A DNA stretch of 64,000 nucleotides from Nitrospira japonica (GTDB taxonomy: Bacteria; Nitrospirota; Nitrospiria; Nitrospirales; Nitrospiraceae), in the NCBI RefSeq assembly GCF_900169565.1, contig NZ_LT828648.1, forward strand, positions 1,304,876 to 1,368,875, given 5' to 3'. Position numbers and translations under genes: made by a program. A model generated the notes under the pieces. The model made no database searches and was not told the DNA's origin. It worked only from the letters and a program-made list of their open reading frames with translations. Shown here in pieces: positions 1 through 64,000 of this stretch; position 1 is the stretch's first letter; each line of letters starts with the position of its first letter.

Positions 1-635
1 TCCTTCTTGGTCCCGGTTGACTTCAATCGGGCCAGGAATTCCCGGCGGTAAGGGGAGAACAGTCTGACGTAGGGATCGGTCGTGACCGAGGCCTGTAAGA
101 GGGTCGGACGCTCCTTGAAACCGATCACCAAATATTGAGTGGTCGTTTTCTCGTCTCCCGTTTCATAGAGCGCGGAAGAGTCGAAGCTGGATTCAGTCGA
201 TAGGCCCGGGACGTGGAGATAGAATTCCATAACGGGCCTGAGCATGGACAGAGTGTGCCGCAGTGTTGGATACGGGTCCAAATCCAGACCGGTGCGAAAC
301 GTATAAAGAACGCCGGCGAGTACTCCATCCTCGTCGAAAAAATACGACTCGTCCCCGTGGAGAGGGCTTTGGTCGGCGGGAACCATAAGTTCTTGTCCCG
401 TTCCCCACGGCGTCACCTTCAAGGCAGACGGTGGATGCTGCTGGAGAAAGTGTTCCTTGCGCTCGCACAGGGAAGCGGATTTCAGGAGTGCAAGGTCACT
501 TTCCGACGGGGGAAGATTCGCTTGTCGCGGGTTTGGCGTTTCGCAGGCCCCCAGAAGAAAGGCCAATCCGACGAGGCCGGCGGCAACGACGCCGGTACGG
601 CGAGGAGGATCGTTGCGCGTCCCCGGAAGCATCAT
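1..635 (-). CDS. Putative lipoprotein, C-terminus cut by window edge
   Basis: Reading the minus strand from the ATG at 635 gives at least 211 codons without a stop before the left edge, so the C-terminus is missing. The N-terminus has basic residues (RNDPPRR), a hydrophobic stretch and a lipobox-like LLGAC at about residues 28-32, so the mature protein should be a lipid-anchored envelope protein. The rest is soluble-looking and contains no motif I recognise. A second ATG follows immediately at 632. No clear ribosome binding site is visible. It lies upstream of another small lipoprotein gene on the same strand, but about 110 bases separate them. Function unknown. Confidence 0.7.
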   Translation of the reverse strand, partial: MMLPGTRNDPPRRTGVVAAGLVGLAFLLGACETPNPRQANLPPSESDLALLKSASLCERKEHFLQQHPPSALKVTPWGTGQELMVPADQSPLHGDESYFFDEDGVLAGVLYTFRTGLDLDPYPTLRHTLSMLRPVMEFYLHVPGLSTESSFDSSALYETGDEKTTTQYLVIGFKERPTLLQASVTTDPYVRLFSPYRREFLARLKSTGTKK

Positions 636-748
636 GGAGCCGAGGATACAGAAACTCTATATTGATTGCCAGCCATGCAACAACCGCCGGGCCCTTCCCT
701 CGAAGGAATGAGGCCGGCGGCCGTGAAGCGTTGAGGAAGGGAGTCGAA

Positions 749-1081
749 TCAGCGGCGCTGATTGTCCAGCATCGAGTCTTCGCTGGTATAGCCGAAGAGG
801 TAGGGCGCCTGACTCGGCACAGCATAGAACGGGCGATTGATGCCATAGTCGAGCACTTGACCCACTGGGTGGAGAACAAAGGCCGTCCAGCGCAAGGGAT
901 GGTCGTTCAAGGGCGCGCCGGCCGCGACATCGGTATAAACCAGTGAGGTGCTATCCATGACGCTGTAGATGCTGGCTGGTGCGATGTAATCTCCATTGGC
1001 ATCGACCGTCTGTTTGTTGGCTGTACAAGCGGCGAGCGCCAGTAGCAGGAGGGCCCCCATGGCACGAGCTGTCGTCTTCAT
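749..1081 (-). CDS. Small putative lipoprotein, unknown function
   Basis: A 110-residue protein with a lipoprotein signal (MKTTARAMGALLLLALAAC, Cys about residue 19). A purine-rich AAGAGGG lies six bases before the ATG at 1081, which I prefer over the ATG two codons upstream because the latter would directly abut the ribosome binding site. The mature part is about 90 residues and rich in aromatic and proline residues, with no recognisable domain. It is followed on the same strand by the truncated lipoprotein gene at the window start. Probably an envelope protein. Confidence 0.7.
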   Translation of the reverse strand: MKTTARAMGALLLLALAACTANKQTVDANGDYIAPASIYSVMDSTSLVYTDVAAGAPLNDHPLRWTAFVLHPVGQVLDYGINRPFYAVPSQAPYLFGYTSEDSMLDNQRR

Positions 1082-1225
1082 GTGCATCCCTCTTAATCGG
1101 TAGAGTTCGATGTCGACGAACTGAAGTGTAGCCGACGTCCGGATATCTGTCCAGAATTCGGAAGATTTCAGCTAGAGGAGCCTAAACTAAAGGCTGGCGG
1201 GACCCTTACCGCACTGCTGGGGGGA

Positions 1226-1300
1226 TGGTGGGCGATACAGGTATCGAACCTGTGGCCTCTTCCGTGTGAAGGAAGCGCTCTGCCACTGAGCTAATCGCCC
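1226..1300 (-). tRNA. tRNA-Val (anticodon CAC)
   Basis: The minus strand folds as a cloverleaf: acceptor GGGCGAT/ATCGCCC, D arm GCTC/GAGC, anticodon stem CTTCC/GGAAG around loop TTCACAC (anticodon CAC, reading GUG), and T arm ACAGG/CCTGT with loop TTCGATA. The discriminator is A and the CCA end is encoded (1226-1228). A promoter lies just upstream. Confidence 0.97.
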
Positions 1301-1310
1301 ACGAGGGCCG

Positions 1311-1339
1311 AGTCTAGCATGGCCCTAACCGCCATTCAA
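1311..1339 (-). promoter_or_regulatory. Sigma70-type promoter of tRNA-Val
   Basis: On the minus strand TTGAAT (1334-1339) and TAGACT (1311-1316) are separated by 17 bases. The mature tRNA begins 10 bases after the -10 box, so transcription would start a few bases before the tRNA 5' end. Confidence 0.6.
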
Positions 1340-1404
1340 CGCAAGAACGTTCATCCCTGAGGCTCCTGCGAGGGTTCGGCAGGCGCTGAACTCTTATGGT
1401 CTCC

Positions 1405-1434
1405 TTGACATCCTCAAAATGAGATTCCTACAAT
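1405..1434 (+). promoter_or_regulatory. Sigma70-type promoter of trmFO
   Basis: TTGACA (1405-1410) and TACAAT (1429-1434) with an 18-base spacer. The predicted start near 1441 lies downstream of an in-frame ATG at 1433, which therefore cannot be the trmFO start; the ATG at 1475 fits. Confidence 0.7.
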
Positions 1435-1474
1435 GCAGCCCTTCACGGTCCATCCCATAGTAGGACTCCTTTCC

Positions 1475-2791
1475 ATGCGTCAAGACATCGTCGTTATCGG
1501 CGGCGGGTTAGCCGGATCCGAAGCGGCTTGGCAGGCGGCCAACCGCGGGGCCAAGGTCACTCTCTACGAGATGCGGCCAAAGGAAATGACGCCGGCCCAC
1601 AAGACGGGAGACTTGGCCGAACTGGTCTGTTCCAACTCTCTCGGCTCCGTGGATTCGTCGACGGCACCCGGAATCCTGAAAGAGGAAATGCGCCGGCTCG
1701 GTTCGCTGATTATCCGAGCCGCGGAGCAGGCGCGCGTTCCGGCGGGCACGGCCCTGGCGGTCGATCGCGAACTGTTTTCGTCCCATGTGACCCGTGCGCT
1801 TGCGAGCCATGCCAACATTCGGATCATGCATGAAGAGATCGCGGACATTCCCCGCGACTGCGTCTGTATCGTTGCCACGGGACCTTTGACCTCGGACAAA
1901 TTGTCGCAGGCCATCGGAGGCCTCGCGCAGTCTCGACACCTCTATTTCTATGACGCGATTTCCCCAATCGTGGACGCCGACTCCATCGACATGAACGTGG
2001 CCTTTCGCGCGTCGCGCTATCAAAAGGGCGGCGACGACTATCTGAATTGTCCAATGGATGAGCCGACGTACGACAAATTTTACGAAGCCCTGCTCGCAGC
2101 CGAAAAGGTGCAGCCGAAAGAATTCGAAAAAACTCCGTATTTCGAGGCCTGCCTTCCGATTGAAGTCATGGCTGAGCGCGGGCGTCAGACCATGCAGTTC
2201 GGGCCGCTGAAGCCGGTGGGACTCGTGGATCCCCGGAGCGGGAGGCGGCCTTTTGCCGTCGTTCAGCTGCGGACCGAGAACAGCCATGGGTCCTGTTACA
2301 ACTTGGTCGGGTTTCAGACGAAGCTGACCTATGGCGAGCAGAAGCGGGTCTTTCGGATGATCCCTGGTTTGGAGCAAGCGGAATTTCTCCGCTACGGCAG
2401 TCTCCACCGCAATACCTTCATCAATGCGCCTCAGTTGCTTCGCAACACGCTTCAGTTCAAGGGCCGGGAATCGCTGCTGTTTGCCGGGCAGCTGGTCGGG
2501 GTCGAAGGCTATACGGATTCCGCGGCGATGGGAGGGCTCGCGGGAATCAACGCGGCCCGGGTGTTGACCGGTGAGGCCTTGCTGTCGCCTCCGCCGACGA
2601 CCGCGCACGGCAGCCTTGTGGCCCATATCACGACCTCGGATGCCGGAAATTTTCAACCGATGAATGCGAATTTCGGCCTCTTTCCGCCGCTTGCCGCATC
2701 GATACGAGACAAGTCGCAAAAGCGTCGTCTCATCGCCGAACGCGCGCTGACGGACTTTGCCGCATGGATGGCGCAATCCGGGCTTTCATAG
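1475..2791 (+). CDS. trmFO: tRNA uracil-54 methyltransferase, folate/FAD-dependent (TrmFO)
   Basis: Methylates U54 of the tRNA T-loop to ribothymidine using methylenetetrahydrofolate and FADH2, in the cytoplasm. The 438-residue protein starts with the FAD-binding dinucleotide motif GGGLAG (residues 9-14) and has the family's characteristic CSNSLGS, GFQTKL and [17 protein letters not shown] segments; its length is normal for the family. An in-frame ATG 42 bases upstream would lie before the predicted transcription start, so 1475 was chosen. The last 28 bases overlap the start of xerC, indicating translational coupling. The trmFO-xerC pairing is widespread in bacteria. Confidence 0.96.
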
Positions 2792-3717
2792 CGTTTCTAC
2801 GTGCCGAGCGGCGCGCCTCGCCCGAAACCCTGCGCGGCTATACGGCGGATCTTCGTCAATTCCACGGGTTTCTGCTGTCCCATCGTCTGGCCACGATCCC
2901 CGTCGATCCCGGCGTCCTCTCGCGCGAGGCCGTGCGGGCGTACCTTCAGTGGCTGGATCGAGACGGGATACGGCGCAGTTCCCTGGCGCGAAAGCTGGCC
3001 AGTCTCCGGAGCTTCTACCGATTCCTGGTGCGCGATGGACTCGTCGAGTGCGATCCCACGCAGGATATCCGGACCCCTAAACAGCCCAAACTGCTTCCTC
3101 GCGTCTTGACGAAGGAGGAGGCGGCTGCTGTGATGACGACTTCCCCGGATGCACGGCCACAGTCGGCCCGGGATTGTGCATTGCTGGAAACCCTCTATTC
3201 GACTGGTGCCCGAGTCAGCGAGGTGGCTGCGCTGGACCTGGGGGATGTCCGCTGCTCCGAAGGCATCGTCCGTCTCCGCGGAAAGGGGCGAAAGGAACGG
3301 CTTGTGCCTATCGGGGAGGTGGCGCTTCGAGCGATCGCGGAATACCTGAAGCAGCAGCCGATTCTTTTACGAACGGCCGGCCTCTCGACGGGGCTCCGGT
3401 CGCCCTTGTTTCGCAATCACAGAGGAGGACGATTGACGACCAGGAGCGTCGCCCGTATCGTCGCGCGGCATTCCAGCGGCTTGACCGGAGGGCCGGTCAG
3501 TCCCCATACCTTGCGCCATTCGTTTGCGACGCATCTCCTCGACGAGGGGGCGGATCTGCGATCGATTCAAGAGATGTTGGGGCATGCCTCGTTGAGTACG
3601 ACTCAGAAATATACCCACGTCACCATGGATCACCTGTTGGCCGTCTACGACAAGGCCCATCCGAGAGCCGATCCTCCCGCACGGGATCCGGAGCGGAAAA
3701 ATTCGAAGGTCCGCTGA
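2764..3717 (+). CDS. xerC: Tyrosine site-specific recombinase XerC
   Basis: Resolves chromosome dimers at dif together with a XerD partner before division. The 317-residue protein has an N-terminal SAM-like core-binding domain (about 1-95) and a C-terminal catalytic domain with the expected set R150, K174, H248, R251, H274 and the nucleophile Y283. The sequence [19 protein letters not shown] is typical of XerC/XerD. It overlaps trmFO by 28 bases in another frame. The C-terminus carries an unusual charged tail of about 20 residues. In many bacteria hslV and hslU follow xerC; here argB follows after 89 bases instead. XerC is assigned over XerD mainly from the trmFO context. Confidence 0.9.
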
Positions 3718-3806
3718 CATTCTGGAGCGGCGCATCTGTGCGTGCCGCGTCGATCATGATAAGGTAACGTCCTGCTGATACGGCCATTGCCTGTGAGGAG
3801 CGCGGA

Positions 3807-4703
3807 ATGAACAAGTTGATCAAGAAAGCCAGTGTGCTGATCGAGGCGTTGCCCTATATCCGCACGTTCCGGGGCAAGACCGTCGTGATCAAGTATGGCG
3901 GCAATGCAATGATCGAGTCTTCGCTCAAGGAACGGTTTGCGCAGGACGTCGTGCTCCTCAAGTACGTCGGTCTCAATCCGGTCATCATCCACGGCGGCGG
4001 GCCGCAGATCGACAAGATGCTCGATCGGCTCGGCATCGAATCCAAGTTTCTTCACGGCGTCCGCGTGACGAGTGAGGCTACGATGGAGATCGTGGAAATG
4101 GTCTTGGCGGGAAAGATCAACATGGAGATCACCGATCTCATCACCCGGCACGGCGGCAGCGCGGTTGGTCTCAGCGGGAAGGACGGCGGTCTGATTCTGA
4201 GCAAGCCGCTGACGGCCAAGGCGTGGGCGGAAAGCCTGGAACGGGATTTTGACGGGGACGATGCTGAAAGCGATTTCGGATTTGTCGGTGATATCGAAAA
4301 GGTGGATCCCAGTCTACTCTTGAAACTGCAGGGCGATCACTATATCCCCGTGATCGCTCCCATCGGGACCGATCGGGAGGGAAACACCTATAACATCAAT
4401 GCCGACCTGGTGGCCGGAGCCATCGCGGGGGCCTTGCGCGCCGAAAAACTCGTGATGATGACGGACATCAAGGGGATTCGGGATGCGAACGGCCGCCATC
4501 TCTCGACCGTGTCCCGGAAAGACGTGCAGCGCATGGTGAAAAAGGGCACGATCACGGAAGGCATGCTTCCGAAGGTCCATGCCTGTTTGGACGCGCTCGA
4601 GCAGGGTGCCGCCAAAGCCCACATCATCGATGGGAGGACTCCACACGCCGTCCTCCTCGAGATTTTTACCCATAAAGGCATCGGAACCGAGATCACGTCG
4701 TAA
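3807..4703 (+). CDS. argB: Acetylglutamate kinase
   Basis: Phosphorylates N-acetylglutamate with ATP, the second step of arginine biosynthesis. The 298-residue protein belongs to the amino acid kinase family: VIKYGGNAM (about 27-35) holds the catalytic Lys and phosphate-binding glycines, HGGGPQI (62-68) binds substrate, and NINAD contributes near the C-terminal half. A ribosome binding site (GAGGAGCG) precedes the ATG. The long N-terminal helix before the kinase core is typical of arginine-sensitive, hexameric enzymes, so feedback inhibition is likely but inferred. No other arg gene is in the window; the next gene is an unrelated peptidase. Confidence 0.96.
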   Translation: MNKLIKKASVLIEALPYIRTFRGKTVVIKYGGNAMIESSLKERFAQDVVLLKYVGLNPVIIHGGGPQIDKMLDRLGIESKFLHGVRVTSEATMEIVEMVLAGKINMEITDLITRHGGSAVGLSGKDGGLILSKPLTAKAWAESLERDFDGDDAESDFGFVGDIEKVDPSLLLKLQGDHYIPVIAPIGTDREGNTYNINADLVAGAIAGALRAEKLVMMTDIKGIRDANGRHLSTVSRKDVQRMVKKGTITEGMLPKVHACLDALEQGAAKAHIIDGRTPHAVLLEIFTHKGIGTEITS

Positions 4704-4724
4704 CCGGACGTAGTCACCCCTCTC

Positions 4725-5597
4725 GTGTCGACCCGTCGCGCCATCATTCTCCGCCATCTTCGGGCACTCGCGCATGAACGCCACCCGGACGCCGCGCCGC
4801 AGGCGTTGCGACAGGCCGCCGAGTATTTGGCGGATGAATTCTCCGGCCTCGGCTGGGCGACGACACGGCGGACGTTTCATGCGCGCGGCCGGACGTTCGA
4901 CAACATTCTCGCCGCCTGCGTTGAGCGCCGGGAGAGGCAGGCGGCGGCGCCGCTCCTCATCGGCGCGCATTATGATACGGTGGTCGGAAGTCCGGGCGCC
5001 GACGACAATGCAAGCGGACTGGTCGTGCTGCTCGAATTGGCGGATGCCCTTCGCAAGGTTCAGCTGCCCAGGCCCGTGTGGCTGGCGGCGTTCAATCTCG
5101 AGGAAGAAGGATTGCTGGGGAGCAAGACCTTTGCGGACGAGCTTCGGCGCGCGAAGCAGCCCTTCGGTGGAGCGATCATCCTCGAGTGTGTCGGATACGC
5201 GGTGAATAAGGAGGGGTCGCAGCGCAAGCCGCCAGGCATCCCGATCGCCGTTCCCACCGTGGGGAATTTTCTTGGCATAGTCGGCAATGAAGCGTCGCAC
5301 GGTCTGGCCGACGCCATGGCCCGGAGTGCGAAACACCGGGTCCCGGCGCTCGAGACGTTGACCATGATCGTGCCGGGCCGTGGAGAACAGCTTCCTGATA
5401 CCCGGCGAAGCGATCATGCCGCATTTTGGGATGCAGGATTCCCCGCGGTCATGTTGACGGATACCGCAAACTTCAGAAATCCTCACTATCATCGACCGAC
5501 CGACGAGATCGAAACCTTGAATCTCGACTTTCTCGAGCGAGTGGCCGCCGCCGTCGCGGCAATGGCTCAGCTTCCCGTGGAGCGGGATTTGTCATGA
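4725..5597 (+). CDS. M28-family zinc metallopeptidase
   Basis: Predicted aminopeptidase-type dizinc hydrolase. The 290-residue protein shows the M28 ligand set: H and D in GAHYDTVVGSPGADDNASG, the catalytic EEEG, a downstream acidic ligand (LECVGY), and a C-terminal His in NPHYHRPTDEIET. It starts with GTG at 4725, 21 bases after argB, without a clear ribosome binding site. No signal peptide is visible, so it is probably cytoplasmic, unlike many secreted M28 enzymes. Its stop overlaps the ATG of the next gene (ATGA), implying coupled translation. The physiological peptide substrate cannot be read from the sequence. Confidence 0.85.
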   Translation: MSTRRAIILRHLRALAHERHPDAAPQALRQAAEYLADEFSGLGWATTRRTFHARGRTFDNILAACVERRERQAAAPLLIGAHYDTVVGSPGADDNASGLVVLLELADALRKVQLPRPVWLAAFNLEEEGLLGSKTFADELRRAKQPFGGAIILECVGYAVNKEGSQRKPPGIPIAVPTVGNFLGIVGNEASHGLADAMARSAKHRVPALETLTMIVPGRGEQLPDTRRSDHAAFWDAGFPAVMLTDTANFRNPHYHRPTDEIETLNLDFLERVAAAVAAMAQLPVERDLS

Positions 5598-6319
5598 CGC
5601 GTCGTCTCGTGATCCGATCATCCACCAGCGCGGCCGTCCGGCGGGTGTTCGACCGGCTGGAATATCGGACGCTCGGATCGGTCTATTGCTATGAGGGGGG
5701 CGATGAATTCTGGCGTGCCAGACGAGAGCCTTGCCGGCGACTTGGGCTTCGAGTGGCCCGGAACCTTATCGGCCACTTGCCGCGGTCGGGACGAAGTCTA
5801 TACGTTGGGGCGGGAGTGGCCGAGTTACCGGCGCTCGTGACGGAAGTCCTCGAGCGGGGGCGCGCGGTGATGGCGCACAATCTTCGCCGAGCGGAAGTCG
5901 CGGTGCTCAATCGGGCCTGCCGGGGAACCGGCGTACGGTTCAATGCAACGGATGCAGCGACAGCGGGGGGGTTCTACGATCATATCTGGATCGTCAGCGT
6001 GTTGAACGATCCCGAGCGATTTCCCCATTTGGCGCCATTGTCGTATGGCCGCGCCGACCCCGTCAGTTTCGATCCGGTCGAGTTTGCGAGAGAACGTCGC
6101 ATCGTGCGATCGATCGTGGACCGGTGCTTGCCCAAACTAAGGCTGCCGGGCGTGGTCACCACCTCGGCCGAGGAAGTGGTCTGGATTGCCGATTGGTGTC
6201 ACCGGCATCGGATTCCCTATCTCGTGGGGAGGCGCCAATATCCCACCGCCCTGGTCGGGGATCCCATCTGCATCATGAGAATCGGGGCGCGGCGGAAAAG
6301 AATCCGGGCAGGTTGCTAG
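5594..6319 (+). CDS. Unknown protein with a Rossmann-like, methyltransferase-type segment
   Basis: A 241-residue protein that I do not recognise. It starts at the ATG overlapping the stop of the M28 peptidase gene by four bases; a longer in-frame ORF reaching 5426 would run through the peptidase coding region. Around residues 57-100 a beta-turn-alpha pattern (SLYVGAGVAELPALV, then AHNLRRAEVAVLNRA) resembles motifs I-II of SAM-dependent methyltransferases, and FYDHIWIVSVLND could be motif IV. It has no signal peptide. The 3' end overlaps the convergent carbonic anhydrase gene by four bases. Methyltransferase activity is a weak inference. Confidence 0.75.
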   Translation: MTRRLVIRSSTSAAVRRVFDRLEYRTLGSVYCYEGGDEFWRARREPCRRLGLRVARNLIGHLPRSGRSLYVGAGVAELPALVTEVLERGRAVMAHNLRRAEVAVLNRACRGTGVRFNATDAATAGGFYDHIWIVSVLNDPERFPHLAPLSYGRADPVSFDPVEFARERRIVRSIVDRCLPKLRLPGVVTTSAEEVVWIADWCHRHRIPYLVGRRQYPTALVGDPICIMRIGARRKRIRAGC

Positions 6320-6855
6320 AAGCGGAATCCGGGGGGCGATGCCGAGGCGCCACCCATGTACAGCCGCGCATACCTGACGTAGTTCTGAGCAGATTCCCTG
6401 ATCCAGCCCAGTTCCTTCTCCGTCACCGGGCGCTTGACCTTGGCCGGGGAACCGAGGATCAGGCTTTTCGGCGGCACGACCGTTCCCTCGGTGATCAATG
6501 AGCCGGCGCCGATGATGCAGTCTTCACCGATCTGCGCGCCGTCCATCACGATCGATCCCATGCCGACCAGAACGCGGTCCCTGATCGTGCACCCGTGCAG
6601 CACCACGCTGTGGCCGATCGTGACGTCATCGCCGATGGTCAGCGGGTGCGTGTCATGCGTGACGTGCAACATCGAGAGATCCTGAACGTTGGTGCGATGC
6701 CCGATTCTGATGAAATGGACGTCGCCCCGGATGACGGCGTGGAACCATACGCTGCAGTTCTCGCCCATCACGACGTCGCCGATGACGATGCCGGTGTCTT
6801 CGATATAGCAGGAAGCGGGCACCGTGGGGGCAATGCCTTGGAAGGTTCGAAGCAT
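6316..6855 (-). CDS. Gamma-carbonic anhydrase family protein
   Basis: A 179-residue left-handed beta-helix protein built of hexapeptide repeats (IGDVVMGENCSVW, IGDDVTIGHSVVLHG, IGEDCIIGAGSLI). The three zinc-ligand histidines of the family are recognisable in HVTHDTH and GHSVVLHG. Members hydrate CO2 in some organisms, while others (YrdA, PaaY type) are CoA-thioesterases or uncharacterised, so the reaction is uncertain. No signal peptide; cytoplasmic trimer expected. It is divergent from rimO, with both promoters in the 79-base gap. A GAGG ribosome binding site overlaps the predicted transcription start. Confidence 0.9.
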   Translation of the reverse strand: MLRTFQGIAPTVPASCYIEDTGIVIGDVVMGENCSVWFHAVIRGDVHFIRIGHRTNVQDLSMLHVTHDTHPLTIGDDVTIGHSVVLHGCTIRDRVLVGMGSIVMDGAQIGEDCIIGAGSLITEGTVVPPKSLILGSPAKVKRPVTEKELGWIRESAQNYVRYARLYMGGASASPPGFRF

Positions 6856-6861
6856 GACCTC

Positions 6862-6890
6862 ACGATAGGGGATGAGGCTGCCGTCTGCAA
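6862..6890 (-). promoter_or_regulatory. Possible promoter of the gamma-carbonic anhydrase gene
   Basis: On the minus strand TTGCAG (6885-6890) and TATCGT (6862-6867) are 17 bases apart. The -10 box ends six bases before the ATG, so the transcript would be leaderless if this is the real promoter; the hexamers match the consensus only moderately. Confidence 0.4.
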
Positions 6891-6897
6891 GCGCTAT

Positions 6898-6927
6898 TTG
6901 ACAGCCTTTTCACCGCTCTCGTAGACT
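6898..6927 (+). promoter_or_regulatory. Sigma70-type promoter of rimO
   Basis: TTGACA (6898-6903) and TAGACT (6922-6927), spacer 18. The -10 box ends seven bases before the rimO ATG at 6935, placing the predicted start at about 6934, so the mRNA would have essentially no 5' leader. Confidence 0.7.
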
Positions 6928-6934
6928 GCTGCAC

Positions 6935-8341
6935 ATGACTGTGCGCCTGATCAAGCCGGATTCCCCTTCACGGAAGCGGTCGTCCCCCGTCTCCGATCGC
7001 AAGACGACGATCGGATTCGTCAATTTGGGCTGCTCCAAGAACCAGGTGGATTCGGAGATCATGCTGGGGACGCTCGTGCAGGACGGATTCGAGTTGACCG
7101 CCGATCCGAAGAAGGCCGAAGTGGTCATCGTCAACACGTGCGGTTTTATCGAAGAAGCCAAACAGGAATCGATCGACACCATCCTCGAACAAAGCAAATT
7201 AAAGACCTCGGGACGCTGCCGGGTCCTGATCGCGGCCGGATGCCTTGCGCAACGCTATCAAGGCGATCTGTTGAAGGAGCTGCCGGAACTGGACGGCGTA
7301 GTGGGGACGGGAGAGTTCGGGCGGATTGCCGAGATTTGCCGCGATCTCCTGGCCCCCAGGAAGCGGCACCGGCGGCTATGGCTCAGCAAGCCCCCCTACC
7401 TATACGACGAATTGGCCCCGCGGCTGCGGCTTGGTACCGCCCACAGTGCTTACGTCAAAATCGCGGAAGGTTGCAACCGCAACTGCGCCTTCTGCGCGAT
7501 TCCGCTGATGAGGGGAAAGCAACGGAGCCGGCCGGTGGAATCCATCGTGGCCGAAGCGCATCGTCTTGCCTCCGAAGGCGTGAAGGAGATCAATTTGATC
7601 TCCCAGGACACCGTCAATTACGGGGTGGACCTTGGAATCCGCCACGGACTCGCGGCGCTCCTGCGTGAATTGGTGAAGGTGAAGGATCTGGTCTGGATCA
7701 GACCCTTCTATCTCTATCCGCAGCAAGTGACCGATGAATTGCTCGACCTGTATGCCGGGGAAGAACGAATCGCGAACTATATCGATATGCCGTTGCAACA
7801 CATCACCGATCGTATGCTGAACCGGATGCACCGGCTGGGGGATCGCGCGGCCATTGAACGGTTGGTGGAGCGTATCAGACGACGGATTCCCGGCGTGACC
7901 TTTCGAACGGCGTTCATCGTCGGGTTTCCCGGTGAAACCGAGGCGGACTTTGAGGCGTTGAAACACTATGTGGAGCGCGCGGAGTTCGATCGGGTGGCGG
8001 CGTTCCTCTACTCGGACGAGGAGGATACGCCTGCGGTCTCGCTGGACGACAAAATCGAGCGGGCGATCATGGAAGAACGCCGCAACGAACTGCTGGCCAT
8101 TCAGGAATCCATCGCCGCAGCGAAAGGCCGAGAACAAATCGGTACGGTCATGGAGGTATTGGTCGACGGACCTTCGGAAGAGACGGAACATCTGCTCCAG
8201 GGCCGACACCAGGGATTGGCCCCGGAAATCGACGGGGTCGTGTACATCAATGACGGAATCGCCGCACCGGGCGACAGGGTCAAAGTCGAGATTAGCGATT
8301 CGGGCGTCTACGATCTCGTCGGACACGTCGTTGACGATTGA
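6935..8341 (+). CDS. rimO: Ribosomal protein S12 methylthiotransferase RimO
   Basis: Radical-SAM enzyme that adds a methylthio group to the conserved aspartate of ribosomal protein S12. The 468-residue protein has the N-terminal UPF0004 domain beginning GFVNLGCSKNQVDSE with its cluster-binding cysteines, the radical-SAM motif CNRNCAFCAIP (CxxxCxxC), and a C-terminal TRAM domain. The family signature ISQDTVNYG distinguishes RimO from MiaB (which has LGQNV). No ribosome binding site precedes the ATG; the promoter position suggests a leaderless transcript. A later in-frame start is possible because the first 25 residues (charged, Pro/Ser rich) precede the conserved domain. Confidence 0.95.
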   Translation: MTVRLIKPDSPSRKRSSPVSDRKTTIGFVNLGCSKNQVDSEIMLGTLVQDGFELTADPKKAEVVIVNTCGFIEEAKQESIDTILEQSKLKTSGRCRVLIAAGCLAQRYQGDLLKELPELDGVVGTGEFGRIAEICRDLLAPRKRHRRLWLSKPPYLYDELAPRLRLGTAHSAYVKIAEGCNRNCAFCAIPLMRGKQRSRPVESIVAEAHRLASEGVKEINLISQDTVNYGVDLGIRHGLAALLRELVKVKDLVWIRPFYLYPQQVTDELLDLYAGEERIANYIDMPLQHITDRMLNRMHRLGDRAAIERLVERIRRRIPGVTFRTAFIVGFPGETEADFEALKHYVERAEFDRVAAFLYSDEEDTPAVSLDDKIERAIMEERRNELLAIQESIAAAKGREQIGTVMEVLVDGPSEETEHLLQGRHQGLAPEIDGVVYINDGIAAPGDRVKVEISDSGVYDLVGHVVDD

Positions 8342-8361
8342 TCGACGCGGGTGACGTATCG

Positions 8362-8393
8362 GAACGGGGCAGCCGTGCCGGCGTGCCCCGTTC
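8362..8393. terminator. Strong hairpin between convergent rimO and degP genes
   Basis: GAACGGGGCA (8362-8371) pairs perfectly with TGCCCCGTTC (8384-8393), and the loop adds GCCG/CGGC, giving about 14 pairs. It sits in the 64-base gap between convergent genes. No T-run follows on either strand, so intrinsic termination is not certain. Confidence 0.55.
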
Positions 8394-8405
8394 TCAGCCA
8401 GTGTG

Positions 8406-9911
8406 TTACACCTTCGCGCTCAGAAACAGCGCGTTGCCGCGGCGATTGATCAGAATCAGGACATTGTCGCCCTTTTTGACGGCGGAGGAGACTTTCTCGA
8501 ATTCCTTCACCGACTTCACCGGCTGACGATTGATTTCGCGAATCACGTCGCCGGGCATCAACCCGGCCTTGTCCGCGCCGCTGTCCGGCGCGACGCCGGT
8601 CACGACCACTCCATGGGAGTGACCTTTCAGGCCCAATTCCTTGGCCATATCCCTGTCCAGATCCTGCACCGCCAAGCCGGCCAACGCATAGTTCTTGTCG
8701 GTCGACTCGGCTTTGGCGATCTTCGATGTGTCGGGCTGTTCCCCGATCGTGACCGTCACGTCTTGCTCATGACCGTCACGGACGACTTTGAGGGTCGTCT
8801 TGGCGCCCACTGCCGTTCTCGTGACCAGCCGTTGCAGAGCCACGGCGTCTTCCACCGGTGAGCCCTGATAGGACACGATCACGTCTCCCTGCTTGAGGCC
8901 TCCGCGATCGGCGGGGCTATCTTCTCTGACATCACTGACCAACGCGCCCTTGGCATCCTTGATTCCAAACGACGAGGCCAGGTCACCATTCAGATCCTGG
9001 ATGCCGATCCCCAGGAAGCCGCGCACGACTTTGCCGTTCTTGATCAGGCTGTCGTAAATCGGTTTGCTCATGCTGGTCGGGACGGCAAAGCCTACGCCCT
9101 GATAGCCGCCTGTCTGGGAAAAGATCGCGGTGTTGATCCCGACGAGTTCGCCCTTGGTGTTGACGAGTGCGCCGCCGGAATTTCCCGGATTGATGGCGGC
9201 GTCGGTCTGGATGAAATCCTCATATTGGGTGATCCCCATACGACCCCGACCCAGGGCGCTGACGATGCCGAGCGTGACGGTAGAGTTGAGGCCGAAGGGA
9301 TTCCCTACGGCCAGAACGTACTCACCGACCTGCAACTTTGAGGCATCGCCCCACATGACGCTCGGCAGGTTCTGCGCATCGATCTTGACGACCGCCAAGT
9401 CCGTCTTCGGATCGGTGCCGACGATCTTGCCCGTGAACTCCCGCTTGTCCGGCAGGGTCACGCTGACTTCCCGCGCTCCGTCGATCACGTGATTATTGGT
9501 CAGAATGTAGCCGTCGGCCGAAACGATGACACCCGAACCCTGTCCGCCTCCGCGATGTCCGCGGGGTTCCGGCGGACCTTGCGGTCCGCGGAATCCGCGT
9601 GGGCCGAACGGCGCGCCGAAGAATTCCTCCATTCGGTCGCGCGGCTCATCGGGGACGTTCCTGCCGTCCCCGCCCTTGTCCGTCAGGACCGTCGTAATGT
9701 TCACGACGGCGGGAGTCACGGCTTTGGCGACGTCCGTGAATCCGGCGGCGGGCATTGCGACAGGAACTGCCGTCGCCACCGGCGCGGCACTTGGTGATTC
9801 CGATGCGTGGGAAGCCATGAACGGCTGAGCGCCAAGAGTCAGGGTGGCGCCGAGCGCAACGGCGGCAACTGCAAGACCGGCTTTCCTGCCGAGTACATGA
9901 AACGACGACAT
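8406..9911 (-). CDS. degP: Periplasmic serine protease/chaperone of the HtrA (DegP/Do) family
   Basis: Degrades or refolds damaged envelope proteins. The 501-residue protein has a signal peptide (about 1-35), a trypsin-like domain with the complete triad H141 (TNNHVIDG), D171 and S245 (NPGNSGG), and two C-terminal PDZ domains (about 280-370 and 400-490). A glycine/proline/arginine-rich linker around residues 100-125 replaces the usual Q-linker. The start at 9911 is supported by AAGGAGG six bases upstream; an in-frame ATG 57 bases earlier lacks such support. The downstream neighbour in genome order is a sensor kinase/regulator pair on the same strand, suggesting envelope-stress control. Confidence 0.95.
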   Translation of the reverse strand: MSSFHVLGRKAGLAVAAVALGATLTLGAQPFMASHASESPSAAPVATAVPVAMPAAGFTDVAKAVTPAVVNITTVLTDKGGDGRNVPDEPRDRMEEFFGAPFGPRGFRGPQGPPEPRGHRGGGQGSGVIVSADGYILTNNHVIDGAREVSVTLPDKREFTGKIVGTDPKTDLAVVKIDAQNLPSVMWGDASKLQVGEYVLAVGNPFGLNSTVTLGIVSALGRGRMGITQYEDFIQTDAAINPGNSGGALVNTKGELVGINTAIFSQTGGYQGVGFAVPTSMSKPIYDSLIKNGKVVRGFLGIGIQDLNGDLASSFGIKDAKGALVSDVREDSPADRGGLKQGDVIVSYQGSPVEDAVALQRLVTRTAVGAKTTLKVVRDGHEQDVTVTIGEQPDTSKIAKAESTDKNYALAGLAVQDLDRDMAKELGLKGHSHGVVVTGVAPDSGADKAGLMPGDVIREINRQPVKSVKEFEKVSSAVKKGDNVLILINRRGNALFLSAKV

Positions 9912-10007
9912 AGCAACCTCCTTGCTGATAATGACCGGAAGATTGGTGATGCAGGAAGAGCGTAACAACCGGTAATGAGAAGTGGATTAGGAAGGAATTA
10001 AAAGGCG

Positions 10008-11399
10008 TTAAGCGAACGGCAACAGGACGGTAAAGGTCGACCCCTTGCCGAGGTCACTCTTGACCTCGATGCGGCCGTGATGTGAGTCGGCAATCCAGGC
10101 GCAAATCGACAGGCCGAGTCCGGTGCCTTTCTTGGTGTGCGCGCGCGCGTCGTCGGTGCGGTAGAACCGGCCGAAAATCCGCTCCAGATCGTCTGGACCG
10201 ATGCCGATGCCATGGTCGGTGACGACGATCTTGGCGTATCCGGGCACGGTGGTCATCGTGACCTCAACCGCGCCTCCCCGCCGGGAATATTTCACCGCAT
10301 TGTCCACCAGATTCAGAAACAATTCGCGCAGCCGCAGTTCATCCCCACGCACCACGATCGGCGTGATGGGCCCGAGGATGACTTGAACGTCCCGTTCCTG
10401 TCCCAAGAGGGAAGCTTGACGGGAGATGTCCTCGAGCAGGACGTCAAGGTTGACCGGCAGGTATTCCATCTTGACTTCACCCATGTCTGCTCTGGAAAGA
10501 AACAGCAGCTCATCGACGATGCGGGTCATGCGGTCGATCTCTTCCAAGGTGCTTTCCAGGACCACGGTGTAATCCGCCGCTTCGCGGGGCCGTCTCAAGG
10601 CGAGTTCCGTTTCTCCTTTCATGACGGTCAAAGGCGTCCGCAGTTCGTGGGACGCGTCGCTGCTGAATTGGCGGATCTGCCGGAAAGACGTTTCCAGTCG
10701 CGCGATCATGTTGTTGAAGGTGCCGGCCAGCCGGCCGATCTCGTCGGCCGACGTGGGAACGTTCAGCCGTTGCGTGAGGTCGCCCCCGGCGATCCGCTGC
10801 GCGGCCAGTGTGATGGCATCAACGGGACGGAGAGCTCGCCCCGCCAGGAACCAGCCGCCGGCAAGGGAAATGGTCAGGGCGACCGGCGTCGTGACCAACA
10901 GCACGAGCAACAGCCGGTTAAGAGTCTGTTCGACCGATTCCATCGACGTGCCGACCTGGACGATATACAGCAGATTGCTCCGATAGATGATCGGGACCGA
11001 GATCAGGCGCAGTGGAGGTTCCTTGGGATACTTGGCGGACTCGAAAATCGTCCGTCCGGTAAAGGCCACTTCCAGAGCCTGGCGGCTCAAGGGCAACTCG
11101 TGCTGCTTCACGTTCGGGGAGCGGATGGTGATGGTGCCGGACGGGCTGAAGATCTGGAAAAATTTGTCGATGCGCGCCAATTCGGGAAACTGGGACATCA
11201 ACTCTTCTTCGTTGATCAGCGGAAGAAACCCGCGCTCTTCGAGCGACCGCACTGCCGCCGCCGCGGTCTCTTCCAACGATTGATCGACGGAGTCTCTGAG
11301 GTTGCGGGCGGTCACCAGGTACAGCACGGTCGAAAAAATGATGAGCACGAGCGCCAGGGCGCTGCCGTACCAGAGGGTGAGGCGAAGGCGCAGCGGCAT
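10008..11399 (-). CDS. Two-component sensor histidine kinase
   Basis: Membrane kinase that phosphorylates the adjacent OmpR-type regulator. Of 463 residues, TM1 spans about 11-30, a periplasmic sensor domain 31-160, TM2 162-188, HAMP 185-238, then the HisKA motif SSDASHELRTPL with phospho-acceptor H251, followed by N, G1 (DHGIGIG), F (FYR) and G2 (GTGLGLS) boxes of the ATPase domain. AGAGGA precedes the ATG. The gene follows its regulator after a 176-base gap that holds a 57-codon ORF whose TGA overlaps this ATG. The ligand is unknown; proximity to the HtrA gene suggests envelope stress. Confidence 0.93.
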   Translation of the reverse strand: MPLRLRLTLWYGSALALVLIIFSTVLYLVTARNLRDSVDQSLEETAAAAVRSLEERGFLPLINEEELMSQFPELARIDKFFQIFSPSGTITIRSPNVKQHELPLSRQALEVAFTGRTIFESAKYPKEPPLRLISVPIIYRSNLLYIVQVGTSMESVEQTLNRLLLVLLVTTPVALTISLAGGWFLAGRALRPVDAITLAAQRIAGGDLTQRLNVPTSADEIGRLAGTFNNMIARLETSFRQIRQFSSDASHELRTPLTVMKGETELALRRPREAADYTVVLESTLEEIDRMTRIVDELLFLSRADMGEVKMEYLPVNLDVLLEDISRQASLLGQERDVQVILGPITPIVVRGDELRLRELFLNLVDNAVKYSRRGGAVEVTMTTVPGYAKIVVTDHGIGIGPDDLERIFGRFYRTDDARAHTKKGTGLGLSICAWIADSHHGRIEVKSDLGKGSTFTVLLPFA

Positions 11400-11572
11400 C
11401 AGCGGGTTCCTCTGGAAGGACCGCCTGGGGAGTCTGTCCGGTCACGGGCGGGTTCGCCCGGCGGCGCGCCGCGCAGTACGATCATGGGTGCCGTCATACG
11501 CACGGAAGGCGGAGAACAATGACGTACGGTTCGTTGTCTCGGGACTTGCGAACGGGCCGACGCACCAGCCAT
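11399..11572 (-). CDS. Candidate 57-residue ORF filling the regulator-kinase gap
   Basis: An ATG at 11572, three bases after the response regulator stop, opens a 58-codon frame that ends in TGA overlapping the kinase ATG (TGATG). The product would be Arg/Pro/Ser-rich without a membrane segment or known motif. AAGG lies about eleven bases before the ATG. The exact fit at both ends suggests translational coupling, either through a real small protein or simply through ribosome transit. The base composition is as GC-rich as the surrounding DNA, so a chance ORF remains possible. Confidence 0.35.
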   Translation of the reverse strand: MAGASARSQVPRQRTVRHCSPPSVRMTAPMIVLRGAPPGEPARDRTDSPGGPSRGTR

Positions 11573-11575
11573 GTT

Positions 11576-12247
11576 CTAGTCGGCCTTGAGCATGTAGCCG
11601 CTTCCCCGGATCGTGTGAATGAGCTTCTTGGTGCGCCCCCGATCGATCTTGTTCCGCAAATAATTTACGTAGACGTCGATGACGTTGGTGAACGTATCGA
11701 AGTCCTGATTCCACACGTGTTCGGAGATCATCGGACGGGTGAGGACGCGTCCGCCGTGCCGCATGAGATATTCGAGCAGGGCATATTCCTTGAGGGTCAA
11801 GTCGATGCGTTGCCCCCCTCTGGTGACCTCGCGCGTCGCCGGATTCAGCACCAGGTCGTCGATCTGCAGGACCCCGGGGCTGTCCGTGGCTCCTCGGCGC
11901 AGCAGTGCGCGGATTCTGGCCAGCAGTTCGTCGATCGCAAAGGGTTTGGTCAGGTAATCGTCGGCGCCGGCGTCGAGGCCTTTCACGCGTTGATCGACCT
12001 GTGATTGAGCGGTCAGAATGAGGATGGGCGTCTGGATCCGTTCGCGGCGGACGGCTCTCAGGATGTCGAGACCGGACAGCGAGGGGAGCATCAAGTCGAC
12101 GACGATGGTGTCATAACTCGTCCCCAGCGCCATTTCGAGCCCCTTGGCGCCGTCTTCGCACAAGTCGACTGCGTAACTTTCCTCTTCGAGCGCGCGCTTG
12201 ATGAAGCAGCCGACTTTGGTTTCATCTTCGATGACTAAAATACGCAT
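11576..12247 (-). CDS. OmpR/PhoB-type response regulator
   Basis: DNA-binding regulator paired with the histidine kinase downstream. The 223-residue protein has a receiver domain (1-118) with the acidic pocket ED at 7-8, phospho-acceptor D51 and K101 (LTKPF), and a winged-helix output domain (about 125-222; LTLKEYALLEYLMRHGG and the recognition region ending in TIRGSGYML). There is no ribosome binding site before the ATG, and a TATAAT box ends only 12 bases upstream, so the mRNA probably has a leader of a few bases. Target genes are unknown, with the degP-like gene an obvious candidate. Confidence 0.94.
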   Translation of the reverse strand: MRILVIEDETKVGCFIKRALEEESYAVDLCEDGAKGLEMALGTSYDTIVVDLMLPSLSGLDILRAVRRERIQTPILILTAQSQVDQRVKGLDAGADDYLTKPFAIDELLARIRALLRRGATDSPGVLQIDDLVLNPATREVTRGGQRIDLTLKEYALLEYLMRHGGRVLTRPMISEHVWNQDFDTFTNVIDVYVNYLRNKIDRGRTKKLIHTIRGSGYMLKAD

Positions 12248-12259
12248 GGGTGGTGACAG

Positions 12260-12268
12260 ATTATAGCA
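12260..12268 (-). promoter_or_regulatory. Extended -10 promoter of the response regulator gene
   Basis: Minus-strand TGCTATAAT: consensus TATAAT (12260-12265) preceded by the extended -10 element TGn (12266-12268). No matching -35 hexamer is visible. The predicted transcription start near 12253 leaves about six bases before the ATG. Confidence 0.6.
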
Positions 12269-12399
12269 AAACCTCCCGTTCGCGATCTTCAGGCATGGAA
12301 CGATCGTGACGGAACACTTGGAGAAGCAGGGGGCGTCGTGATACTCTCACTCCGTACGTCCGAACCGCGACAATTCTCTCAAAGAGGCGAATCACTTCC

Positions 12400-15282
<2,883 letters not shown>

Positions 15283-15472
15283 CGGATCACGAGCGTCTGT
15301 CCATGTGTGTCCGGAGTCTCTGCGGCGCTCCGGCTGCAGGGTCATCCTTCCGGTCTCTCGTCTCTCCCTCCATTCGGATCCCCGTATAGCAACCGCCCGG
15401 CCGGCCTTGCCCAGCCTCCGGTTATGGCAGTAGGGTGTGTGATACAGGACCTTTGCCGCAAGGGAGGCTTTC
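15283..15472. other. Gap after gcvP with a weak hairpin
   Basis: The 190-base gap contains CCGGAG (15311-15316) facing CTCCGG (15328-15333), a six-pair stem without a T-run. It may attenuate read-through from gcvP. I see no gene and no convincing promoter here. Confidence 0.3.
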
Positions 15473-16792
15473 ATGGCCATGATCAATCGTCGACGCTTTC
15501 TGATTCAAACAGGCCTTGCAGTCGGATCTGCCGTCTTGGCCCGTCAGGCCGCCCTGGCCATGCCTGAAACGGTTCAGGTGCCCGTTTCCGCCGGGTCGAA
15601 TTGGCAGAGTGTGCGGGCGCAATTCCCGCTGGCTCCGGGACTTATCCATCTGGCGGGATTTTTCCTGGCTTCCCATCCACTGCCCGTGAGGCAGGCCATC
15701 GAACGACATCGCCAAGGACTCGATGCGGATCCGATCGGATACTGGTTTGAGCATGAGGCTAAGCAAGACGCCGCAGTACTTCAGGCGGCGGCCGGTTACT
15801 TGGACGTAGACCCGACGGAAATCGCGCTGACCGACAGCACGACGATGGGACTCGGTCTGCTCTATGGCGGGCTCAAGCTCGGCAAAGAACAGGAAATCCT
15901 GACCACCACGCACGACCATTATTCGACGGAAACCTCATTGAATCTGCGGGCGGCTCGCACCGGCGCAATCGTGCGACGGATTCCGCTCTATCAGGACTTG
16001 CGCGCCGTCAGCCGAGACCATCTGGTCGAAACTCTTGTCAGGAATGTCCGGCCCCGTACCAGGATCGTGGCGGTGACGTGGGTGCATTCCAGCACGGGGC
16101 TCAAGCTGCCGATTGGCGAGATGGCCCGGGCGTTAAAAGCATTGAATGCCTCGCGGGCAGAAGAAGATCGGATCATCTTCTGCGTCGACGGCGTGCATGC
16201 GCTGGGTGTCGAAGATATTCGACTCGGTGAGGTGGGGTGCGATTTCTTCATCGCCGGAACGCATAAGTGGATGTTCGGGCCGCGTGGCACTGGGCTCGTG
16301 TGGGGGCGGAAAGACGCCTGGCCTATCGCTCAGGCCATCATTCCCACGTTCAACACGGAAGCCTACGACATGTGGATGAAGACGATTCCGCAAAGAGACT
16401 TGCCGCAATCCATCTACATGACGCCGGGTGGCTTCCATTCCTTTGAACATCGGTGGGCGCTGGACGAGGCCTTCAAGTTCCATCAAGCGCTGGGCAAGGC
16501 GCGTGTGACACAGCGCATCTACGAACTGAATCAGCAAGTGAAGGAAGGGCTTGCGACCATGCCGCACGTCACGCTCCATACGCCGTTGTCGCAGGATGTG
16601 TCGGCGGGGATCGTGTGTTTCGAGGTGGCCGGCTTGCCGCCCCAATCGGTCGTGAAGAAGTTACGCGAAAAGGGGATCATCGGCAGCGTGACACCGTATG
16701 CCACACAGTATGTGCGGCTGGCGCCGGGGCTTCTGAATCAGCGGGATGAAATCGACAAAGTGCTCGCAGAAATTCGCCGCCTTCGCGGGTAG
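15473..16792 (+). CDS. Tat-exported class V aminotransferase-fold PLP enzyme
   Basis: A 439-residue PLP-dependent enzyme related to isopenicillin-N epimerase and cysteine desulfurase-like proteins. The N-terminus (NRRRFLIQTGLAVGSAVLA) is a twin-arginine signal ending near residue 30, so it should be exported folded with its cofactor. The catalytic core has the PLP lysine K265 in IAGTHKWMFGPRGTG, a cofactor-binding aspartate in FCVDGVHA, and the TDSTTMGL phosphate-binding region. GGGAGG upstream supports the ATG at 15473; another ATG two codons later is possible. It follows gcvP but is probably transcribed separately. The substrate is unknown. Confidence 0.88.
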   Translation: MAMINRRRFLIQTGLAVGSAVLARQAALAMPETVQVPVSAGSNWQSVRAQFPLAPGLIHLAGFFLASHPLPVRQAIERHRQGLDADPIGYWFEHEAKQDAAVLQAAAGYLDVDPTEIALTDSTTMGLGLLYGGLKLGKEQEILTTTHDHYSTETSLNLRAARTGAIVRRIPLYQDLRAVSRDHLVETLVRNVRPRTRIVAVTWVHSSTGLKLPIGEMARALKALNASRAEEDRIIFCVDGVHALGVEDIRLGEVGCDFFIAGTHKWMFGPRGTGLVWGRKDAWPIAQAIIPTFNTEAYDMWMKTIPQRDLPQSIYMTPGGFHSFEHRWALDEAFKFHQALGKARVTQRIYELNQQVKEGLATMPHVTLHTPLSQDVSAGIVCFEVAGLPPQSVVKKLREKGIIGSVTPYATQYVRLAPGLLNQRDEIDKVLAEIRRLRG

Positions 16793-16794
16793 CG

Positions 16795-16826
16795 GGGAGA
16801 AATCTTGGCAGTTGCGGGTTTCTCCC
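16795..16826 (+). terminator. Inverted repeat downstream of the PLP-enzyme gene
   Basis: GGGAGAAA (16795-16802) and TTTCTCCC (16819-16826) form a perfect eight-pair stem with a 16-base loop, two bases after the stop codon. No T-run follows, so this is either a weak terminator or an mRNA-stabilising hairpin. Confidence 0.45.
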
Positions 16827-16917
16827 ACGCCGGCTCCCCTCCTTTGGGGCATTGTGATCAGTCCGTGTTTGGGCGATAAAAAAGGGACAGGAAACGACGG
16901 GAGCGAGGCCTCCGATC

Positions 16918-17142
16918 ATGTCCCAAATTCTGAATCTCAGCGAACACACCAGCGACGACGAACTGCAGCGCTTGACCACCCTGCTGCTCTTTCATCTTGT
17001 CGAACTCTGCGGAGGGCAGGTGCAATTCAAGATGGAAGACGCGTTGCGCGTGAGGAGCAGTTTGACCACCAAGATGGTGCAGATGCAGGTGGGTGACGAA
17101 GTCAGGCTGCGCATCATTGACCGTCTGCCTGAATTGCAGTAA
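16918..17142 (+). CDS. Small conserved-looking hypothetical protein (74 residues)
   Basis: A small soluble protein with an amphipathic helical first half (SDDELQRLTTLLLFHLVELCGG) and a basic second half. No signal peptide and no known motif. Residue use is balanced (Leu, Val, Glu, Gln), unlike chance ORFs here, which are Arg-rich. A purine-rich GGGAGCGAGG lies 7-16 bases before the ATG. It stands alone between the exported PLP enzyme and the 374-base gap before arfB. Function unknown. Confidence 0.55.
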   Translation: MSQILNLSEHTSDDELQRLTTLLLFHLVELCGGQVQFKMEDALRVRSSLTTKMVQMQVGDEVRLRIIDRLPELQ

Positions 17143-17516
17143 CAGGCTGTTGAACAAGCCCGCCGGCTCGTTCTCGCCCCGCTCAGCGACTCAGTAGCGA
17201 AAAACTACACTGAGGCGAGTACCTATCCTCTCGCATGTGATCGAAGCTGAACGGTTCAAGCGAGGCTCGGTGTGGAGTGCGTGTGGATTCGCCCCGCTCG
17301 CCGAGCCACCCACATGGACTAGTCAGTCCAAGCTATCAACCCGATAAGACCTCCTGTTCAATACAGCGGGACAGGTGGCCTGCTTGTGAAAAAGGGGGTC
17401 ACGTGAAAGAATGCGAGGCCCTTTGTGTCTTGAAGATCAGAATATTTCCTGAGGCGATACCGTCTGATCAAGATCGTCAACGATGCAGTAGGACATCACC
17501 CAGAGAATTGGACGAT
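17143..17516. repeat. Gene-free stretch with a possible decayed interspersed repeat
   Basis: The 374 bases between the 74-residue ORF and arfB contain no convincing gene. The left part, beginning CAGGCTGTTGAACAAG at 17143, resembles a palindromic intergenic repeat type that I recall from Nitrospira genomes. Within it CTCAGT (17190-17195) pairs with ACTGAG (17209-17214) around an A-rich loop. The frame upstream of arfB stays open to 17277 but has no start context. Copy number elsewhere cannot be checked from this window. Confidence 0.35.
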
Positions 17517-17927
17517 ATGCTTCAGATCTCGTCCCACGTCATCATTCCCGACTCCGAGATCGAGATCCACGCCGTGCGGTCGCAGGGGGCGGGAGGGCAG
17601 CATGTCAACAAAGTGTCGTCGGCCATCCATCTGCGATTTGATATCGCCGCGTCGTCGCTGCCGCCGTTCTATAAGGAAGCGCTGCTCAAGCTACACGATC
17701 ACCGCATTTCGAGCGACGGGATGATTACGATCAAGGCGCAGGAACATCGCAGTCAGGAGCAGAATCGAGAAGGGGCGTTGACCCGCCTGCGCGTGCTGAT
17801 TCAAAGCGTGGCGATCCCGCGCAAGAAGCGAAGGGCGACGAAACCCACGAGGACGTCAAAAGAGCGGCGAATGGACAGCAAGACAAAACGAGGCAGGTTG
17901 AAGGAACTCAGGCGAAGGCTTGAATGA
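17517..17927 (+). CDS. arfB: Ribosome-rescue peptidyl-tRNA hydrolase ArfB (YaeJ)
   Basis: Release-factor-like hydrolase that frees ribosomes stalled on truncated mRNA without a stop codon. The 136-residue protein has the catalytic GGQ motif in [16 protein letters not shown] (about residues 21-36) but no codon-recognition domain, and ends in a strongly basic tail ([16 protein letters not shown] and beyond) that in ArfB inserts into the empty mRNA tunnel. The ATG at 17517 gives the usual family length (E. coli 140); the open frame extends upstream to 17277 without conserved sequence. Cytoplasmic. It converges on fabI. Confidence 0.93.
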
Positions 17928-17991
17928 GGACTTCCCATTACGAGGGAGAGGACACCGCCAGGTGACTTGCGCCGAAGCTCGGGTCCCGTCC

Positions 17992-18771
17992 TCACTCCAT
18001 TGAAACGAGCGAACCGAGAATGTGATAGCCGCCGTCCACGTAGATCACCTCTCCGGTAATTCCACGGCCCAGCGGACTGATGAGAAACAGTGCGGTGTCA
18101 CCCACCTCTCCTTGTTCCGTGGCACGGCGAAGCGGGGCAAACTCCTTGTGGTGGTCCACCATCTTGCTGATGCCGGATACGCCGCGTGCGGCGAGAGTCT
18201 TGATGGGGCCGGCCGAGATGGCATTGACGCGAATGTTTTTGGGCCCGAGGTCGTGTGCAAGATAACGAACCGTCGATTCCAGCGCAGCCTTGGCAACGCC
18301 CATGACGTTGTAGTGTTGGACCACCCGTTCGGCGCCGAGATACGTGAGGGTGACAATCGAGCCCCCATTGCTCATCAGCGGCAGGGCTGCTCGCGTCACG
18401 GCGACGAGGGAGTAGGCGCTGACGTCCAGAGCGGTGGCAAATCCCTGTCGCGTCGTATTGACGAACCGGCCGGTCAGTTCCTCCCGTGGCGCGAAGGCGA
18501 CCGAGTGAACAAGAAAATCCAGGCTGCCGACTTCTTGTTGCACCTGCTGCATGAGGGTGGAAATCTGTGCGTCATCGCCAACGTCGCAGGGGAAGGCTTT
18601 GGCCCCCGGCATGGTGGCGACTAATTCCTCGACGTTTTCCTTGAGGCGCTCATTTTGATAGTTGAACATGAGCCGAGCCCCCTGGCCGGCGGCGGACTGC
18701 GCGATCGCCCACGCGATGCTGTGCTTATTGGCGACGCCGACTATGAGTCCTGTTTTTCCATTCAGTAACAT
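17992..18771 (-). CDS. fabI: Enoyl-[acyl-carrier-protein] reductase (FabI)
   Basis: Reduces trans-2-enoyl-ACP with NAD(P)H, the last step of each fatty-acid elongation cycle. The 259-residue SDR protein has the altered nucleotide-binding motif GVANKHSIAWAIA (about 12-24) typical of FabI and the catalytic set Y144 (TYLG), Y154 and K161 (YNVMGVAK). AGGAGA lies upstream of the ATG. It is a stand-alone gene convergent with arfB. FabI is the target of triclosan and related inhibitors in other bacteria; the key tyrosines are conserved here. Confidence 0.96.
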   Translation of the reverse strand: MLLNGKTGLIVGVANKHSIAWAIAQSAAGQGARLMFNYQNERLKENVEELVATMPGAKAFPCDVGDDAQISTLMQQVQQEVGSLDFLVHSVAFAPREELTGRFVNTTRQGFATALDVSAYSLVAVTRAALPLMSNGGSIVTLTYLGAERVVQHYNVMGVAKAALESTVRYLAHDLGPKNIRVNAISAGPIKTLAARGVSGISKMVDHHKEFAPLRRATEQGEVGDTALFLISPLGRGITGEVIYVDGGYHILGSLVSME

Positions 18772-18903
18772 CGTGGGCTACTCTCCTGGTTACTCGCTGA
18801 CAGACCATCTGCGTCCCGGAGACGCGTCGACGGGACGGCGCGAAGCCGAGTCGGAACATAGCATGATCGAGACGAGTTGTTCCAGGCTAGGGTGCGGACG
18901 AGA

Positions 18904-19545
18904 CTAGCGGCTGGTATCGGCGGCGGCATGGAGTTGGGCCATGACCCGTTTCGCTTCCGGAATAAAATCGTCTCGATGCTGCGCTTCGGCAAGCGCGAGA
19001 GCCTCCGATGCGAGAACGATGGCTTCATTGTGGCGACCGCGTGCGCAGTAGCTTTTCGCAAGACTTAAACGGGCATTGACGGCAGTCGGCTCACCGGCGA
19101 TCACGCGGCGAAGCAGCTGCTCTCCCGTGTCCGGATTCCCACCCAGCATGGCGGGGAGTCTGACGAGGAAGGTGCCTTTTGCGGAGAGGGCATCGAGATG
19201 ATCGGGTGCGAGTTCGATGGTGCGGTCCAATTCCTTCATCATGCGGCGAAACCCCAGCACCGAGCCCAGGCTCATTTCTCCATCCAGGCGCATCAGTTCG
19301 CCGAGGCTGCAAAAGAGGGCGAAATGGGCGTCCGGAGATTTGTCATCTAAGGAAACGGCTTGCTCTCCCAAGCGCTGACCCTTTTCGAAATGAGTCAGGC
19401 GCAGTGCCCGCTCCTGGGCGATCCGGCCCAGATGACATTCATCCAGTGATTGACGGATGAGGGTGCGCAATTCTGGCTGCGCCTGTACGGGGTCGGCCTG
19501 CCAGGGAACAAGGACAAGAAGTATTAGGAGGTAGGACACGATCAT
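18904..19545 (-). CDS. Exported TPR-like protein
   Basis: A 213-residue protein with an N-terminal signal peptide (MIVSYLLILLVLVPWQADPVQAQ) and helical repeats resembling tetratricopeptide motifs: FEKGQRLGEQAVSLDDKSPDAH, LDRTIELAPDHLDALSAKG and AVNARLSLAKSYCARGRHNEA. Likely periplasmic, mediating protein contacts. I place the start at 19545 because the frame upstream of it (to 19632) encodes a Pro/Ser/Arg-rich stretch ahead of the hydrophobic segment. The neighbouring mug gene lies upstream on the same strand, its stop at 19629. The binding partner is unknown. Confidence 0.8.
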   Translation of the reverse strand: MIVSYLLILLVLVPWQADPVQAQPELRTLIRQSLDECHLGRIAQERALRLTHFEKGQRLGEQAVSLDDKSPDAHFALFCSLGELMRLDGEMSLGSVLGFRRMMKELDRTIELAPDHLDALSAKGTFLVRLPAMLGGNPDTGEQLLRRVIAGEPTAVNARLSLAKSYCARGRHNEAIVLASEALALAEAQHRDDFIPEAKRVMAQLHAAADTSR

Positions 19546-19628
19546 ACGCCGCCCGCTGGAAGAAAGAGCTGGGGAAATATACAGGAAAGAAGGAGCGGGT
19601 GCCAAGAGAAAGCGACCGGGCTCGTGGC

Positions 19629-20171
19629 TCACGGCCGCGCGGCCTTGCGAAGCGCGCAGAAGGACTCAAGCATCGTCCCATAGGGGTAGTGCGCATTTCT
19701 TCCGCTGGGATTCGGCAGAACAAAGATGGAGGCAGTGCCCAGCATGACAGTCTGTTTCCCGAGGTCGACCGGGCGCCCGGGGGGAATCCGGAAGATGTGC
19801 CGGTAAGGGGTGATGCCGAGAATCGCGACGATCTTGGGCTGATTCTTGCGGATCAGCCGCAGCAGGCGCACCGCACCGAGTCGATAATCTCGAGCCGTCA
19901 GCGCGTCGATGCCGGCGGTCGCACGGGCGACGACATTGGTCAAGCCGAGGCCCCATTCGAGCAGGCGAAAGTCTTGAGTGGGGCCCAGGGGTTCGGTGAT
20001 CAGTTGCGCGTCGAACAGGAGTTTCCAGAACCTACTCGAATAACCGCCGAAGTGATGCCCAATGGCAGCGGACCTTAGGCCGGGATTAATTCCCACGAAC
20101 AAAACGCGCAACCCTGGGCGGACGTAATCGGGGAGGATCAGCCTGGTTTGAGGAGCGGACACCTTGTCCAT
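19629..20171 (-). CDS. mug: G/U mismatch-specific DNA glycosylase (Mug/TDG family)
   Basis: Excises uracil or ethenocytosine mispaired with G, starting base-excision repair. The 180-residue protein is a uracil-DNA glycosylase superfamily member with the Mug active-site motif GINPGL (about 27-32) carrying the catalytic Asn, and the C-terminal loop LPNPSGRNAHY (Mug has NPSGLS/R). Size matches Mug (about 168). Cytoplasmic. The gene seems monocistronic, with the TPR gene downstream on the same strand. Confidence 0.88.
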   Translation of the reverse strand: MDKVSAPQTRLILPDYVRPGLRVLFVGINPGLRSAAIGHHFGGYSSRFWKLLFDAQLITEPLGPTQDFRLLEWGLGLTNVVARATAGIDALTARDYRLGAVRLLRLIRKNQPKIVAILGITPYRHIFRIPPGRPVDLGKQTVMLGTASIFVLPNPSGRNAHYPYGTMLESFCALRKAARP

Positions 20172-20386
20172 AAAGAAGTGCTGAGGCAGTTTAGCAGGAC
20201 TCCGCTATTCTGCCACAGGGCAGTGAGGGAAATGCCCTGAAATTGGAAAGGGTCTCACCCGTGTAACCGAGTGAAATTTCAGAGTTATGGATTTAGGGGG
20301 CACCCGGCACCAAGCTTGCTGATCCACCAGGAGCGTGCCGGTTGTGCGGCACACCAATTAACCAACCTTAGCGGAGGTGAGTATCT
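20172..20386 (+). promoter_or_regulatory. Hairpin-rich leader upstream of the Lys/Glu repeat gene
   Basis: The 215-base gap holds three inverted repeats: AGGGCA (20217-20222) with TGCCCT (20233-20238); CTGAAATT (20237-20244) with AATTTCAG (20275-20282), both arms perfect; and GTGCCG (20335-20340) with CGGCAC (20347-20352). The first two share two bases and so compete. The ribosome binding site GGAGGTGAG sits just before the ATG. I recognise no known riboswitch. The promoter is unclear; TATTCT at 20206 is only a weak candidate. Confidence 0.4.
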
Positions 20387-20614
20387 ATGAAGCGCATGTT
20401 GATGGCAGTCATGGCCGTGGCAGTGGCAATTTCCTTCAGCGCTCCGTCTTTCGCGGGCGAAGAGAAGAAGGACAAGAAGGACGAGAAGAAGGGCGGCCAC
20501 GTCCTCGTGTACGGCGAAGAGAAGAAGGATAAGAAGGACGAGAAGAAGGGTGGCCACATGGACACCTTCGGTGACAAGAAGGAAGAGAAGAAGGAAGAGA
20601 AGAAGGGTCACTGA
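20387..20614 (+). CDS. Small exported Lys/Glu/Asp-repeat protein
   Basis: A 75-residue protein with a clear Sec signal peptide (MKRMLMAVMAVAVAISFSAPSFA) and a mature part made only of charged repeats: two copies of GEEKKDKKDEKKGGH, then a shorter GDKKEEKKEEKKGH at the C-terminus. An ideal ribosome binding site (GCGGAGGTGAG) and a downstream terminator support expression. Each repeat ends with His, so metal or polyanion binding is conceivable but not shown. The antisense frame (20285-20962) is open only because GAA/AAG-rich DNA lacks stops on the other strand. Function unknown. Confidence 0.8.
   Translation: MKRMLMAVMAVAVAISFSAPSFAGEEKKDKKDEKKGGHVLVYGEEKKDKKDEKKGGHMDTFGDKKEEKKEEKKGH
20456..20557 (+). 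repeat. Tandem 45-base coding repeat, period 57
   Basis: Copies at 20456-20500 and 20513-20557 match at 43 of 45 positions. Both differences are third-position synonymous changes (Asp and Gly codons), so the encoded 15 residues are identical. Confidence 0.85.
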
Positions 20615-20640
20615 TCGGTTTCTGGCGAGGCTAGCTGGCT

Positions 20641-20684
20641 CAAGGAGCCTTTCGCGGAGACGCGGGAGGCTCCTTGGCATTTTT
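20641..20684 (+). terminator. Rho-independent terminator of the repeat-protein gene
   Basis: CAAGGAGCCT (20641-20650) pairs perfectly with AGGCTCCTTG (20667-20676), with further CGCG/CGCG pairing inside, followed by CATTTTTA. The T-run overlaps the stop region of the convergent NUDIX gene. Confidence 0.85.
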
Positions 20685-21195
20685 AGCGGAGAGTGCTGAA
20701 AAAGACGAGTTGGCAGCCGACCATCGTTTTGGCGTCCCGAATCCTGCCGTCGTGAATCATCGTCATGACCTCCGGCAAGGGCAGCTCCACCACCTCCAGC
20801 ACTTCGTCCTGGTCCAACCGCTGTTGAGTCTTGATGAGACCGGTGGCTTTGTAAATGTGGATGACTTCGTCCGTGAAGCCCGGCGCGGTCAGGATGCTTG
20901 AAAGCAAGGTATAGTGCTCCGCACGGTACCCGATTTCCTCTTCGAGTTCGCGTGCTGCGCAAAGCTTCGGATCCTCGCCCGCATGGAGCTTCCCGGCGGG
21001 AATCTCATATATGAAGCCGCCGGCGGCATGACGGAATTGGCGGACGAGGATGACGGTGCCGTCTTCTTTAATCGGCACCATGGCGGACGCGCCGGGATGC
21101 CGAACGATCTCCAAGTCTATAATGGTATCGTTCGGTAGACGCACCGTGTCGATGTTGACCGTGATGACCCGTCCTTTGTAAATCGATTTGACCAT
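20683..21195 (-). CDS. NUDIX hydrolase, ADP-ribose pyrophosphatase type
   Basis: Hydrolyses a nucleoside diphosphate linked to another moiety, most likely ADP-ribose. The 170-residue protein has the NUDIX box GKLHAGEDPKLCAARELEEE (about 73-92, continuing IGY) and the upstream VRQFRHAAGGFIYEIPAG segment typical of the ADP-ribose/YffH subfamily. The ATG at 21195 begins one base after the gcvT stop (TAAGATG), so translation is probably coupled; the long upstream frame lies within gcvT and is a shadow. Cytoplasmic; exact substrate unproven. Confidence 0.9.
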   Translation of the reverse strand: MVKSIYKGRVITVNIDTVRLPNDTIIDLEIVRHPGASAMVPIKEDGTVILVRQFRHAAGGFIYEIPAGKLHAGEDPKLCAARELEEEIGYRAEHYTLLSSILTAPGFTDEVIHIYKATGLIKTQQRLDQDEVLEVVELPLPEVMTMIHDGRIRDAKTMVGCQLVFFSTLR

Positions 21196-21196
21196 C

Positions 21197-22303
21197 TTAC
21201 CCCCGCGGTTTTGGTCGCGTATAAAACGGCGCGGTGACGATGCTGGCGGGCAGTATCTTGCCGCGGATGTCGACGGCAATGGCGGTGCCGGGGGAGGAGT
21301 GAGAAACAGGCACGCAGCCCAGTCCGATGCCCTTTTGAAGGAGGGGGGAGAGGTTGCCGCTGGTGACTTCTCCGATGGGTTCCGACGAGGCCGGATCCAG
21401 GATGGGAAATCCGTGTCTGGGCACGCCTTTCTCGATGAGTTCGAACGCGATGACACGCCGCCGAACACCATCATGCTTTTGAGTCAGCAGCGCATCCCGT
21501 CCGAGGAACGGTCCTTTCTCGAAATTCACCGTCCACTCGGCCCCGGCTTCGAGCGGAGTTGTCTGTTCATTGATGTCGTTGCCGTACAGGAGGTAGCCCA
21601 TCTCCAACCGCAACAAGTCCCTTGCTCCAAGGCCGGCGGGCTTTATTCCCTGGTCCGTGCCAGCCTCCATCAGGTTGCGCCAGAGTTCCGCCGCACGATC
21701 GGAGGGCATGTTCAGCTCGAATCCCAGTTCTCCGGTATACCCGGTTCTTGCGACAAAGCAGGGAATTCCTGCAACCAGATCTTCGTGAGAAGCATGGAGC
21801 TTGAGAGCCCCGAGGTCTTTCTTGCACAAGCGGGCAAGCACGGTGCGTGACGAGGGACCTTGGACGGCAATCTGCGCGACGGCGGACGAGCGGTCCTCGA
21901 TGGTACACTGGTCCGTGGCGCGATGCTGCCGATTGATCCAGTCGACGATCTTTTTCCGATTCGAGGCGTTGACGCAGAGCAAAAAATCGCTCTCACCGGT
22001 CCGGTATACGAAAACGTCGTCAAGGATGCCGCCATCCTCCCGACACATCATCGAGTACTGAGCCCGCCCCACTGCAAGTTTCGCGACATCGTTCGTGGTC
22101 ATCCGTTGCAGGAACGAGCCGCTGCCGGTGCCGGAAAGATAGAGGCGTCCCATATGGCTGACGTCGAAGAGTCCGGCTTTGGACCGTACGGTTTGATACT
22201 CCTCGATCACGCTGCCGTACTGGATCGGCATGTCCCAGCCGGCGAAGTCAACGAGCTTGGCGCCGGCTTCGCGATGCGTTTCGTATAACGGGGTACGATT
22301 CAT
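21197..22303 (-). CDS. gcvT: Aminomethyltransferase, glycine cleavage T-protein
   Basis: Transfers the methylene carbon from aminomethylated H-protein to tetrahydrofolate, releasing ammonia. The 368-residue protein has the typical start (TPLYETHREAGAKLVDFAGW), VSHMGRLYLSG, the folate-site region GYTGELGFELNMP and LRLEMGYLLYGNDI. It heads a two-gene unit with the NUDIX gene and lies about 6 kb from gcvP on the opposite strand, so the glycine cleavage genes are dispersed. No ribosome binding site is evident before the ATG. Confidence 0.95.
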   Translation of the reverse strand: MNRTPLYETHREAGAKLVDFAGWDMPIQYGSVIEEYQTVRSKAGLFDVSHMGRLYLSGTGSGSFLQRMTTNDVAKLAVGRAQYSMMCREDGGILDDVFVYRTGESDFLLCVNASNRKKIVDWINRQHRATDQCTIEDRSSAVAQIAVQGPSSRTVLARLCKKDLGALKLHASHEDLVAGIPCFVARTGYTGELGFELNMPSDRAAELWRNLMEAGTDQGIKPAGLGARDLLRLEMGYLLYGNDINEQTTPLEAGAEWTVNFEKGPFLGRDALLTQKHDGVRRRVIAFELIEKGVPRHGFPILDPASSEPIGEVTSGNLSPLLQKGIGLGCVPVSHSSPGTAIAVDIRGKILPASIVTAPFYTRPKPRG

Positions 22304-22354
22304 AACGGTGGAAGGACGAGGGGCGACCGCGATTGAAGTTCTATCCGAATATTG

Positions 22355-22720
22355 TCAGTTCAATCCCAGCAACTCAACCTCGAATATCAACGTGGCGTGC
22401 GGAGGGATGACGCCACCTGCGCCTCTGGCGCCGTAGCCGAGATTGGAGGGGATGGTCAAGCGGCGCTTGCCGCCGATCTTCATGCCCTGCACCCCTTCAT
22501 CCCATCCCTTGATGACGCGTCCGGCTCCGAGTGGAAACGAAAACGGCTGACCACGGTCGACGGAACTGTCGAATTTGGTGCCGTTCTGCAACCAGCCCGT
22601 GTAATGAACGGTCGCCGTTTGTCCCGCCTTGGCTACGGCTCCGGTCCCGACGACTTGATCGAGGTATTGCAGTCCTGAAGACGTGGTGACTTCGTTGCCG
22701 CCGGAGGTCGACTGTTCCAT
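22355..22720 (-). CDS. FKBP-type peptidyl-prolyl cis-trans isomerase
   Basis: Catalyses proline isomerisation during folding. The 121-residue protein is a single FKBP domain without a signal peptide: VGTGAVAKAGQTATVHYTGW, FDSSVDRGQPFSFPLG, VIKGWDEGVQGMKIGGKRRLTIP and LIFEVELLGLN match the active-site strand and loop pattern (F, W, Y and DR positions kept). GAAGGAG lies a few bases before the ATG. It is therefore probably cytosolic. It precedes gcvT on the same strand with a 51-base gap. Confidence 0.95.
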   Translation of the reverse strand: MEQSTSGGNEVTTSSGLQYLDQVVGTGAVAKAGQTATVHYTGWLQNGTKFDSSVDRGQPFSFPLGAGRVIKGWDEGVQGMKIGGKRRLTIPSNLGYGARGAGGVIPPHATLIFEVELLGLN

Positions 22721-22773
22721 AGTTGGCTCCTTCGTGTCGTGAGATGAATAATGGGACGGCTTCGACCGGGCGG

Positions 22774-23991
22774 TTATACGGGCCCGGAGGTCTCAGGCTC
22801 CGCGAAAAGAGCCAAACTGGCGGTATACCCGTGCAGAAAATTTCGTCCGCCCACCGGACCGATCTCGCCCTGAGCGAAAAATCCCGCCAACGGGACCTGT
22901 CCCAAGCGTTCCTGCACTACGGTGCTGTCGTGATTCGGCCGCCCGAAGAGACCTTCCCCTCGTCCGCAACAGCTGAACAAGAGACTGCCGAGTGGAGGAC
23001 GCGGATGCTTCCGTCGATCCGCAGCCAGCAGAAAATGAAGATCGTCGCTCGCGGACTTCGCGTCCCGTATGTGGAATTGCACCGTCTGGCCCTCTTGAAC
23101 CGTATCGCCGATGGCGATGGCGCCCGAGCGCTGGTCTGCCCCGACCAGATTGCGGACGAGGAAATCGCCCTGTTCGAACCGGTCGCGATGTTCGTCGATG
23201 ACGATGCCGACGTGAAGGGCCTGATGGGCGTCCCGCCGCTGAGAGCTTTCCAGCGATTCGAACACGTCTTGAAGGCGCGTGAGGGCCGGCTGCCCGCCCA
23301 ATTCATAGACCAGATTCTGCTCGGACTTGGTCACGACGAACCGGTCGCCGATCGGACGGCATCCTTGTGAAATAACCGTTCGAACGGATAAGGGACCGGA
23401 CAGGTGAACGCCCACGAGCCCGCCGTCGAACAGTTCGTCGTTTCGGATCAGGCGGTTCTCGCCTCGTCCATGGCCTCCTCCGACGAGACCTCCGACCGCC
23501 TTCCCTCCCGGATATCGATCGTTCAGCACGGTGAGCACATCGTGCAGCGGCGTCGTGAACGGATCGGCCAAGAGGATGAAAGTGGAGTCGCCGGCGGTCG
23601 GCTCGGGCCATCCCGGCATGTGAATCTGGTCCTGGGTTTCCGAAAACGACAGACGCAAGGGCGTGACCGACACCCGGGGTAGACGTGCGACCCACAGGGT
23701 CAACCCGGCCGCCGTTTCCAGTTCTTCGCCTCCGGCGATGATGCCTTCGCCGGAACAGCCGAGACAGGTGTGCACGTGCAATTCCTCGCGAATCATGGGG
23801 GCGATGAGCTCGGCCTTGGCGGCATGGTGGGCCGAAAAAAAGACGAATGCCAGATCGACCGGCGCATTGCCGATTTGATCCCGGATCATGTCCGCGAGAT
23901 CGCGCAGTGCCGCTTCGGTATCCGTTTTCCTGGAAAGAGCGACGGCAAATCGAAGGGCGGTGGAAGCTTCTGTGTGTGTTGCGTAACTCAT
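22774..23991 (-). CDS. FIST domain sensor protein
   Basis: A 405-residue protein with FIST_N (about 40-235; FVFFSAHH, LGCSGEGIIAGG, GGKAVGGLVGGG) and FIST_C (about 245-390; ending LAGFFAQGEIGPVGGRNFLHGYTASLALF). FIST domains are proposed to bind small ligands such as amino acids in signal transduction. No kinase, GGDEF or receiver gene is adjacent, so its output partner is not visible. No signal peptide. A weak AGGA lies 12 bases before the ATG. Confidence 0.88.
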   Translation of the reverse strand: MSYATHTEASTALRFAVALSRKTDTEAALRDLADMIRDQIGNAPVDLAFVFFSAHHAAKAELIAPMIREELHVHTCLGCSGEGIIAGGEELETAAGLTLWVARLPRVSVTPLRLSFSETQDQIHMPGWPEPTAGDSTFILLADPFTTPLHDVLTVLNDRYPGGKAVGGLVGGGHGRGENRLIRNDELFDGGLVGVHLSGPLSVRTVISQGCRPIGDRFVVTKSEQNLVYELGGQPALTRLQDVFESLESSQRRDAHQALHVGIVIDEHRDRFEQGDFLVRNLVGADQRSGAIAIGDTVQEGQTVQFHIRDAKSASDDLHFLLAADRRKHPRPPLGSLLFSCCGRGEGLFGRPNHDSTVVQERLGQVPLAGFFAQGEIGPVGGRNFLHGYTASLALFAEPETSGPV

Positions 23992-24020
23992 GATCGTGAG
24001 CGGTCCTGACGGCGGTATGG

Positions 24021-24248
24021 CTAGACGCCTGGGTTCATGCGCTCGGCGCGGTCCTTGGCCAATTTCTTATAGTACCGCCACATGTAGTGATAGTAATCGT
24101 CGAGTTGGGCGAGAAGATAGTGCAGTTCGGTCGGGTCTTCAGTTTCCAGTGCCCGCACCATGCGGGTCCTGAGGAATTCTCCGAATGCGCCGGTTTTCTC
24201 CACCGCGGTCAGCAAGCGCAATCCGCCGCCGATCTGGTATTCGTTCAT
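24021..24248 (-). CDS. Small hypothetical protein (75 residues)
   Basis: A soluble, helical protein rich in Tyr and acidic/basic residues (LDDYYHYMWRYYKKLAKDRAERM at the C-terminal part). GGAGGT six bases before the ATG at 24248 fixes the start; the frame upstream to 24293 is not needed. It lies 29 bases downstream of the FIST gene stop in genome order but is upstream of it on the same strand, so the two may be co-transcribed. No known motif. Confidence 0.65.
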   Translation of the reverse strand: MNEYQIGGGLRLLTAVEKTGAFGEFLRTRMVRALETEDPTELHYLLAQLDDYYHYMWRYYKKLAKDRAERMNPGV

Positions 24249-24329
24249 TCCAACCTCCGAACGCAGGGCGCGGTGTGAGAATAACGAGGCCAACGAGCAA
24301 ATTGCAAGTCAGGTCGGCCGACCACGGAG

Positions 24330-25568
24330 TTAATGGGCGTGTTCCTGCAAGAGCGTCCGCAGCCGAGAGAGCGAAATCGCGTCGGCCCGGCGATCGTCAC
24401 GGCCGACGACCGTCGTCGCCGTCGTCAGCGCATTGAGAACCGCCTCTTCCGTGGCTTCGATGGTCGCCGTGATCAGCGGGTTGAGATGTGTATCCGCCAG
24501 ATGAGTGAGCTGGTAGGTGCGCTCCTTCGGGTAATGAGGAATGACGCCGGCGGAGGAGAAGGCCACCATGAAGTCTCCGCTGCCATGACGGGCCGTCGCG
24601 CCGGTACGGGCAAGACCGAGGGCGGCACGCTTGGCCAGGCGCGTCAACTGGCGGCTGTCGAGCGGCGCGTCGGTTGCAATGACGGTGATGATCGAGCCTT
24701 CTCCGGCTCCGGGCACGGCGATATCCGCGAGGGGTCCGTTGGGCTTTTCGGACGTCTGTGCGTGGGCATCGTAGAATCGGCCGACCGGCACGCCGTCGAC
24801 GATCAATTCATTACGCCGCCCGTGGTTGGCATTGACCAAAACGCCGACGGTGTAGCCGCCCTCTTCAACGGTCAGTCGTCGTGATGACGTTCCTATTCCG
24901 CCTTTGAACCCGTAGGAGACCATGCCGGTTCCGGCTCCGACCGTGCCTTCCCTTACCGAACCGGTCGAGGCATCGTCCAACGCCAGGGCCACATCCGCTT
25001 CCGAGACGTGACGCCCCTGAATGTCGTTCAGGCGGCCGTCGTCGCACTCCGCCACGACAGGAGTGAGCGTGTCGTCCGTAATGCCGATTTCAGGGTACTG
25101 CCGGATCATCCAACTCATGACGCCGTCGGCGACCCGTGGGACGTTGAGCGTATTGGTGAGTGCAATCGGATATTCCAGGAAGCCTGACTCGCCGATCCAC
25201 GCCAGGCCGGTCGTTTCCCCCGTGCCGTTGAGGACGAAGAAGCCCGCGGGGACTTTCCGATGCCACACGTCGTCGCGGGGAATAATGACGGTCACCCCGG
25301 TGCGAACCGGTCCGACGCCAGGCTTCAACGGGCCGCTGCCCGAGATCAAGGTCCGATGGCCGACTTTGACACCGCTCACGTCCGTGATGGCATTGAGCGG
25401 CCCTGGTTCATGGGAGCCGATCACGATGCCGAGGTTTCGGGCGCGGAGCCGTGGTTCATCGGATTCCGCGGCAAGGATGGAAACGCAGCCGACGGCGGCG
25501 AGCCAGGCCGGGACGATCACGGCGATTGAGAGGGAAAGCACGCGGATCTTCGATGATGGACGTGTCAC
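24330..25568 (-). CDS. P1 family peptidase (DmpA/BapA-like aminopeptidase)
   Basis: A 412-residue Ntn-hydrolase of the family that self-cleaves into two chains and removes N-terminal residues from peptides or beta-peptides. The predicted cleavage site is G291-S292 in GAGEGSIITVIATDAPL, with S292 as the new N-terminal nucleophile, as in DmpA. ITDVSGVKVGH and NGTGETTGL are family motifs. An N-terminal hydrophobic segment with a Cys (LAAVGC, residue 28) suggests export, perhaps as a lipoprotein. The GTG start overlaps the LOG gene stop (GTGA): the two overlap by four bases, with the LOG gene upstream. Confidence 0.88.
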   Translation of the reverse strand: MTRPSSKIRVLSLSIAVIVPAWLAAVGCVSILAAESDEPRLRARNLGIVIGSHEPGPLNAITDVSGVKVGHRTLISGSGPLKPGVGPVRTGVTVIIPRDDVWHRKVPAGFFVLNGTGETTGLAWIGESGFLEYPIALTNTLNVPRVADGVMSWMIRQYPEIGITDDTLTPVVAECDDGRLNDIQGRHVSEADVALALDDASTGSVREGTVGAGTGMVSYGFKGGIGTSSRRLTVEEGGYTVGVLVNANHGRRNELIVDGVPVGRFYDAHAQTSEKPNGPLADIAVPGAGEGSIITVIATDAPLDSRQLTRLAKRAALGLARTGATARHGSGDFMVAFSSAGVIPHYPKERTYQLTHLADTHLNPLITATIEATEEAVLNALTTATTVVGRDDRRADAISLSRLRTLLQEHAH

Positions 25569-26386
25569 GCGCCTGTGACTCCGTTATGGCGGGCAATGAG
25601 ATCCCAGGCCTCCTGCGCCGTTTCGGCGTAGTGAAAGAGCTGAAGGTCGTCTTCCGCGATCAATCCATGGTCGACGAGCCATGGCCAGTCGATGAGTCTG
25701 TCCCAGAAGTCGCGCCCGATCAGAACGACGACGAGATGGCGGGTCTTCCCGGTCTGGAGGAGCGTCAGGGCTTCAAAGAGTTCGTCAAGCGTGCCGAATC
25801 CCCCCGGCAGGGCAACCAGCGCCCTGGCCCGGATGAGGAAATGCATCTTTCGCATGGCAAAATAGCGGAACTGGAAACTGAGTTCCGGCGTGATGTACGC
25901 ATTCGGGCATTGCTCGTGCGGCAGGGTGATGTTCAGTCCGATCGATTTGGCGCCGACGTCCGAAGCGCCGCGATTCGCCGCTTCCATGATGCCCGGGCCG
26001 CCGCCGGTGATGATCACATAGTCGCAACGGTTGCCGACCTGACAGGTCGACGAGACGAGGCGTCCGAATTCGCGCGCGATGTCGTAATACTTGGAGAGCG
26101 TAAACTGCCGTCGCGCGATTTCCAGCCGCCGCTGCCTGGTCCGGTCATCCGGGAACCGTGCCGACTCATCCTCAGCCGACCTCAGCAGTTGAGCGGCGGT
26201 CTTCGGCTCCTGCACCCTGGCGCTGCCGAAGACGACAATGGTCGATTGAATACCTTGTTCGCGCTGGATCAATTCCGGTTTCAGCAATTCCAGGCCTACG
26301 CGTACGGCACGCAGGTCGTCTCGCTGAAGGAACTCCAGATCGCGATCGGCTGGAATGTAGGAAGAATTGGTCGGCAGGCGTTCCAT
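25565..26386 (-). CDS. LOG-family nucleotide phosphoribohydrolase
   Basis: A 273-residue Rossmann-fold protein of the TIGR00730/LOG family, which releases a free base from nucleoside 5'-monophosphates (cytokinin activation in plants; purine nucleotide turnover in bacteria). The signatures GGGPGIMEAANRGA and LPGGFGTLDE, plus the preceding RK/R pair (FAMRKMHFLIRARALV), are intact. I place the start at 26386 because a strong promoter ends ten bases upstream; the frame extends to 26491 but would include the promoter. No ribosome binding site is present. The stop overlaps the P1 peptidase start. Confidence 0.88.
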   Translation of the reverse strand: MERLPTNSSYIPADRDLEFLQRDDLRAVRVGLELLKPELIQREQGIQSTIVVFGSARVQEPKTAAQLLRSAEDESARFPDDRTRQRRLEIARRQFTLSKYYDIAREFGRLVSSTCQVGNRCDYVIITGGGPGIMEAANRGASDVGAKSIGLNITLPHEQCPNAYITPELSFQFRYFAMRKMHFLIRARALVALPGGFGTLDELFEALTLLQTGKTRHLVVVLIGRDFWDRLIDWPWLVDHGLIAEDDLQLFHYAETAQEAWDLIARHNGVTGA

Positions 26387-26396
26387 AATGCGGGGG

Positions 26397-26425
26397 ATTA
26401 TAGCGGGACGGGCATCGAGCGGCAA
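26397..26425 (-). promoter_or_regulatory. Sigma70-type promoter of the LOG gene
   Basis: On the minus strand TTGCCG (26420-26425) and a perfect TATAAT (26397-26402) are 17 bases apart. The predicted start at about 26390 leaves three or four bases before the ATG at 26386. Confidence 0.7.
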
Positions 26426-26456
26426 TTCGGCGATGAAGAACGAGGTGAAGGAGACG

Positions 26457-26879
26457 TCAGAACGGATACGGCGTAAATTGCGGGCCGGCAAGGTGCCGCA
26501 GGAAGCTCCGATGTTGGACGACGAAACCGGAGTCGCAGAGGACTTGGAAAGCGTCCACGCCCAACCCGAGGCGGGAGAAAATCAGATCCGGGTCGACCGG
26601 TGACCAAGGCTTGGCCAGCCATCCCAAATTGACCCGCGAATATCGCATGTCGAGAAAACGATAGGTGACGACGACGCCGTTGTCGGAGTCCGTCATGGAG
26701 TCCGGCGCGCCCAGCTTGGCGATGACGTCGGACAGATGAGTCCGCCCCGGTTCGATGAACGTCACATCGTTCATCGTGATCGGCGTGTTCAACGTGATGC
26801 GCGCGACGTTGCAGCCATCCAAGACGAGCGCCGCCGCGAGGATCGGCAGGACGAAGAACTGGCGGGATCGTCGCATCAT
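26457..26879 (-). CDS. Putative lipoprotein, possibly BamE-like fold
   Basis: A 140-residue lipoprotein: signal peptide RRSRQFFVLPILAAALVLDGC with the lipid-anchor Cys near residue 23. The segment RTHLSDVIAKLGAPDSM, a helix followed by LG.P, resembles the first repeat of BamE/SmpA-like proteins, and the adjacent upstream gene shares that pattern, so they may be paralogues. The start ATG (two in tandem) lies nine bases after the stop of that gene. An outer-membrane or periplasmic location is likely; function unproven. Confidence 0.75.
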   Translation of the reverse strand: MMRRSRQFFVLPILAAALVLDGCNVARITLNTPITMNDVTFIEPGRTHLSDVIAKLGAPDSMTDSDNGVVVTYRFLDMRYSRVNLGWLAKPWSPVDPDLIFSRLGLGVDAFQVLCDSGFVVQHRSFLRHLAGPQFTPYPF

Positions 26880-26888
26880 CGTGAGCGC

Positions 26889-27269
26889 CTAGTCGCCAAA
26901 GGGCCAGAAGCGAAATTCCAGCGCTTCGGTGCGCCGGGACGAGATCACGTCTTCGACGATGCCGTCGCGGTTGATCAGGATGAACAAGTCGTCGCTTTTG
27001 ACGGAAAGGCGCGAGAAATTCAATATGATGAGGAGCAAGCTGCCCGCTTTCGCATCGTAGCGGTAGTATTGGAAGACGTCGCGACCGTTGACTTGCAGAA
27101 TGCGGTCCGGCGCGCCGAGAAGGGCGACGACTTCGGCTTTGGTGGTGGAGGATTTCTTGATGCTGTTGACGATGTCCGGCTTGATGTCGTCGCCCAATGT
27201 CCCGCGATTGAAGGCGCAGGCGCTCGCGACGAGCAGCAGGCACAAGCCGAGATTCCGTAAGACGTTCAT
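26889..27269 (-). CDS. BamE/SmpA-like lipoprotein
   Basis: A 126-residue lipoprotein with signal MNVLRNLGLCLLLVASAC (Cys 18) and the BamE-like segment SIKKSSTTKAEVVALLGAPDRI, followed by beta strands (DVFQYYRYD, LFILINRDGIV). AAGGAGG four bases before the ATG at 27269 fixes the start over an upstream in-frame ATG. BamE stabilises the BAM complex in Proteobacteria; many small BamE-like lipoproteins have other or unknown roles. It forms a two-gene unit with the similar lipoprotein gene downstream. Confidence 0.8.
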   Translation of the reverse strand: MNVLRNLGLCLLLVASACAFNRGTLGDDIKPDIVNSIKKSSTTKAEVVALLGAPDRILQVNGRDVFQYYRYDAKAGSLLLIILNFSRLSVKSDDLFILINRDGIVEDVISSRRTEALEFRFWPFGD

Positions 27270-27301
27270 ACCACCTCCTTCTGAGCAGGCCGTCTCCATC
27301 C

Positions 27302-27817
27302 TTACGAAGGAGGGAGGTCTGTGTGCTTGGGCAGCGTGAAATCCGTTTCGTAGACCTCGTAACCCGATGAAGCCAATCCTACGCGGTCATACACGCGCTT
27401 GGCGAGGGTATTGGCTTTTTCCACGTACAACCGAATGCCGCACACGACCGGGTCGGCCGTGGCTTCCCGCATGACGGCGTCATGCAGGCGCCTGAAGACC
27501 CCTTGGCGTCTCCAGGCCGAATCCACATACACACTTTGAATCCACCAGAACACTCCGTTGCGCCAGTCGCTCCACTCAAAGGTGATCATCAATTGGCCAA
27601 CCAGTCGCCGATCGGGACGGAGGGTCTCGGCGACCATGAAGAATCCATGGGTCGGCGAATCGAGCAACGCCAAGGTACCGTGACGGAGGCGAGCCGGATC
27701 CAATTCGCGCCCCTCGGTTTCACGCGCCAGGGCCGCGCTGAAGGAGACGATGGAGGGAATGTCGGATTCAAGCGCTCGCCTGATGAGCAACTGGTCGAAT
27801 GCGAGGGGCGAGGTCAT
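27302..27817 (-). CDS. GNAT-family N-acetyltransferase
   Basis: A 171-residue acetyltransferase with the acetyl-CoA-binding motif A VDSAWRRQGVFRRLHDAVM (R/Q-x-x-G-x-G/A pattern as RRQGVF) and a C-terminal VEKANTLAKRVYDRVGLASSGYEVYE typical of GNAT enzymes. Cytoplasmic; substrate unknown. The start at 27817 overlaps the stop of the DUF502 gene (ATGA), so the two are translated together; the longer upstream frame lies inside that gene. Confidence 0.88.
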   Translation of the reverse strand: MTSPLAFDQLLIRRALESDIPSIVSFSAALARETEGRELDPARLRHGTLALLDSPTHGFFMVAETLRPDRRLVGQLMITFEWSDWRNGVFWWIQSVYVDSAWRRQGVFRRLHDAVMREATADPVVCGIRLYVEKANTLAKRVYDRVGLASSGYEVYETDFTLPKHTDLPPS

Positions 27818-28428
27818 GCCGGGGATCTCGGGACGTTCGACCAGCCGGCGGCAGGTTTGTAAAACCCGGCCGAGAACTCCATTTTCATCGCCTCTTCCGG
27901 CAGAAGATTGAGGTGACGCAGCTTGTATTCCGGAATGAACGCCAGATAGCCGGTAAAGGGATGGATCGCCGTCGGAACGAAGACCATCGTCAAGGTGACC
28001 GAAGGGTCGACCTGAACCGCAGCCGGCGCTACGCCCATCACGAACCCCAGCGCCCACAGACCGTCGCGGGGAAACGGAAAGGCGACGACCGTACTGCGAC
28101 CGAATCGGGAGCGGAACTGAAACAGATCCGTCATACCTTTGAGCGTCAGGTAAATGCTGCGGACAATCGGCAGGCTTTCAATCCACCGTTCCCCCTTGGT
28201 GAGCAGCTGCCGTCCCAACATTCGTGTTGCCAGGGCACCGGTCAGGAGCACCAGCAGGCAGAACAGGATCAGGCCCATCAGCGGGGTTTCGGAGAAACCC
28301 AAATTCTGCATCAACTCCCTGATGAGCCGGTTGACGGTCGCGATCAGGGCGGAAAGAATCAGAAATGTGATCCAAGCGGGCACCAGGATCAGCAATCCGG
28401 CGAGGGAATAGCGCCACCAGACGTTCAC
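27814..28428 (-). CDS. DUF502-family membrane protein
   Basis: A 204-residue inner-membrane protein with two transmembrane segments (about 8-33 and 52-75), then the family pattern GERWIESLPIVRSIYLTLKGM and FVPTAIHPFTGYLAFIPE. The GTG start at 28428 is preceded by ACGGAGG at good distance. DUF502 proteins are widespread but lack an established function. It is the first gene of a two-gene unit with a GNAT enzyme. Confidence 0.88.
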   Translation of the reverse strand: MNVWWRYSLAGLLILVPAWITFLILSALIATVNRLIRELMQNLGFSETPLMGLILFCLLVLLTGALATRMLGRQLLTKGERWIESLPIVRSIYLTLKGMTDLFQFRSRFGRSTVVAFPFPRDGLWALGFVMGVAPAAVQVDPSVTLTMVFVPTAIHPFTGYLAFIPEYKLRHLNLLPEEAMKMEFSAGFYKPAAGWSNVPRSPA

Positions 28429-28582
28429 AAAACCTCCGTCTTGGTCGTAGTGTAACAGAAACCTCCGTTGAATGGCGTGATTGTGTGACCGATGCCGGTG
28501 ACGGAGGCTTGCACTCAGGGGGAGGAGTACCCTATCCTATCACTCCAATCGGTGCGATCTTGATCTGCGGGAGAATCGTATC

Positions 28583-28873
28583 ATGACAGAGGAGAAAGGC
28601 GGCCGGCGCGCCGCGCGCCTGGACAAAGAACTGTTGTCGATCCTCTGCTGTCCGGAGACCAAGCTCGACGTAACCTTGGCGGACCAAGTGTTGATCGACA
28701 GGATCAACGACGCGGTGGGGCGGGGAACCTTGAAGAACAGAGGGAAGAAGCCTGTCACGGAACTGCTCGACGGCGGGCTGGTCCGGGCGGACAGAAAGCT
28801 TCTCTATCCCATTCGCGAAGACATCCCCGTCATGCTCATCGAAGAAGCCATCCCGCTGGACGAATTCGCGTAA
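28583..28873 (+). CDS. Trm112 family protein
   Basis: A 96-residue member of the Trm112/UPF0434 family: DKELLSILCCPETKLDVTLA near the N-terminus, VRADRKLLYPIREDIPVMLIEEA near the C-terminus. Yeast Trm112 activates several methyltransferases; bacterial single-domain proteins such as YcaR are small zinc-ribbon-like proteins of unclear role. Only part of the usual cysteine set is kept (Cys22-Cys23), so zinc binding is doubtful. Divergent from the minus-strand block, and isolated. Confidence 0.85.
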   Translation: MTEEKGGRRAARLDKELLSILCCPETKLDVTLADQVLIDRINDAVGRGTLKNRGKKPVTELLDGGLVRADRKLLYPIREDIPVMLIEEAIPLDEFA

Positions 28874-28922
28874 CCCCTCTCCTCCGTGCCACGACAATCT
28901 TCCGGGTCTCGTCAGACCTGCT

Positions 28923-29180
28923 CTACGACGCGCTCTTGGATCCGGTGGATGTTCCGCACTGCTGGCACAAGTACTCGTACAGATCTCCCGTGGGTAATAC
29001 CAAGAGCAGGCGCTCGCGTGTCGGCGTGGCCACCTTGCAACGGGGGCAATACAGTAATGATGCATTCAGGGATCGAAATTGCTCAGGGCGTTCCGCCCTT
29101 CCAGGTCGCAACGGTTGATTTGGGTGCAGCAATCTTCCGGGAATCGGTGGACGGCCGGGGCGTCGAGGTGGAATAGACAT
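28923..29180 (-). CDS. Small zinc-ribbon protein, start uncertain
   Basis: The C-terminal half has two CxxC knuckles (LLYCPRCK and LCQQCGTS, about 21 residues apart), the pattern of a zinc ribbon. The first 38 residues are Pro/Arg-rich and look untranslated; no ATG, GTG or TTG lies between them and the zinc-ribbon part in a good context, and no ribosome binding site precedes the ATG at 29180. The gene may thus start at a non-canonical codon near 29070. The minus-strand frame overlapping it (28532-29065) is a shadow. Function unknown. Confidence 0.45.
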   Translation of the reverse strand: MSIPPRRPGRPPIPGRLLHPNQPLRPGRAERPEQFRSLNASLLYCPRCKVATPTRERLLLVLPTGDLYEYLCQQCGTSTGSKSAS

Positions 29181-29240
29181 GACGGGATTGTAAAGCGGGC
29201 TTCCGAGCCGGTCAACTTCCCTCCATTCGGCCGGTCGCGG

Positions 29241-29477
29241 TTACCAGGAGAACGGATCGGCTTTGCTCTTGTCGGACGGGCTGACGGATGTCCGACGAGC
29301 CATTCGCCAAACCAGCCGGCCACCTTGGACGACTGCGTAAATCAAGAGCCCGCTGAGCAGCCCATAGAACCCGGCCGTACTCCAGGGCCAGAGGTTCGGG
29401 GCATGGAGCATGACGCCAAGCGCGACATGGCCGCCCACTCCCAGGCACAGAGCGAAGATGATCCACTCGCGCAACAT
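29241..29477 (-). CDS. Small two-helix membrane protein
   Basis: A 78-residue protein with hydrophobic segments at about 5-24 and 33-52, followed by a basic, polar C-terminus (RMARRTSVSPSDKSKADPFSW) that by the positive-inside rule should face the cytoplasm. No known motif. It is part of a run of small unknown genes on this strand (28.9-30.3 kb). Confidence 0.6.
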   Translation of the reverse strand: MLREWIIFALCLGVGGHVALGVMLHAPNLWPWSTAGFYGLLSGLLIYAVVQGGRLVWRMARRTSVSPSDKSKADPFSW

Positions 29478-29527
29478 GGCGTCTCCGGCCCGCCGCGTGG
29501 TCTAGTGAAGCAGGACTGGAACGAGGA

Positions 29528-29899
29528 TTATACCGCCGGGGTCTTGGCTGATTCGATCTCTGTGGCCGTAATCAGGCTGGAGAGGTAATCGGCAACAAAA
29601 TTCAGGGCTTCCTCTCGACCGTCTGCCCGGCGTCCCTTTTCACGACGCTGGACTGACAACTCGTGATCAAGATCGGATTTCACCTCGGTCAGCACCCGCT
29701 GCAAAGACGAAGGAGTCAGATTGGCATCCATGTCCTCCAACTCCTGACACCGGTCCAGCACCCAATTCAGGCCCTCGATCCGACCGGCATAGTGCTCCTG
29801 TTCGGCCGTATCGATTCGCGCCATGGCGGTGGCAAAGGTCTGGGCTTCATAGACAAGATTGTAAAAGCTCGTAACGGCCCGCTGTAACGTCGGATTCAT
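29528..29899 (-). CDS. Hypothetical helical protein (123 residues)
   Basis: A soluble, acidic, predicted all-helical protein (for example MDANLTPSSLQRVLTEVKSD and EEALNFVADYLSSLI). GGAG lies six bases before the ATG, supporting expression. No membrane segment, signal peptide or motif that I recognise. It sits between two other small unknown genes on the same strand. Confidence 0.7.
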   Translation of the reverse strand: MNPTLQRAVTSFYNLVYEAQTFATAMARIDTAEQEHYAGRIEGLNWVLDRCQELEDMDANLTPSSLQRVLTEVKSDLDHELSVQRREKGRRADGREEALNFVADYLSSLITATEIESAKTPAV

Positions 29900-29990
29900 A
29901 GCACTCCTTTAGGGGTTCAGACGCACCGAGTTAACCACCCAATTATACATGAGAATTCGACGGCAACAAGGGAAATTTTCAGTGGGCTGC

Positions 29991-30320
29991 TTATGTGAAC
30001 AGCAAAGAGTGGAATTCGTTCATGAAGCCATAATAGAGGGGAGCGAAGTCCTTGAGGCTGTCCGGGCTGGTTTCCTTGAGTCGCTTGAAGAAAAACACCT
30101 GCGCTCTGGGGTCCAGTTGCTCGAGAAGATGACTGAGTTGGGCCATCGTATAACTGCCGGCGGGGACGCTAAGAACATAATGGACGAGTCGTTCGACGAA
30201 TTGTTGAGCCAGGTACTCCGATGGGAGGTACCCGTCGGGCAACTTACCTGCAGCCAAAAATTCATCGAAGGGAATGGCCTGAGCGGCAAATGGAATCGAC
30301 TGCTCCTGACGGAAGGTCAC
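29991..30320 (-). CDS. Hypothetical protein (109 residues)
   Basis: A soluble protein rich in Phe, Leu and Tyr (DEFLAAGKLPDGYLPSEYLA, VFFFKRLKETSPDSLKDFAP). It begins with GTG, with GAGGGG about ten bases upstream. No recognised domain. It is the first of the small unknown genes running leftward from 30.3 kb; no promoter is obvious. Confidence 0.6.
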   Translation of the reverse strand: MTFRQEQSIPFAAQAIPFDEFLAAGKLPDGYLPSEYLAQQFVERLVHYVLSVPAGSYTMAQLSHLLEQLDPRAQVFFFKRLKETSPDSLKDFAPLYYGFMNEFHSLLFT

Positions 30321-30614
30321 GCTTTCGGCCCCTCAGGGAATGTGCCGCATTGCTGCCATCAACTCTACTGGACCCCCGGAGGACGGTCAAGTGCACAGAA
30401 GCAGCAGGAGCGCCTGAGCCGAAAGACCGGTGAGCAGTGGCATCCAGCCCCCGGTACTCCCGAGTACTGTATCGCTCCTTCGTCTCGCCGTCCCGTGGAG
30501 TGATGCGGATCGACCTTCATCGTCCGACTGAGCAGACCGGACCTGCAGGGACTTGCTTGACAGCCTATGCCGCGCTCAGTAGAATCCGTCTCTCCTCAAC
30601 AACTCCGGTTTAGA
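30321..30614. other. Gene-free stretch before tRNA-Gly
   Basis: No convincing gene in 294 bases. It contains a short hairpin GTACT/AGTAC around CCCG near 30457-30470, and the tRNA promoter. A segment near 30389-30409 superficially resembles the SRP RNA core but does not fold like it. Confidence 0.4.
30557..30585 (+). promoter_or_regulatory. Sigma70-type promoter of tRNA-Gly
   Basis: TTGACA (30557-30562) and TAGAAT (30580-30585) with a 17-base spacer, 29 bases before the tRNA 5' end. Near-consensus, as expected for a stable RNA gene. Confidence 0.8.
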
Positions 30615-30689
30615 GCGGGAATAGCTCAGTGGTAGAGCATCGCCTTGCCAAGGCGAGGGTCGAGGGTTCAAATCCCTTTTCCCGCTCCA
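30615..30689 (+). tRNA. tRNA-Gly (anticodon GCC)
   Basis: Cloverleaf with acceptor GCGGGAA/TTCCCGC, D arm GCTC/GAGC, anticodon stem TCGCC/GGCGA with loop TTGCCAA (GCC), T arm AGGG/CCCT with loop TTCAAAT, discriminator T and encoded CCA (30687-30689). Confidence 0.97.
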
Positions 30690-30871
30690 ATTTTTCCTTC
30701 CGCGTCTCCGCAACCGAGGGCAATTCGATAGCCAATCGGCTCCCCTTCCCTATCATTTCGTCTGCGTCACTCACGTCAGGTATGTCGATCTCGTTCTCTC
30801 AGTATTTCAGCTGGGCACGGTGATCATATTACCGTCCAACTCGATCAACCGCTGATCGAAAGTCGCGGCAG
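30690..30871. other. Gap between tRNA-Gly and tgpA
   Basis: 182 bases between the tRNA and the convergent tgpA stop. A T-run directly follows the tRNA CCA end, and could help terminate its transcript, but there is no hairpin beyond the tRNA itself. No gene seen. Confidence 0.35.
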
Positions 30872-33064
30872 CTAGGAACGACTACCGGGAAAACGATGGA
30901 GCGTGCGCAGCTGCCGTTCCGCATCCGTCAGTTCTTCCGCCGTCAACTGGGTTTCCCCGAAACGTCCACGGCAATAGAGCTCGGTCAATCGGAAAACGGC
31001 TTCCGCAGCCCCTGCCCACTTGCTCGCGATCAATCGTGCGAATTCGAGCGGCGTCGCAGCGGGAGGCTTCACGAAGCCGGCCTGCCCGACCGTCCGGACC
31101 ATCTGTTTGTAGATCTTTGTGATCCTCGACTGCCGTCTCTGTGTCCGCTGTGCCGGGGAGGCGACCGCCAGCAGCGTCTTCCGCAAGAGAATGGCCATGA
31201 CGCCCGCACCGAACAGAATCGGGACGATGAGGGTGATGAGGCCGGCGGCTGCCGCCCGATCCGGCACATGCTCCAAGGCGGCAAGAAGCCGTTGTCCCGT
31301 CAGATGCATGGCGGTAATCCACCGACCGGTCACGTCGCGAACCGCGTCGCCGCTCTCCCGGAGACCGTGGATCATCGCGAATTGGTCTTTTACGCTATAG
31401 CGGATAAAAAGGCGGTCCCAGTATAGACGCAGCGACTCGCCGGCCCGAAACAGTCCGTCCAAACGTGACGAGCCTGGGAGTGTTCCCGTCGGCGGGGTGG
31501 GATCGAACGTCGTCCAGCCCGATTGTGGGAAATAGACTTCCACCCAGGCATGGGCATCCCGCTGCCGAACGGTGAAATACCCGCCGAACTGGTTCCATTC
31601 CGTGGCCAGAAATCCCGTAACCAGCCGCGCCGGGATGCCGACGGATCGCAACATGACCACCATTGCGGTGGCGTAGTGTTCGCAGTAGCCGGACTTGCGG
31701 GTCAAGAGAAAGTCCTCGAGAGGATGGAGCGACGTCGTCGTTTCGAGATCGAGACTATAGCGATAGTGATGAAGCAGATGCTGCTGAATCGCCACGATCC
31801 GGTCGAACGGTGTGCGAGCATCCCGTACGATGCCCTGGGTCAATGTGAGAATTCCATCGGACAGATTCGGCAGGGAGAGGTATCGTTCCGTCACCGCACG
31901 TGGATAGTCCAATGCCATGGCCCGTTTCTCGTCGTCGTCGACGTGGTGCACGCGCGAGGTTACGGAATATCTGATGCGAGAGGAGGCGGGAAACGGAAGA
32001 TAGAGCGACCCCATACCGTCGGACTGTACGCCGGGAAGATCGCCGCCCAGGAACTCCGCGAAGGGGACGGTGAAGAGCACCGAGGTGTCCAAAGGTTCCA
32101 GCAGGATATCTTGTTGGATGGAGACGGAGGTCCCTTGCGCCTGTCGCGACCCGGAGGGACGGACGACAAACATGCCGTCACCGAAGGTACTGAGATTGCG
32201 GCGCCGGACATGTCCGGCGCTCCAGGATCTTCCGTCATACTGATCGTAGGCCACACCCCGCAGGTACAACCGTTCCGGCACGCTGGAGGGGCGATCCGGA
32301 AGTTCGACCCGCATGACCACTTGAGGGTCCTGCTTCACGGATCCGATCATGCCCAGATCGACCCGCTCCGCGAAGCCCGTGGTTCTCAAACCCTCGCCGC
32401 GCGATTTTTGAAGGATCCCGGCGCCGATTCTTGGCAACAGAAAGAAGATGACGAGCGTCAAGCCGAAGGTGGCGATGGCGATGCCGTTGGTCAACCAGAA
32501 GAATCGGCCGGTAATACCCATGGACGGAGCCAGACTTTCACCGGCCGGCGAGGCGGCGCGAGCGCCCGCTGCGTCGCCTTGATGGGCGCCCGTGAGATGA
32601 TAGAGCAATAGCGTCCATACCGCCGTGAGAAGATACGAAACAAAGATGGGAATGAACCAGGCCTCCGTTGTCATGGCCGCGGAAGCCAGGATGGCCATGA
32701 GGCTGATTGCGTACAGTTGGCGAAAGTCCCGGCGTTCTTCCAGTGAAGTCAGTTTGATGATGAGGAGTATGACCAGGAAATGGATGCCCGCCGGCAGGAG
32801 TTCGCGAGAGACCACGAGGAGATCGACGACAAAGAAGGCGAATGCCGACAGCAGAGCCAGGTTTCGCAACCGGGTCGAAATCACGGTCTGACGAGACGGC
32901 CATAGGGCGACCGGGATTCCCGCGGCCCCGAGCATCGCCAGCGTCAATGCGAGTCCCGTCATGAGGGCGAGCCATGCGGGGATGCCGTGAGCCAGGATCA
33001 CTCCCGAGAAGGCGGTGGCCGCCAATAGCAGCGAACTCAATTTGAAGGCTTGCTCAAAAGGCAT
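30872..33064 (-). CDS. TgpA-like membrane transglutaminase-fold protein
   Basis: A 730-residue inner-membrane protein: a cluster of helices at about 8-210 (DUF3488 region), a periplasmic transglutaminase-like domain with the triad C461 (SGYCEHYATAMV), H505 (DAHAWVEV) and D521 (FDPTPPTG), and a further transmembrane helix near 610-630 followed by a cytoplasmic DUF4129-like tail. TgpA of Pseudomonas is essential and periplasmic, but its substrate is unknown. It is the last gene of the moxR-DUF58-tgpA operon and overlaps the DUF58 gene by 11 bases. Confidence 0.92.
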   Translation of the reverse strand: MPFEQAFKLSSLLLAATAFSGVILAHGIPAWLALMTGLALTLAMLGAAGIPVALWPSRQTVISTRLRNLALLSAFAFFVVDLLVVSRELLPAGIHFLVILLIIKLTSLEERRDFRQLYAISLMAILASAAMTTEAWFIPIFVSYLLTAVWTLLLYHLTGAHQGDAAGARAASPAGESLAPSMGITGRFFWLTNGIAIATFGLTLVIFFLLPRIGAGILQKSRGEGLRTTGFAERVDLGMIGSVKQDPQVVMRVELPDRPSSVPERLYLRGVAYDQYDGRSWSAGHVRRRNLSTFGDGMFVVRPSGSRQAQGTSVSIQQDILLEPLDTSVLFTVPFAEFLGGDLPGVQSDGMGSLYLPFPASSRIRYSVTSRVHHVDDDEKRAMALDYPRAVTERYLSLPNLSDGILTLTQGIVRDARTPFDRIVAIQQHLLHHYRYSLDLETTTSLHPLEDFLLTRKSGYCEHYATAMVVMLRSVGIPARLVTGFLATEWNQFGGYFTVRQRDAHAWVEVYFPQSGWTTFDPTPPTGTLPGSSRLDGLFRAGESLRLYWDRLFIRYSVKDQFAMIHGLRESGDAVRDVTGRWITAMHLTGQRLLAALEHVPDRAAAAGLITLIVPILFGAGVMAILLRKTLLAVASPAQRTQRRQSRITKIYKQMVRTVGQAGFVKPPAATPLEFARLIASKWAGAAEAVFRLTELYCRGRFGETQLTAEELTDAERQLRTLHRFPGSRS

Positions 33065-34190
33065 GGGTCAGATCCTCGATCTGCGCCCCTTCGACGATCC
33101 GATCGGCCGTGATCGTCATCCTGCTCTTCTCCGGATCCGTCCATGGGACGACGGCCAGCGTGTATCCCGAATCACTGTCCGAAAGCGCCGTCATATCGGG
33201 CCCGTCATGGCGCTGGTCCGGGGGACGGCGCCGGCACACGGCGAGGAGCCGCATCATGAACAACAGATGTTCGGAGCCGACCCCCGAACCGGAATCCTCC
33301 TCCCCGACGAGAAGACGAAGAGGAAAATTGCGCTGGGTCAATTGCCAGAGCAGCGACGCGACGAGCGTGACGCTCCGTTCGAACAGGTCGTCGAGTGGGT
33401 CGGGAGCCGTGCAGAATAGAGCGATAGTGATCCGGCGCTGGTCCTCGGCTTCGGTTTCACGGATGATGAGTTGCGCCGTTCGTGCCGTCGTCATCCAGTG
33501 AATCGCCCGGGAGTCGTCGCCGGGGCGGTACAGGCGAAGGTTGTAGAGCTGCATTCCGTGGCCCCGGCGCGGCAGGGACCTCCCCTGTCCTTCGCTGACC
33601 AGATCGTCGATAAAGCGGAGCGACAGCGGTTTGATCGGGGGTCCGACCAGGACCTCGGTGACGATGGGATAGAGCGCGCGTTTCAGAAACAACCCGAATG
33701 GAAACAGCGTCTCCGCCCGGATCTGTTCCAGGACGATTCGACCTCGCTTCGTCGCCAGCAGGGGATAGGACAGGAGAACCGAGCGTTGCGCGGACAACTG
33801 CCGGATGAAGAGTCCACGATCGACGTCCGATCCACCGACGACGTCGAACAGGCGCAGCGAGAAGCTGGGTAGATGACTGTTACGGTTGGTCACCGAGAGA
33901 GACACGGTGGCAGGATCATGAGCCATGATGAGATCCGGGACGTGGCGGTGAAACGACAGACGCCTGAGGCAATGTTCGGAGAGGAGGCCTGAGATGACGA
34001 TCAGGCTCAGCATCAGCGCCAGCAGCAAGTAGAACAGGTTGTTGCCCGTGTTGATGGCAGCGACGCCGATGGCCACCGTGAACAGGAGGAAGCGGGTTCC
34101 TTCAGGGGTCAGACGGATCGATCGGCGGGTGGCGACCAGGCGAAGGCGCGCGCGGAGGAGGTCCCAGTCATGTCGGAAGCCGCGGGTCAT
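33054..34190 (-). CDS. DUF58 domain membrane protein
   Basis: A 378-residue protein with two N-terminal transmembrane helices (about 35-75), and then the DUF58 region with VSEGQGRSLPRRGHGMQLYN.LRLYRPGDDSRAIHWMTTARTAQL, the hallmark segment. DUF58 proteins resemble von Willebrand A-domain proteins and work with MoxR ATPases, probably as adaptors in assembling or activating a partner complex. It overlaps tgpA by 11 bases. The gap of 123 bases to moxR has no convincing gene. Confidence 0.92.
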   Translation of the reverse strand: MTRGFRHDWDLLRARLRLVATRRSIRLTPEGTRFLLFTVAIGVAAINTGNNLFYLLLALMLSLIVISGLLSEHCLRRLSFHRHVPDLIMAHDPATVSLSVTNRNSHLPSFSLRLFDVVGGSDVDRGLFIRQLSAQRSVLLSYPLLATKRGRIVLEQIRAETLFPFGLFLKRALYPIVTEVLVGPPIKPLSLRFIDDLVSEGQGRSLPRRGHGMQLYNLRLYRPGDDSRAIHWMTTARTAQLIIRETEAEDQRRITIALFCTAPDPLDDLFERSVTLVASLLWQLTQRNFPLRLLVGEEDSGSGVGSEHLLFMMRLLAVCRRRPPDQRHDGPDMTALSDSDSGYTLAVVPWTDPEKSRMTITADRIVEGAQIEDLTHAF

Positions 34191-34313
34191 CAGATCCCTT
34201 CTGATGTGATCACCGTCGAGCGAGCGGTTTCCGGGTCGTCAGGCCGAGGTCCTCGGATGGATGCCTGGCCCGGCAAAGCGCTAAGGCGTGAATCCGGCGA
34301 CTGTTCATCAGGT

Positions 34314-35255
34314 TCAGACCGGTACGGGAATCGTGTCCACGATATCGAGAATAATACGTTCGGCCTGGTCGAAGCCGTGCGCGCGCATGCCGTGGGCGCG
34401 ATTGAGCATGACGCGATGCGACAACACGATGGGGGACAATTCCTTGATGTCGTCCGGCAGGCAATAGTCCCTGCCACGCACGCAGGCCAGAGCTTTCGCC
34501 GTCTTGCTCAGAGCCAGTGCACCCCTGGTGCTTACGCCGAGGGAGAGGAGTTCGCTATGGCGGGTGGCCTGTACGATGGCCAACAAATAATCGGTCAGGG
34601 TATCGTCCATGTGGATCTGATCCACGCGCCGTTGCAGGGTCAACACCTCTTCCGCCGAAAGGACCGGATCGAGGATTTCAGCCGGATGCAGGGCTTGGGG
34701 CCTGTCCAGCACCTTGCGCTCTTCCTCGGGCGACGGATATCCGAGGCGGAGGCGCATGAGGAATCGGTCGAGTTGGGATTCGGGAAGGGGGAACGTGCCG
34801 TGGTACTCGGCGGGATTCTGCGTGGCGATGACCATGAACGGCTGCTGGAGGGGATGAGTCTGGTTGTCGACGGAGATTTGCGCTTCGCTCATCGCCTCCA
34901 GCAGGCTGCTTTGGGTTTTCGGGGTCGTCCGGTTGATCTCGTCCGCCAGCACGATGTTGGAAAAAATGGGGCCGGGCATGAATTCGAAGCCCTGCTTCTG
35001 ACGGTTGAAGATGGAGACTCCGACGATGTCCGAAGGCAGAAGATCGCTGGTGAACTGGATCCGCTTGAACGAGCAGGCCAGAGACCGTGCCAGGCTGTGC
35101 GCCATGGTCGTTTTGCCGACTCCGGGGACGTCCTCCAAGAGCAGATGGCCTCGCGCCAGGAGGCACACCACCGCCATCTCGATGGCCTGCGTCTTTCCTT
35201 TTATGACGCGGGCAATATTGTCCTGAATGGCTTGAATGGTCTGGGATGAATTCAT
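34314..35255 (-). CDS. MoxR-family AAA+ ATPase
   Basis: A 313-residue ATPase with Walker A EDVPGVGKTT (about 41-50), Walker B VLADEIN with the sensor-1 N in ATQNP, and the C-terminal lid domain. MoxR proteins act as chaperones that insert cofactors or activate the products of neighbouring genes. Here the neighbours are DUF58 and TgpA, the common MRP-type arrangement. A promoter lies about 50 bases upstream of the ATG. Cytoplasmic. Confidence 0.94.
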   Translation of the reverse strand: MNSSQTIQAIQDNIARVIKGKTQAIEMAVVCLLARGHLLLEDVPGVGKTTMAHSLARSLACSFKRIQFTSDLLPSDIVGVSIFNRQKQGFEFMPGPIFSNIVLADEINRTTPKTQSSLLEAMSEAQISVDNQTHPLQQPFMVIATQNPAEYHGTFPLPESQLDRFLMRLRLGYPSPEEERKVLDRPQALHPAEILDPVLSAEEVLTLQRRVDQIHMDDTLTDYLLAIVQATRHSELLSLGVSTRGALALSKTAKALACVRGRDYCLPDDIKELSPIVLSHRVMLNRAHGMRAHGFDQAERIILDIVDTIPVPV

Positions 35256-35311
35256 GTCGAGGATTCAGTGCGGTGAAGGCTTTGGGATTGAGACGGCCGT
35301 GACACCGTTGG

Positions 35312-35340
35312 AGTCTAACAAAGGGTTGAAAGACGGTCAA
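35312..35340 (-). promoter_or_regulatory. Sigma70-type promoter of the moxR operon
   Basis: On the minus strand TTGACC (35335-35340) and TAGACT (35312-35317) are 17 bases apart; predicted start near 35305, giving a leader of about 50 bases before moxR. Confidence 0.65.
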
Positions 35341-35358
35341 TTTAACGGCCGATTTACG

Positions 35359-35386
35359 CCGTGCCGCATTGGCGGTGCGGCGACGG
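35359..35386 (-). terminator. Hairpin between the MTase-like gene and the moxR promoter
   Basis: CCGTGCCGCA (35359-35368) pairs with TGCGGC and ACGG (35376-35386) except for one bulged base, about ten pairs around a seven-base loop. It follows the stop of the 35410 gene on the minus strand. Only a short A/T-rich stretch follows, so termination strength is uncertain. Confidence 0.5.
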
Positions 35387-35409
35387 AAGGCTCTGCAAGT
35401 GTCCAGGGG

Positions 35410-36726
35410 TCAGCGTGCGGGGATGAGGGTCAGCATCCAAGGAGTGGCTTCTTCCACCATGTCGGGGAATTTTCTGGCGGTACTGCTGACCGGCATTCCG
35501 CTGAACCAGGCGCCGCGGCGGACCCGAATGGACTGGAAGCCGTAGTGGCCGGCGTGAGGAGCGTGAACGGGCAATACGCGGGGGATTTGGCGCCGCAACG
35601 GCGCGCAATCGGCCAAGCTCATCGAGGCCCCGATCGCGAGTTGCGCGAGCTGCGGATAGATGTCGGCGAAGACAGTCTTGATTGCGTCCGGCGTGAAGGG
35701 CTGCAGCGGCGGTCGATACTGCTCTCCTTCGAGCACCTGGGACAGGAGTTCCCAGAAGACCTGATCGTCCACGGCGCCCAGGACGCAGATCTGTCCCCGC
35801 CGCGAAAGGAGATCAAGCAACGCCAAAGGGCCGCGGACGTCGAATTTCCACGGAGGAAAAAGCAAGGACCGCTCCCCGTGGCGCACTTCCAGTGCCGGTT
35901 CTCCGTCATAGTCGGTCTGATGATAGAGCCCCTTGGTGCGTTGCAGTTCCGTGATGATCGCGTCCTGGCCGAGACGTGCGGGCTCGTACGCGAAGGTGGG
36001 GGTTGCCGGCGCCCAGCAGGTGACGAGGGTGTAGCAGGGGACGAGTTTTCCGGAGCGGTCCAGACGCTCCAGGGCGAACATGTCCTGGCCGGGAAAAAAC
36101 TGAAAGGAAAGATCCGGTCGGGACCGCAGCCGATCCAGCGTCAGTCGATCCGGATGCAGCGGCCCGCCCAGCTTGGATTGAGGCTGGAGTCGATCCACGC
36201 CGTGCAGCACCAACGTCTTCCCCTGTGCTCTCACAGGTGCGGCATAACGATCCGCCACTTCGCTTGCGAACGAAAGATCGCCGGCGCCGAGATCGAGCAG
36301 CGAGGGGGCATCGGCGGCAAGCAGGACGTCGAACGGGCTGGCCTCGTCTTGAATCGCGGCCTCCAGAACGGTAGCGGGCAAGGAAGATGCGGCAGCGGGA
36401 GACTCCGATGCACCGGCCAGATCGAACCAGACGCAGAGTGCCCTCACGGCTTTAGTCGGAGGCAGACCGGTCAATTCTTTCAGCCTGGGACCGGGAAGGT
36501 CCTGGACTCGTTCGACGTGTCCGAAATTTAATGCCGTCAGGATTGCCTCGCAAATGGACGGAGGAAGGTCCACGCGACGGACTTCCTCGATCAAATGCCG
36601 GAGTGTCTCGGGCAATCGGCCGGCCCCCACCAATTTGCGGGAGTTTTCCCATTCGACATCTCGCTCCTGCAGGAGGCGAGTCACCTGTGAGCGGAAGTCC
36701 GCCAATGCCTGTGCTTGGGGATTCAT
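35410..36726 (-). CDS. Unknown protein with a methyltransferase-like motif
   Basis: A 438-residue soluble protein that I do not recognise as a family. Around residues 161-180 SLLDLGAGDLSFASEVADRY matches motif I of SAM-dependent methyltransferases, and LVLHGVDRLQPQ could be the acidic motif II (D at the strand end). The N-terminal 130 residues are helical, and include an LP.TKAVRALCVWFDL segment. No signal peptide. It stands alone between the chaN-like gene (divergent) and the moxR operon. Methyltransferase function is plausible but unproven, and the target is unknown. Confidence 0.75.
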   Translation of the reverse strand: MNPQAQALADFRSQVTRLLQERDVEWENSRKLVGAGRLPETLRHLIEEVRRVDLPPSICEAILTALNFGHVERVQDLPGPRLKELTGLPPTKAVRALCVWFDLAGASESPAAASSLPATVLEAAIQDEASPFDVLLAADAPSLLDLGAGDLSFASEVADRYAAPVRAQGKTLVLHGVDRLQPQSKLGGPLHPDRLTLDRLRSRPDLSFQFFPGQDMFALERLDRSGKLVPCYTLVTCWAPATPTFAYEPARLGQDAIITELQRTKGLYHQTDYDGEPALEVRHGERSLLFPPWKFDVRGPLALLDLLSRRGQICVLGAVDDQVFWELLSQVLEGEQYRPPLQPFTPDAIKTVFADIYPQLAQLAIGASMSLADCAPLRRQIPRVLPVHAPHAGHYGFQSIRVRRGAWFSGMPVSSTARKFPDMVEEATPWMLTLIPAR

Positions 36727-36860
36727 GACGATCGGGGCGTCTGGCCCCCGTCGGAGGTAAGGCGTGTCTTAGAAGACATTCGGCAGCATAGCGATCCTCA
36801 TAATGGGGGGTCAAGGCCGGCGGTTGCCGCCGGCTGGAACCTATGTTAGGGGTGGAGGCT

Positions 36861-37874
36861 ATGAGATCAATCACGACCACCTGGGTTCTTTCGGCCGACG
36901 GTTGGTGGCGGGCGACAATCGGGCTGTTGCTGTTGTCGTGGACGACGGCGTGCACGGTCGCTGAAAAGAAGGAATCGGTTCATTCGGACGAAGCCGCATC
37001 CGCCTTGCGGATCGGACAGATTATCGATACGGCGACCGGCCAGGCGTTGTCCTTGGAGCAGCTCGGTCTGATTCTGCGCCGTCAGGAGGTCATTTATCTC
37101 GGAGAGGAACATCACAACCGATTCCATATCGATGCAGCCCGCGGGGTCCTCGACGGTCTAATCTCGGGAGGGCGCCGGCCAGTCCTCGCTATGGAGATGT
37201 TCGGCTGGGATGGTCAGGCGGCTCTCGATCAGTACCTGGGTCCTGAAGGGCTCGGTCGTGAAGAATTCCTCACGGCGGTCCAATGGAAGCAAAATTGGGG
37301 CGGTTCCTTCGAGGATTACGAGCCTCTGGTTCAGTTTGCCAAGGAACACCATCTTCCGCTGGTTGCCCTGAATCCTCCGAAAATAGTGGTCAGGAACGTC
37401 GCCAAACAGGGACTCGAGCAGGCCCGACGGAGTGCCGAGATGGAGCAGTGGGGCATGGCGGACGAGAGTATTGTCGAAGATCCGGCCTACCGCTCCCGTA
37501 TCCTGCACCAGTTGAAAGCCTGTCATGGCGGTGAGGATGCCATGTATCAGGCGATGTACGAAGCCTCCATGGTGCGGGACGAAGGCATGGCCAGAACCAT
37601 CTCGGCCCAGGTGCGGCGCATACGGGAGGGAAGTGATCACGCGGCCGGTCCGGTGGTGAGCTATACCGGAGGCGGACATGTTCAGTACAACCTGCCGGTT
37701 CCGAAAAGGGTGCTGCGGCGGTTGAATGGAGACGTCCGGCAGGTGAGTATCTATATGACGTCTTTCGAGGGGAGCCGCACCGAGGAAATCCGGGAGGTGC
37801 TCGGCGAGAAGATCGCGGATTATGTGTGGCTCACCGCCGTCAGTCCGCAGGGAGCCCCGCACCGATGCCGGTAG
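36861..37874 (+). CDS. ChaN-family lipoprotein (haem-binding-like)
   Basis: A 337-residue lipoprotein of the ChaN/Tiki superfamily. Conserved blocks are VIYLGEEHHNRFH, RPVLAMEMFGWDGQ, YTGGGHVQYNLPVPKRV and the Trp-rich middle. In Campylobacter ChaN binds haem between two monomers; related eukaryotic Tiki proteins are proteases. The signal LLLLSWTTAC gives a lipid-anchor Cys. The ATG at 36861 has AGGGG eight bases and GGAGG two bases upstream; the ATG six codons earlier (36843) is an alternative. It is monocistronic, with no iron-uptake genes nearby, so a haem role is uncertain. Confidence 0.85.
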   Translation: MRSITTTWVLSADGWWRATIGLLLLSWTTACTVAEKKESVHSDEAASALRIGQIIDTATGQALSLEQLGLILRRQEVIYLGEEHHNRFHIDAARGVLDGLISGGRRPVLAMEMFGWDGQAALDQYLGPEGLGREEFLTAVQWKQNWGGSFEDYEPLVQFAKEHHLPLVALNPPKIVVRNVAKQGLEQARRSAEMEQWGMADESIVEDPAYRSRILHQLKACHGGEDAMYQAMYEASMVRDEGMARTISAQVRRIREGSDHAAGPVVSYTGGGHVQYNLPVPKRVLRRLNGDVRQVSIYMTSFEGSRTEEIREVLGEKIADYVWLTAVSPQGAPHRCR

Positions 37875-37975
37875 CAGAGGATCCGGCGATTGGGCGAGGA
37901 ACGTCCAATGCTTGACAGTTTTACCCAAGCCGCTTCACACTAAGCCTGGTCGGCCGGCCCTGGAGCCTCGCCGCA

Positions 37976-38893
37976 ATGGATACAGACCCCATGCGAAACA
38001 AGATCCCCTGTTCCGCCGAACGTCTGAGCCTCTTGGATCCTCCGATGATCCAGGGCGTCGTCGATCGTAACGCCTTCCACATCGGCAATCAGTATCTTTC
38101 CGAGAACCGCGTGCGGATCGTCGAGGCCGACGATTCCCAGATTTCCTCCGCCGTGATCGGCAACTCCGGGCTCTATGAACAGACGATCAAGCTGAAAGAC
38201 GGGCATCTTGTGTCGCGGTGCAGTTGCTCCCTGCCTGAGGAGCCCATGTGCCGGCATTGCATCGCCGTGCTGCTCGAATATCACCGCTGGGTTCAGCCGA
38301 AGTCCCAGAGCAAAAAGGCGAAACAGCCGGCAGCGTCCCAGGCTGCCGCCCCGGAGGCCAACGGCGGCGGAACCCCGGCTGCTGCGGCTCATGGCGGTCC
38401 CGATTTGAAGCTCAGTGAGGTCATGGCGTTTATCGAATGGCTTCAGCCGGCGATGAAGGCCATTGGCGAGGGGCATTCCCTTCCTGATTCAAGCCGAGCC
38501 TCGGGTGAGATTGGCGCGTGGATTGAAACGATCCGGGGCCTCGATGAACGGCGGCGGGAGAGCGAGGAGCGCCAGTCGACGATGGAGTCGGAACGTCGCG
38601 ATCGGGAGGCCTATGTGGGGCGGCTGACGCAGCAGTTGCAGACCTCGATGGCCGAAGTCCAGACTGCGCAGCAGGCGAGCCAGCAGTTGCAGCAGGAAAT
38701 CTCCACGTATCAGGATATGTTTGCCAAGATCGCGGACCTCGCCTCGGAGGTCGCCGGATATGACAGCCAGATCAAATCAATTTCTGGTGAATTGTTGGCC
38801 AAGGGAGCCCAACTCGACAAGCTGGCTGCGTCTTTTCGAGAAGTGGCCTCCGCCTTGAAGACGGGGCAACGACCCGGTCCCCAGGCATCCTGA
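37976..38893 (+). CDS. SWIM zinc-finger protein with long coiled coil
   Basis: A 305-residue protein. The SWIM motif (CxC...CxH) is SRCSCSLPEEPMCRHCIAVL at about residues 80-99, following a beta-rich segment, as in Swi2/Snf2-associated proteins. A low-complexity Ala/Gly/Pro linker (about 115-145) leads to a long Gln/Glu-rich coiled coil (about 180-300; for example QQASQQLQQEISTYQDMFAK). SWIM domains bind DNA or proteins, and here no helicase gene is adjacent. No signal peptide. Start at 37976 chosen by length; a second ATG is five codons on. Confidence 0.85.
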   Translation: MDTDPMRNKIPCSAERLSLLDPPMIQGVVDRNAFHIGNQYLSENRVRIVEADDSQISSAVIGNSGLYEQTIKLKDGHLVSRCSCSLPEEPMCRHCIAVLLEYHRWVQPKSQSKKAKQPAASQAAAPEANGGGTPAAAAHGGPDLKLSEVMAFIEWLQPAMKAIGEGHSLPDSSRASGEIGAWIETIRGLDERRRESEERQSTMESERRDREAYVGRLTQQLQTSMAEVQTAQQASQQLQQEISTYQDMFAKIADLASEVAGYDSQIKSISGELLAKGAQLDKLAASFREVASALKTGQRPGPQAS

Positions 38894-38920
38894 GTCCTCC
38901 CTTCCCCCGGTCCTCTCCTC

Positions 38921-38950
38921 TTGATCAACAAAGGGCAAGTCCTGTAGAAT
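38921..38950 (+). promoter_or_regulatory. Promoter of the 62-residue membrane protein gene
   Basis: TTGATC (38921-38926) and TAGAAT (38945-38950), spacer 18, about 40 bases before the ATG at 38990. Confidence 0.55.
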
Positions 38951-38989
38951 GCGGCTTCTTTTCCGCTCTTGACCTGAGGAGGATGGCAC

Positions 38990-39178
38990 ATGAGAAAACT
39001 AATGGCACAAGCGGGTTCGACGGCATTCGTGCTCTTGGCCGCGGCGGCACCGGTGCTGGCCAATGCTCCGGCTGGTGACGGACCACCGGACTATTCCGGG
39101 ATCACCGGTATGTATTACGTATTGATCGGGATCGTTCTTGCCTACGGCGTATACGATACGTTCTTGAGAAAGAACTGA
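38990..39178 (+). CDS. Small membrane protein with signal-like N-terminus
   Basis: A 62-residue protein with an N-terminal hydrophobic segment ending in a possible signal-peptidase site (VLANA, about 21-25) and a second helix (YYVLIGIVLAYGVYDTFL) near the C-terminus ending in RKN. GAGGAGGATGG lies eight bases before the ATG; it has its own promoter and terminator, so it is clearly an expressed unit. No known family. A role beside a membrane complex is possible but speculative. Confidence 0.75.
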   Translation: MRKLMAQAGSTAFVLLAAAAPVLANAPAGDGPPDYSGITGMYYVLIGIVLAYGVYDTFLRKN

Positions 39179-39201
39179 TAGGTGATTGCGTAACCGCGAA
39201 G

Positions 39202-39246
39202 CGGGCGCCCGGTTCGGATGTCTCCAAACCGGCGTCCGTCTTTTGT
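39202..39246 (+). terminator. Rho-independent terminator after the 62-residue gene
   Basis: CGGGCG (39202-39207) and CCGGTT (39209-39214) pair with AACCGG (39227-39232) and CGTCCG (39233-39238), with one bulged base and one G-T pair, followed by TCTTTTGTT. Confidence 0.75.
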
Positions 39247-39263
39247 TGCCTGCCACGAGATTT

Positions 39264-39926
39264 CTACCCCCCCTGTCTCTTCAGAATCGGCTTCAGCGAC
39301 TCGAAGAGGTTGCCGACGATGATGTGGTACCCTTCCGCCGTGGGATGTATGCCGTCGGCCTGATTCAGCGCCGTGTCGCCCGCAATTCCCTCCAGAAAAA
39401 AGGGGATCAGTTTAAGACGATAACGCCGGGCCAGTGCGGGATAGATTTCTTCGAACCCTTGGGTGTATTCCTGCCCGTAGTTGGGGGGGAGCTTCATCCC
39501 GGCCAGCACGACCGTGACCGAGGCCTGCTGCAACTGCTCGACAATGAGCTCAAGATTGCGTCTGGTTTCGGCGAGGCTCAGCCCGCGCAGACCGTCGTTG
39601 CCGCCGAGTTCGAGAATGACCAGGGTCGGCCTGCTGTTGAGGATCCAACGGACGCGCCGCAGCCCGCCCGCGGTGGTGTCGCCGCTGACTCCGGCGTTGA
39701 TCACACGGTATCGAAATCCGGCCTCATCCAAGCGACGCTGGAGCTGAGCCGGGTACGCGTCCGCCGCCGCCACCCCCAATCCTGACGTCAAGCTGTCTCC
39801 GAATGCCACAAGTTTTGGGCGAACATCGGCCGGCGCTTCGGCAAGGGTCGGTGCCGCTGCCGCACCGACGAGCAGGGAAGCGAGGACCATACAGCGGGCG
39901 GCAGTGGCGATGTTCAGGGAAGCCAT
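39264..39926 (-). CDS. tesA: Periplasmic SGNH/GDSL esterase, TesA-like
   Basis: A 220-residue lysophospholipase/thioesterase-like enzyme of the SGNH family: block I FGDSLTSG (Ser nucleophile), block III GGNDGLRG, and block V DGIHPTAEGY with the Asp/His pair. The N-terminus is a signal peptide (about 1-28), so periplasmic like E. coli TesA. The start at 39926 excludes a long upstream frame that overlaps the divergent ABC gene. TATACT ends nine bases before the ATG. The gene is divergent from ybbA/ybbP, as in E. coli. Confidence 0.88.
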   Translation of the reverse strand: MASLNIATAARCMVLASLLVGAAAAPTLAEAPADVRPKLVAFGDSLTSGLGVAAADAYPAQLQRRLDEAGFRYRVINAGVSGDTTAGGLRRVRWILNSRPTLVILELGGNDGLRGLSLAETRRNLELIVEQLQQASVTVVLAGMKLPPNYGQEYTQGFEEIYPALARRYRLKLIPFFLEGIAGDTALNQADGIHPTAEGYHIIVGNLFESLKPILKRQGG

Positions 39927-39935
39927 AAGAACTTC

Positions 39936-39943
39936 AGTATAAT
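39936..39943. promoter_or_regulatory. Overlapping divergent -10 boxes between tesA-like and ybbA-like genes
   Basis: TATAAT on the plus strand (39938-39943) and TATACT on the minus strand (39936-39941) overlap. Neither has a good -35 hexamer. If both work, RNA polymerase binding for the two genes would be mutually exclusive. Confidence 0.4.
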
Positions 39944-39977
39944 AACATCGCAGCGCTCGATCTTTGGAGAACGGCTT

Positions 39978-40655
39978 ATGATCGACATTGCTCACGTGTC
40001 TATGCGGCTGACGGCCGGAGGAAGACCGGTCGATATTCTTCACGATGTGACGTTGGAGATTCCGACCAAGCAGATGGTAGCCATCGTCGGACCGTCGGGG
40101 AGTGGAAAATCGACGTTGCTGGGGCTTATGGCGGGATTGGACCGGCCGACTTCGGGAACGATCCGGCTCAATGGTCTGGACATCACCCGTATGAAAGAGG
40201 CGGAGCTGGCGAGATACCGACGGGCGCAGATCGGCTATATCTTTCAGTCCTTTCACCTGATCCCCACGTTGACGGCGTTGGAAAACGTGCTAGTGCCCTT
40301 GGAGTTGGCCGGCACATCCGATGCCGGGGCGCGCGCAGCGGAGTTGTTGTCCGCCGTCGGTCTTGGCGATCGAGTCCATCATTACCCCGTGCAGTTATCG
40401 GGCGGGGAGCAGCAACGGGTGGCCGTGGCCAGGGCGTATGCCTGTCGGCCGGCCGCGCTGTTGGCGGACGAACCGACCGGCAATTTGGATTCGGCGACCG
40501 GACGGCACGTCATGGACCTGCTGCTCGCGCTCCAGCGGGACCATGGGACCACCCTGGTCCTGGTCACGCACGACGCGTCCATTGCCTCCTCCATGCAGCG
40601 CGTCATCACGTTGCGCGACGGACGAGTGGAGTCGGATGAAATCGTCGCCCGATGA
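39978..40655 (+). CDS. ybbA: ABC transporter ATP-binding protein, YbbA/LolD type
   Basis: A 225-residue ATPase with Walker A GPSGSGKST (about 37-45), Q-loop FQSFHLIPTLTALENV, signature LSGGEQQRVAVARA and Walker B ALLADEPTGNLD. It belongs to the MacB/LolD/FtsE group that energises extracytoplasmic-substrate pumps without a transport channel. It is transcribed with the large permease gene 85 bases downstream, which corresponds to YbbP. GGAGA lies before the ATG. Confidence 0.93.
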   Translation: MIDIAHVSMRLTAGGRPVDILHDVTLEIPTKQMVAIVGPSGSGKSTLLGLMAGLDRPTSGTIRLNGLDITRMKEAELARYRRAQIGYIFQSFHLIPTLTALENVLVPLELAGTSDAGARAAELLSAVGLGDRVHHYPVQLSGGEQQRVAVARAYACRPAALLADEPTGNLDSATGRHVMDLLLALQRDHGTTLVLVTHDASIASSMQRVITLRDGRVESDEIVAR

Positions 40656-40740
40656 TCGCAAGGCTCCTTCGATTACGCGATGCACCGGCGGTGCGATTCT
40701 GTTGAATGCGGGGTGGTGTCCATCAAGAGGATGAAATCAG

Positions 40741-43401
40741 ATGTTTGAACTCCGAATGGCTTGGCGGGAGACTCGCGGGGCCTGGTGGCATTTCGTCTAT
40801 TTTTTCGTTTGCATCGCAGTCGGGGTCGGGGCCCTGGTCGCGGTCGGACTCTTTGCCGACCATGTGAATCGCGCGGTCACCAAGGAGGCCCGGGGACTTC
40901 TCGGTGGCGACATCGAAATCCGGTCGTCTCATCGGCTCACGGACGGCGGAGAGCGAGTGCTGGCCGACTTGGCGGGACGACGGATCGCGACCACACGCGT
41001 CAGTGAATTGGTGGCCATGGCCGTCAGTCCGTCCGCCACCGGAGCGGGGTCGCAGACGACTCAAATCGTCGAACTGAAGGCCGTCGAAGCAGCCTATCCG
41101 TTTTACGGCACGTTGAAACTGGAGCCGGAACAGCCGTTGGACCGACTGCTCCATCCGGACCGGGAAACCTGCCGTCATCCGGCCTGTTTCGGTGCGGTCG
41201 TGCAGGAGACGCTGCTGTTCCGCATGGGGCTCGGCGTGGGTGACCAGATGAAGATCGGGCAAGCCCGGTTCCTGATTACCGGCGTCGTGCGCCTTGAACC
41301 GGATCGTATGGCGAATGCGTTCAGCCTCGGTCCGCGGGTCATCATTTCCCGTCAGGGGTTGGAGGCCGCAGACCTGATCAAGCGGGGAAGCCGCGTGCGC
41401 GAACGTCATCTGCTGAAAGTGCCCGAGGGAGTCGCGCTGGAGCCGTTGCGCGCCGATTTGAAGACGCGTCTCAAGAGCGAGTCCGTGCGGGTCACCGGTT
41501 ACCGCGATGCCCAACCTCAACTCAAACAGTTTCTTGCCCAGTTGTCACGATACCTAGGGCTCATCGGCCTGACCGCACTGTTCATCGGCGGAGTGGGCGT
41601 CGCGATGTCCATTCGAGCCTTCATTCGTGAAAAACTCAAGACCATCGCGATCCTCAAGTCCCTCGGCGCCGATTCCGCCGCTGTCGTGAGGATCTATCTC
41701 CTGCAGGCGCTGGGGTTGGGGATGCTCGGGAGCCTCGCAGGCATGGCGACCGGGTACGTGCTGCAGGTCGTGCTCCCGCCCCTATTGACGAATGCCGTGG
41801 CATCCGAGGTGCTTGAGCAACTCGGCGTATCTACCGGACTGTCGGTTTCGTCGATCGTGCCCCTGGTTAAGGGAGGGCTGCTGGGGTTGCTGGCCACGGT
41901 ACTGTTTGCAGCGTGGCCGCTGCTGAGTATCAGGGAAATCAAGCCGGCGGTCATTCTGCGACAGGACATTGACGCAACGCCGGCTACGGAACGATCAGTT
42001 CGGGCGACCGGCATCGTCCGCTGGATGAGGCGGGAGCGTCTGAATGTATTCACCGCCGCGGCGTTGGGGGCGGGCCTGGGAGGCCTTGCGATCTGGCAAG
42101 CCGGAAGTTGGCAAATCGGTCTCCTGTTCATCGGCGGATTGACTCTGGCCGTAGCGGTCCTGTTCCTGGCGGCGAAATGTGCGCTTCACTGGCTGGCACG
42201 GTTGCCCCGGTTTCGCTCGGTGTGCCTGCGCTATGCCGTTGGGAACGTTACGCGGCCGGGGGGCGACAGTGCTGGAATGCTCATGGCCATCGGCCTGAGC
42301 GTGACGATCATCGTCACGGTGTCGCTCATCGAGAAGGCGTTGATTCGCGAAGTGGGAGAAGCCAGGCCGAACGATGCCCCGACGTTCTTTTTCATCGACA
42401 TCCAGCCGGACCAGACGGAAGGATTCGTGCGACTCGTCGAAGGGCGCGCAGGCGGCGCCAAGCTGGAACTGACTCCGCTGATCCGGTCCCGGCTTCATCG
42501 CGTCGCCGGAGAGACGGTCGCGGCCGAGGAGGCGCAGGAGCAAGACGAGGATCGAGATGAAACCAAGGAGGAGCGGAGAAGGCAATGGTACGCGACGCGT
42601 GAGTATGCGCTGACCTACTTGGAGCGATTGCCGAAGGGCAACGAGGTCGTTCGAGGCCAATGGTGGACTGCGGGACAGAGCTTTCCCAAGCCCTTGGTGT
42701 CCGTCGAAGAGGAGGCGGCCAAAGCGATGGGATTGGACATTGGCTCGACGCTGGAGTTCGATATTCAGGGCACGACGGTCGCCGCCGAAGTCGCCAGCGT
42801 TCGAAAGGTGGATTGGGGAACCTTCTCGACGAATTTCTACATGATCCTGTCGCCGGGGTCGTTGGACGGAGCGCCGTTGACGTATGTCGGCACCATCCAC
42901 GTGGCCCCGGCGGAGGAAATTCCGTTGCAACAGGCGGTAGTGACGGCCTTCCCCAACGTAAGCGCGATCCACGTCGGCGATGTGCTGGAGAATTTCGGCC
43001 GCGTATTGGACCGGCTGTCGCTGGCGATCCGAGCCGTGGCGTTGTTCTGCCTGGTCTCGGGCGCGCTGGTGATGGCCGCGGCGCTGGCGACGACCAGATA
43101 CCGGCGGCTCTACGAAGCGGTGATTCTCAAGGCGCTGGGCGCGACGAGGGCGTTGCTCGCCGGCACGTTCGCCGTCGAATATCTTCTGCTCGGATTGATC
43201 GGCGGAGCGGTCGCGGCCTGGCTGTCGAGCGCCTTGTCGTGGCTGGTTTTGACGTATGTGTTCGAGTTGCCCTGGCGTCTGCATTGGGGCGTGCTGCTTC
43301 TGGGTGTTCTTCTCACCATGGCGCTGACCTTGAGCGTCGGCTTCCTCGCCACTTTTCGCATCTTGGGGGAGCGACCGCTATCCATCCTGCGGCACGAGTA
43401 A
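40741..43401 (+). CDS. ybbP: ABC transporter permease, YbbP-like
   Basis: An 886-residue inner-membrane protein with two FtsX-like permease halves: TM1 at about 18-40, a large periplasmic domain to about 260, three helices near 280-390, two central helices (about 440-485), a second periplasmic domain, and three C-terminal helices (about 755-875). The repeated motif pattern (FIREKLKTIAILKSLGAD; RYRRLYEAVILKALGATRAL) marks both FtsX domains. A charged insertion (EEAQEQDEDRDETKEERR) sits near residue 605. Partner of YbbA; by analogy it may extract lipids or proteins from the membrane for a TesA-like esterase, but no substrate is established. Confidence 0.92.
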   Translation: MFELRMAWRETRGAWWHFVYFFVCIAVGVGALVAVGLFADHVNRAVTKEARGLLGGDIEIRSSHRLTDGGERVLADLAGRRIATTRVSELVAMAVSPSATGAGSQTTQIVELKAVEAAYPFYGTLKLEPEQPLDRLLHPDRETCRHPACFGAVVQETLLFRMGLGVGDQMKIGQARFLITGVVRLEPDRMANAFSLGPRVIISRQGLEAADLIKRGSRVRERHLLKVPEGVALEPLRADLKTRLKSESVRVTGYRDAQPQLKQFLAQLSRYLGLIGLTALFIGGVGVAMSIRAFIREKLKTIAILKSLGADSAAVVRIYLLQALGLGMLGSLAGMATGYVLQVVLPPLLTNAVASEVLEQLGVSTGLSVSSIVPLVKGGLLGLLATVLFAAWPLLSIREIKPAVILRQDIDATPATERSVRATGIVRWMRRERLNVFTAAALGAGLGGLAIWQAGSWQIGLLFIGGLTLAVAVLFLAAKCALHWLARLPRFRSVCLRYAVGNVTRPGGDSAGMLMAIGLSVTIIVTVSLIEKALIREVGEARPNDAPTFFFIDIQPDQTEGFVRLVEGRAGGAKLELTPLIRSRLHRVAGETVAAEEAQEQDEDRDETKEERRRQWYATREYALTYLERLPKGNEVVRGQWWTAGQSFPKPLVSVEEEAAKAMGLDIGSTLEFDIQGTTVAAEVASVRKVDWGTFSTNFYMILSPGSLDGAPLTYVGTIHVAPAEEIPLQQAVVTAFPNVSAIHVGDVLENFGRVLDRLSLAIRAVALFCLVSGALVMAAALATTRYRRLYEAVILKALGATRALLAGTFAVEYLLLGLIGGAVAAWLSSALSWLVLTYVFELPWRLHWGVLLLGVLLTMALTLSVGFLATFRILGERPLSILRHE

Positions 43402-43441
43402 TACGCAGTGAAGCCGGAACTGTCGCGACCGCGCGCGGTAA

Positions 43442-43801
43442 TCAGTTCGTCGTCGCCTGATGAAGCGTCAGCGCGTTGCCTTCGGAGTCCAGAATGACCG
43501 CCATGCGACAGACGGGGGTCGTGAACGGCGCAACTTTGATGCGGACGCCTTGGTCCCTGAGCCGGGCGACGAGTCCGTCCACGTCAGCCACTTCGAACGC
43601 GATGCTCCCTCCTGCATCGGCGCTTGGGGTCACGCCTTCGGCCATGGTCGACATCGCGAACGTGCCGCCTCCCAGATCATATTCGATCCAGGCTCCTCCG
43701 AAATCACGCGACGGACGAAGCCCCAAAAGACGCTCGTAGAAGTCACGAGCCCGGGCCAGATCCTGGGCCGGATACATCGTGAATGCGATGGACTTGATCA
43801 T
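43442..43801 (-). CDS. VOC-family (glyoxalase/dioxygenase fold) protein
   Basis: A 119-residue protein of two beta-alpha-beta-beta-beta modules: MYPAQDLARARDFYERLLG near the N-terminus and AFEVADVDGLVARLRDQGV in the second half, ending DSEGNALTLHQ. VOC proteins include glyoxalase I, dioxygenases and antibiotic-binding proteins, and the exact activity cannot be told. The start at 43801 (GGGA about ten bases upstream) lies 14 bases after the M1 peptidase stop, so it is probably the last gene of that operon. Confidence 0.85.
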   Translation of the reverse strand: MIKSIAFTMYPAQDLARARDFYERLLGLRPSRDFGGAWIEYDLGGGTFAMSTMAEGVTPSADAGGSIAFEVADVDGLVARLRDQGVRIKVAPFTTPVCRMAVILDSEGNALTLHQATTN

Positions 43802-43815
43802 GGAGTGCCGTCCCT

Positions 43816-46566
43816 TCACGTATGCGCGAGCAAGAGCTGATGAAGTTTCGAGGCATGTTGCTCTCGGAAACGCACCGTGATGCGAAGCTGTTCCAGGTAT
43901 TGCTCCAAGGTTTTCCCGCCCAGGTCGATCCGTCTCGAAGAAAAGAACGCCCTGACGTCGGCCTCGAGCGCCGGGGTCGCAAGCGCCGTGATGCCTCCGC
44001 ACATGCGGCGAAGCCCTTGTTTGGGAAATTGACGGTCCATTTGATCCCAGTGGGCCTTCACGAATTCCCACCCGAGCTCCTTGCCGTAGACGTTTCCCAT
44101 GACGGCACTGACGATCGCGGGGGCGTCCTGAAGGCGGATCTGTCCGCTGAGCGTGCGCTCCAGTGTCCTTCGCAGCAAGTCCGGTTGGCGGAATGCCGTG
44201 AGTGAGAACAGATAGCGGCGCTCTTCCTGCGGGGTCTTGGCCGTTCGAAACCGGTCGGCGAATTCGTCGTATCGCGCGTCATCGCCGGTAAAAGCCAGGA
44301 TGGAGACCAGTGCCGGGACCAGGTTGGGATCGACGGCGGCCGGATCTCGTTTGGACTCTTCGTATAGTTCCGCGGCACGTGTTTGCGTCACCGGGTCGTT
44401 GCCGAGACGGCCCATCGCTCCCACCAATTCGCTTCGCAGCTGCCGGATCAAGTCGTCTTCTCCTGGCGCCGCCGTCCATCCGACGGCCGAAAGCGCCGGG
44501 TGCACCCGCCGTCGTACAAAGGCTTGGATGGCCGGCCGCTGATCCGGCTCGATGAGCCGGTTGAGGAAGGCGAAGGAATCGAGAAGGATGGCCCAGACGT
44601 TCTTGTCTCGATCTTCCGAAAACCCGCCCGTCAGCTCAAGATAGTCGGCGAGTGATGTCAGCCCGGCGACCGTCGTGGCCCATGAGTCGTTGATCAGATT
44701 GAAGCGTTCGGTCGAAGCCAACCCCGCGAGGCCGGCCGCCAGGAGCTTACCGCGCAGCATGGGGCCGTACCGGACGCGATAGAAGCCGTGGCCCCCTTCA
44801 TTGACGAGTACGGATTCCGGATCCGCCGCGATCGTCAGGCGCGTGTTCCGTTCGGTCATGAGGAGTTTCACGGTTTGGCTCTTACCCTTTGACCGCACGC
44901 GAAGCTGGATCGGCACCTGCCAGCTTGGTGCGGGCGTCGACGAGGAAGGCGAGTTCGCCGGCAGGTAGGCAAACCGTTCCTGCGTGAGCGTCAGCGTCGT
45001 CTCGCTGGTGAGCTCGGCGGTGACGAGAGGATAGCCGGGCTGGAAAATCCAGCCGTTCATCATCGCCGGCACCGGGTGTTTCGCGGCATCGCCAAGAGCT
45101 ACCCACAAGTCGTTGGTGTCCGCGTTGCCGTACGCATGCCGGCGAAGGTAGTCTCGGACGCCGCTGCGAAATACGCCGGGCCCGATATGTTGTTCGAGCA
45201 TCCGGAGGACGGAGGCGCCCTTTTCGTACGTCAGGACGTCGAACATGGCGTCCGCGTCCTTCGGGGCGCGAACGGGATATTCGACGGGTCTGGTGCTGAG
45301 GAGACCGTCGACGGAGAGAGCCGCGGCCCTGGAAATGCAAAAGGTATCCCACCGTTTCCATTGCGGCTTCCAGGCGTCCACCGCCATCATCTCCATGAAG
45401 GTGGCGAAGGCTTCGTTAAGCCATAGACCGTTCCACCAGGACATGGTGACGAGGTCGCCGAACCACATGTGGGCGTTTTCATGGGCGACGACGTCGGCCA
45501 CGCGCTCCAACTCACCGTGCGTTCCGTTGCGTCGATCGACGAGCAATGCGGTCTCGCGAAACGTGATGGCGCCGAGGTTCTCCATGGCTCCCGACGCGAA
45601 ATCGGGAATGGCCAGGAGGTCGAGTTTGTCGCCCGGATAGGGAATGCCGTAATACTCCTCGAAAAATGTGAGAGAAGCGGTGGCGATGTCTTGACCGAAT
45701 GAGGCGAGCTCCTGCTTCCCCGGCACGCACCATATTCGAACTGGGGTCTTCCCGACGAACGTCGGGGCGGTGGATTCGATGTGTCCGACTATGAACGCCA
45801 CCAGATACGTCGACATGGTGATCGTGTCGGCGAAGCGAACCACCTTCTTGCCCTGTTCCATTGTTTCGGACTCGACCCGGCCGTTCGACACGGCGGTCAT
45901 CGCCGGATCGACGGCCAAGGTGACGGAGAAGACCGCCTTGAAGTCGGGTTCATCCCAACAGGGGAACCCGCGTCTTGCATCGGTGGCTTCAAACTGGGTT
46001 GCCGCCAGGGTTCTGACCTTGCCTGAGGCGTCCGTATAGGTGCTGCGATAGAAACCTCGAAGCTTGTCGTTGAGTGTGCCGAGGAAGGACAGTTGCAACC
46101 GCCATTGTCCGGGAGTGACGGTCTTGGGAAAGGTCAAGCGACAGCGTTCCAACGATTCTTCCAACTCGATCACGGCTTCCATCCGGTCCGTTCCGGGGCC
46201 TTCCAGACTTGCATGTTCAATGACGAGATCGGCGGCATTCAGGAGCAGTGATGTCGTGGGTTCCGACACCGACAGTGTGACGGTTTCCTGGCCCCGAAAT
46301 CCGGCCGCCGCCAGATCCGGCTCAAGGCGCAAGTCGTATCTGACCGGTATGACATGGCGCGGCAGGCGGTAGGGATCGCCGCCGACGGTCGGCGTCTCAT
46401 GGCTCATGGCATTCTCCTTTGGCGGTGTCATCGAGGCCGTGACATCGGCTTGTACGGAACGCGGGTGCAGGCCTGACGCAAGGGTGGCGGTGAACAGAGC
46501 GGACCCCGTCCGGGCGAGCATGCGGAACAGACCTCGTCGACCGACGAGATCACGGTCTTGTGGCAT
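43816..46566 (-). CDS. M1-family zinc aminopeptidase (puromycin-sensitive type)
   Basis: A 916-residue aminopeptidase with the substrate motif GAMEN (326-330), zinc site HENAH (H362, H366) plus E385, and a C-terminal ERAP1-like domain. Two starts are possible. From 46566 the protein has an N-terminal RRGLFRMLARTGSALFTATL segment resembling a signal, possibly Tat-like. From the in-frame ATG at 46407 (residue 54), with AAAGGAGA placed ideally, it would be an 863-residue cytosolic enzyme. The long start overlaps the end of rpiA by 17 bases. It lies in the sugar-phosphate operon; the peptidase role there is unexplained. Confidence 0.92.
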   Translation of the reverse strand: MPQDRDLVGRRGLFRMLARTGSALFTATLASGLHPRSVQADVTASMTPPKENAMSHETPTVGGDPYRLPRHVIPVRYDLRLEPDLAAAGFRGQETVTLSVSEPTTSLLLNAADLVIEHASLEGPGTDRMEAVIELEESLERCRLTFPKTVTPGQWRLQLSFLGTLNDKLRGFYRSTYTDASGKVRTLAATQFEATDARRGFPCWDEPDFKAVFSVTLAVDPAMTAVSNGRVESETMEQGKKVVRFADTITMSTYLVAFIVGHIESTAPTFVGKTPVRIWCVPGKQELASFGQDIATASLTFFEEYYGIPYPGDKLDLLAIPDFASGAMENLGAITFRETALLVDRRNGTHGELERVADVVAHENAHMWFGDLVTMSWWNGLWLNEAFATFMEMMAVDAWKPQWKRWDTFCISRAAALSVDGLLSTRPVEYPVRAPKDADAMFDVLTYEKGASVLRMLEQHIGPGVFRSGVRDYLRRHAYGNADTNDLWVALGDAAKHPVPAMMNGWIFQPGYPLVTAELTSETTLTLTQERFAYLPANSPSSSTPAPSWQVPIQLRVRSKGKSQTVKLLMTERNTRLTIAADPESVLVNEGGHGFYRVRYGPMLRGKLLAAGLAGLASTERFNLINDSWATTVAGLTSLADYLELTGGFSEDRDKNVWAILLDSFAFLNRLIEPDQRPAIQAFVRRRVHPALSAVGWTAAPGEDDLIRQLRSELVGAMGRLGNDPVTQTRAAELYEESKRDPAAVDPNLVPALVSILAFTGDDARYDEFADRFRTAKTPQEERRYLFSLTAFRQPDLLRRTLERTLSGQIRLQDAPAIVSAVMGNVYGKELGWEFVKAHWDQMDRQFPKQGLRRMCGGITALATPALEADVRAFFSSRRIDLGGKTLEQYLEQLRITVRFREQHASKLHQLLLAHT

Positions 46567-47248
46567 GGTAGGTTTCGACGCCCTGAGGGGTTCCGACGAT
46601 CAAGACGTCGGCGCAGTCGATGAACAGGCCGGTCTCGACAATGCCCGGGATATGGTGAAGAGCGGCGTCGAGTTCGCGCGGATTGTCGATTCGAGCCATA
46701 TGGGTATCCACGATCAAATTCCCGGATTCCGTTCGAAAGGGCGCACCGGCCTGTTCCCGCAGAACCACGCGGCTGCGTGTCAGCGCTTCAATAGCGCGGG
46801 CCGTGTTGCGCCAGCCGAATGAAATGACTTCGATGGGCAGCGGAAAGGTCTTTCCCAGGAACGGCACGCGTTTGGTGTAATCAATCAGCACAATGAATTG
46901 CTTGGCGGAGACGGCGACGATCTTTTCCTTCAACAGGGCCCCTCCCCCTCCTTTGATCAGGTTGAAGGAGGGATCAACCTGATCCGCGCCGTCGACGGCC
47001 ACGTCGATGGGCCAATGGTCGTTGTCATCGAGCAAGACGATGCCTGACCGGTCGGCCAGCGTCGCCGTTTCTCGGGAAGTCGAGACCCCGCGCAGTTTCA
47101 TGCCGGCCGCCACTTTTGTACCCAGCGCCATGATGAATTCTTTGGCGGTGGATCCCGTGCCCAGCCCCAGGACCATGCCGTCTTTCACATAGTCCAGCGC
47201 CGTCAGGGCGGCCGAGCGCTTATACGCGCTGAGATCGGTATCGCTCAT
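46550..47248 (-). CDS. rpiA: Ribose-5-phosphate isomerase A
   Basis: Interconverts ribose-5-phosphate and ribulose-5-phosphate in the pentose phosphate pathway. The 232-residue protein has the family motifs LGLGTGSTAKEFI (about 27-39), VDGADQVDPSFNLIKGGGGA with the catalytic Asp and phosphate loop, and KEKIVA. It overlaps glk by four bases (ATGA), so translation is coupled. Its neighbours glucokinase and 6-phosphogluconolactonase belong to the same pathway. Confidence 0.95.
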   Translation of the reverse strand: MSDTDLSAYKRSAALTALDYVKDGMVLGLGTGSTAKEFIMALGTKVAAGMKLRGVSTSRETATLADRSGIVLLDDNDHWPIDVAVDGADQVDPSFNLIKGGGGALLKEKIVAVSAKQFIVLIDYTKRVPFLGKTFPLPIEVISFGWRNTARAIEALTRSRVVLREQAGAPFRTESGNLIVDTHMARIDNPRELDAALHHIPGIVETGLFIDCADVLIVGTPQGVETYHATRP

Positions 47249-48309
47249 GATTGAGCCAACCGTGCCGCGGTGGCGGCCGCTCCGATGAGACCGGTTCGGT
47301 CGTTCAGCACGATGTAGACGGGGATGGTGCTCATCAGACGTTTGTAGCGTCCCTTGTTCGTAAAGCCGCGCATGAACGCACCGTCGGTCAGCTTCGGCAG
47401 AAGTTTGGGAGCGATTCCGCCTCCGACATAGACACCGTTGAGGGTCATGGCCTTCAACGCGAGGTTTCCTGCTTCGGCTCCGAATATCGACGCGAACATA
47501 TCGAGGGTCTGCGTGGCGATCTCCGCCTGGCCCTTTAAGCCGGCTGCGGCGATTTCCGCAGCGGGATCGCCGGCCGCGATTTTCTCCGCCAGCCAGGTCG
47601 GCTCGTTCTTTTTGGTATCGCGCACGTATTCATAGATCGCGTGAATACCGGGGCCGGACAATACGCGTTCGTAGCTCACGTGCAGATAATGGCTTCGCAC
47701 ATGGCGGAGCAAGTCGATTTCATTGTCGTTATTGGGTGCGAAATCCGTGTGTCCCCCCTCCGAGGGCATGGGCTGATATCGGGCGCCGTCCCAAAAGAGA
47801 ATGGATTCTCCCAGTCCCGTTCCCGCGGCGATCAAGGCGATGGCCTGACGATGCGTGGGAGGGGTGCCGGCATTCAGGGTGTGGAGCTCCTCCGGGCGAA
47901 GGAGCAGAATGCCATGGGCGGTTGCTTCCAAGTCGTTCAGCAGCCGGACGGCGGGAATGTCGAAACGTTTCGCCAGGGCGTCTCCATCCAATACCCAGGG
48001 GAGATTGGTCGTTCGGCTGTAGTTTTGAATCACGGGCCCCGCAACGCCGAAACAGGCGGCGGTAATACGCGTGGGTTCGGGGGGCATGGAAGACACTGAT
48101 GGCTCGCCGGATCCGGCAGTGGGAGCCGCGATCTCAAGCGGCGCCGCGGATGGGGTACGGGGAGTGAGGAATTCCTCAAGGATCTCTTCGAGGGATGCGT
48201 ATTCCTTGCTGGGGAAAGATTCCGTGCGGATCGGCTCGGTGCGTTCGTCCTTCCAGTCGAAGAGCGCCAGATGGGTTTTGGTTCCTCCGATGTCCCCAGC
48301 AAGGATCAT
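47245..48309 (-). CDS. glk: Glucokinase
   Basis: Phosphorylates glucose with ATP. The 354-residue protein is of the bacterial Glk (E. coli) type: phosphate-1 motif AGDIGGTKTHLALFDW at the start, LNDLEATAHGI, the glucose-binding region GTGLGESIL and EGGHTDFAP, and C-terminal GGIAPKLLP. It contains a Pro/Ala/Ser-rich insertion of about 25 residues (about 50-75) not present in E. coli Glk. It lies between pgl (12 bases) and rpiA (four-base overlap), an operon for glucose entry into the pentose phosphate pathway. Confidence 0.94.
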   Translation of the reverse strand: MILAGDIGGTKTHLALFDWKDERTEPIRTESFPSKEYASLEEILEEFLTPRTPSAAPLEIAAPTAGSGEPSVSSMPPEPTRITAACFGVAGPVIQNYSRTTNLPWVLDGDALAKRFDIPAVRLLNDLEATAHGILLLRPEELHTLNAGTPPTHRQAIALIAAGTGLGESILFWDGARYQPMPSEGGHTDFAPNNDNEIDLLRHVRSHYLHVSYERVLSGPGIHAIYEYVRDTKKNEPTWLAEKIAAGDPAAEIAAAGLKGQAEIATQTLDMFASIFGAEAGNLALKAMTLNGVYVGGGIAPKLLPKLTDGAFMRGFTNKGRYKRLMSTIPVYIVLNDRTGLIGAAATAARLAQS

Positions 48310-48321
48310 GACGGCCTCTCA

Positions 48322-49089
48322 TCAAGTCGGCTTGTTGTGGCTTGGCAATTCGGATGCGGCCGCCTGATCCAGCATCCAGATCAGATGCCCCGGTTCCGGT
48401 GTCACAAGGGCCGCCGGCAGGGCACGATCAGCGGCGGTCTGCGGTGCCAAAATGCGGCGAACGATCTGCGCCTTCGTCGAGCCGGTGACCAGAAACAGTA
48501 TCACACTCGCGCGGTTGATCACACCTAGGGTCAGGGTGAGTCGCAGAGGAATTCCCTTTGGTGATCGTCCGACGGTCACCAGACGATGGGACTCCAGCAG
48601 CGTGGTGGTGCCGGGAAACAGCGAAGCCGTGTGGCCGTCCTCTCCCAGGCCAAGAAGAACGAGATCGAGGCTTGGGATTTCCGGCTCGGTGCAGCCCACG
48701 ACCGTGCGGAGTGAACGTTCATACTCGTCGGCTGCGGCGCGAGGATCGGGATTCTCGCCCGACATGCGGTGCACGTGCCCGGGAGGGATGTCCAGCGGAG
48801 CAAATAACGAGGCGCGAGCCATTCCATAATTGCTGTCGGGATGATCCGGACTGACGCATCGTTCGTCACCGAACAGAAAGACGGTGCGGTGCCAGTCCAT
48901 CTCCGTCTGGCTTTTGGCCGGTTGAGCCAGCGCCTGATACAGACGCTGCGGTGTCGAGCCCCCCGAGAGTGCAAGAAGGAAGCGGCCGCGGAGTCGGATC
49001 GCTTGGCGGCCCAATTCGCGCAGCAATATCGCCGTGGCGTCTGCCCACCCGGCGTCCGGGCTGATGCGGATGTCGGGTCGCATGGTCAT
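48322..49089 (-). CDS. pgl: 6-phosphogluconolactonase (DevB type)
   Basis: Hydrolyses 6-phosphogluconolactone to 6-phosphogluconate, the second oxidative step of the pentose phosphate pathway. The 255-residue protein has ALSGGSTPQRLYQAL, FGDERCVSPDHPDSNYGMA and LLGLGEDGHTASLFPGT, all diagnostic. A GGAG element supports the ATG at 49089, although another ATG follows two codons later. It is the first gene of pgl-glk-rpiA-M1-VOC. Glucose-6-phosphate dehydrogenase is not in the window. Confidence 0.95.
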   Translation of the reverse strand: MTMRPDIRISPDAGWADATAILLRELGRQAIRLRGRFLLALSGGSTPQRLYQALAQPAKSQTEMDWHRTVFLFGDERCVSPDHPDSNYGMARASLFAPLDIPPGHVHRMSGENPDPRAAADEYERSLRTVVGCTEPEIPSLDLVLLGLGEDGHTASLFPGTTTLLESHRLVTVGRSPKGIPLRLTLTLGVINRASVILFLVTGSTKAQIVRRILAPQTAADRALPAALVTPEPGHLIWMLDQAAASELPSHNKPT

Positions 49090-49218
49090 GGCATCTCCGA
49101 CGATTGTGACCTGCCCGGTATTCCTTACGGAATCGGTGGCGTATGTCCTCCGGCGGGATAGGGACCTCGTCGAAGTATCTTATTGTCCAAAAAACGGAAA
49201 GGCAACGCCTCAGATCGC

Positions 49219-49893
49219 TCAGCGTGGACTCGTGCGTCGAATGATCGCAGGCATGCCGTCCGTCAATGACCAAGCAAGGGATTGGGCCTCGTTTTCGGCC
49301 AACGTGAGCGCGATGGAGGGGTCGGCTTGCGTATCGGACCGCGAGGCCAGGGCGCGAATTTGGCTATTGAGCCATTGCCACCAGCGTTTCATGCGAAGAA
49401 CGCTCCACCGAACCGGAGCCTGCTCCGCGGGAGATACAACGGTCAGTGCCAGCGGAGGAGAAAACAGCAGGTCATAGGAAGCCGGCATATCGGTCAAAGA
49501 AATCGGTTCCTGCTCCGTTCCCGACGGATCGACTTTGCGCCGGGCGACCGCCGGCCGTACGGTGAGACGGAAGATTCCGGTCATCTTCTCCTGAGAGTCT
49601 GCGGACCATTCCATGATCGGAAGGCGATGGAGTTCCACGCCGCGGGCTTTGAGAACGACGGCTTTGGCGGCAAGATCGATCAAAAGATAGGTCTGTGGCC
49701 GGGCAGCCAGTTTGACTTCCTCGACCAGCGTACGCGTCGCTTCGTGCAGGGCGGCCGGATCGTTCATGTTCACGTCGAACGGATTCTCGAATTCGGCCGC
49801 CCAAGCGAGGTGCGGCGTCGTGATGCACCAGACCATCAGCAGGAGGACGATTGCGCATTCCCAGGCTCGCGGTGCCCTGTGAAGATTCGACAT
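49219..49893 (-). CDS. Exported protein related to YkuD but lacking the active site
   Basis: A 224-residue exported protein. The signal peptide (AIVLLLMVWCITTPHLAWAA) ends near residue 32. The stretch RPQTYLLIDLAAKAVVLKAR resembles the first strands of the YkuD domain in the neighbouring L,D-transpeptidase (SRPYIVVDTARNHLFIKR), but the catalytic HG...HGC block is absent, so it should be inactive or have diverged. The start is uncertain: GTG at 49980 and ATG at 49917 or 49893 are in frame. It is last in a cell-wall cluster. Function unknown. Confidence 0.65.
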   Translation of the reverse strand: MSNLHRAPRAWECAIVLLLMVWCITTPHLAWAAEFENPFDVNMNDPAALHEATRTLVEEVKLAARPQTYLLIDLAAKAVVLKARGVELHRLPIMEWSADSQEKMTGIFRLTVRPAVARRKVDPSGTEQEPISLTDMPASYDLLFSPPLALTVVSPAEQAPVRWSVLRMKRWWQWLNSQIRALASRSDTQADPSIALTLAENEAQSLAWSLTDGMPAIIRRTSPR

Positions 49894-49984
49894 ACCTAAC
49901 GGTCGAGCAGATTTCATCGGGCCGGTATGGGAGACTGGTGTGGAGCGGGCAATGAATGAGAAGGCCGGGTGGTTCCGCACTCGG

Positions 49985-50617
49985 CTAGAAGATCATGATC
50001 GGCGTGCCGACGCGCGCAAGTTGGTAGACGCTCTTCAAATCGTCGTCGTTCAGCCGGATGCAGCCATGCGTCACGTTCTTTCCCAGGAGCCTCGGGTAGA
50101 GCGTGCCATGGATGAAGTAGCCTTTTCCGAAACCCAGTGCGTACGCGCCAAGCACGCCGGGTTCCACTCGATCGGCCTGGCTGATAGGAACGGCCAGGCC
50201 CTCTTCGACGAAGGCCCAGTCTGGTCTGACCCAGACGGGATTCACCAGCTTGGATTGAACAGAAAATTCGCCTCGTGGCGTATCGAAGATCCATTGGCCG
50301 GCGGTTTCACCGGGCTTGTCGAGAATCGTGCCGCTTCCCGTCGAAGCAATGGCGTCCAACATGATCCGATCGCGGCGTTTGATGAACAAGTGGTTTCTCG
50401 CGGTGTCCACGACGATGTACGGACGGCTTGGAGTCAGTTGCGTGAGTTGTCGCGTCAAGGATCTATAGCGGGTTTGCAGGGCAAGCAGCGCGGCCGGATC
50501 ACTGATGGTCGGGGATGCATCAGAGCGCTCCGGCTCGATCCGTAGGGTGCTGTGCGCTAGGCTGAGCAGGAGGAAAGCGACGAAACCTGAGGCGAGGAGC
50601 GATCGGCCTTGCTTCAT
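49985..50617 (-). CDS. L,D-transpeptidase with YkuD domain (210 residues)
   Basis: Forms 3-3 cross-links in peptidoglycan or attaches proteins to it. The 210-residue protein has a signal anchor (about 8-24), a short coiled region, and a C-terminal YkuD domain with the catalytic pair in HGTLYPRLLGKNVTHGCIRL (HxxxxxxxxxxxxxHGC). It is nine bases downstream of the next transpeptidase gene, so operonic. Periplasmic. The active-site Cys marks it as catalytically competent. Confidence 0.92.
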   Translation of the reverse strand: MKQGRSLLASGFVAFLLLSLAHSTLRIEPERSDASPTISDPAALLALQTRYRSLTRQLTQLTPSRPYIVVDTARNHLFIKRRDRIMLDAIASTGSGTILDKPGETAGQWIFDTPRGEFSVQSKLVNPVWVRPDWAFVEEGLAVPISQADRVEPGVLGAYALGFGKGYFIHGTLYPRLLGKNVTHGCIRLNDDDLKSVYQLARVGTPIMIF

Positions 50618-50626
50618 GGAATGCCA

Positions 50627-51775
50627 CTATATTTCATTCGCATGGCTGCGGAGGTCGGCCAGCACAAGGGCCACGGAGTTTTGCTCGTCGAGCGCGCCGA
50701 CGATGGTCACCGGGGTGCCCTTGTCGACCCGGTTGAACAGCCATGCCATTTGCGGGTTTTCGAGCATGACGCAGCCCAGTGACGCCGCCATGAGCTCATT
50801 TTGTGTGCCATGAATCTCAATTTGACCGCCGATGCCGCGCGAATCGGGAATGTGTCCGGTTTTACGGTCCAGAAGAAACCGCCGCCGATCTTCGGCATTG
50901 GGATAGTCCAGTACCAGTGCGCGGAAGAACTGCGTGTGGCCTTGCCCGCGTTTCGTCGTCACGCGGTAGCGGCCCTCGGGGGTGGCGCCATCCCCCTGGT
51001 AACGTTTTTCGCGGATGCCGTTGAAGCCGAGACGGACCGAGTATGAGAGCACCGGCTGCCCGTTTCTATAGAGGATGAGACGGCGGTCCGCCTTGCTGAC
51101 GACGATGGCGGAGGTGCGGTGCGTGCGCGACCAGTCCACGGTTTCCTTGACCATCTGCTGCCAGCGGGCAATGCGTTCGCGATTGGCGTAGTGGCCGAGT
51201 TCGCTATTCAACAACGAGGCTTGCGTCGCCAGTCTTTGGGCGGCCTGGTCCGAGGCCGCGAGCGAGTGAGCATACTCCCCCTGTTGGTAAAACGAGCGGG
51301 CTTGCTTGAGCAGCAACTCCGTTTCCACCGGATTACGGCCGAGGACCAAGCGGCTGTCGATCGCGCCGACTTTCCGGGCGAGGGCGCGTGCACGGTCTTC
51401 TGCGCGCAAGAGCTGTTGCTCGGCCGCGTGCCGGAGCGATTCTCGCTGCTCGGCCAATCGACTGACGGCTTGAAGCCCCTCCTCATGCAACCCGCGTAGC
51501 GCGGATTCCAAGTCGTTCGGTTCCCAAGGCCACTGAATCGTGTCGTCTTCGGCTTCGACGCGGGCCTTGAGAATCATCCACTGTTGGGTGAACCGCGCAT
51601 ACTCGTCCGGGGCGATCTCCGAAGCGCGCAATCGGACCAGATCGCGATCGACGGAAGCGACCGCTTGCACAGCCTCTTCAGGGACGGTCTTCACACAACC
51701 GGTCAGCAGACAAGACAGGACCAAGGCCGCCATGCTCGACCGAAGAAGCCCGCTTGTATGAAACCCTGTCGCCAC
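50627..51775 (-). CDS. L,D-transpeptidase lipoprotein with YkuD domain (382 residues)
   Basis: A 382-residue putative lipoprotein (lipobox LLTGC near residue 27) starting with GTG. The middle (about 35-225) is helical, probably coiled-coil (EGLQAVSRLAEQRESLRHAA, REQ-rich), then a YkuD domain with IEIHGTQNELMAASLGCVML carrying the His and Cys of the active site. The pattern SLGC replaces the more common HGC. It follows the coiled-coil lipoprotein gene by 14 bases and precedes the second transpeptidase by nine. Confidence 0.9.
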   Translation of the reverse strand: MATGFHTSGLLRSSMAALVLSCLLTGCVKTVPEEAVQAVASVDRDLVRLRASEIAPDEYARFTQQWMILKARVEAEDDTIQWPWEPNDLESALRGLHEEGLQAVSRLAEQRESLRHAAEQQLLRAEDRARALARKVGAIDSRLVLGRNPVETELLLKQARSFYQQGEYAHSLAASDQAAQRLATQASLLNSELGHYANRERIARWQQMVKETVDWSRTHRTSAIVVSKADRRLILYRNGQPVLSYSVRLGFNGIREKRYQGDGATPEGRYRVTTKRGQGHTQFFRALVLDYPNAEDRRRFLLDRKTGHIPDSRGIGGQIEIHGTQNELMAASLGCVMLENPQMAWLFNRVDKGTPVTIVGALDEQNSVALVLADLRSHANEI

Positions 51776-51789
51776 GACGCAATGTCCCC

Positions 51790-52404
51790 TTATTTTTTCT
51801 TGGTTCGCACGGGTTTGGCTTTCCCGATCTTCGCGAGCGCCGTCTCGACTTCGTGAGATAGCGCCTGGCTCTTTTCCTGAATGGCCTTGGCTTTGGTCTG
51901 AGCCGTCAGGTAGTCCGACTTGTCGATCATCATCTGGACGTCGTTGAGCGAGGCCTTTAAGGCCTCCGCGTCGGTCTTGATCGACTCAAGGGCGGCGCGG
52001 TCCTTACCGGCCGGGGCTGCGGCGATCAGATCGGCGGCATGCTTGACGGCGTCTGCTGCGGCGTGATGAGCCTGAACGGCGGCCATCTTGGCTTCTTCCA
52101 TTTTCTTGAGCGAGTCGGTTTTGACTCGTTCGGCATCCGTCTTGACCGTGGCGACCAACTGATCGACTTTTCCGTAATCCCGGAACAAGGCAAACTTGGC
52201 TTCCTGGTCCGCCACTTCCTTCCTGATGGCGGCCATGCCGCCTTCGAGCTTGGCATACTCGTCTGCGATATACGTGGCCGCGCCGCTCTGTTGAGCATCC
52301 TTGATCGCCTGCTCGGCCGAAGTGATTTGGTCGGCGGGGGGTTGGGCGCAGCCGCCGAGGAGCAGAACATATAGGATGACGAAACCTGTCCATGGCTTGA
52401 CCAT
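51790..52404 (-). CDS. Coiled-coil lipoprotein
   Basis: A 204-residue lipoprotein with lipobox LLLGGC (Cys about 19) and an almost wholly helical mature region with Ala/Lys/Glu-rich coiled coils (for example TDAERVKTDSLKKMEEAKMA), ending in a basic KPVRTKKK tail. AAGGAGGAGAG before the ATG at 52404 is a strong ribosome binding site; the long upstream frame is not coding. It heads the L,D-transpeptidase cluster, and the basic tail might contact peptidoglycan or another envelope polymer. Function unknown. Confidence 0.85.
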   Translation of the reverse strand: MVKPWTGFVILYVLLLGGCAQPPADQITSAEQAIKDAQQSGAATYIADEYAKLEGGMAAIRKEVADQEAKFALFRDYGKVDQLVATVKTDAERVKTDSLKKMEEAKMAAVQAHHAAADAVKHAADLIAAAPAGKDRAALESIKTDAEALKASLNDVQMMIDKSDYLTAQTKAKAIQEKSQALSHEVETALAKIGKAKPVRTKKK

Positions 52405-52545
52405 GAGCTCTCCTCCTTCAGTCACCGATAGCGTTCGGTGGATCGTGCAGGATTCTTCCGTGTAAGCGGTGCGAACGATGTCGTATGTATGCGGGGCAAA
52501 TACAAGAATGTTCGCAAAGGCAGTGCCACCGTATGGTCCATGAGA

Positions 52546-52595
52546 AATCGCCGTCTTGCTTGAAAACATTGGCGATTGCCGCTGTCGAGGCAATC
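52546..52595 (+). promoter_or_regulatory. Two mutually exclusive hairpins
   Basis: AATCGCC (52546-52552) pairs with GGCGATT (52571-52577), and GATTGCC (52574-52580) pairs with GGCAATC (52589-52595). Both stems are perfect seven-pair stems and share GATT at 52574-52577, so only one can form fully. Transcription through this region has not been shown. Confidence 0.4.
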
Positions 52596-52768
52596 GGTTT
52601 GACGGCACTCTGGGGCAGTCTAGCGTAGTCGGGTGGAAAGGTCTACAAAATCGCCTCAATTTGACCGGCTTTTCAATGGCTTACTGGTATGCCTCCATAA
52701 CAAGCATGCCTAGCATCCATGATGAGCGGACTGGAAGGATTGGGCGCGAGCGACTGAGGCGACGCGGT

Positions 52769-52797
52769 TTGACAGGTACGAGACCCCTACCTATAAT
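52769..52797 (+). promoter_or_regulatory. Consensus sigma70 promoter of rpmH
   Basis: TTGACA (52769-52774) and TATAAT (52792-52797) with a 17-base spacer: a perfect match to the consensus. Predicted start about 52804, leaving about 39 bases with an AAGGAG ribosome binding site. Confidence 0.92.
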
Positions 52798-52842
52798 GCA
52801 CCGTTCGTTTGCAAATGATCGAAGGATCCAAGGAGTACTAGG

Positions 52843-52980
52843 ATGTCATTTACCTTTCAACAGCCGTCAAATTTGAAGAAGAAGCGTGAGCACGGGTTCC
52901 GCAAACGTATGTCGACCAAGAACGGTCGCAAGGTATTGGCTCGCCGTCGTGCCAAGGGGCGGGCTCGATTGACCGTGTAG
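52843..52980 (+). CDS. rpmH: Ribosomal protein L34
   Basis: A 45-residue, strongly basic ribosomal protein ([20 protein letters not shown], then [20 protein letters not shown]) located in the large subunit. AAGGAG seven bases before the ATG and a perfect consensus promoter indicate high expression. The gene order rpmH-rnpA-yidD-yidC-mnmE-mnmG-rsmG-parAB is the conserved origin-proximal arrangement of many bacteria; dnaA, often upstream, is replaced here by the divergent L,D-transpeptidase cluster. Confidence 0.97.
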
Positions 52981-53139
52981 CTGAAGATCCGGCCAGGATA
53001 CCGCCGAGCATCGCGAGCACCCGTTGTCCTCCGTTCATTCCCTCATTCGGGAAGTTTCTCCCCAGCATGGTTCGGTGCGGTCACGCTCAGCCTTGTAGAC
53101 CGGGGCAGCCTGGGCGGGTGCTGCGCAGGGTGTGTCGGC

Positions 53140-53520
53140 ATGACAGGGATCAGACGAGAAAGGCGTGAACGATTTCTTCGCGCCAGTCGTGACATCAATT
53201 ACGTCAAGCAGCACGGGCGTCGTCTGTCGACGAGCCTGTTCAATCTGCTGATTTGCAAGATCGAAGGGACGAAAACCCGCGTCGGGATCGTCGTCGGGAG
53301 GCGGTTTGGACCGGCGGTGCGGCGGAATCGAGCCAAACGTCTGTTCCGTGAGCTGACGAGGCACGCGTCCGAACACTTGGTGGAAGGCTACGCGCTCCTG
53401 GTATTTCCGAAGCGCGAAGTTCTGGAATTGCCATTTGAACGTTTGAGGGCGATATGGTGTTCGACGCTCAGTCGACAAAGACTCTTTCGCAGCGAGGCCG
53501 AGGCGTCACGACCTGTGTGA
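53140..53520 (+). CDS. rnpA: Ribonuclease P protein component
   Basis: Protein subunit that helps the RNase P RNA bind pre-tRNA and Mg2+ while it cleaves 5' leaders. The 126-residue basic protein has the family's [19 protein letters not shown] segment including the RNR motif, and the upstream Phe-Arg region [17 protein letters not shown]. It overlaps yidD by 67 bases in another frame. No strong ribosome binding site precedes the ATG at 53140, and the 159-base gap to rpmH has no promoter I can identify. Confidence 0.94.
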
Positions 53521-53741
53521 AGGACGGAATACGAGCGCTCTGTCTCGCTGCACTCGCCGGGTATCGCTACGGGATTTCTCCATGGCTGGGGCCCGCCTGT
53601 CGTTTTGAACCGACGTGTTCCGCCTATGCGTCCGAGGCCATCACCCGGTTCGGTGTGGGGCGCGGGGCGGCGTTGACGGTGTGTCGTCTCTTGAAATGCC
53701 ATCCCTTTCATCCCGGGGGACATGATCCGGTAAAGGATTAG
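53454..53741 (+). CDS. yidD: Membrane protein insertion efficiency factor YidD
   Basis: A 95-residue membrane-associated protein that assists YidC and Sec in membrane protein insertion. The core [20 protein letters not shown], with Cys residues, and [14 protein letters not shown] are diagnostic. The first 30 residues lie within the 3' end of rnpA in another reading frame; a later start (such as GTG at about 53505) would shorten the overlap and fit the usual size of about 75-85. Twenty bases separate it from yidC. Confidence 0.93.
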
Positions 53742-53761
53742 CGCGGAGTTACGGAAGGCTC

Positions 53762-55411
53762 ATGGAAAAGCGCGTCGTCATATTTCTTATTCTGTCGATT
53801 GCCGTGATCCTCAGCTATGACTGGCTGCTCAAGGAGTTTGGATGGCTGCCGCCATCCGCCTCCGTTCAGGAGGAACCGGTCGACAATGCGCCGACCCGGC
53901 AATCCGCGGAGCCCGGGCCCTTAAGCGCTCCGGTTCGCGGCAATCCCGAGGTTGATGTCGCCGTGGCAAAAGCGGACCCTGTGCCTGCGACGGCCGACGG
54001 TAAACTGACGGTCGAGACGGACGTTCTGCGTGTCGTGCTCGGCGCGCGAGGCGGCACAATCTCCAGTTGGCAACTGAAGCACTATCGCAGTGCGCCGACC
54101 GAGGAGAAATGGGTGGAACTGGTCCACCAGAACGGGAAGTTCCGGGGCCCTCTCGCGGTCGTGCTGGCGGACGCCACGGCGGACAAGGCCGTGCGCGAGG
54201 GAGTGTTCTCCCTGGACAGTGATTTCGTGAAATTGGATGCCTCCCACCCGGAAGGCCATGTGACGCTGCGGTTCCATGACGCGGCGACCGGGTTGATGGT
54301 CCAGAAGCAGCTGACCTTTCACTTCGGCGGCTATGAAGTGGACGTGGTTGTGACGGTACAGGGGGCCACCGAGCCGTATGAAGTGGTCTTGGGGACGAAT
54401 TTCGGTATCGTCGAATGGGGCGACGGCATGATCGGCTCGATCGGTCCCGCCTCCCTGGTGGATGGCAAGGTCGAAAAGGAGACACCGGACGCGCAACTGG
54501 AGCGGAAAGGATCGGTGCAGTGGGTCGCGCTGCAGGACAAGTATTTCATCGGCGTCTTGATGCCGCAACGCGGGACGACGGCCTTGGCGAGGAAGGAAAG
54601 CGACAAGGTGGTCTCCGCAAGCGTGAAGACGGCGGCGATCGGAGATGGAACGGCTAATCGGCTCAGGCTTTATGCAGGCCCCAAGGAATACGACACGCTT
54701 CGTTCGTTGAACGTCGGTCTGGAAGACACGATCGATTTCGGATGGTTCATATTCGGAAGCTGGAGCGTCGTCAAGGCCGTCGCGAAACCGATTTTTTATG
54801 TCCTGCGCTTCATCAACGAGTACACCCACAATTACGGGGTCACCATTATTCTGCTCACGATGGGCATCAAGCTGTTATTCGTGCCCTTGCAGTACAAGAG
54901 CTACAAGTCCATGAAGCAGATGCAGGTGATCCAGCCGAAAGTCTTGGCGGTTCAGGAAAAATTCAAAGACGATCGGGACCGGTTGAACAAGGAGTTGATC
55001 AAGCTCTATCGTGATCACAAGGTGAACCCCGTCGGGGGATGCCTGCCGATGGTGCTGCAAATGCCGGTCTTCGTCGCGCTGTTCAATATCTTGTACATGA
55101 CCATCGATCTGCGGCAGGCCCCCTTCTTTGGATGGATCACGGATCTGTCGGTGCAGGATCCGTACTACGTGCTGCCGATCATCATGGGCGCGACGATGGT
55201 GCTTCAGCAGAAAATCACCCCGACGACCATGGATCCGACGCAAGCGAAGATCATGCTCATGCTCCCGGCATTTATGACCTTCTTGTTCATCAATTTTCCC
55301 GCTGGATTGGTCCTCTATTGGTTGACGAACAACGTTCTGACCATCACGCAACAGATCGTGACCGACCGTCTGTTCTTCGCGAAGCCTCTGGTAGTTGAGC
55401 CGGCGAAATAA
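53762..55411 (+). CDS. yidC: Membrane protein insertase YidC
   Basis: Inserts proteins into the inner membrane alone or with SecYEG. The 549-residue protein has TM1 at about 5-22, a large periplasmic P1 domain (about 50-320) of the Gram-negative type, and the conserved C-terminal helices (about 340-530) including GVTIILLTMGIKLLFVPLQY, the cytoplasmic hairpin KEL..LYRDHKVNPVGGCLP, and FPAGLVLYWLTNN. The first in-frame ATG was chosen; its hydrophobic start fits. It precedes mnmE by 17 bases. Confidence 0.96.
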   Translation: MEKRVVIFLILSIAVILSYDWLLKEFGWLPPSASVQEEPVDNAPTRQSAEPGPLSAPVRGNPEVDVAVAKADPVPATADGKLTVETDVLRVVLGARGGTISSWQLKHYRSAPTEEKWVELVHQNGKFRGPLAVVLADATADKAVREGVFSLDSDFVKLDASHPEGHVTLRFHDAATGLMVQKQLTFHFGGYEVDVVVTVQGATEPYEVVLGTNFGIVEWGDGMIGSIGPASLVDGKVEKETPDAQLERKGSVQWVALQDKYFIGVLMPQRGTTALARKESDKVVSASVKTAAIGDGTANRLRLYAGPKEYDTLRSLNVGLEDTIDFGWFIFGSWSVVKAVAKPIFYVLRFINEYTHNYGVTIILLTMGIKLLFVPLQYKSYKSMKQMQVIQPKVLAVQEKFKDDRDRLNKELIKLYRDHKVNPVGGCLPMVLQMPVFVALFNILYMTIDLRQAPFFGWITDLSVQDPYYVLPIIMGATMVLQQKITPTTMDPTQAKIMLMLPAFMTFLFINFPAGLVLYWLTNNVLTITQQIVTDRLFFAKPLVVEPAK

Positions 55412-55428
55412 TCTCGTCTTCGGTGATC

Positions 55429-56847
55429 ATGCGCGGATCGCTCGATGACACAATCTGCGCGGTCGCGACCCCGGTTGGCGAAGGGGGCGTCGGGATCGTC
55501 CGGCTGAGCGGGCCTGACGTGCTTCGGATCGCCGGCGTGGTGGTTCGGTTACGCTCCGGCCGGCTGCTGGGGGCAGCGGCCACCCATTCATTACTTCTTG
55601 CCGATGTGGTGCCTCCCGCGTCGATGACGATCCATGAAATGGACTCGCAGGCGAGTCCGATGCGGTTTCTTGACGAAGCCCTGGTGGTATACATGAAGGG
55701 GCCGCGATCGTTCACGGGTGAGGACGTCGTCGAAATCCAATCACATGGAGGAGGATTGATTCTGTCCTTGATCTGCCAGGCTTGCGTCGAAGCTGGCGCG
55801 CGGCTTGCTGAGCCGGGTGAATTTACGAAAAGGGCATTTCTGAACGGACGCGTAGATCTGTCGCAGGCCGAGGCCGTATTGGATACGGTGCGTGCCAGGT
55901 CGGCCGCAAGCCTACACGTCGCGCAGCGACAGTTGCGAGGCGCGCTGGCTAGAGAAGTCGAATCGATCCGTACGGCACTGCTGGGATTGCTGGCCCATGT
56001 CGAGGCGGGAATTGATTTTGTCGAGGAAGACATCAGTTTCGTCACCGGGGAGGAACTTCGTCGCACGATCCAAGATGCCATACTCATGATCCGGAGGCTT
56101 TCCCGGTCTTTTCGAATGGGGAAAGTTTTGCGGGAGGGAGCTCGGGTGGTCATCCTGGGGCGACCGAACGTGGGGAAGTCGAGCTTGTTGAACCAGTTAT
56201 TGCGGGAGGATCGGGCTATTGTCACAGCGACCCCGGGGACCACACGGGATGTGATCGAGGAGTCTATCGATCTGGAGGGTGTGCGTATCCATTTGGTAGA
56301 CACAGCTGGTCTTCGAGAGACCGAAGATCCCGTGGAATTGGAAGGGATCCGTCGCACGAAACTCGCGCAGCAAGAGGCGGACCTCGCGTTAGTGGTGTTG
56401 GACGGGAGCCAGGCTCTTACCGACGAGGACCGGCAGGTGATGGACGCTGTGCGAGAGAGGCCTCGGATCATCGTGGTGAATAAGGGGGATCTTTCCCCTG
56501 TCGTTCGAGTTGAGGAGCTAGCCTCTCATAGCCTGATTTGTCCGGTATCTGCTGCGACCGGCGCGGGGTTGGATCGCTTGAGGACGGAGCTTCGCGGGCA
56601 ATTGATGTCCGGCGGAGGCGATGCCGCCGAGGCGGTAATCGTCACCAATGTGCGGCACCAAGCGGCGTTGCAACGGGCCGCGCAGGCTGCGAACCAGGCG
56701 TTGGAGTCGCTCGGTCAGGGGGCGGCCGTTGAATTGATCGCCGATGATTTGCGGGCAACGGCGGAGGCATTGGGGGAGATCACGGGGACGATCACGACCG
56801 ACGAGATTCTTGAGCGCGTGTTTGCGGAGTTCTGCATCGGCAAATAG
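55429..56847 (+). CDS. mnmE: tRNA modification GTPase MnmE
   Basis: With MnmG, makes the 5-carboxymethylaminomethyl group on wobble uridine 34 of several tRNAs. The 472-residue protein has the N-terminal formyl-THF-binding domain ([22 protein letters not shown]), a helical domain, and a G domain with [15 protein letters not shown] (G1), DTAGLRE (G3), NKGD (G4), plus the obligatory C-terminal FCIGK. No ribosome binding site is visible; a GTG two codons earlier (55423) is an alternative start. It lies nine bases upstream of mnmG. Confidence 0.96.
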
Positions 56848-56855
56848 GAAGGAAC

Positions 56856-58772
56856 ATGGATCAGCGGGAGTTCGAGATCATTGTGGTGGGAGGCGGTCAT
56901 GCCGGGTGTGAGGCCGCATTGGCCGCGGCTCGGATGGGTGCACGGACACTCCTATTGACCATGGACCCGCAGCGCATCGCGCAGATGTCCTGCAATCCTG
57001 CGATCGGCGGCATTGCCAAGGGGCACCTCGTGAAGGAGATCGATGCATTGGGAGGCGAGATGGCCAGAAACACCGACCTGGCCGGTATTCAATTTCGCTT
57101 CATCAACACGAGCAAGGGGCCGGCAGTGCGGGCGTTACGAGCGCAGTGCGACAAAGGGCTATATCGGGAGGCCATGCGGGCGACCTTGGACCGCCAGCGT
57201 GGATTGACCGTCGGTGAAGGAACGGTCGATCGGGTGCTGACCAGCGGCGGCAAAGTCACCGGCATCGTGACGCAATCCGGCGAGCGCCTGGGCACCGGGG
57301 CGGTCCTCCTGACATCAGGCACGTTCCTTAAGGGCCTGATCCATATCGGCTTGCAACATTTTACGGCCGGGCGGGCGGGCGAAGCATCGGCGGAACATTT
57401 GTCCGACTGCATGAGAGACTTTGGCTTTGAAGTGGGTCGATTGAAAACCGGTACGCCGCCACGATTGGATAGGAATACTATTGATTTTTCCGTGATGATT
57501 CCTCAGCCCGGAGACCAGCCGCCTCCGCCATTCTCATATCGGACTGATCAAATACGGACCCCGCAGCGGGATTGCCACCTGACGCACACGAATGATCGTA
57601 CGCACGACATTATTCGAAAAAATCTGGATCGGTCACCGCTTTACTCAGGTGTGATTGAATCTGCAGGACCACGGTATTGCCCGTCGATCGAAGACAAAGT
57701 GGTCCGGTTTGCCGATAAGCAGCGGCATCAGGTCTTCATCGAACCTGAAGGCCTGGAAACCAGAGAGTTTTATCCCAATGGCATCTCGACCAGCCTACCT
57801 GTCGATGTACAAGCGGCAATGCTCAAGACCATTCCTGGCTTGGAGCAGGCCATCATGCTCAAGCCTGGTTATGCGATCGAATACGATTATTTCCCGCCAC
57901 GGCAGCTGCATCCGACCTTGGAAACCAAGCTGGTTGAGGGGCTGTACCATGCGGGACAAATCAATGGAACGTCCGGATATGAAGAAGCAGCCGCCCAAGG
58001 GTTGATGGCCGGCATCAATGCCGTTTTGAAGCTGCGAGGGAACCCTCCGTTGGTTCTCGATCGATCGAAGGCCTATATTGGGGTTCTGATCGATGATTTA
58101 ATTACCAAGGATGCTCGAGAACCCTATCGCATGTTTACCTCGCGCGCCGAGTATCGCCTCCTGCTTCGCCATGGGAATGCCGATCTTCGCTTGACCGAGG
58201 AAGGTCAGAAGATTGGCCTGATTTCAGAAGGGATCTTCGCCCGTTTTCTCCGCAAGCAAAAGGCAATTTCCCATGAAATCGATAGGTTAGAGAGCCTTCG
58301 CCTCAATCCAACGGAAGATGTTCGGTTACGTCTAGCTAAGGCCGGTATTGCAGACCTTTCCAATACATCGACCCTGGCACAATTGCTGAGACGACAGGGA
58401 GTGAGTTATGAGGCATTACTGGAAAGCCTGGATATTGATCGACAGGACGATGCTGAGATTATTGAAGAAGTCCAGATTCAGATTAAGTATGCCGGGTATA
58501 TTACGCGCCAGCTTCAACAGATTGCCCGATTAAGTCGATTCGAAAGCAAATCGATTCCCCTGTCGTTCCCATATGATCAGGTTCCCGGCTTCTCCAAAGA
58601 AGTCCGGGAAAAGCTGCAAAAGGTCCGGCCCGAGTCAATTGGTCAGGCTTCCAGGATTTCCGGGGTTACTCCTGCGGCTATCTCTCTCCTTCTCGTCGCA
58701 CTAGAGAAACATAAAAGGCAAAGCCCATCTTTCGTTCCCGTTTCAGCTCAGAAAGCGGATATTCAGTCTTGA
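56856..58772 (+). CDS. mnmG: tRNA U34 carboxymethylaminomethyl-modifying enzyme MnmG (GidA)
   Basis: FAD-dependent partner of MnmE in wobble uridine modification. The 638-residue protein has the FAD motif [19 protein letters not shown] (about 8-26), [33 protein letters not shown] and the Cys-containing [17 protein letters not shown] lies five bases before the ATG. The 3' half is noticeably less GC-rich than the rest of the window. Between its stop and rsmG lies the first parS site. Confidence 0.97.
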
Positions 58773-58794
58773 CCTGTCGGACTGGTTCACGTAA

Positions 58795-59481
58795 GTGTTC
58801 CACGTGGAACATGAAGGGGACTTGGAGAGGTTTCTCATTCACTCTGCCGAAAAAATGGGTATTGCGTTGACGGGAATTCAGTCGGCGCAGTTCATGCGGT
58901 ATCTGTCTCAACTCCTACACTGGAATCGGACGATCAATCTTACAAGCATCTCGAATCCGCGAGAAATCGTGATCAAGCACTTCATCGATTCACTCATTCC
59001 AATATCTACAATCCCATTTCCTCATCAAGCTCAATTGGTTGATGTCGGGACTGGCGCGGGGTTCCCTGGAATTCCTTTGAAGATTGTCCGATCCGATCTA
59101 CGGGTCAAATTAATTGAGCCCAACAAGAAGAAATGCTCATTTCTGTCTGCGCTGATCGGGACACTCAAGCTGGCAGATGTTGAGGTTTTTTCTGGGACGA
59201 TTCAGGAGTATGCGGCGCGATCCGATGCTTCTGCACAGGTCATTACTGCGAGAGCGCTTCGCCTGGATGAGATGCAACCGGAATTAGTATCGCTGGCTCT
59301 TCCTGCCGGTAAGATCGTGCTCTACCGAACGGAGCCCCTGGCTTTACCGGACCTTCCCGCTGAATTGGCGATTGAGACGCAACAGAAATTTGAGTTGCCC
59401 GAAGATGCAGGAGAACGGGTGATTACAGTTCTCTCGGCGGAAAATAAACCAGGCTGTTCCACGTGGAACAGTCAATCATGA
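58795..59481 (+). CDS. rsmG: 16S rRNA (guanine-527-N7) methyltransferase RsmG (GidB)
   Basis: Methylates G527 in the 530 loop of 16S rRNA using SAM; loss gives low-level streptomycin resistance in other bacteria. The 228-residue protein has motif I VDVGTGAGFPGIPLKI (about 82-97) and LHWNRTINLTSI. The GTG at 58795 puts a parS palindrome inside codons 1-6 (MFHVEH), and a second parS forms the last codons (CSTWNSQS). A GTG at 58804 is an alternative start. The gene is AT-richer than its neighbours. Both ends therefore combine coding and segregation functions. Confidence 0.94.
   Translation: MFHVEHEGDLERFLIHSAEKMGIALTGIQSAQFMRYLSQLLHWNRTINLTSISNPREIVIKHFIDSLIPISTIPFPHQAQLVDVGTGAGFPGIPLKIVRSDLRVKLIEPNKKKCSFLSALIGTLKLADVEVFSGTIQEYAARSDASAQVITARALRLDEMQPELVSLALPAGKIVLYRTEPLALPDLPAELAIETQQKFELPEDAGERVITVLSAENKPGCSTWNSQS
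58796..58811. promoter_or_regulatory. parS: parS centromere site 1
   Basis: Perfect 16-base palindrome TGTTCCACGTGGAACA, a known variant of the bacterial parS consensus bound by ParB. It overlaps the first codons of rsmG and lies 0.7 kb before parA. Confidence 0.9.
59455..59470. promoter_or_regulatory. parS: parS centromere site 2
   Basis: The same 16-base palindrome as site 1, 659 bases away, inside the last codons of rsmG and 30 bases before the parA start. ParB binding here could also repress parAB transcription. Confidence 0.9.
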
Positions 59482-59499
59482 TGGGCGAGAACGAGATCG

Positions 59500-60276
59500 A
59501 TGGCTAAGACAATTGCTGTAGCCAATCAGAAGGGTGGTGTCGGAAAGACCACCACTTCCGTCAATCTTGCTGCAGGCATTGCTCTGCAAGGTAAGCAAGT
59601 CTTACTGGTGGATATGGATCCCCAAGGTAATGCCACGAGTGGTCTCGGTCTCGATCCGAGATCGCTTCAGAATAATATATATAACTGTTTGATTAATAAA
59701 GATAATATTGATGAAGTGTTGAAGAAGACCGAGATCGGCGACCTTTACGTTCTTCCTTCGAACCCCGATCTGGCAGGCGCTGAAATCGAACTGGTCAACA
59801 TGGATGAGCGCGAGCGCCGGCTTTGGCATGTGCTTCGTACGATTGAAGACCGGTTTGACTATGTGTTCTTAGATTGTCCGCCCGCGCTCGGCATCTTGAC
59901 GGTGAATGCCTTGTGCGCCGCCCGCTCGGTCTTGATTCCGGTGCAATGCGAGTACTATGCGATGGAAGGATTGACTCGGTTGATCGACAGCATCGAGCGA
60001 GTGCGCCATTCACTCAATCCCGAGTTGACGATCGAGGGGATCGTCTTGACAATGTACGACGTGAGGAATACGTTGGCGCGGCAAGTTTCCGATCAGGTTC
60101 GGGCACACTTTACCGACAAGGTCTATCAGACAACGATTCCTCGGAACGTCACGCTTGCAGAAGCCCCGAGCTATGGTCGTCCCGTCTTGTTGTACAACAT
60201 GGCGTCGACCGGCGCTCAGTCCTATCTCTCTCTCGCCAAGGAGTTTCTCGGTCATGGAGAAAAAAGCCCTGGGTAG
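59500..60276 (+). CDS. parA: Chromosome-partitioning ATPase ParA (Soj)
   Basis: Binds DNA non-specifically as an ATP dimer and is displaced by ParB-parS, moving sister origins apart. The 258-residue protein has the deviant Walker A KGGVGKTTTSVN (about 11-22) with the signature lysine, Walker A' VDMDPQGN, and Walker B FLDCPP. Its length is that of chromosomal Soj proteins without an N-terminal HTH. No ribosome binding site is obvious. The coding region contains a 42-base stretch with only five G/C. It overlaps parB by 23 bases. Confidence 0.97.
   Translation: MAKTIAVANQKGGVGKTTTSVNLAAGIALQGKQVLLVDMDPQGNATSGLGLDPRSLQNNIYNCLINKDNIDEVLKKTEIGDLYVLPSNPDLAGAEIELVNMDERERRLWHVLRTIEDRFDYVFLDCPPALGILTVNALCAARSVLIPVQCEYYAMEGLTRLIDSIERVRHSLNPELTIEGIVLTMYDVRNTLARQVSDQVRAHFTDKVYQTTIPRNVTLAEAPSYGRPVLLYNMASTGAQSYLSLAKEFLGHGEKSPG
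59671..59712 (+). other. Extreme AT-rich tract within parA
   Basis: Only 5 of 42 bases are G or C, against about 60% in the window. It encodes an Asn/Ile-rich segment (NNIYNCLINKDNID) with AAT, ATA and ATT codons that are rare elsewhere here. Confidence 0.6.
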
Positions 60277-61102
60277 GGGTCTGGAGGCGCTCCTTCCCTC
60301 CAATAAGCCGGTTTCCGTACCGGACGCGGCCGACCTGCAGCACCTTCGGGTGGATGCGATCGTTCCCAATCGATATCAACCCAGGCAGACCTTCTCGCCG
60401 GAGGAACTCGACGAACTGGCTGCCTCGCTCAAGCAAAGCGGGCTGCTGCAGCCGATCCTCGTCCGGCGCAAGGGGGATGGGATGTATGAGCTGATCTCGG
60501 GAGAGCGCCGGTGGCGGGCTTCCAAAGCCGCCGGACTGGAAACCATTCAGGCCGTTGTCCGGAACTGCAGCGATGAAGAGTCCATGGTCCTGGCCCTGGT
60601 GGAAAATCTCCAGCGCGAGGACCTCAATCCATTGGAAATGGCCAAGGCCTATCACCGTATGGTCGTGGAATTCGGCCTGACCCAGGAAGTGATTGCCCAG
60701 CGGGTCGGTTGCGAACGGTCTTCCATCGCCAACATCGTCCGGCTGCTCAACCTTCCCCAGGAGGTGCAGCAGCTCATCGAGACCGATCAGCTTTCGCTCG
60801 GGCATGCCAAGGTCATTCTAGGACTGTCGAGCCCCGCCGAGCAGCAACGGATCGCTCAGCTCATCGCGGCACGCGGCCTCTCGGTTCGGGAAACCGAAAA
60901 ACTCGTGGAATCCGCCCTCGGCGAGAAGAAGCGCAAGATCAAAGAGGTGAGGCGATCTCCGCTGTCGGACGTCGAGCACCGTTTGGAAAAGCGGTTGGGC
61001 ACCAAGGTGACGATTGCCAATGGGAAACGCGGCGGGAAAATCGTCATTCACTATTTTTCTCCGGCCGAGCTCGACGGGATTCTGGAGAATATTCTGCAGT
61101 GA
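60254..61102 (+). CDS. parB: Chromosome-partitioning protein ParB (Spo0J), CTPase
   Basis: Binds parS, then clamps and slides on DNA in a CTP-dependent way to build the partition complex. The 282-residue protein has an N-terminal ParB domain with GERRWRA (83-89, the CTP/arginine motif), a helix-turn-helix (about 145-170; LTQEVIAQRVGCERSSIANI) for parS recognition, and a C-terminal dimerisation domain. Residues 3-14 (KKALGRGLEALL) form the ParA-stimulating N-terminus. The ATG at 60254 lies within parA, overlapping by 23 bases; the frame upstream is a shadow. Confidence 0.97.
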   Translation: MEKKALGRGLEALLPSNKPVSVPDAADLQHLRVDAIVPNRYQPRQTFSPEELDELAASLKQSGLLQPILVRRKGDGMYELISGERRWRASKAAGLETIQAVVRNCSDEESMVLALVENLQREDLNPLEMAKAYHRMVVEFGLTQEVIAQRVGCERSSIANIVRLLNLPQEVQQLIETDQLSLGHAKVILGLSSPAEQQRIAQLIAARGLSVRETEKLVESALGEKKRKIKEVRRSPLSDVEHRLEKRLGTKVTIANGKRGGKIVIHYFSPAELDGILENILQ

Positions 61103-61255
61103 CCGCACGGGATTCAGCGCCAACGCTCTGTAGCGATCGAGAGAAACGGCATATTAGTTGCCAAATCAGATAACTGATGGCACTGTCTGTCCAGATCTCC
61201 GAGCGCTAGAGCACATTCGGATCACATCCGGCATCGATATGTAGGAGGAGCGCTC

Positions 61256-61741
61256 ATGTGGGGACAAGATAAACAGGACGGCAAGCGACAGACCGACGTG
61301 AACCAGGACACCGAGGAAGTTCAGGGGGAATCCGCCACCGTCAAGGAGGGCTTGGAAGACATCAGCGCCTTTGTCGGGAAAGGCGTCGATTTCAAGGGCA
61401 CGATTTCCTACAACGGCACCGTGCGAATCGACGGCTCGCTGGAGGGAGAAATTCGGACGGATGGCACGCTGCTGATCGGAGAGGATGCGATCATTCAGGC
61501 CAAGATTACGGCAGGAACCATCGTCTGCAAAGGCAAGATCACCGGAGACGTCGTTGCGCGCGAGCGCGTGAAGCTGCGTGCGCCGGCCATCGTCAATGGC
61601 AGCGTCAAGACGCCGGTTCTCTCGATGGAGGACGGCGTGCAGTTCAACGGCGGGCTGGAAATGGGTCAGGGGACTCAAGGCGCGACGGTCCACACCCTGA
61701 CCGGAAGCAGCGCCTCCGGAACCAAACGGGTGGGTGCGTAG
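61256..61741 (+). CDS. Bactofilin 1
   Basis: A 161-residue bactofilin: a central beta-helical domain (about 45-135; GTISYNGTVRIDGSLEGEIRT and GKITGDVVARERVKLRAPAI) that polymerises without nucleotide, flanked by charged, disordered ends. Bactofilins form cytoskeletal filaments at the membrane and scaffold cell-wall enzymes or chromosome-segregation proteins. AGGAGGAG lies before the ATG. It follows parB by 153 bases, and is longer than the second bactofilin mainly in its N-terminus. Confidence 0.93.
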   Translation: MWGQDKQDGKRQTDVNQDTEEVQGESATVKEGLEDISAFVGKGVDFKGTISYNGTVRIDGSLEGEIRTDGTLLIGEDAIIQAKITAGTIVCKGKITGDVVARERVKLRAPAIVNGSVKTPVLSMEDGVQFNGGLEMGQGTQGATVHTLTGSSASGTKRVGA

Positions 61742-61804
61742 TCGCTGGTCCTCGATCGGCTGGCGTACCGCCCATCATCCCTTACAACCCTCGGGAGGTA
61801 GGAT

Positions 61805-62203
61805 ATGTGGGCACTGAAGGAACGCCAGAATCCGGTGGTGCAGGGTCACGACAATATCACGCTCTTCGCCAAGGACGTCCGCTTCAAGGGCGTCGTCAAG
61901 TTCGACGGCACCGTGCGGGTTGACGGGTACGTCGAGGGTGAAATCCATACGACCGGGATGCTGATCGTCGGGGAAACGGCGGTCATCAAGGGGGTCGTGT
62001 CGGCGGGCATTCTGATGAACAGCGGCAGGATCAACGGATCGATCACGGCCGCGGAAAAGATCAGCGTTCACAAGCCAGGTATCCTGGTGGGCGACATTCG
62101 CACCCCGTTGATCGCCATCGAAGAGGGGTCGCACTTTCATGGCATGTGCGACATGGGATTAGAGAGCCGGCCGGACGAATCCGCCGTCACGCTTGCCTCA
62201 TAG
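61805..62203 (+). CDS. Bactofilin 2
   Basis: A 132-residue bactofilin with the same beta-helical core (DVRFKGVVKFDGTVRVDGYV, GRINGSITAAEKISVHKPGI) and short ends. It starts WALKERQNPVV and has an N-terminal tail of only about 20 residues; GGGAGG precedes the ATG. Divergence from bactofilin 1 is clear, so this is an old duplication and the two may copolymerise. It is 63 bases downstream of bactofilin 1, probably in one operon. Confidence 0.93.
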   Translation: MWALKERQNPVVQGHDNITLFAKDVRFKGVVKFDGTVRVDGYVEGEIHTTGMLIVGETAVIKGVVSAGILMNSGRINGSITAAEKISVHKPGILVGDIRTPLIAIEEGSHFHGMCDMGLESRPDESAVTLAS

Positions 62204-62270
62204 CGACAGGAAACGTTTCTCCGCACTCGTCTAGCGCTTTCCCTTCTGTCTCGGTAGAATACGTCCCACT

Positions 62271-63353
62271 ATGACGCGTCCGACTGTACTCCTCGGTATG
62301 AGTGGCGGAGTCGACAGCTCCGTGGCCGCAGCCTTGCTGGTTCGGCAAGGGTACGACGTTCGAGGCGTCACCCTCCAAGTCTGGGAACCCGAAGGCGATG
62401 ATGCCCCTGTTTCAAAAAAGTGGCAGGAACGAGGCTGCTGCAAAATCGGGATCGCGAAATTCGTCTCGAACAGACTGAACATCCCCTATGAGGTTATCGA
62501 CACGCGGCAGGCGTTCAGGCAGGGAGTCATCGACGATTTTCTCCGTGGCTATAGAGAAGGAACGACTCCGAATCCCTGCGTGCGGTGCAACGAACGCGTC
62601 AAACTGCGGCATCTCATCGAGCTGGCCGAGGCCCGCGGTATCCAATACGTCGCGACGGGCCATTACGTTCGGACCGGCCAAAGGGACGGCCAGACCGCTC
62701 TCTACCGGTCCGTGGATGTCAAGAAGGACCAGAGTTACTTTCTCTATCGCCTGCGTGCCGACTGGCTGCCTCGTCTGATCTTTCCCGTAGGGGGGATGCA
62801 CAAGACCGAGGTTTGGCGCGAGGCGGAAGCGCTGGGGCTGCCGGCGGACGAACTGAAGGAAAGCCAGGAAATCTGCTTTGTCAGCCGCGGCGACTATCGG
62901 ACCTTCATCGAAGCAGAAATGCCCGAGGCGAAAAAGGCCGGAGCCTTCGTCGACCGTGAAGGCCGATACCTCGGTGCTCACGACGGGGTTGCGTTCTATA
63001 CGCCCGGCCAACGCCGAGGCCTCGGCGTGGCGACCGGCCAGCGACTGTATGTCCAGGAAGTCCACGCCGCGACGAACATCGTCGTCTTGGGACCGGAAGA
63101 CTCGCTCGCACGAGACAGCTGCCAGGTCGACGATCTCAATTTGTTGGATCCAAGACTGTTCACGGGGCCGATTCGAGCCGAAGTCAAAATTCGACATGCC
63201 ACTCCGGCCTGCCTCGCGACGATTGAGCCCGTCGATCAGACGGCGGTTCGTATCCGCTTCGACCAGCCTCTGAGAGCTGTGAGTCCCGGCCAGTCCGCCG
63301 TCTTCTATCAGGAGGACGCGGTTCTCGGCGGCGGAATCATTCGCGCCGACTAG
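62271..63353 (+). CDS. mnmA: tRNA-specific 2-thiouridylase MnmA
   Basis: Adds sulfur to wobble uridine 34 of tRNA for Lys, Glu and Gln, completing the modification begun by MnmE/MnmG. The 360-residue protein has the PP-loop GMSGGVDSSVAA (9-20), the catalytic C103 (NPCVRC) and C202 (SQEICFV), and a C-terminal beta-barrel. TAGAAT (62255-62260) ends ten bases before the ATG without a ribosome binding site, so the mRNA may be leaderless if that box is used. It is followed by the ATP synthase genes. Confidence 0.96.
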   Translation: MTRPTVLLGMSGGVDSSVAAALLVRQGYDVRGVTLQVWEPEGDDAPVSKKWQERGCCKIGIAKFVSNRLNIPYEVIDTRQAFRQGVIDDFLRGYREGTTPNPCVRCNERVKLRHLIELAEARGIQYVATGHYVRTGQRDGQTALYRSVDVKKDQSYFLYRLRADWLPRLIFPVGGMHKTEVWREAEALGLPADELKESQEICFVSRGDYRTFIEAEMPEAKKAGAFVDREGRYLGAHDGVAFYTPGQRRGLGVATGQRLYVQEVHAATNIVVLGPEDSLARDSCQVDDLNLLDPRLFTGPIRAEVKIRHATPACLATIEPVDQTAVRIRFDQPLRAVSPGQSAVFYQEDAVLGGGIIRAD

Positions 63354-63378
63354 TATTTCAGCGGCCGAGTCTCTCGTA

Positions 63379-63408
63379 TTGACAGTTCCCATCAGCCAGT
63401 GCTAACTT
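63379..63408 (+). promoter_or_regulatory. Promoter of the ATP synthase operon
   Basis: TTGACA (63379-63384) and TAACTT (63403-63408), spacer 18. Predicted start about 63415, just before a leader hairpin. Confidence 0.55.
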
Positions 63409-63419
63409 TGCGCGCCGAT

Positions 63420-63440
63420 TTTCGTGCGCTCAGCACGAAA
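63420..63440 (+). promoter_or_regulatory. Leader hairpin upstream of atpH
   Basis: TTTCGTGC (63420-63427) pairs perfectly with GCACGAAA (63433-63440) around a five-base loop, near the predicted 5' end of the mRNA. It may protect the transcript from 5' decay. Confidence 0.5.
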
Positions 63441-63481
63441 GCTTCCCGTTTGTCTAAAAGAGGAAAGAGCGAGCCCGCACA

Positions 63482-64000
63482 GTGATAAAGACGGCAGTTG
63501 CGCGACGTTACGCACAGGCACTCTTCGAGCTTCTCGACCCCTCGTCCATAGAAGCCACAAGAGGTACCCTCGACGGTCTCGGGCAGGCGATGAAAGAGTC
63601 CGCCTCCCTCCGCCACGTGGTGGCCTCACCGGCCTTCGGGGTCGATGATAAGATCACCGTATTGACGGAACTCGGCAACCGTTTGGGCTGTCCTCCGGCC
63701 GCGAAGGCCTTTTTTGCCCAGCTCGTGAAGAAGCATCGGGTCGCATTCCTGCCTGAGATCGCAGAAGCCTTTGCCAATCTTGTCGATCGTTCAAAAGGAA
63801 CACAGCACGTGTTGGTGTCCTCGGCCATCGCACTTCCGTCGGCGGAGCAGGACCGCATCAAGGCCCGCCTGCGCGACACGTTGAAGCGCGAAGTCGACGT
63901 CGCCTTTCAGACCGATGCCGCCCTACTGGCCGGTCTCCAGATCCAGATCGGGAGCCGTGTGGTCGACAGCACTGTTCGGGGACGTCTGAACACCATGCGG
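63482..64000 (+). CDS. atpH: ATP synthase F1 delta subunit (right end cut off)
   Basis: Links the F1 head to the peripheral stalk. A GTG at 63482 opens a frame of 173 codons reaching the right edge with no stop; the family is about 180 residues, so only the last few are missing. Diagnostic segments are VARRYAQALFEL at the start, FFAQLVKKHRVAFLPEIAEAF in the middle, and LLAGLQIQIGSRVVDSTVRGRL at the end. GAGGAAAG lies about 13 bases upstream. It is presumably the first gene of an F1 operon (atpA expected next). Confidence 0.94.
   Translation, partial: MIKTAVARRYAQALFELLDPSSIEATRGTLDGLGQAMKESASLRHVVASPAFGVDDKITVLTELGNRLGCPPAAKAFFAQLVKKHRVAFLPEIAEAFANLVDRSKGTQHVLVSSAIALPSAEQDRIKARLRDTLKREVDVAFQTDAALLAGLQIQIGSRVVDSTVRGRLNTMR

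Follow-up and report, generated by a model that had tools for sequence, protein, structure and literature searches.

Two palindromes flanking rsmG

We analysed a window of 64,000 bp (C1:1304876-1368875) from the single-contig genome of Nitrospira japonica (4,084,817 bp), in which yidC, mnmE, mnmG, rsmG, parA and parB, as assigned with Pfam, follow one another on the + strand. mnmE (trmE; 55423-56847; MnmE_helical and TrmE_N) precedes mnmG (gidA; 56856-58772; GIDA, 1.8e-168), which lies upstream of rsmG and is co-directional with it. The frame of rsmG (gidB; GidB, 4.7e-38) extends from a GTG at 58795 to a TGA at 59481 and encodes 228 amino acids if this GTG is the start codon. parA (59500-60276; AAA_31, 1.7e-67, and CbiA, 1.6e-29) begins with an ATG at 59500, and its reading frame overlaps that of parB (60254-61102; HTH_ParB, ParB_N and ParB_C). 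A bactofilin gene (Pfam) and a second similar ORF are found 3' of parB, at 61256-61741 and 61805-62203 of the window; both also follow parB in another Nitrospira contig (L097), and L154 and L164 show weaker matches. A study of Myxococcus xanthus describes ParABS as organised by bactofilins (PMC5703909).

The palindrome TGTTCCACGTGGAACA occurs as two perfect copies, neither assigned to a strand, with starts 659 bases apart on either side of rsmG. Site 1 (58796-58811) overlaps codons 1-6 of rsmG, and site 2 (59455-59470) is localised at the junction between rsmG and parA, here within the rsmG tail. Both palindromes had been read correctly in the first-pass annotation, as had the position of the first at codons 1-6. 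The second, however, does not reach the last codons, ending three codons (Q, S and stop) before the end of the gene, and its closeness to parA holds with a gap of 29 bases and not 30.

Chromosomal parS sites are characterised by a 16-bp palindrome near TGTTNCACGTGAAACA or TGTTCCACGTGGAACA, by the proximity of parA and parB, and by the presence of few, unscattered copies. In N. japonica the 16-mer is perfect, both genes (ParA, and a ParB with three domains, by Pfam) lie directly downstream, and the count over the whole genome, proposed earlier as a check, returned exactly two perfect copies in 4.08 Mb with no scatter at random positions. Chance would provide about 0.001 copies of a given 16-mer in a random sequence of this size (4.08e6/4^16), and two matches appeared in none of 100 dinucleotide shuffles, even when 3 mismatches were allowed. 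The next best matches in the genome have 2 mismatches and are over 700 kb away from the pair. Within the genus, copies with at most one mismatch are present in 7/7 genomes, two in each of six and one in a genome that is 85% complete; at least one copy within two mismatches is found in 190/198 genomes of the phylum, and the pair at rsmG recurs across Nitrospiraceae.

The specificity positions of ParB were read off the printed alignment to solved ParB and Noc chains. The N. japonica protein, in which all three ParB domains are found, has R and G at the positions occupied in Noc (chain 7ng0) by Q and R, respectively; R and G at these two positions are fixed in ParBs that bind parS (PMC7383237). 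Furthermore, the ParB of Pseudomonas aeruginosa binds the identical 16-mer in vivo (PMC5098823). The adjacent ParB is predicted to bind both 16-mers. The genome-unique pair, the parA-parB neighbourhood and the parS-type contact residues of ParB thus support the earlier identification of both 16-mers as parS sites, which would be the only two of this chromosome.

The GC skew of N. japonica changes sign at about 930-945 kb, where DnaA boxes (938441 and 938922) and dnaA (939301) are located (G000:C1:938441-939780). The distance from dnaA and this switch to the only parS pair is about 425 kb, approximately 10% of the chromosome, which is far compared with most described cases. In two complete Nitrospiraceae genomes whose sampled skew switches at dnaA (G061 and G002) the corresponding distances are about 328 and 244 kb, and in four members of a sister family (f2) about 10-12 kb separate rsmG from dnaA. 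Two single-contig relatives (G255 and G116) have parS about 1.1 Mb from dnaA; we gave this shift no weight, since the sign of their GC skew switches more than twice, an arrangement that may represent either a large inversion or a misassembly. For parS of P. aeruginosa the permitted zone around oriC spans about 650 kb, and in most species parS lies near oriC, while parS displaced to about 400-650 kb is still functional in some species (PMC5098823).

Site 1, the start of rsmG and a promoter-like element

Site 1 begins at the second base of codon 1 and ends at the second base of codon 6 (V/M-F-H-V-E-H); it contains an alternative in-frame GTG at 58804 (codon 4). A comparison of RsmG termini among relatives, as the first-pass annotation had recommended, gave 84 distinct loci that share the offset of site 1, 77 of them from Nitrospiraceae, with the TTGAC element described below, and seven from outside this family. 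The phase is identical in 77/77 distinct Nitrospiraceae loci carrying site 1, the TG of the predicted start codon being the first TG of the site, and among all the Nitrospiraceae loci fetched only L275, in which site 1 has decayed, departs from it. F, H, V and E are encoded by TTC, CAC, GTG and GAA in 83, 83, 84 and 84 of the 84 loci, while the share of the commonest codon at other invariant residues of RsmG is 0.25-0.74. Since the FHVE codons are frozen and other invariant residues vary synonymously, it is the DNA and not the protein which is conserved at site 1. In some relatives from outside the order FHVE has no room because an in-frame stop is too near, so RsmG can dispense with these residues.

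Only codons 1 and 4, both overlapping parS, are always NTG in the 77 Nitrospiraceae loci. Codon 1 is TTG in 48, GTG in 15 and ATG in 14, and never CTG over 10 parsimony changes, which gives mild support to a working start codon at this position; alternatively, the exclusion of C could come from the promoter rather than from the start codon. In the other families of the order the site is sometimes in the same phase and sometimes just upstream of the rsmG start. In the 33 loci fetched from outside the order the rsmG start is always free of a site, and about ten of these loci have one at or near the 3' end of the gene. Similarly, among 80 loci obtained by a contig search (mostly Firmicutes, with other phyla) parS never lies at the rsmG start outside two Nitrospira loci; it is near rsmG in some, and those two are the only Nitrospira loci among them that carry the pair. 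The N-termini of alphaproteobacterial RsmG proteins may likewise be encoded by parS (VSRET). Of the earlier proposal that parS dictates both ends of the protein, the part concerning the N-terminus is thus supported, by sequence comparison, across the family.

Just 5' of site 1 lies a promoter-like element on the + strand, formed by a -35-like TTGACC (58769-58774), which overlaps the TGA stop of mnmG (58770-58772) in N. japonica, and a -10-like TAAGTG (58792-58797), whose last two bases are common to site 1. TTGAC-N17/18-TA, the gap being counted after the hexamer, is present at this place in 77/77 Nitrospiraceae loci, including three (L221, L223 and L271) for which the script gave other spacings and a 17-base gap was assigned by eye from a second TTGAC or an earlier TA. 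The TA step (58792-58793) is nearly invariant, with 0-1 inferred changes against about 19-28 at each mid-spacer position, and L275 retains TTGAC-N17-TA despite its decayed site 1. In 464 kb of the N. japonica genome, TTGACN-N16/18-TANNNT is enriched about fourfold over shuffled sequence. We also considered TTGAC as a mere stop codon of mnmG; it terminates a long reading frame in just 4/77 loci and is not a stop in 73/77, and this explanation was rejected.

TAAGTG does not have the final T of the consensus, and a scan for sigma-70 consensus promoters listed none at site 1 because the scanner accepts only second hexamers ending in T. The element is absent from the seven phase-locked loci outside Nitrospiraceae, so parS can overlap the start codon in its absence. 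Based on the spacing, the positions of the two hexamers would place the transcription start near 58804, the G of codon 4. Site 1 probably lies on a promoter throughout Nitrospiraceae.

Site 2 and the tail of RsmG

In N. japonica site 2 encodes C-S-T-W-N-S, followed by Q-S-stop. A second site is present in 75 Nitrospiraceae loci. It lies past the end of rsmG in 62 of them and is intragenic in 13, where frame 2 is used ten times, frame 0 twice and frame 1 once; the closest relative fetched, with an RsmG 72% identical, terminates rsmG before site 2. The distance from site 2 to the parA start has a median of about 31 bases. In a structural model of RsmG obtained from a 12-sequence alignment (mean pLDDT 85.7, pTM 0.84) residues 3-20 form part of a helix and residues 219-228 are predicted to be disordered (pLDDT <50). 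The location of site 2 mostly past the stop, its occurrence in three frames and the low confidence of the tail in the model make STWNS an accident of N. japonica, and the C-terminal part of the earlier proposal is not borne out as a general feature. Inspected by eye, the flanks of site 2, which differ between genera, revealed no conserved promoter-like element. In three loci (L070, L199 and L202) the palindrome of site 2 extends well past 16 bases (e.g. GAGAGGC...GCCTCTC), and an RNA stem is possible.

A proposed role for the two sites and comparison with known systems

We propose that both palindromes are parS, that site 1 has a triple role and that site 2 is free to drift, an explanation to which, taken as a whole, we assign a probability of about 0.6. 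The adjacent ParB would load on both sites. Site 1 would serve for this loading, provide the start of rsmG (at codon 1 or at the GTG of codon 4) and cover the -10/start region of a conserved promoter driving rsmG-parA-parB. The shared TG would pin site 1 in one reading phase, and consequently RsmG would begin with (M)FHVE(H/Q). ParB bound to site 1 may contend with RNA polymerase for this DNA and so lower the output of its own operon; the promoter activity and this repression are inferred. Site 2 would offer ParB another place to load, where rsmG meets parA, and in N. japonica the rsmG frame would simply pass through it into an unstructured tail.

It is possible, although we doubt it, that the sites are purely centromeric, parABS having long adjoined gidB, and that the promoter element runs the operon without meaningful control by ParB. 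Intragenic parS sites are indeed usual, nine of the ten predicted in P. aeruginosa lying in coding sequence (PMC4368675) and that of Thermus thermophilus inside gidB (PMC4409726), and the shared start codon might alone be enough to hold site 1 in place. Such a role does not need, however, a single phase and a single spacing to the promoter-like element in 77/77 loci, and site 2, about 660 bases away, does drift. A more extreme arrangement, in which centromere, operator and translation start are fused, with a leaderless rsmG message beginning at the G at 58804 and ParB loading setting the expression of rsmG-parA-parB throughout Nitrospiraceae, appears unlikely to us.

The first-pass annotation had placed autoregulation at site 2, which would then be, instead of site 1, the operator for the control of parA-parB by ParB. 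Site 2 is always near the parA start, but its surroundings, examined by eye, lack a conserved promoter-like element, whereas site 1 has one in 77/77 loci. We consider an operator at site 2 quite improbable and have moved the proposed autoregulation to site 1, which is the likelier place because it overlaps this element. Finally, selection on the FHVE peptide, with the likeness to parS following from the protein, is rejected despite the near invariance of this peptide in Nitrospiraceae RsmG, since synonymous positions are also frozen in the 84 loci, at site 2 the identical 16-mer is read in other frames or lies beyond the gene, and in several relatives without site 1 a close in-frame stop bars these residues.

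The locus would represent a clean natural case of a DNA-binding site fixing the first residues of a protein family-wide, with site 2 as a drifting internal control. It also offers a simple test of self-control by a chromosomal ParB, something that the study of the Mycobacterium bovis BCG gidB-parAB promoter proposed but did not show (PMC2346475). We found no literature joining parS with rsmG and ParB under those names; even so, the precedents of BCG, Thermus and P. aeruginosa make the N. japonica arrangement a variant of a published one.

In M. bovis BCG the -10 of a sigma-70-like gidB promoter with a mapped start overlaps parS ahead of parA-parB, and regulation by ParB has been proposed (PMC2346475); a comparable layout is seen in N. 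japonica, in which the overlapping element is promoter-like but departs from the consensus -10. The BCG site reads TGTTTCACGTGAAACA and the second parS of BCG is inside parA; in N. japonica, by contrast, the rsmG start codon is part of the site as well, and the whole family keeps the arrangement. T. thermophilus similarly has a gidB-internal parS immediately before parA, to which ParB binds in vitro (PMC4409726), but it is a single site and parABc is about 6 kb from oriC, compared with two sites at about 425 kb in N. japonica. P. aeruginosa shares the same 16-mer in parS2 and parS3, although it is described as having more parS sites, within 20 kb of oriC (PMC5098823, PMC5521831), and excess ParB is described there as repressing promoters beside parS3 and parS4 (PMC5521831). 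The features that appear to distinguish N. japonica from these precedents are therefore the shared start codon and the family-wide conservation.
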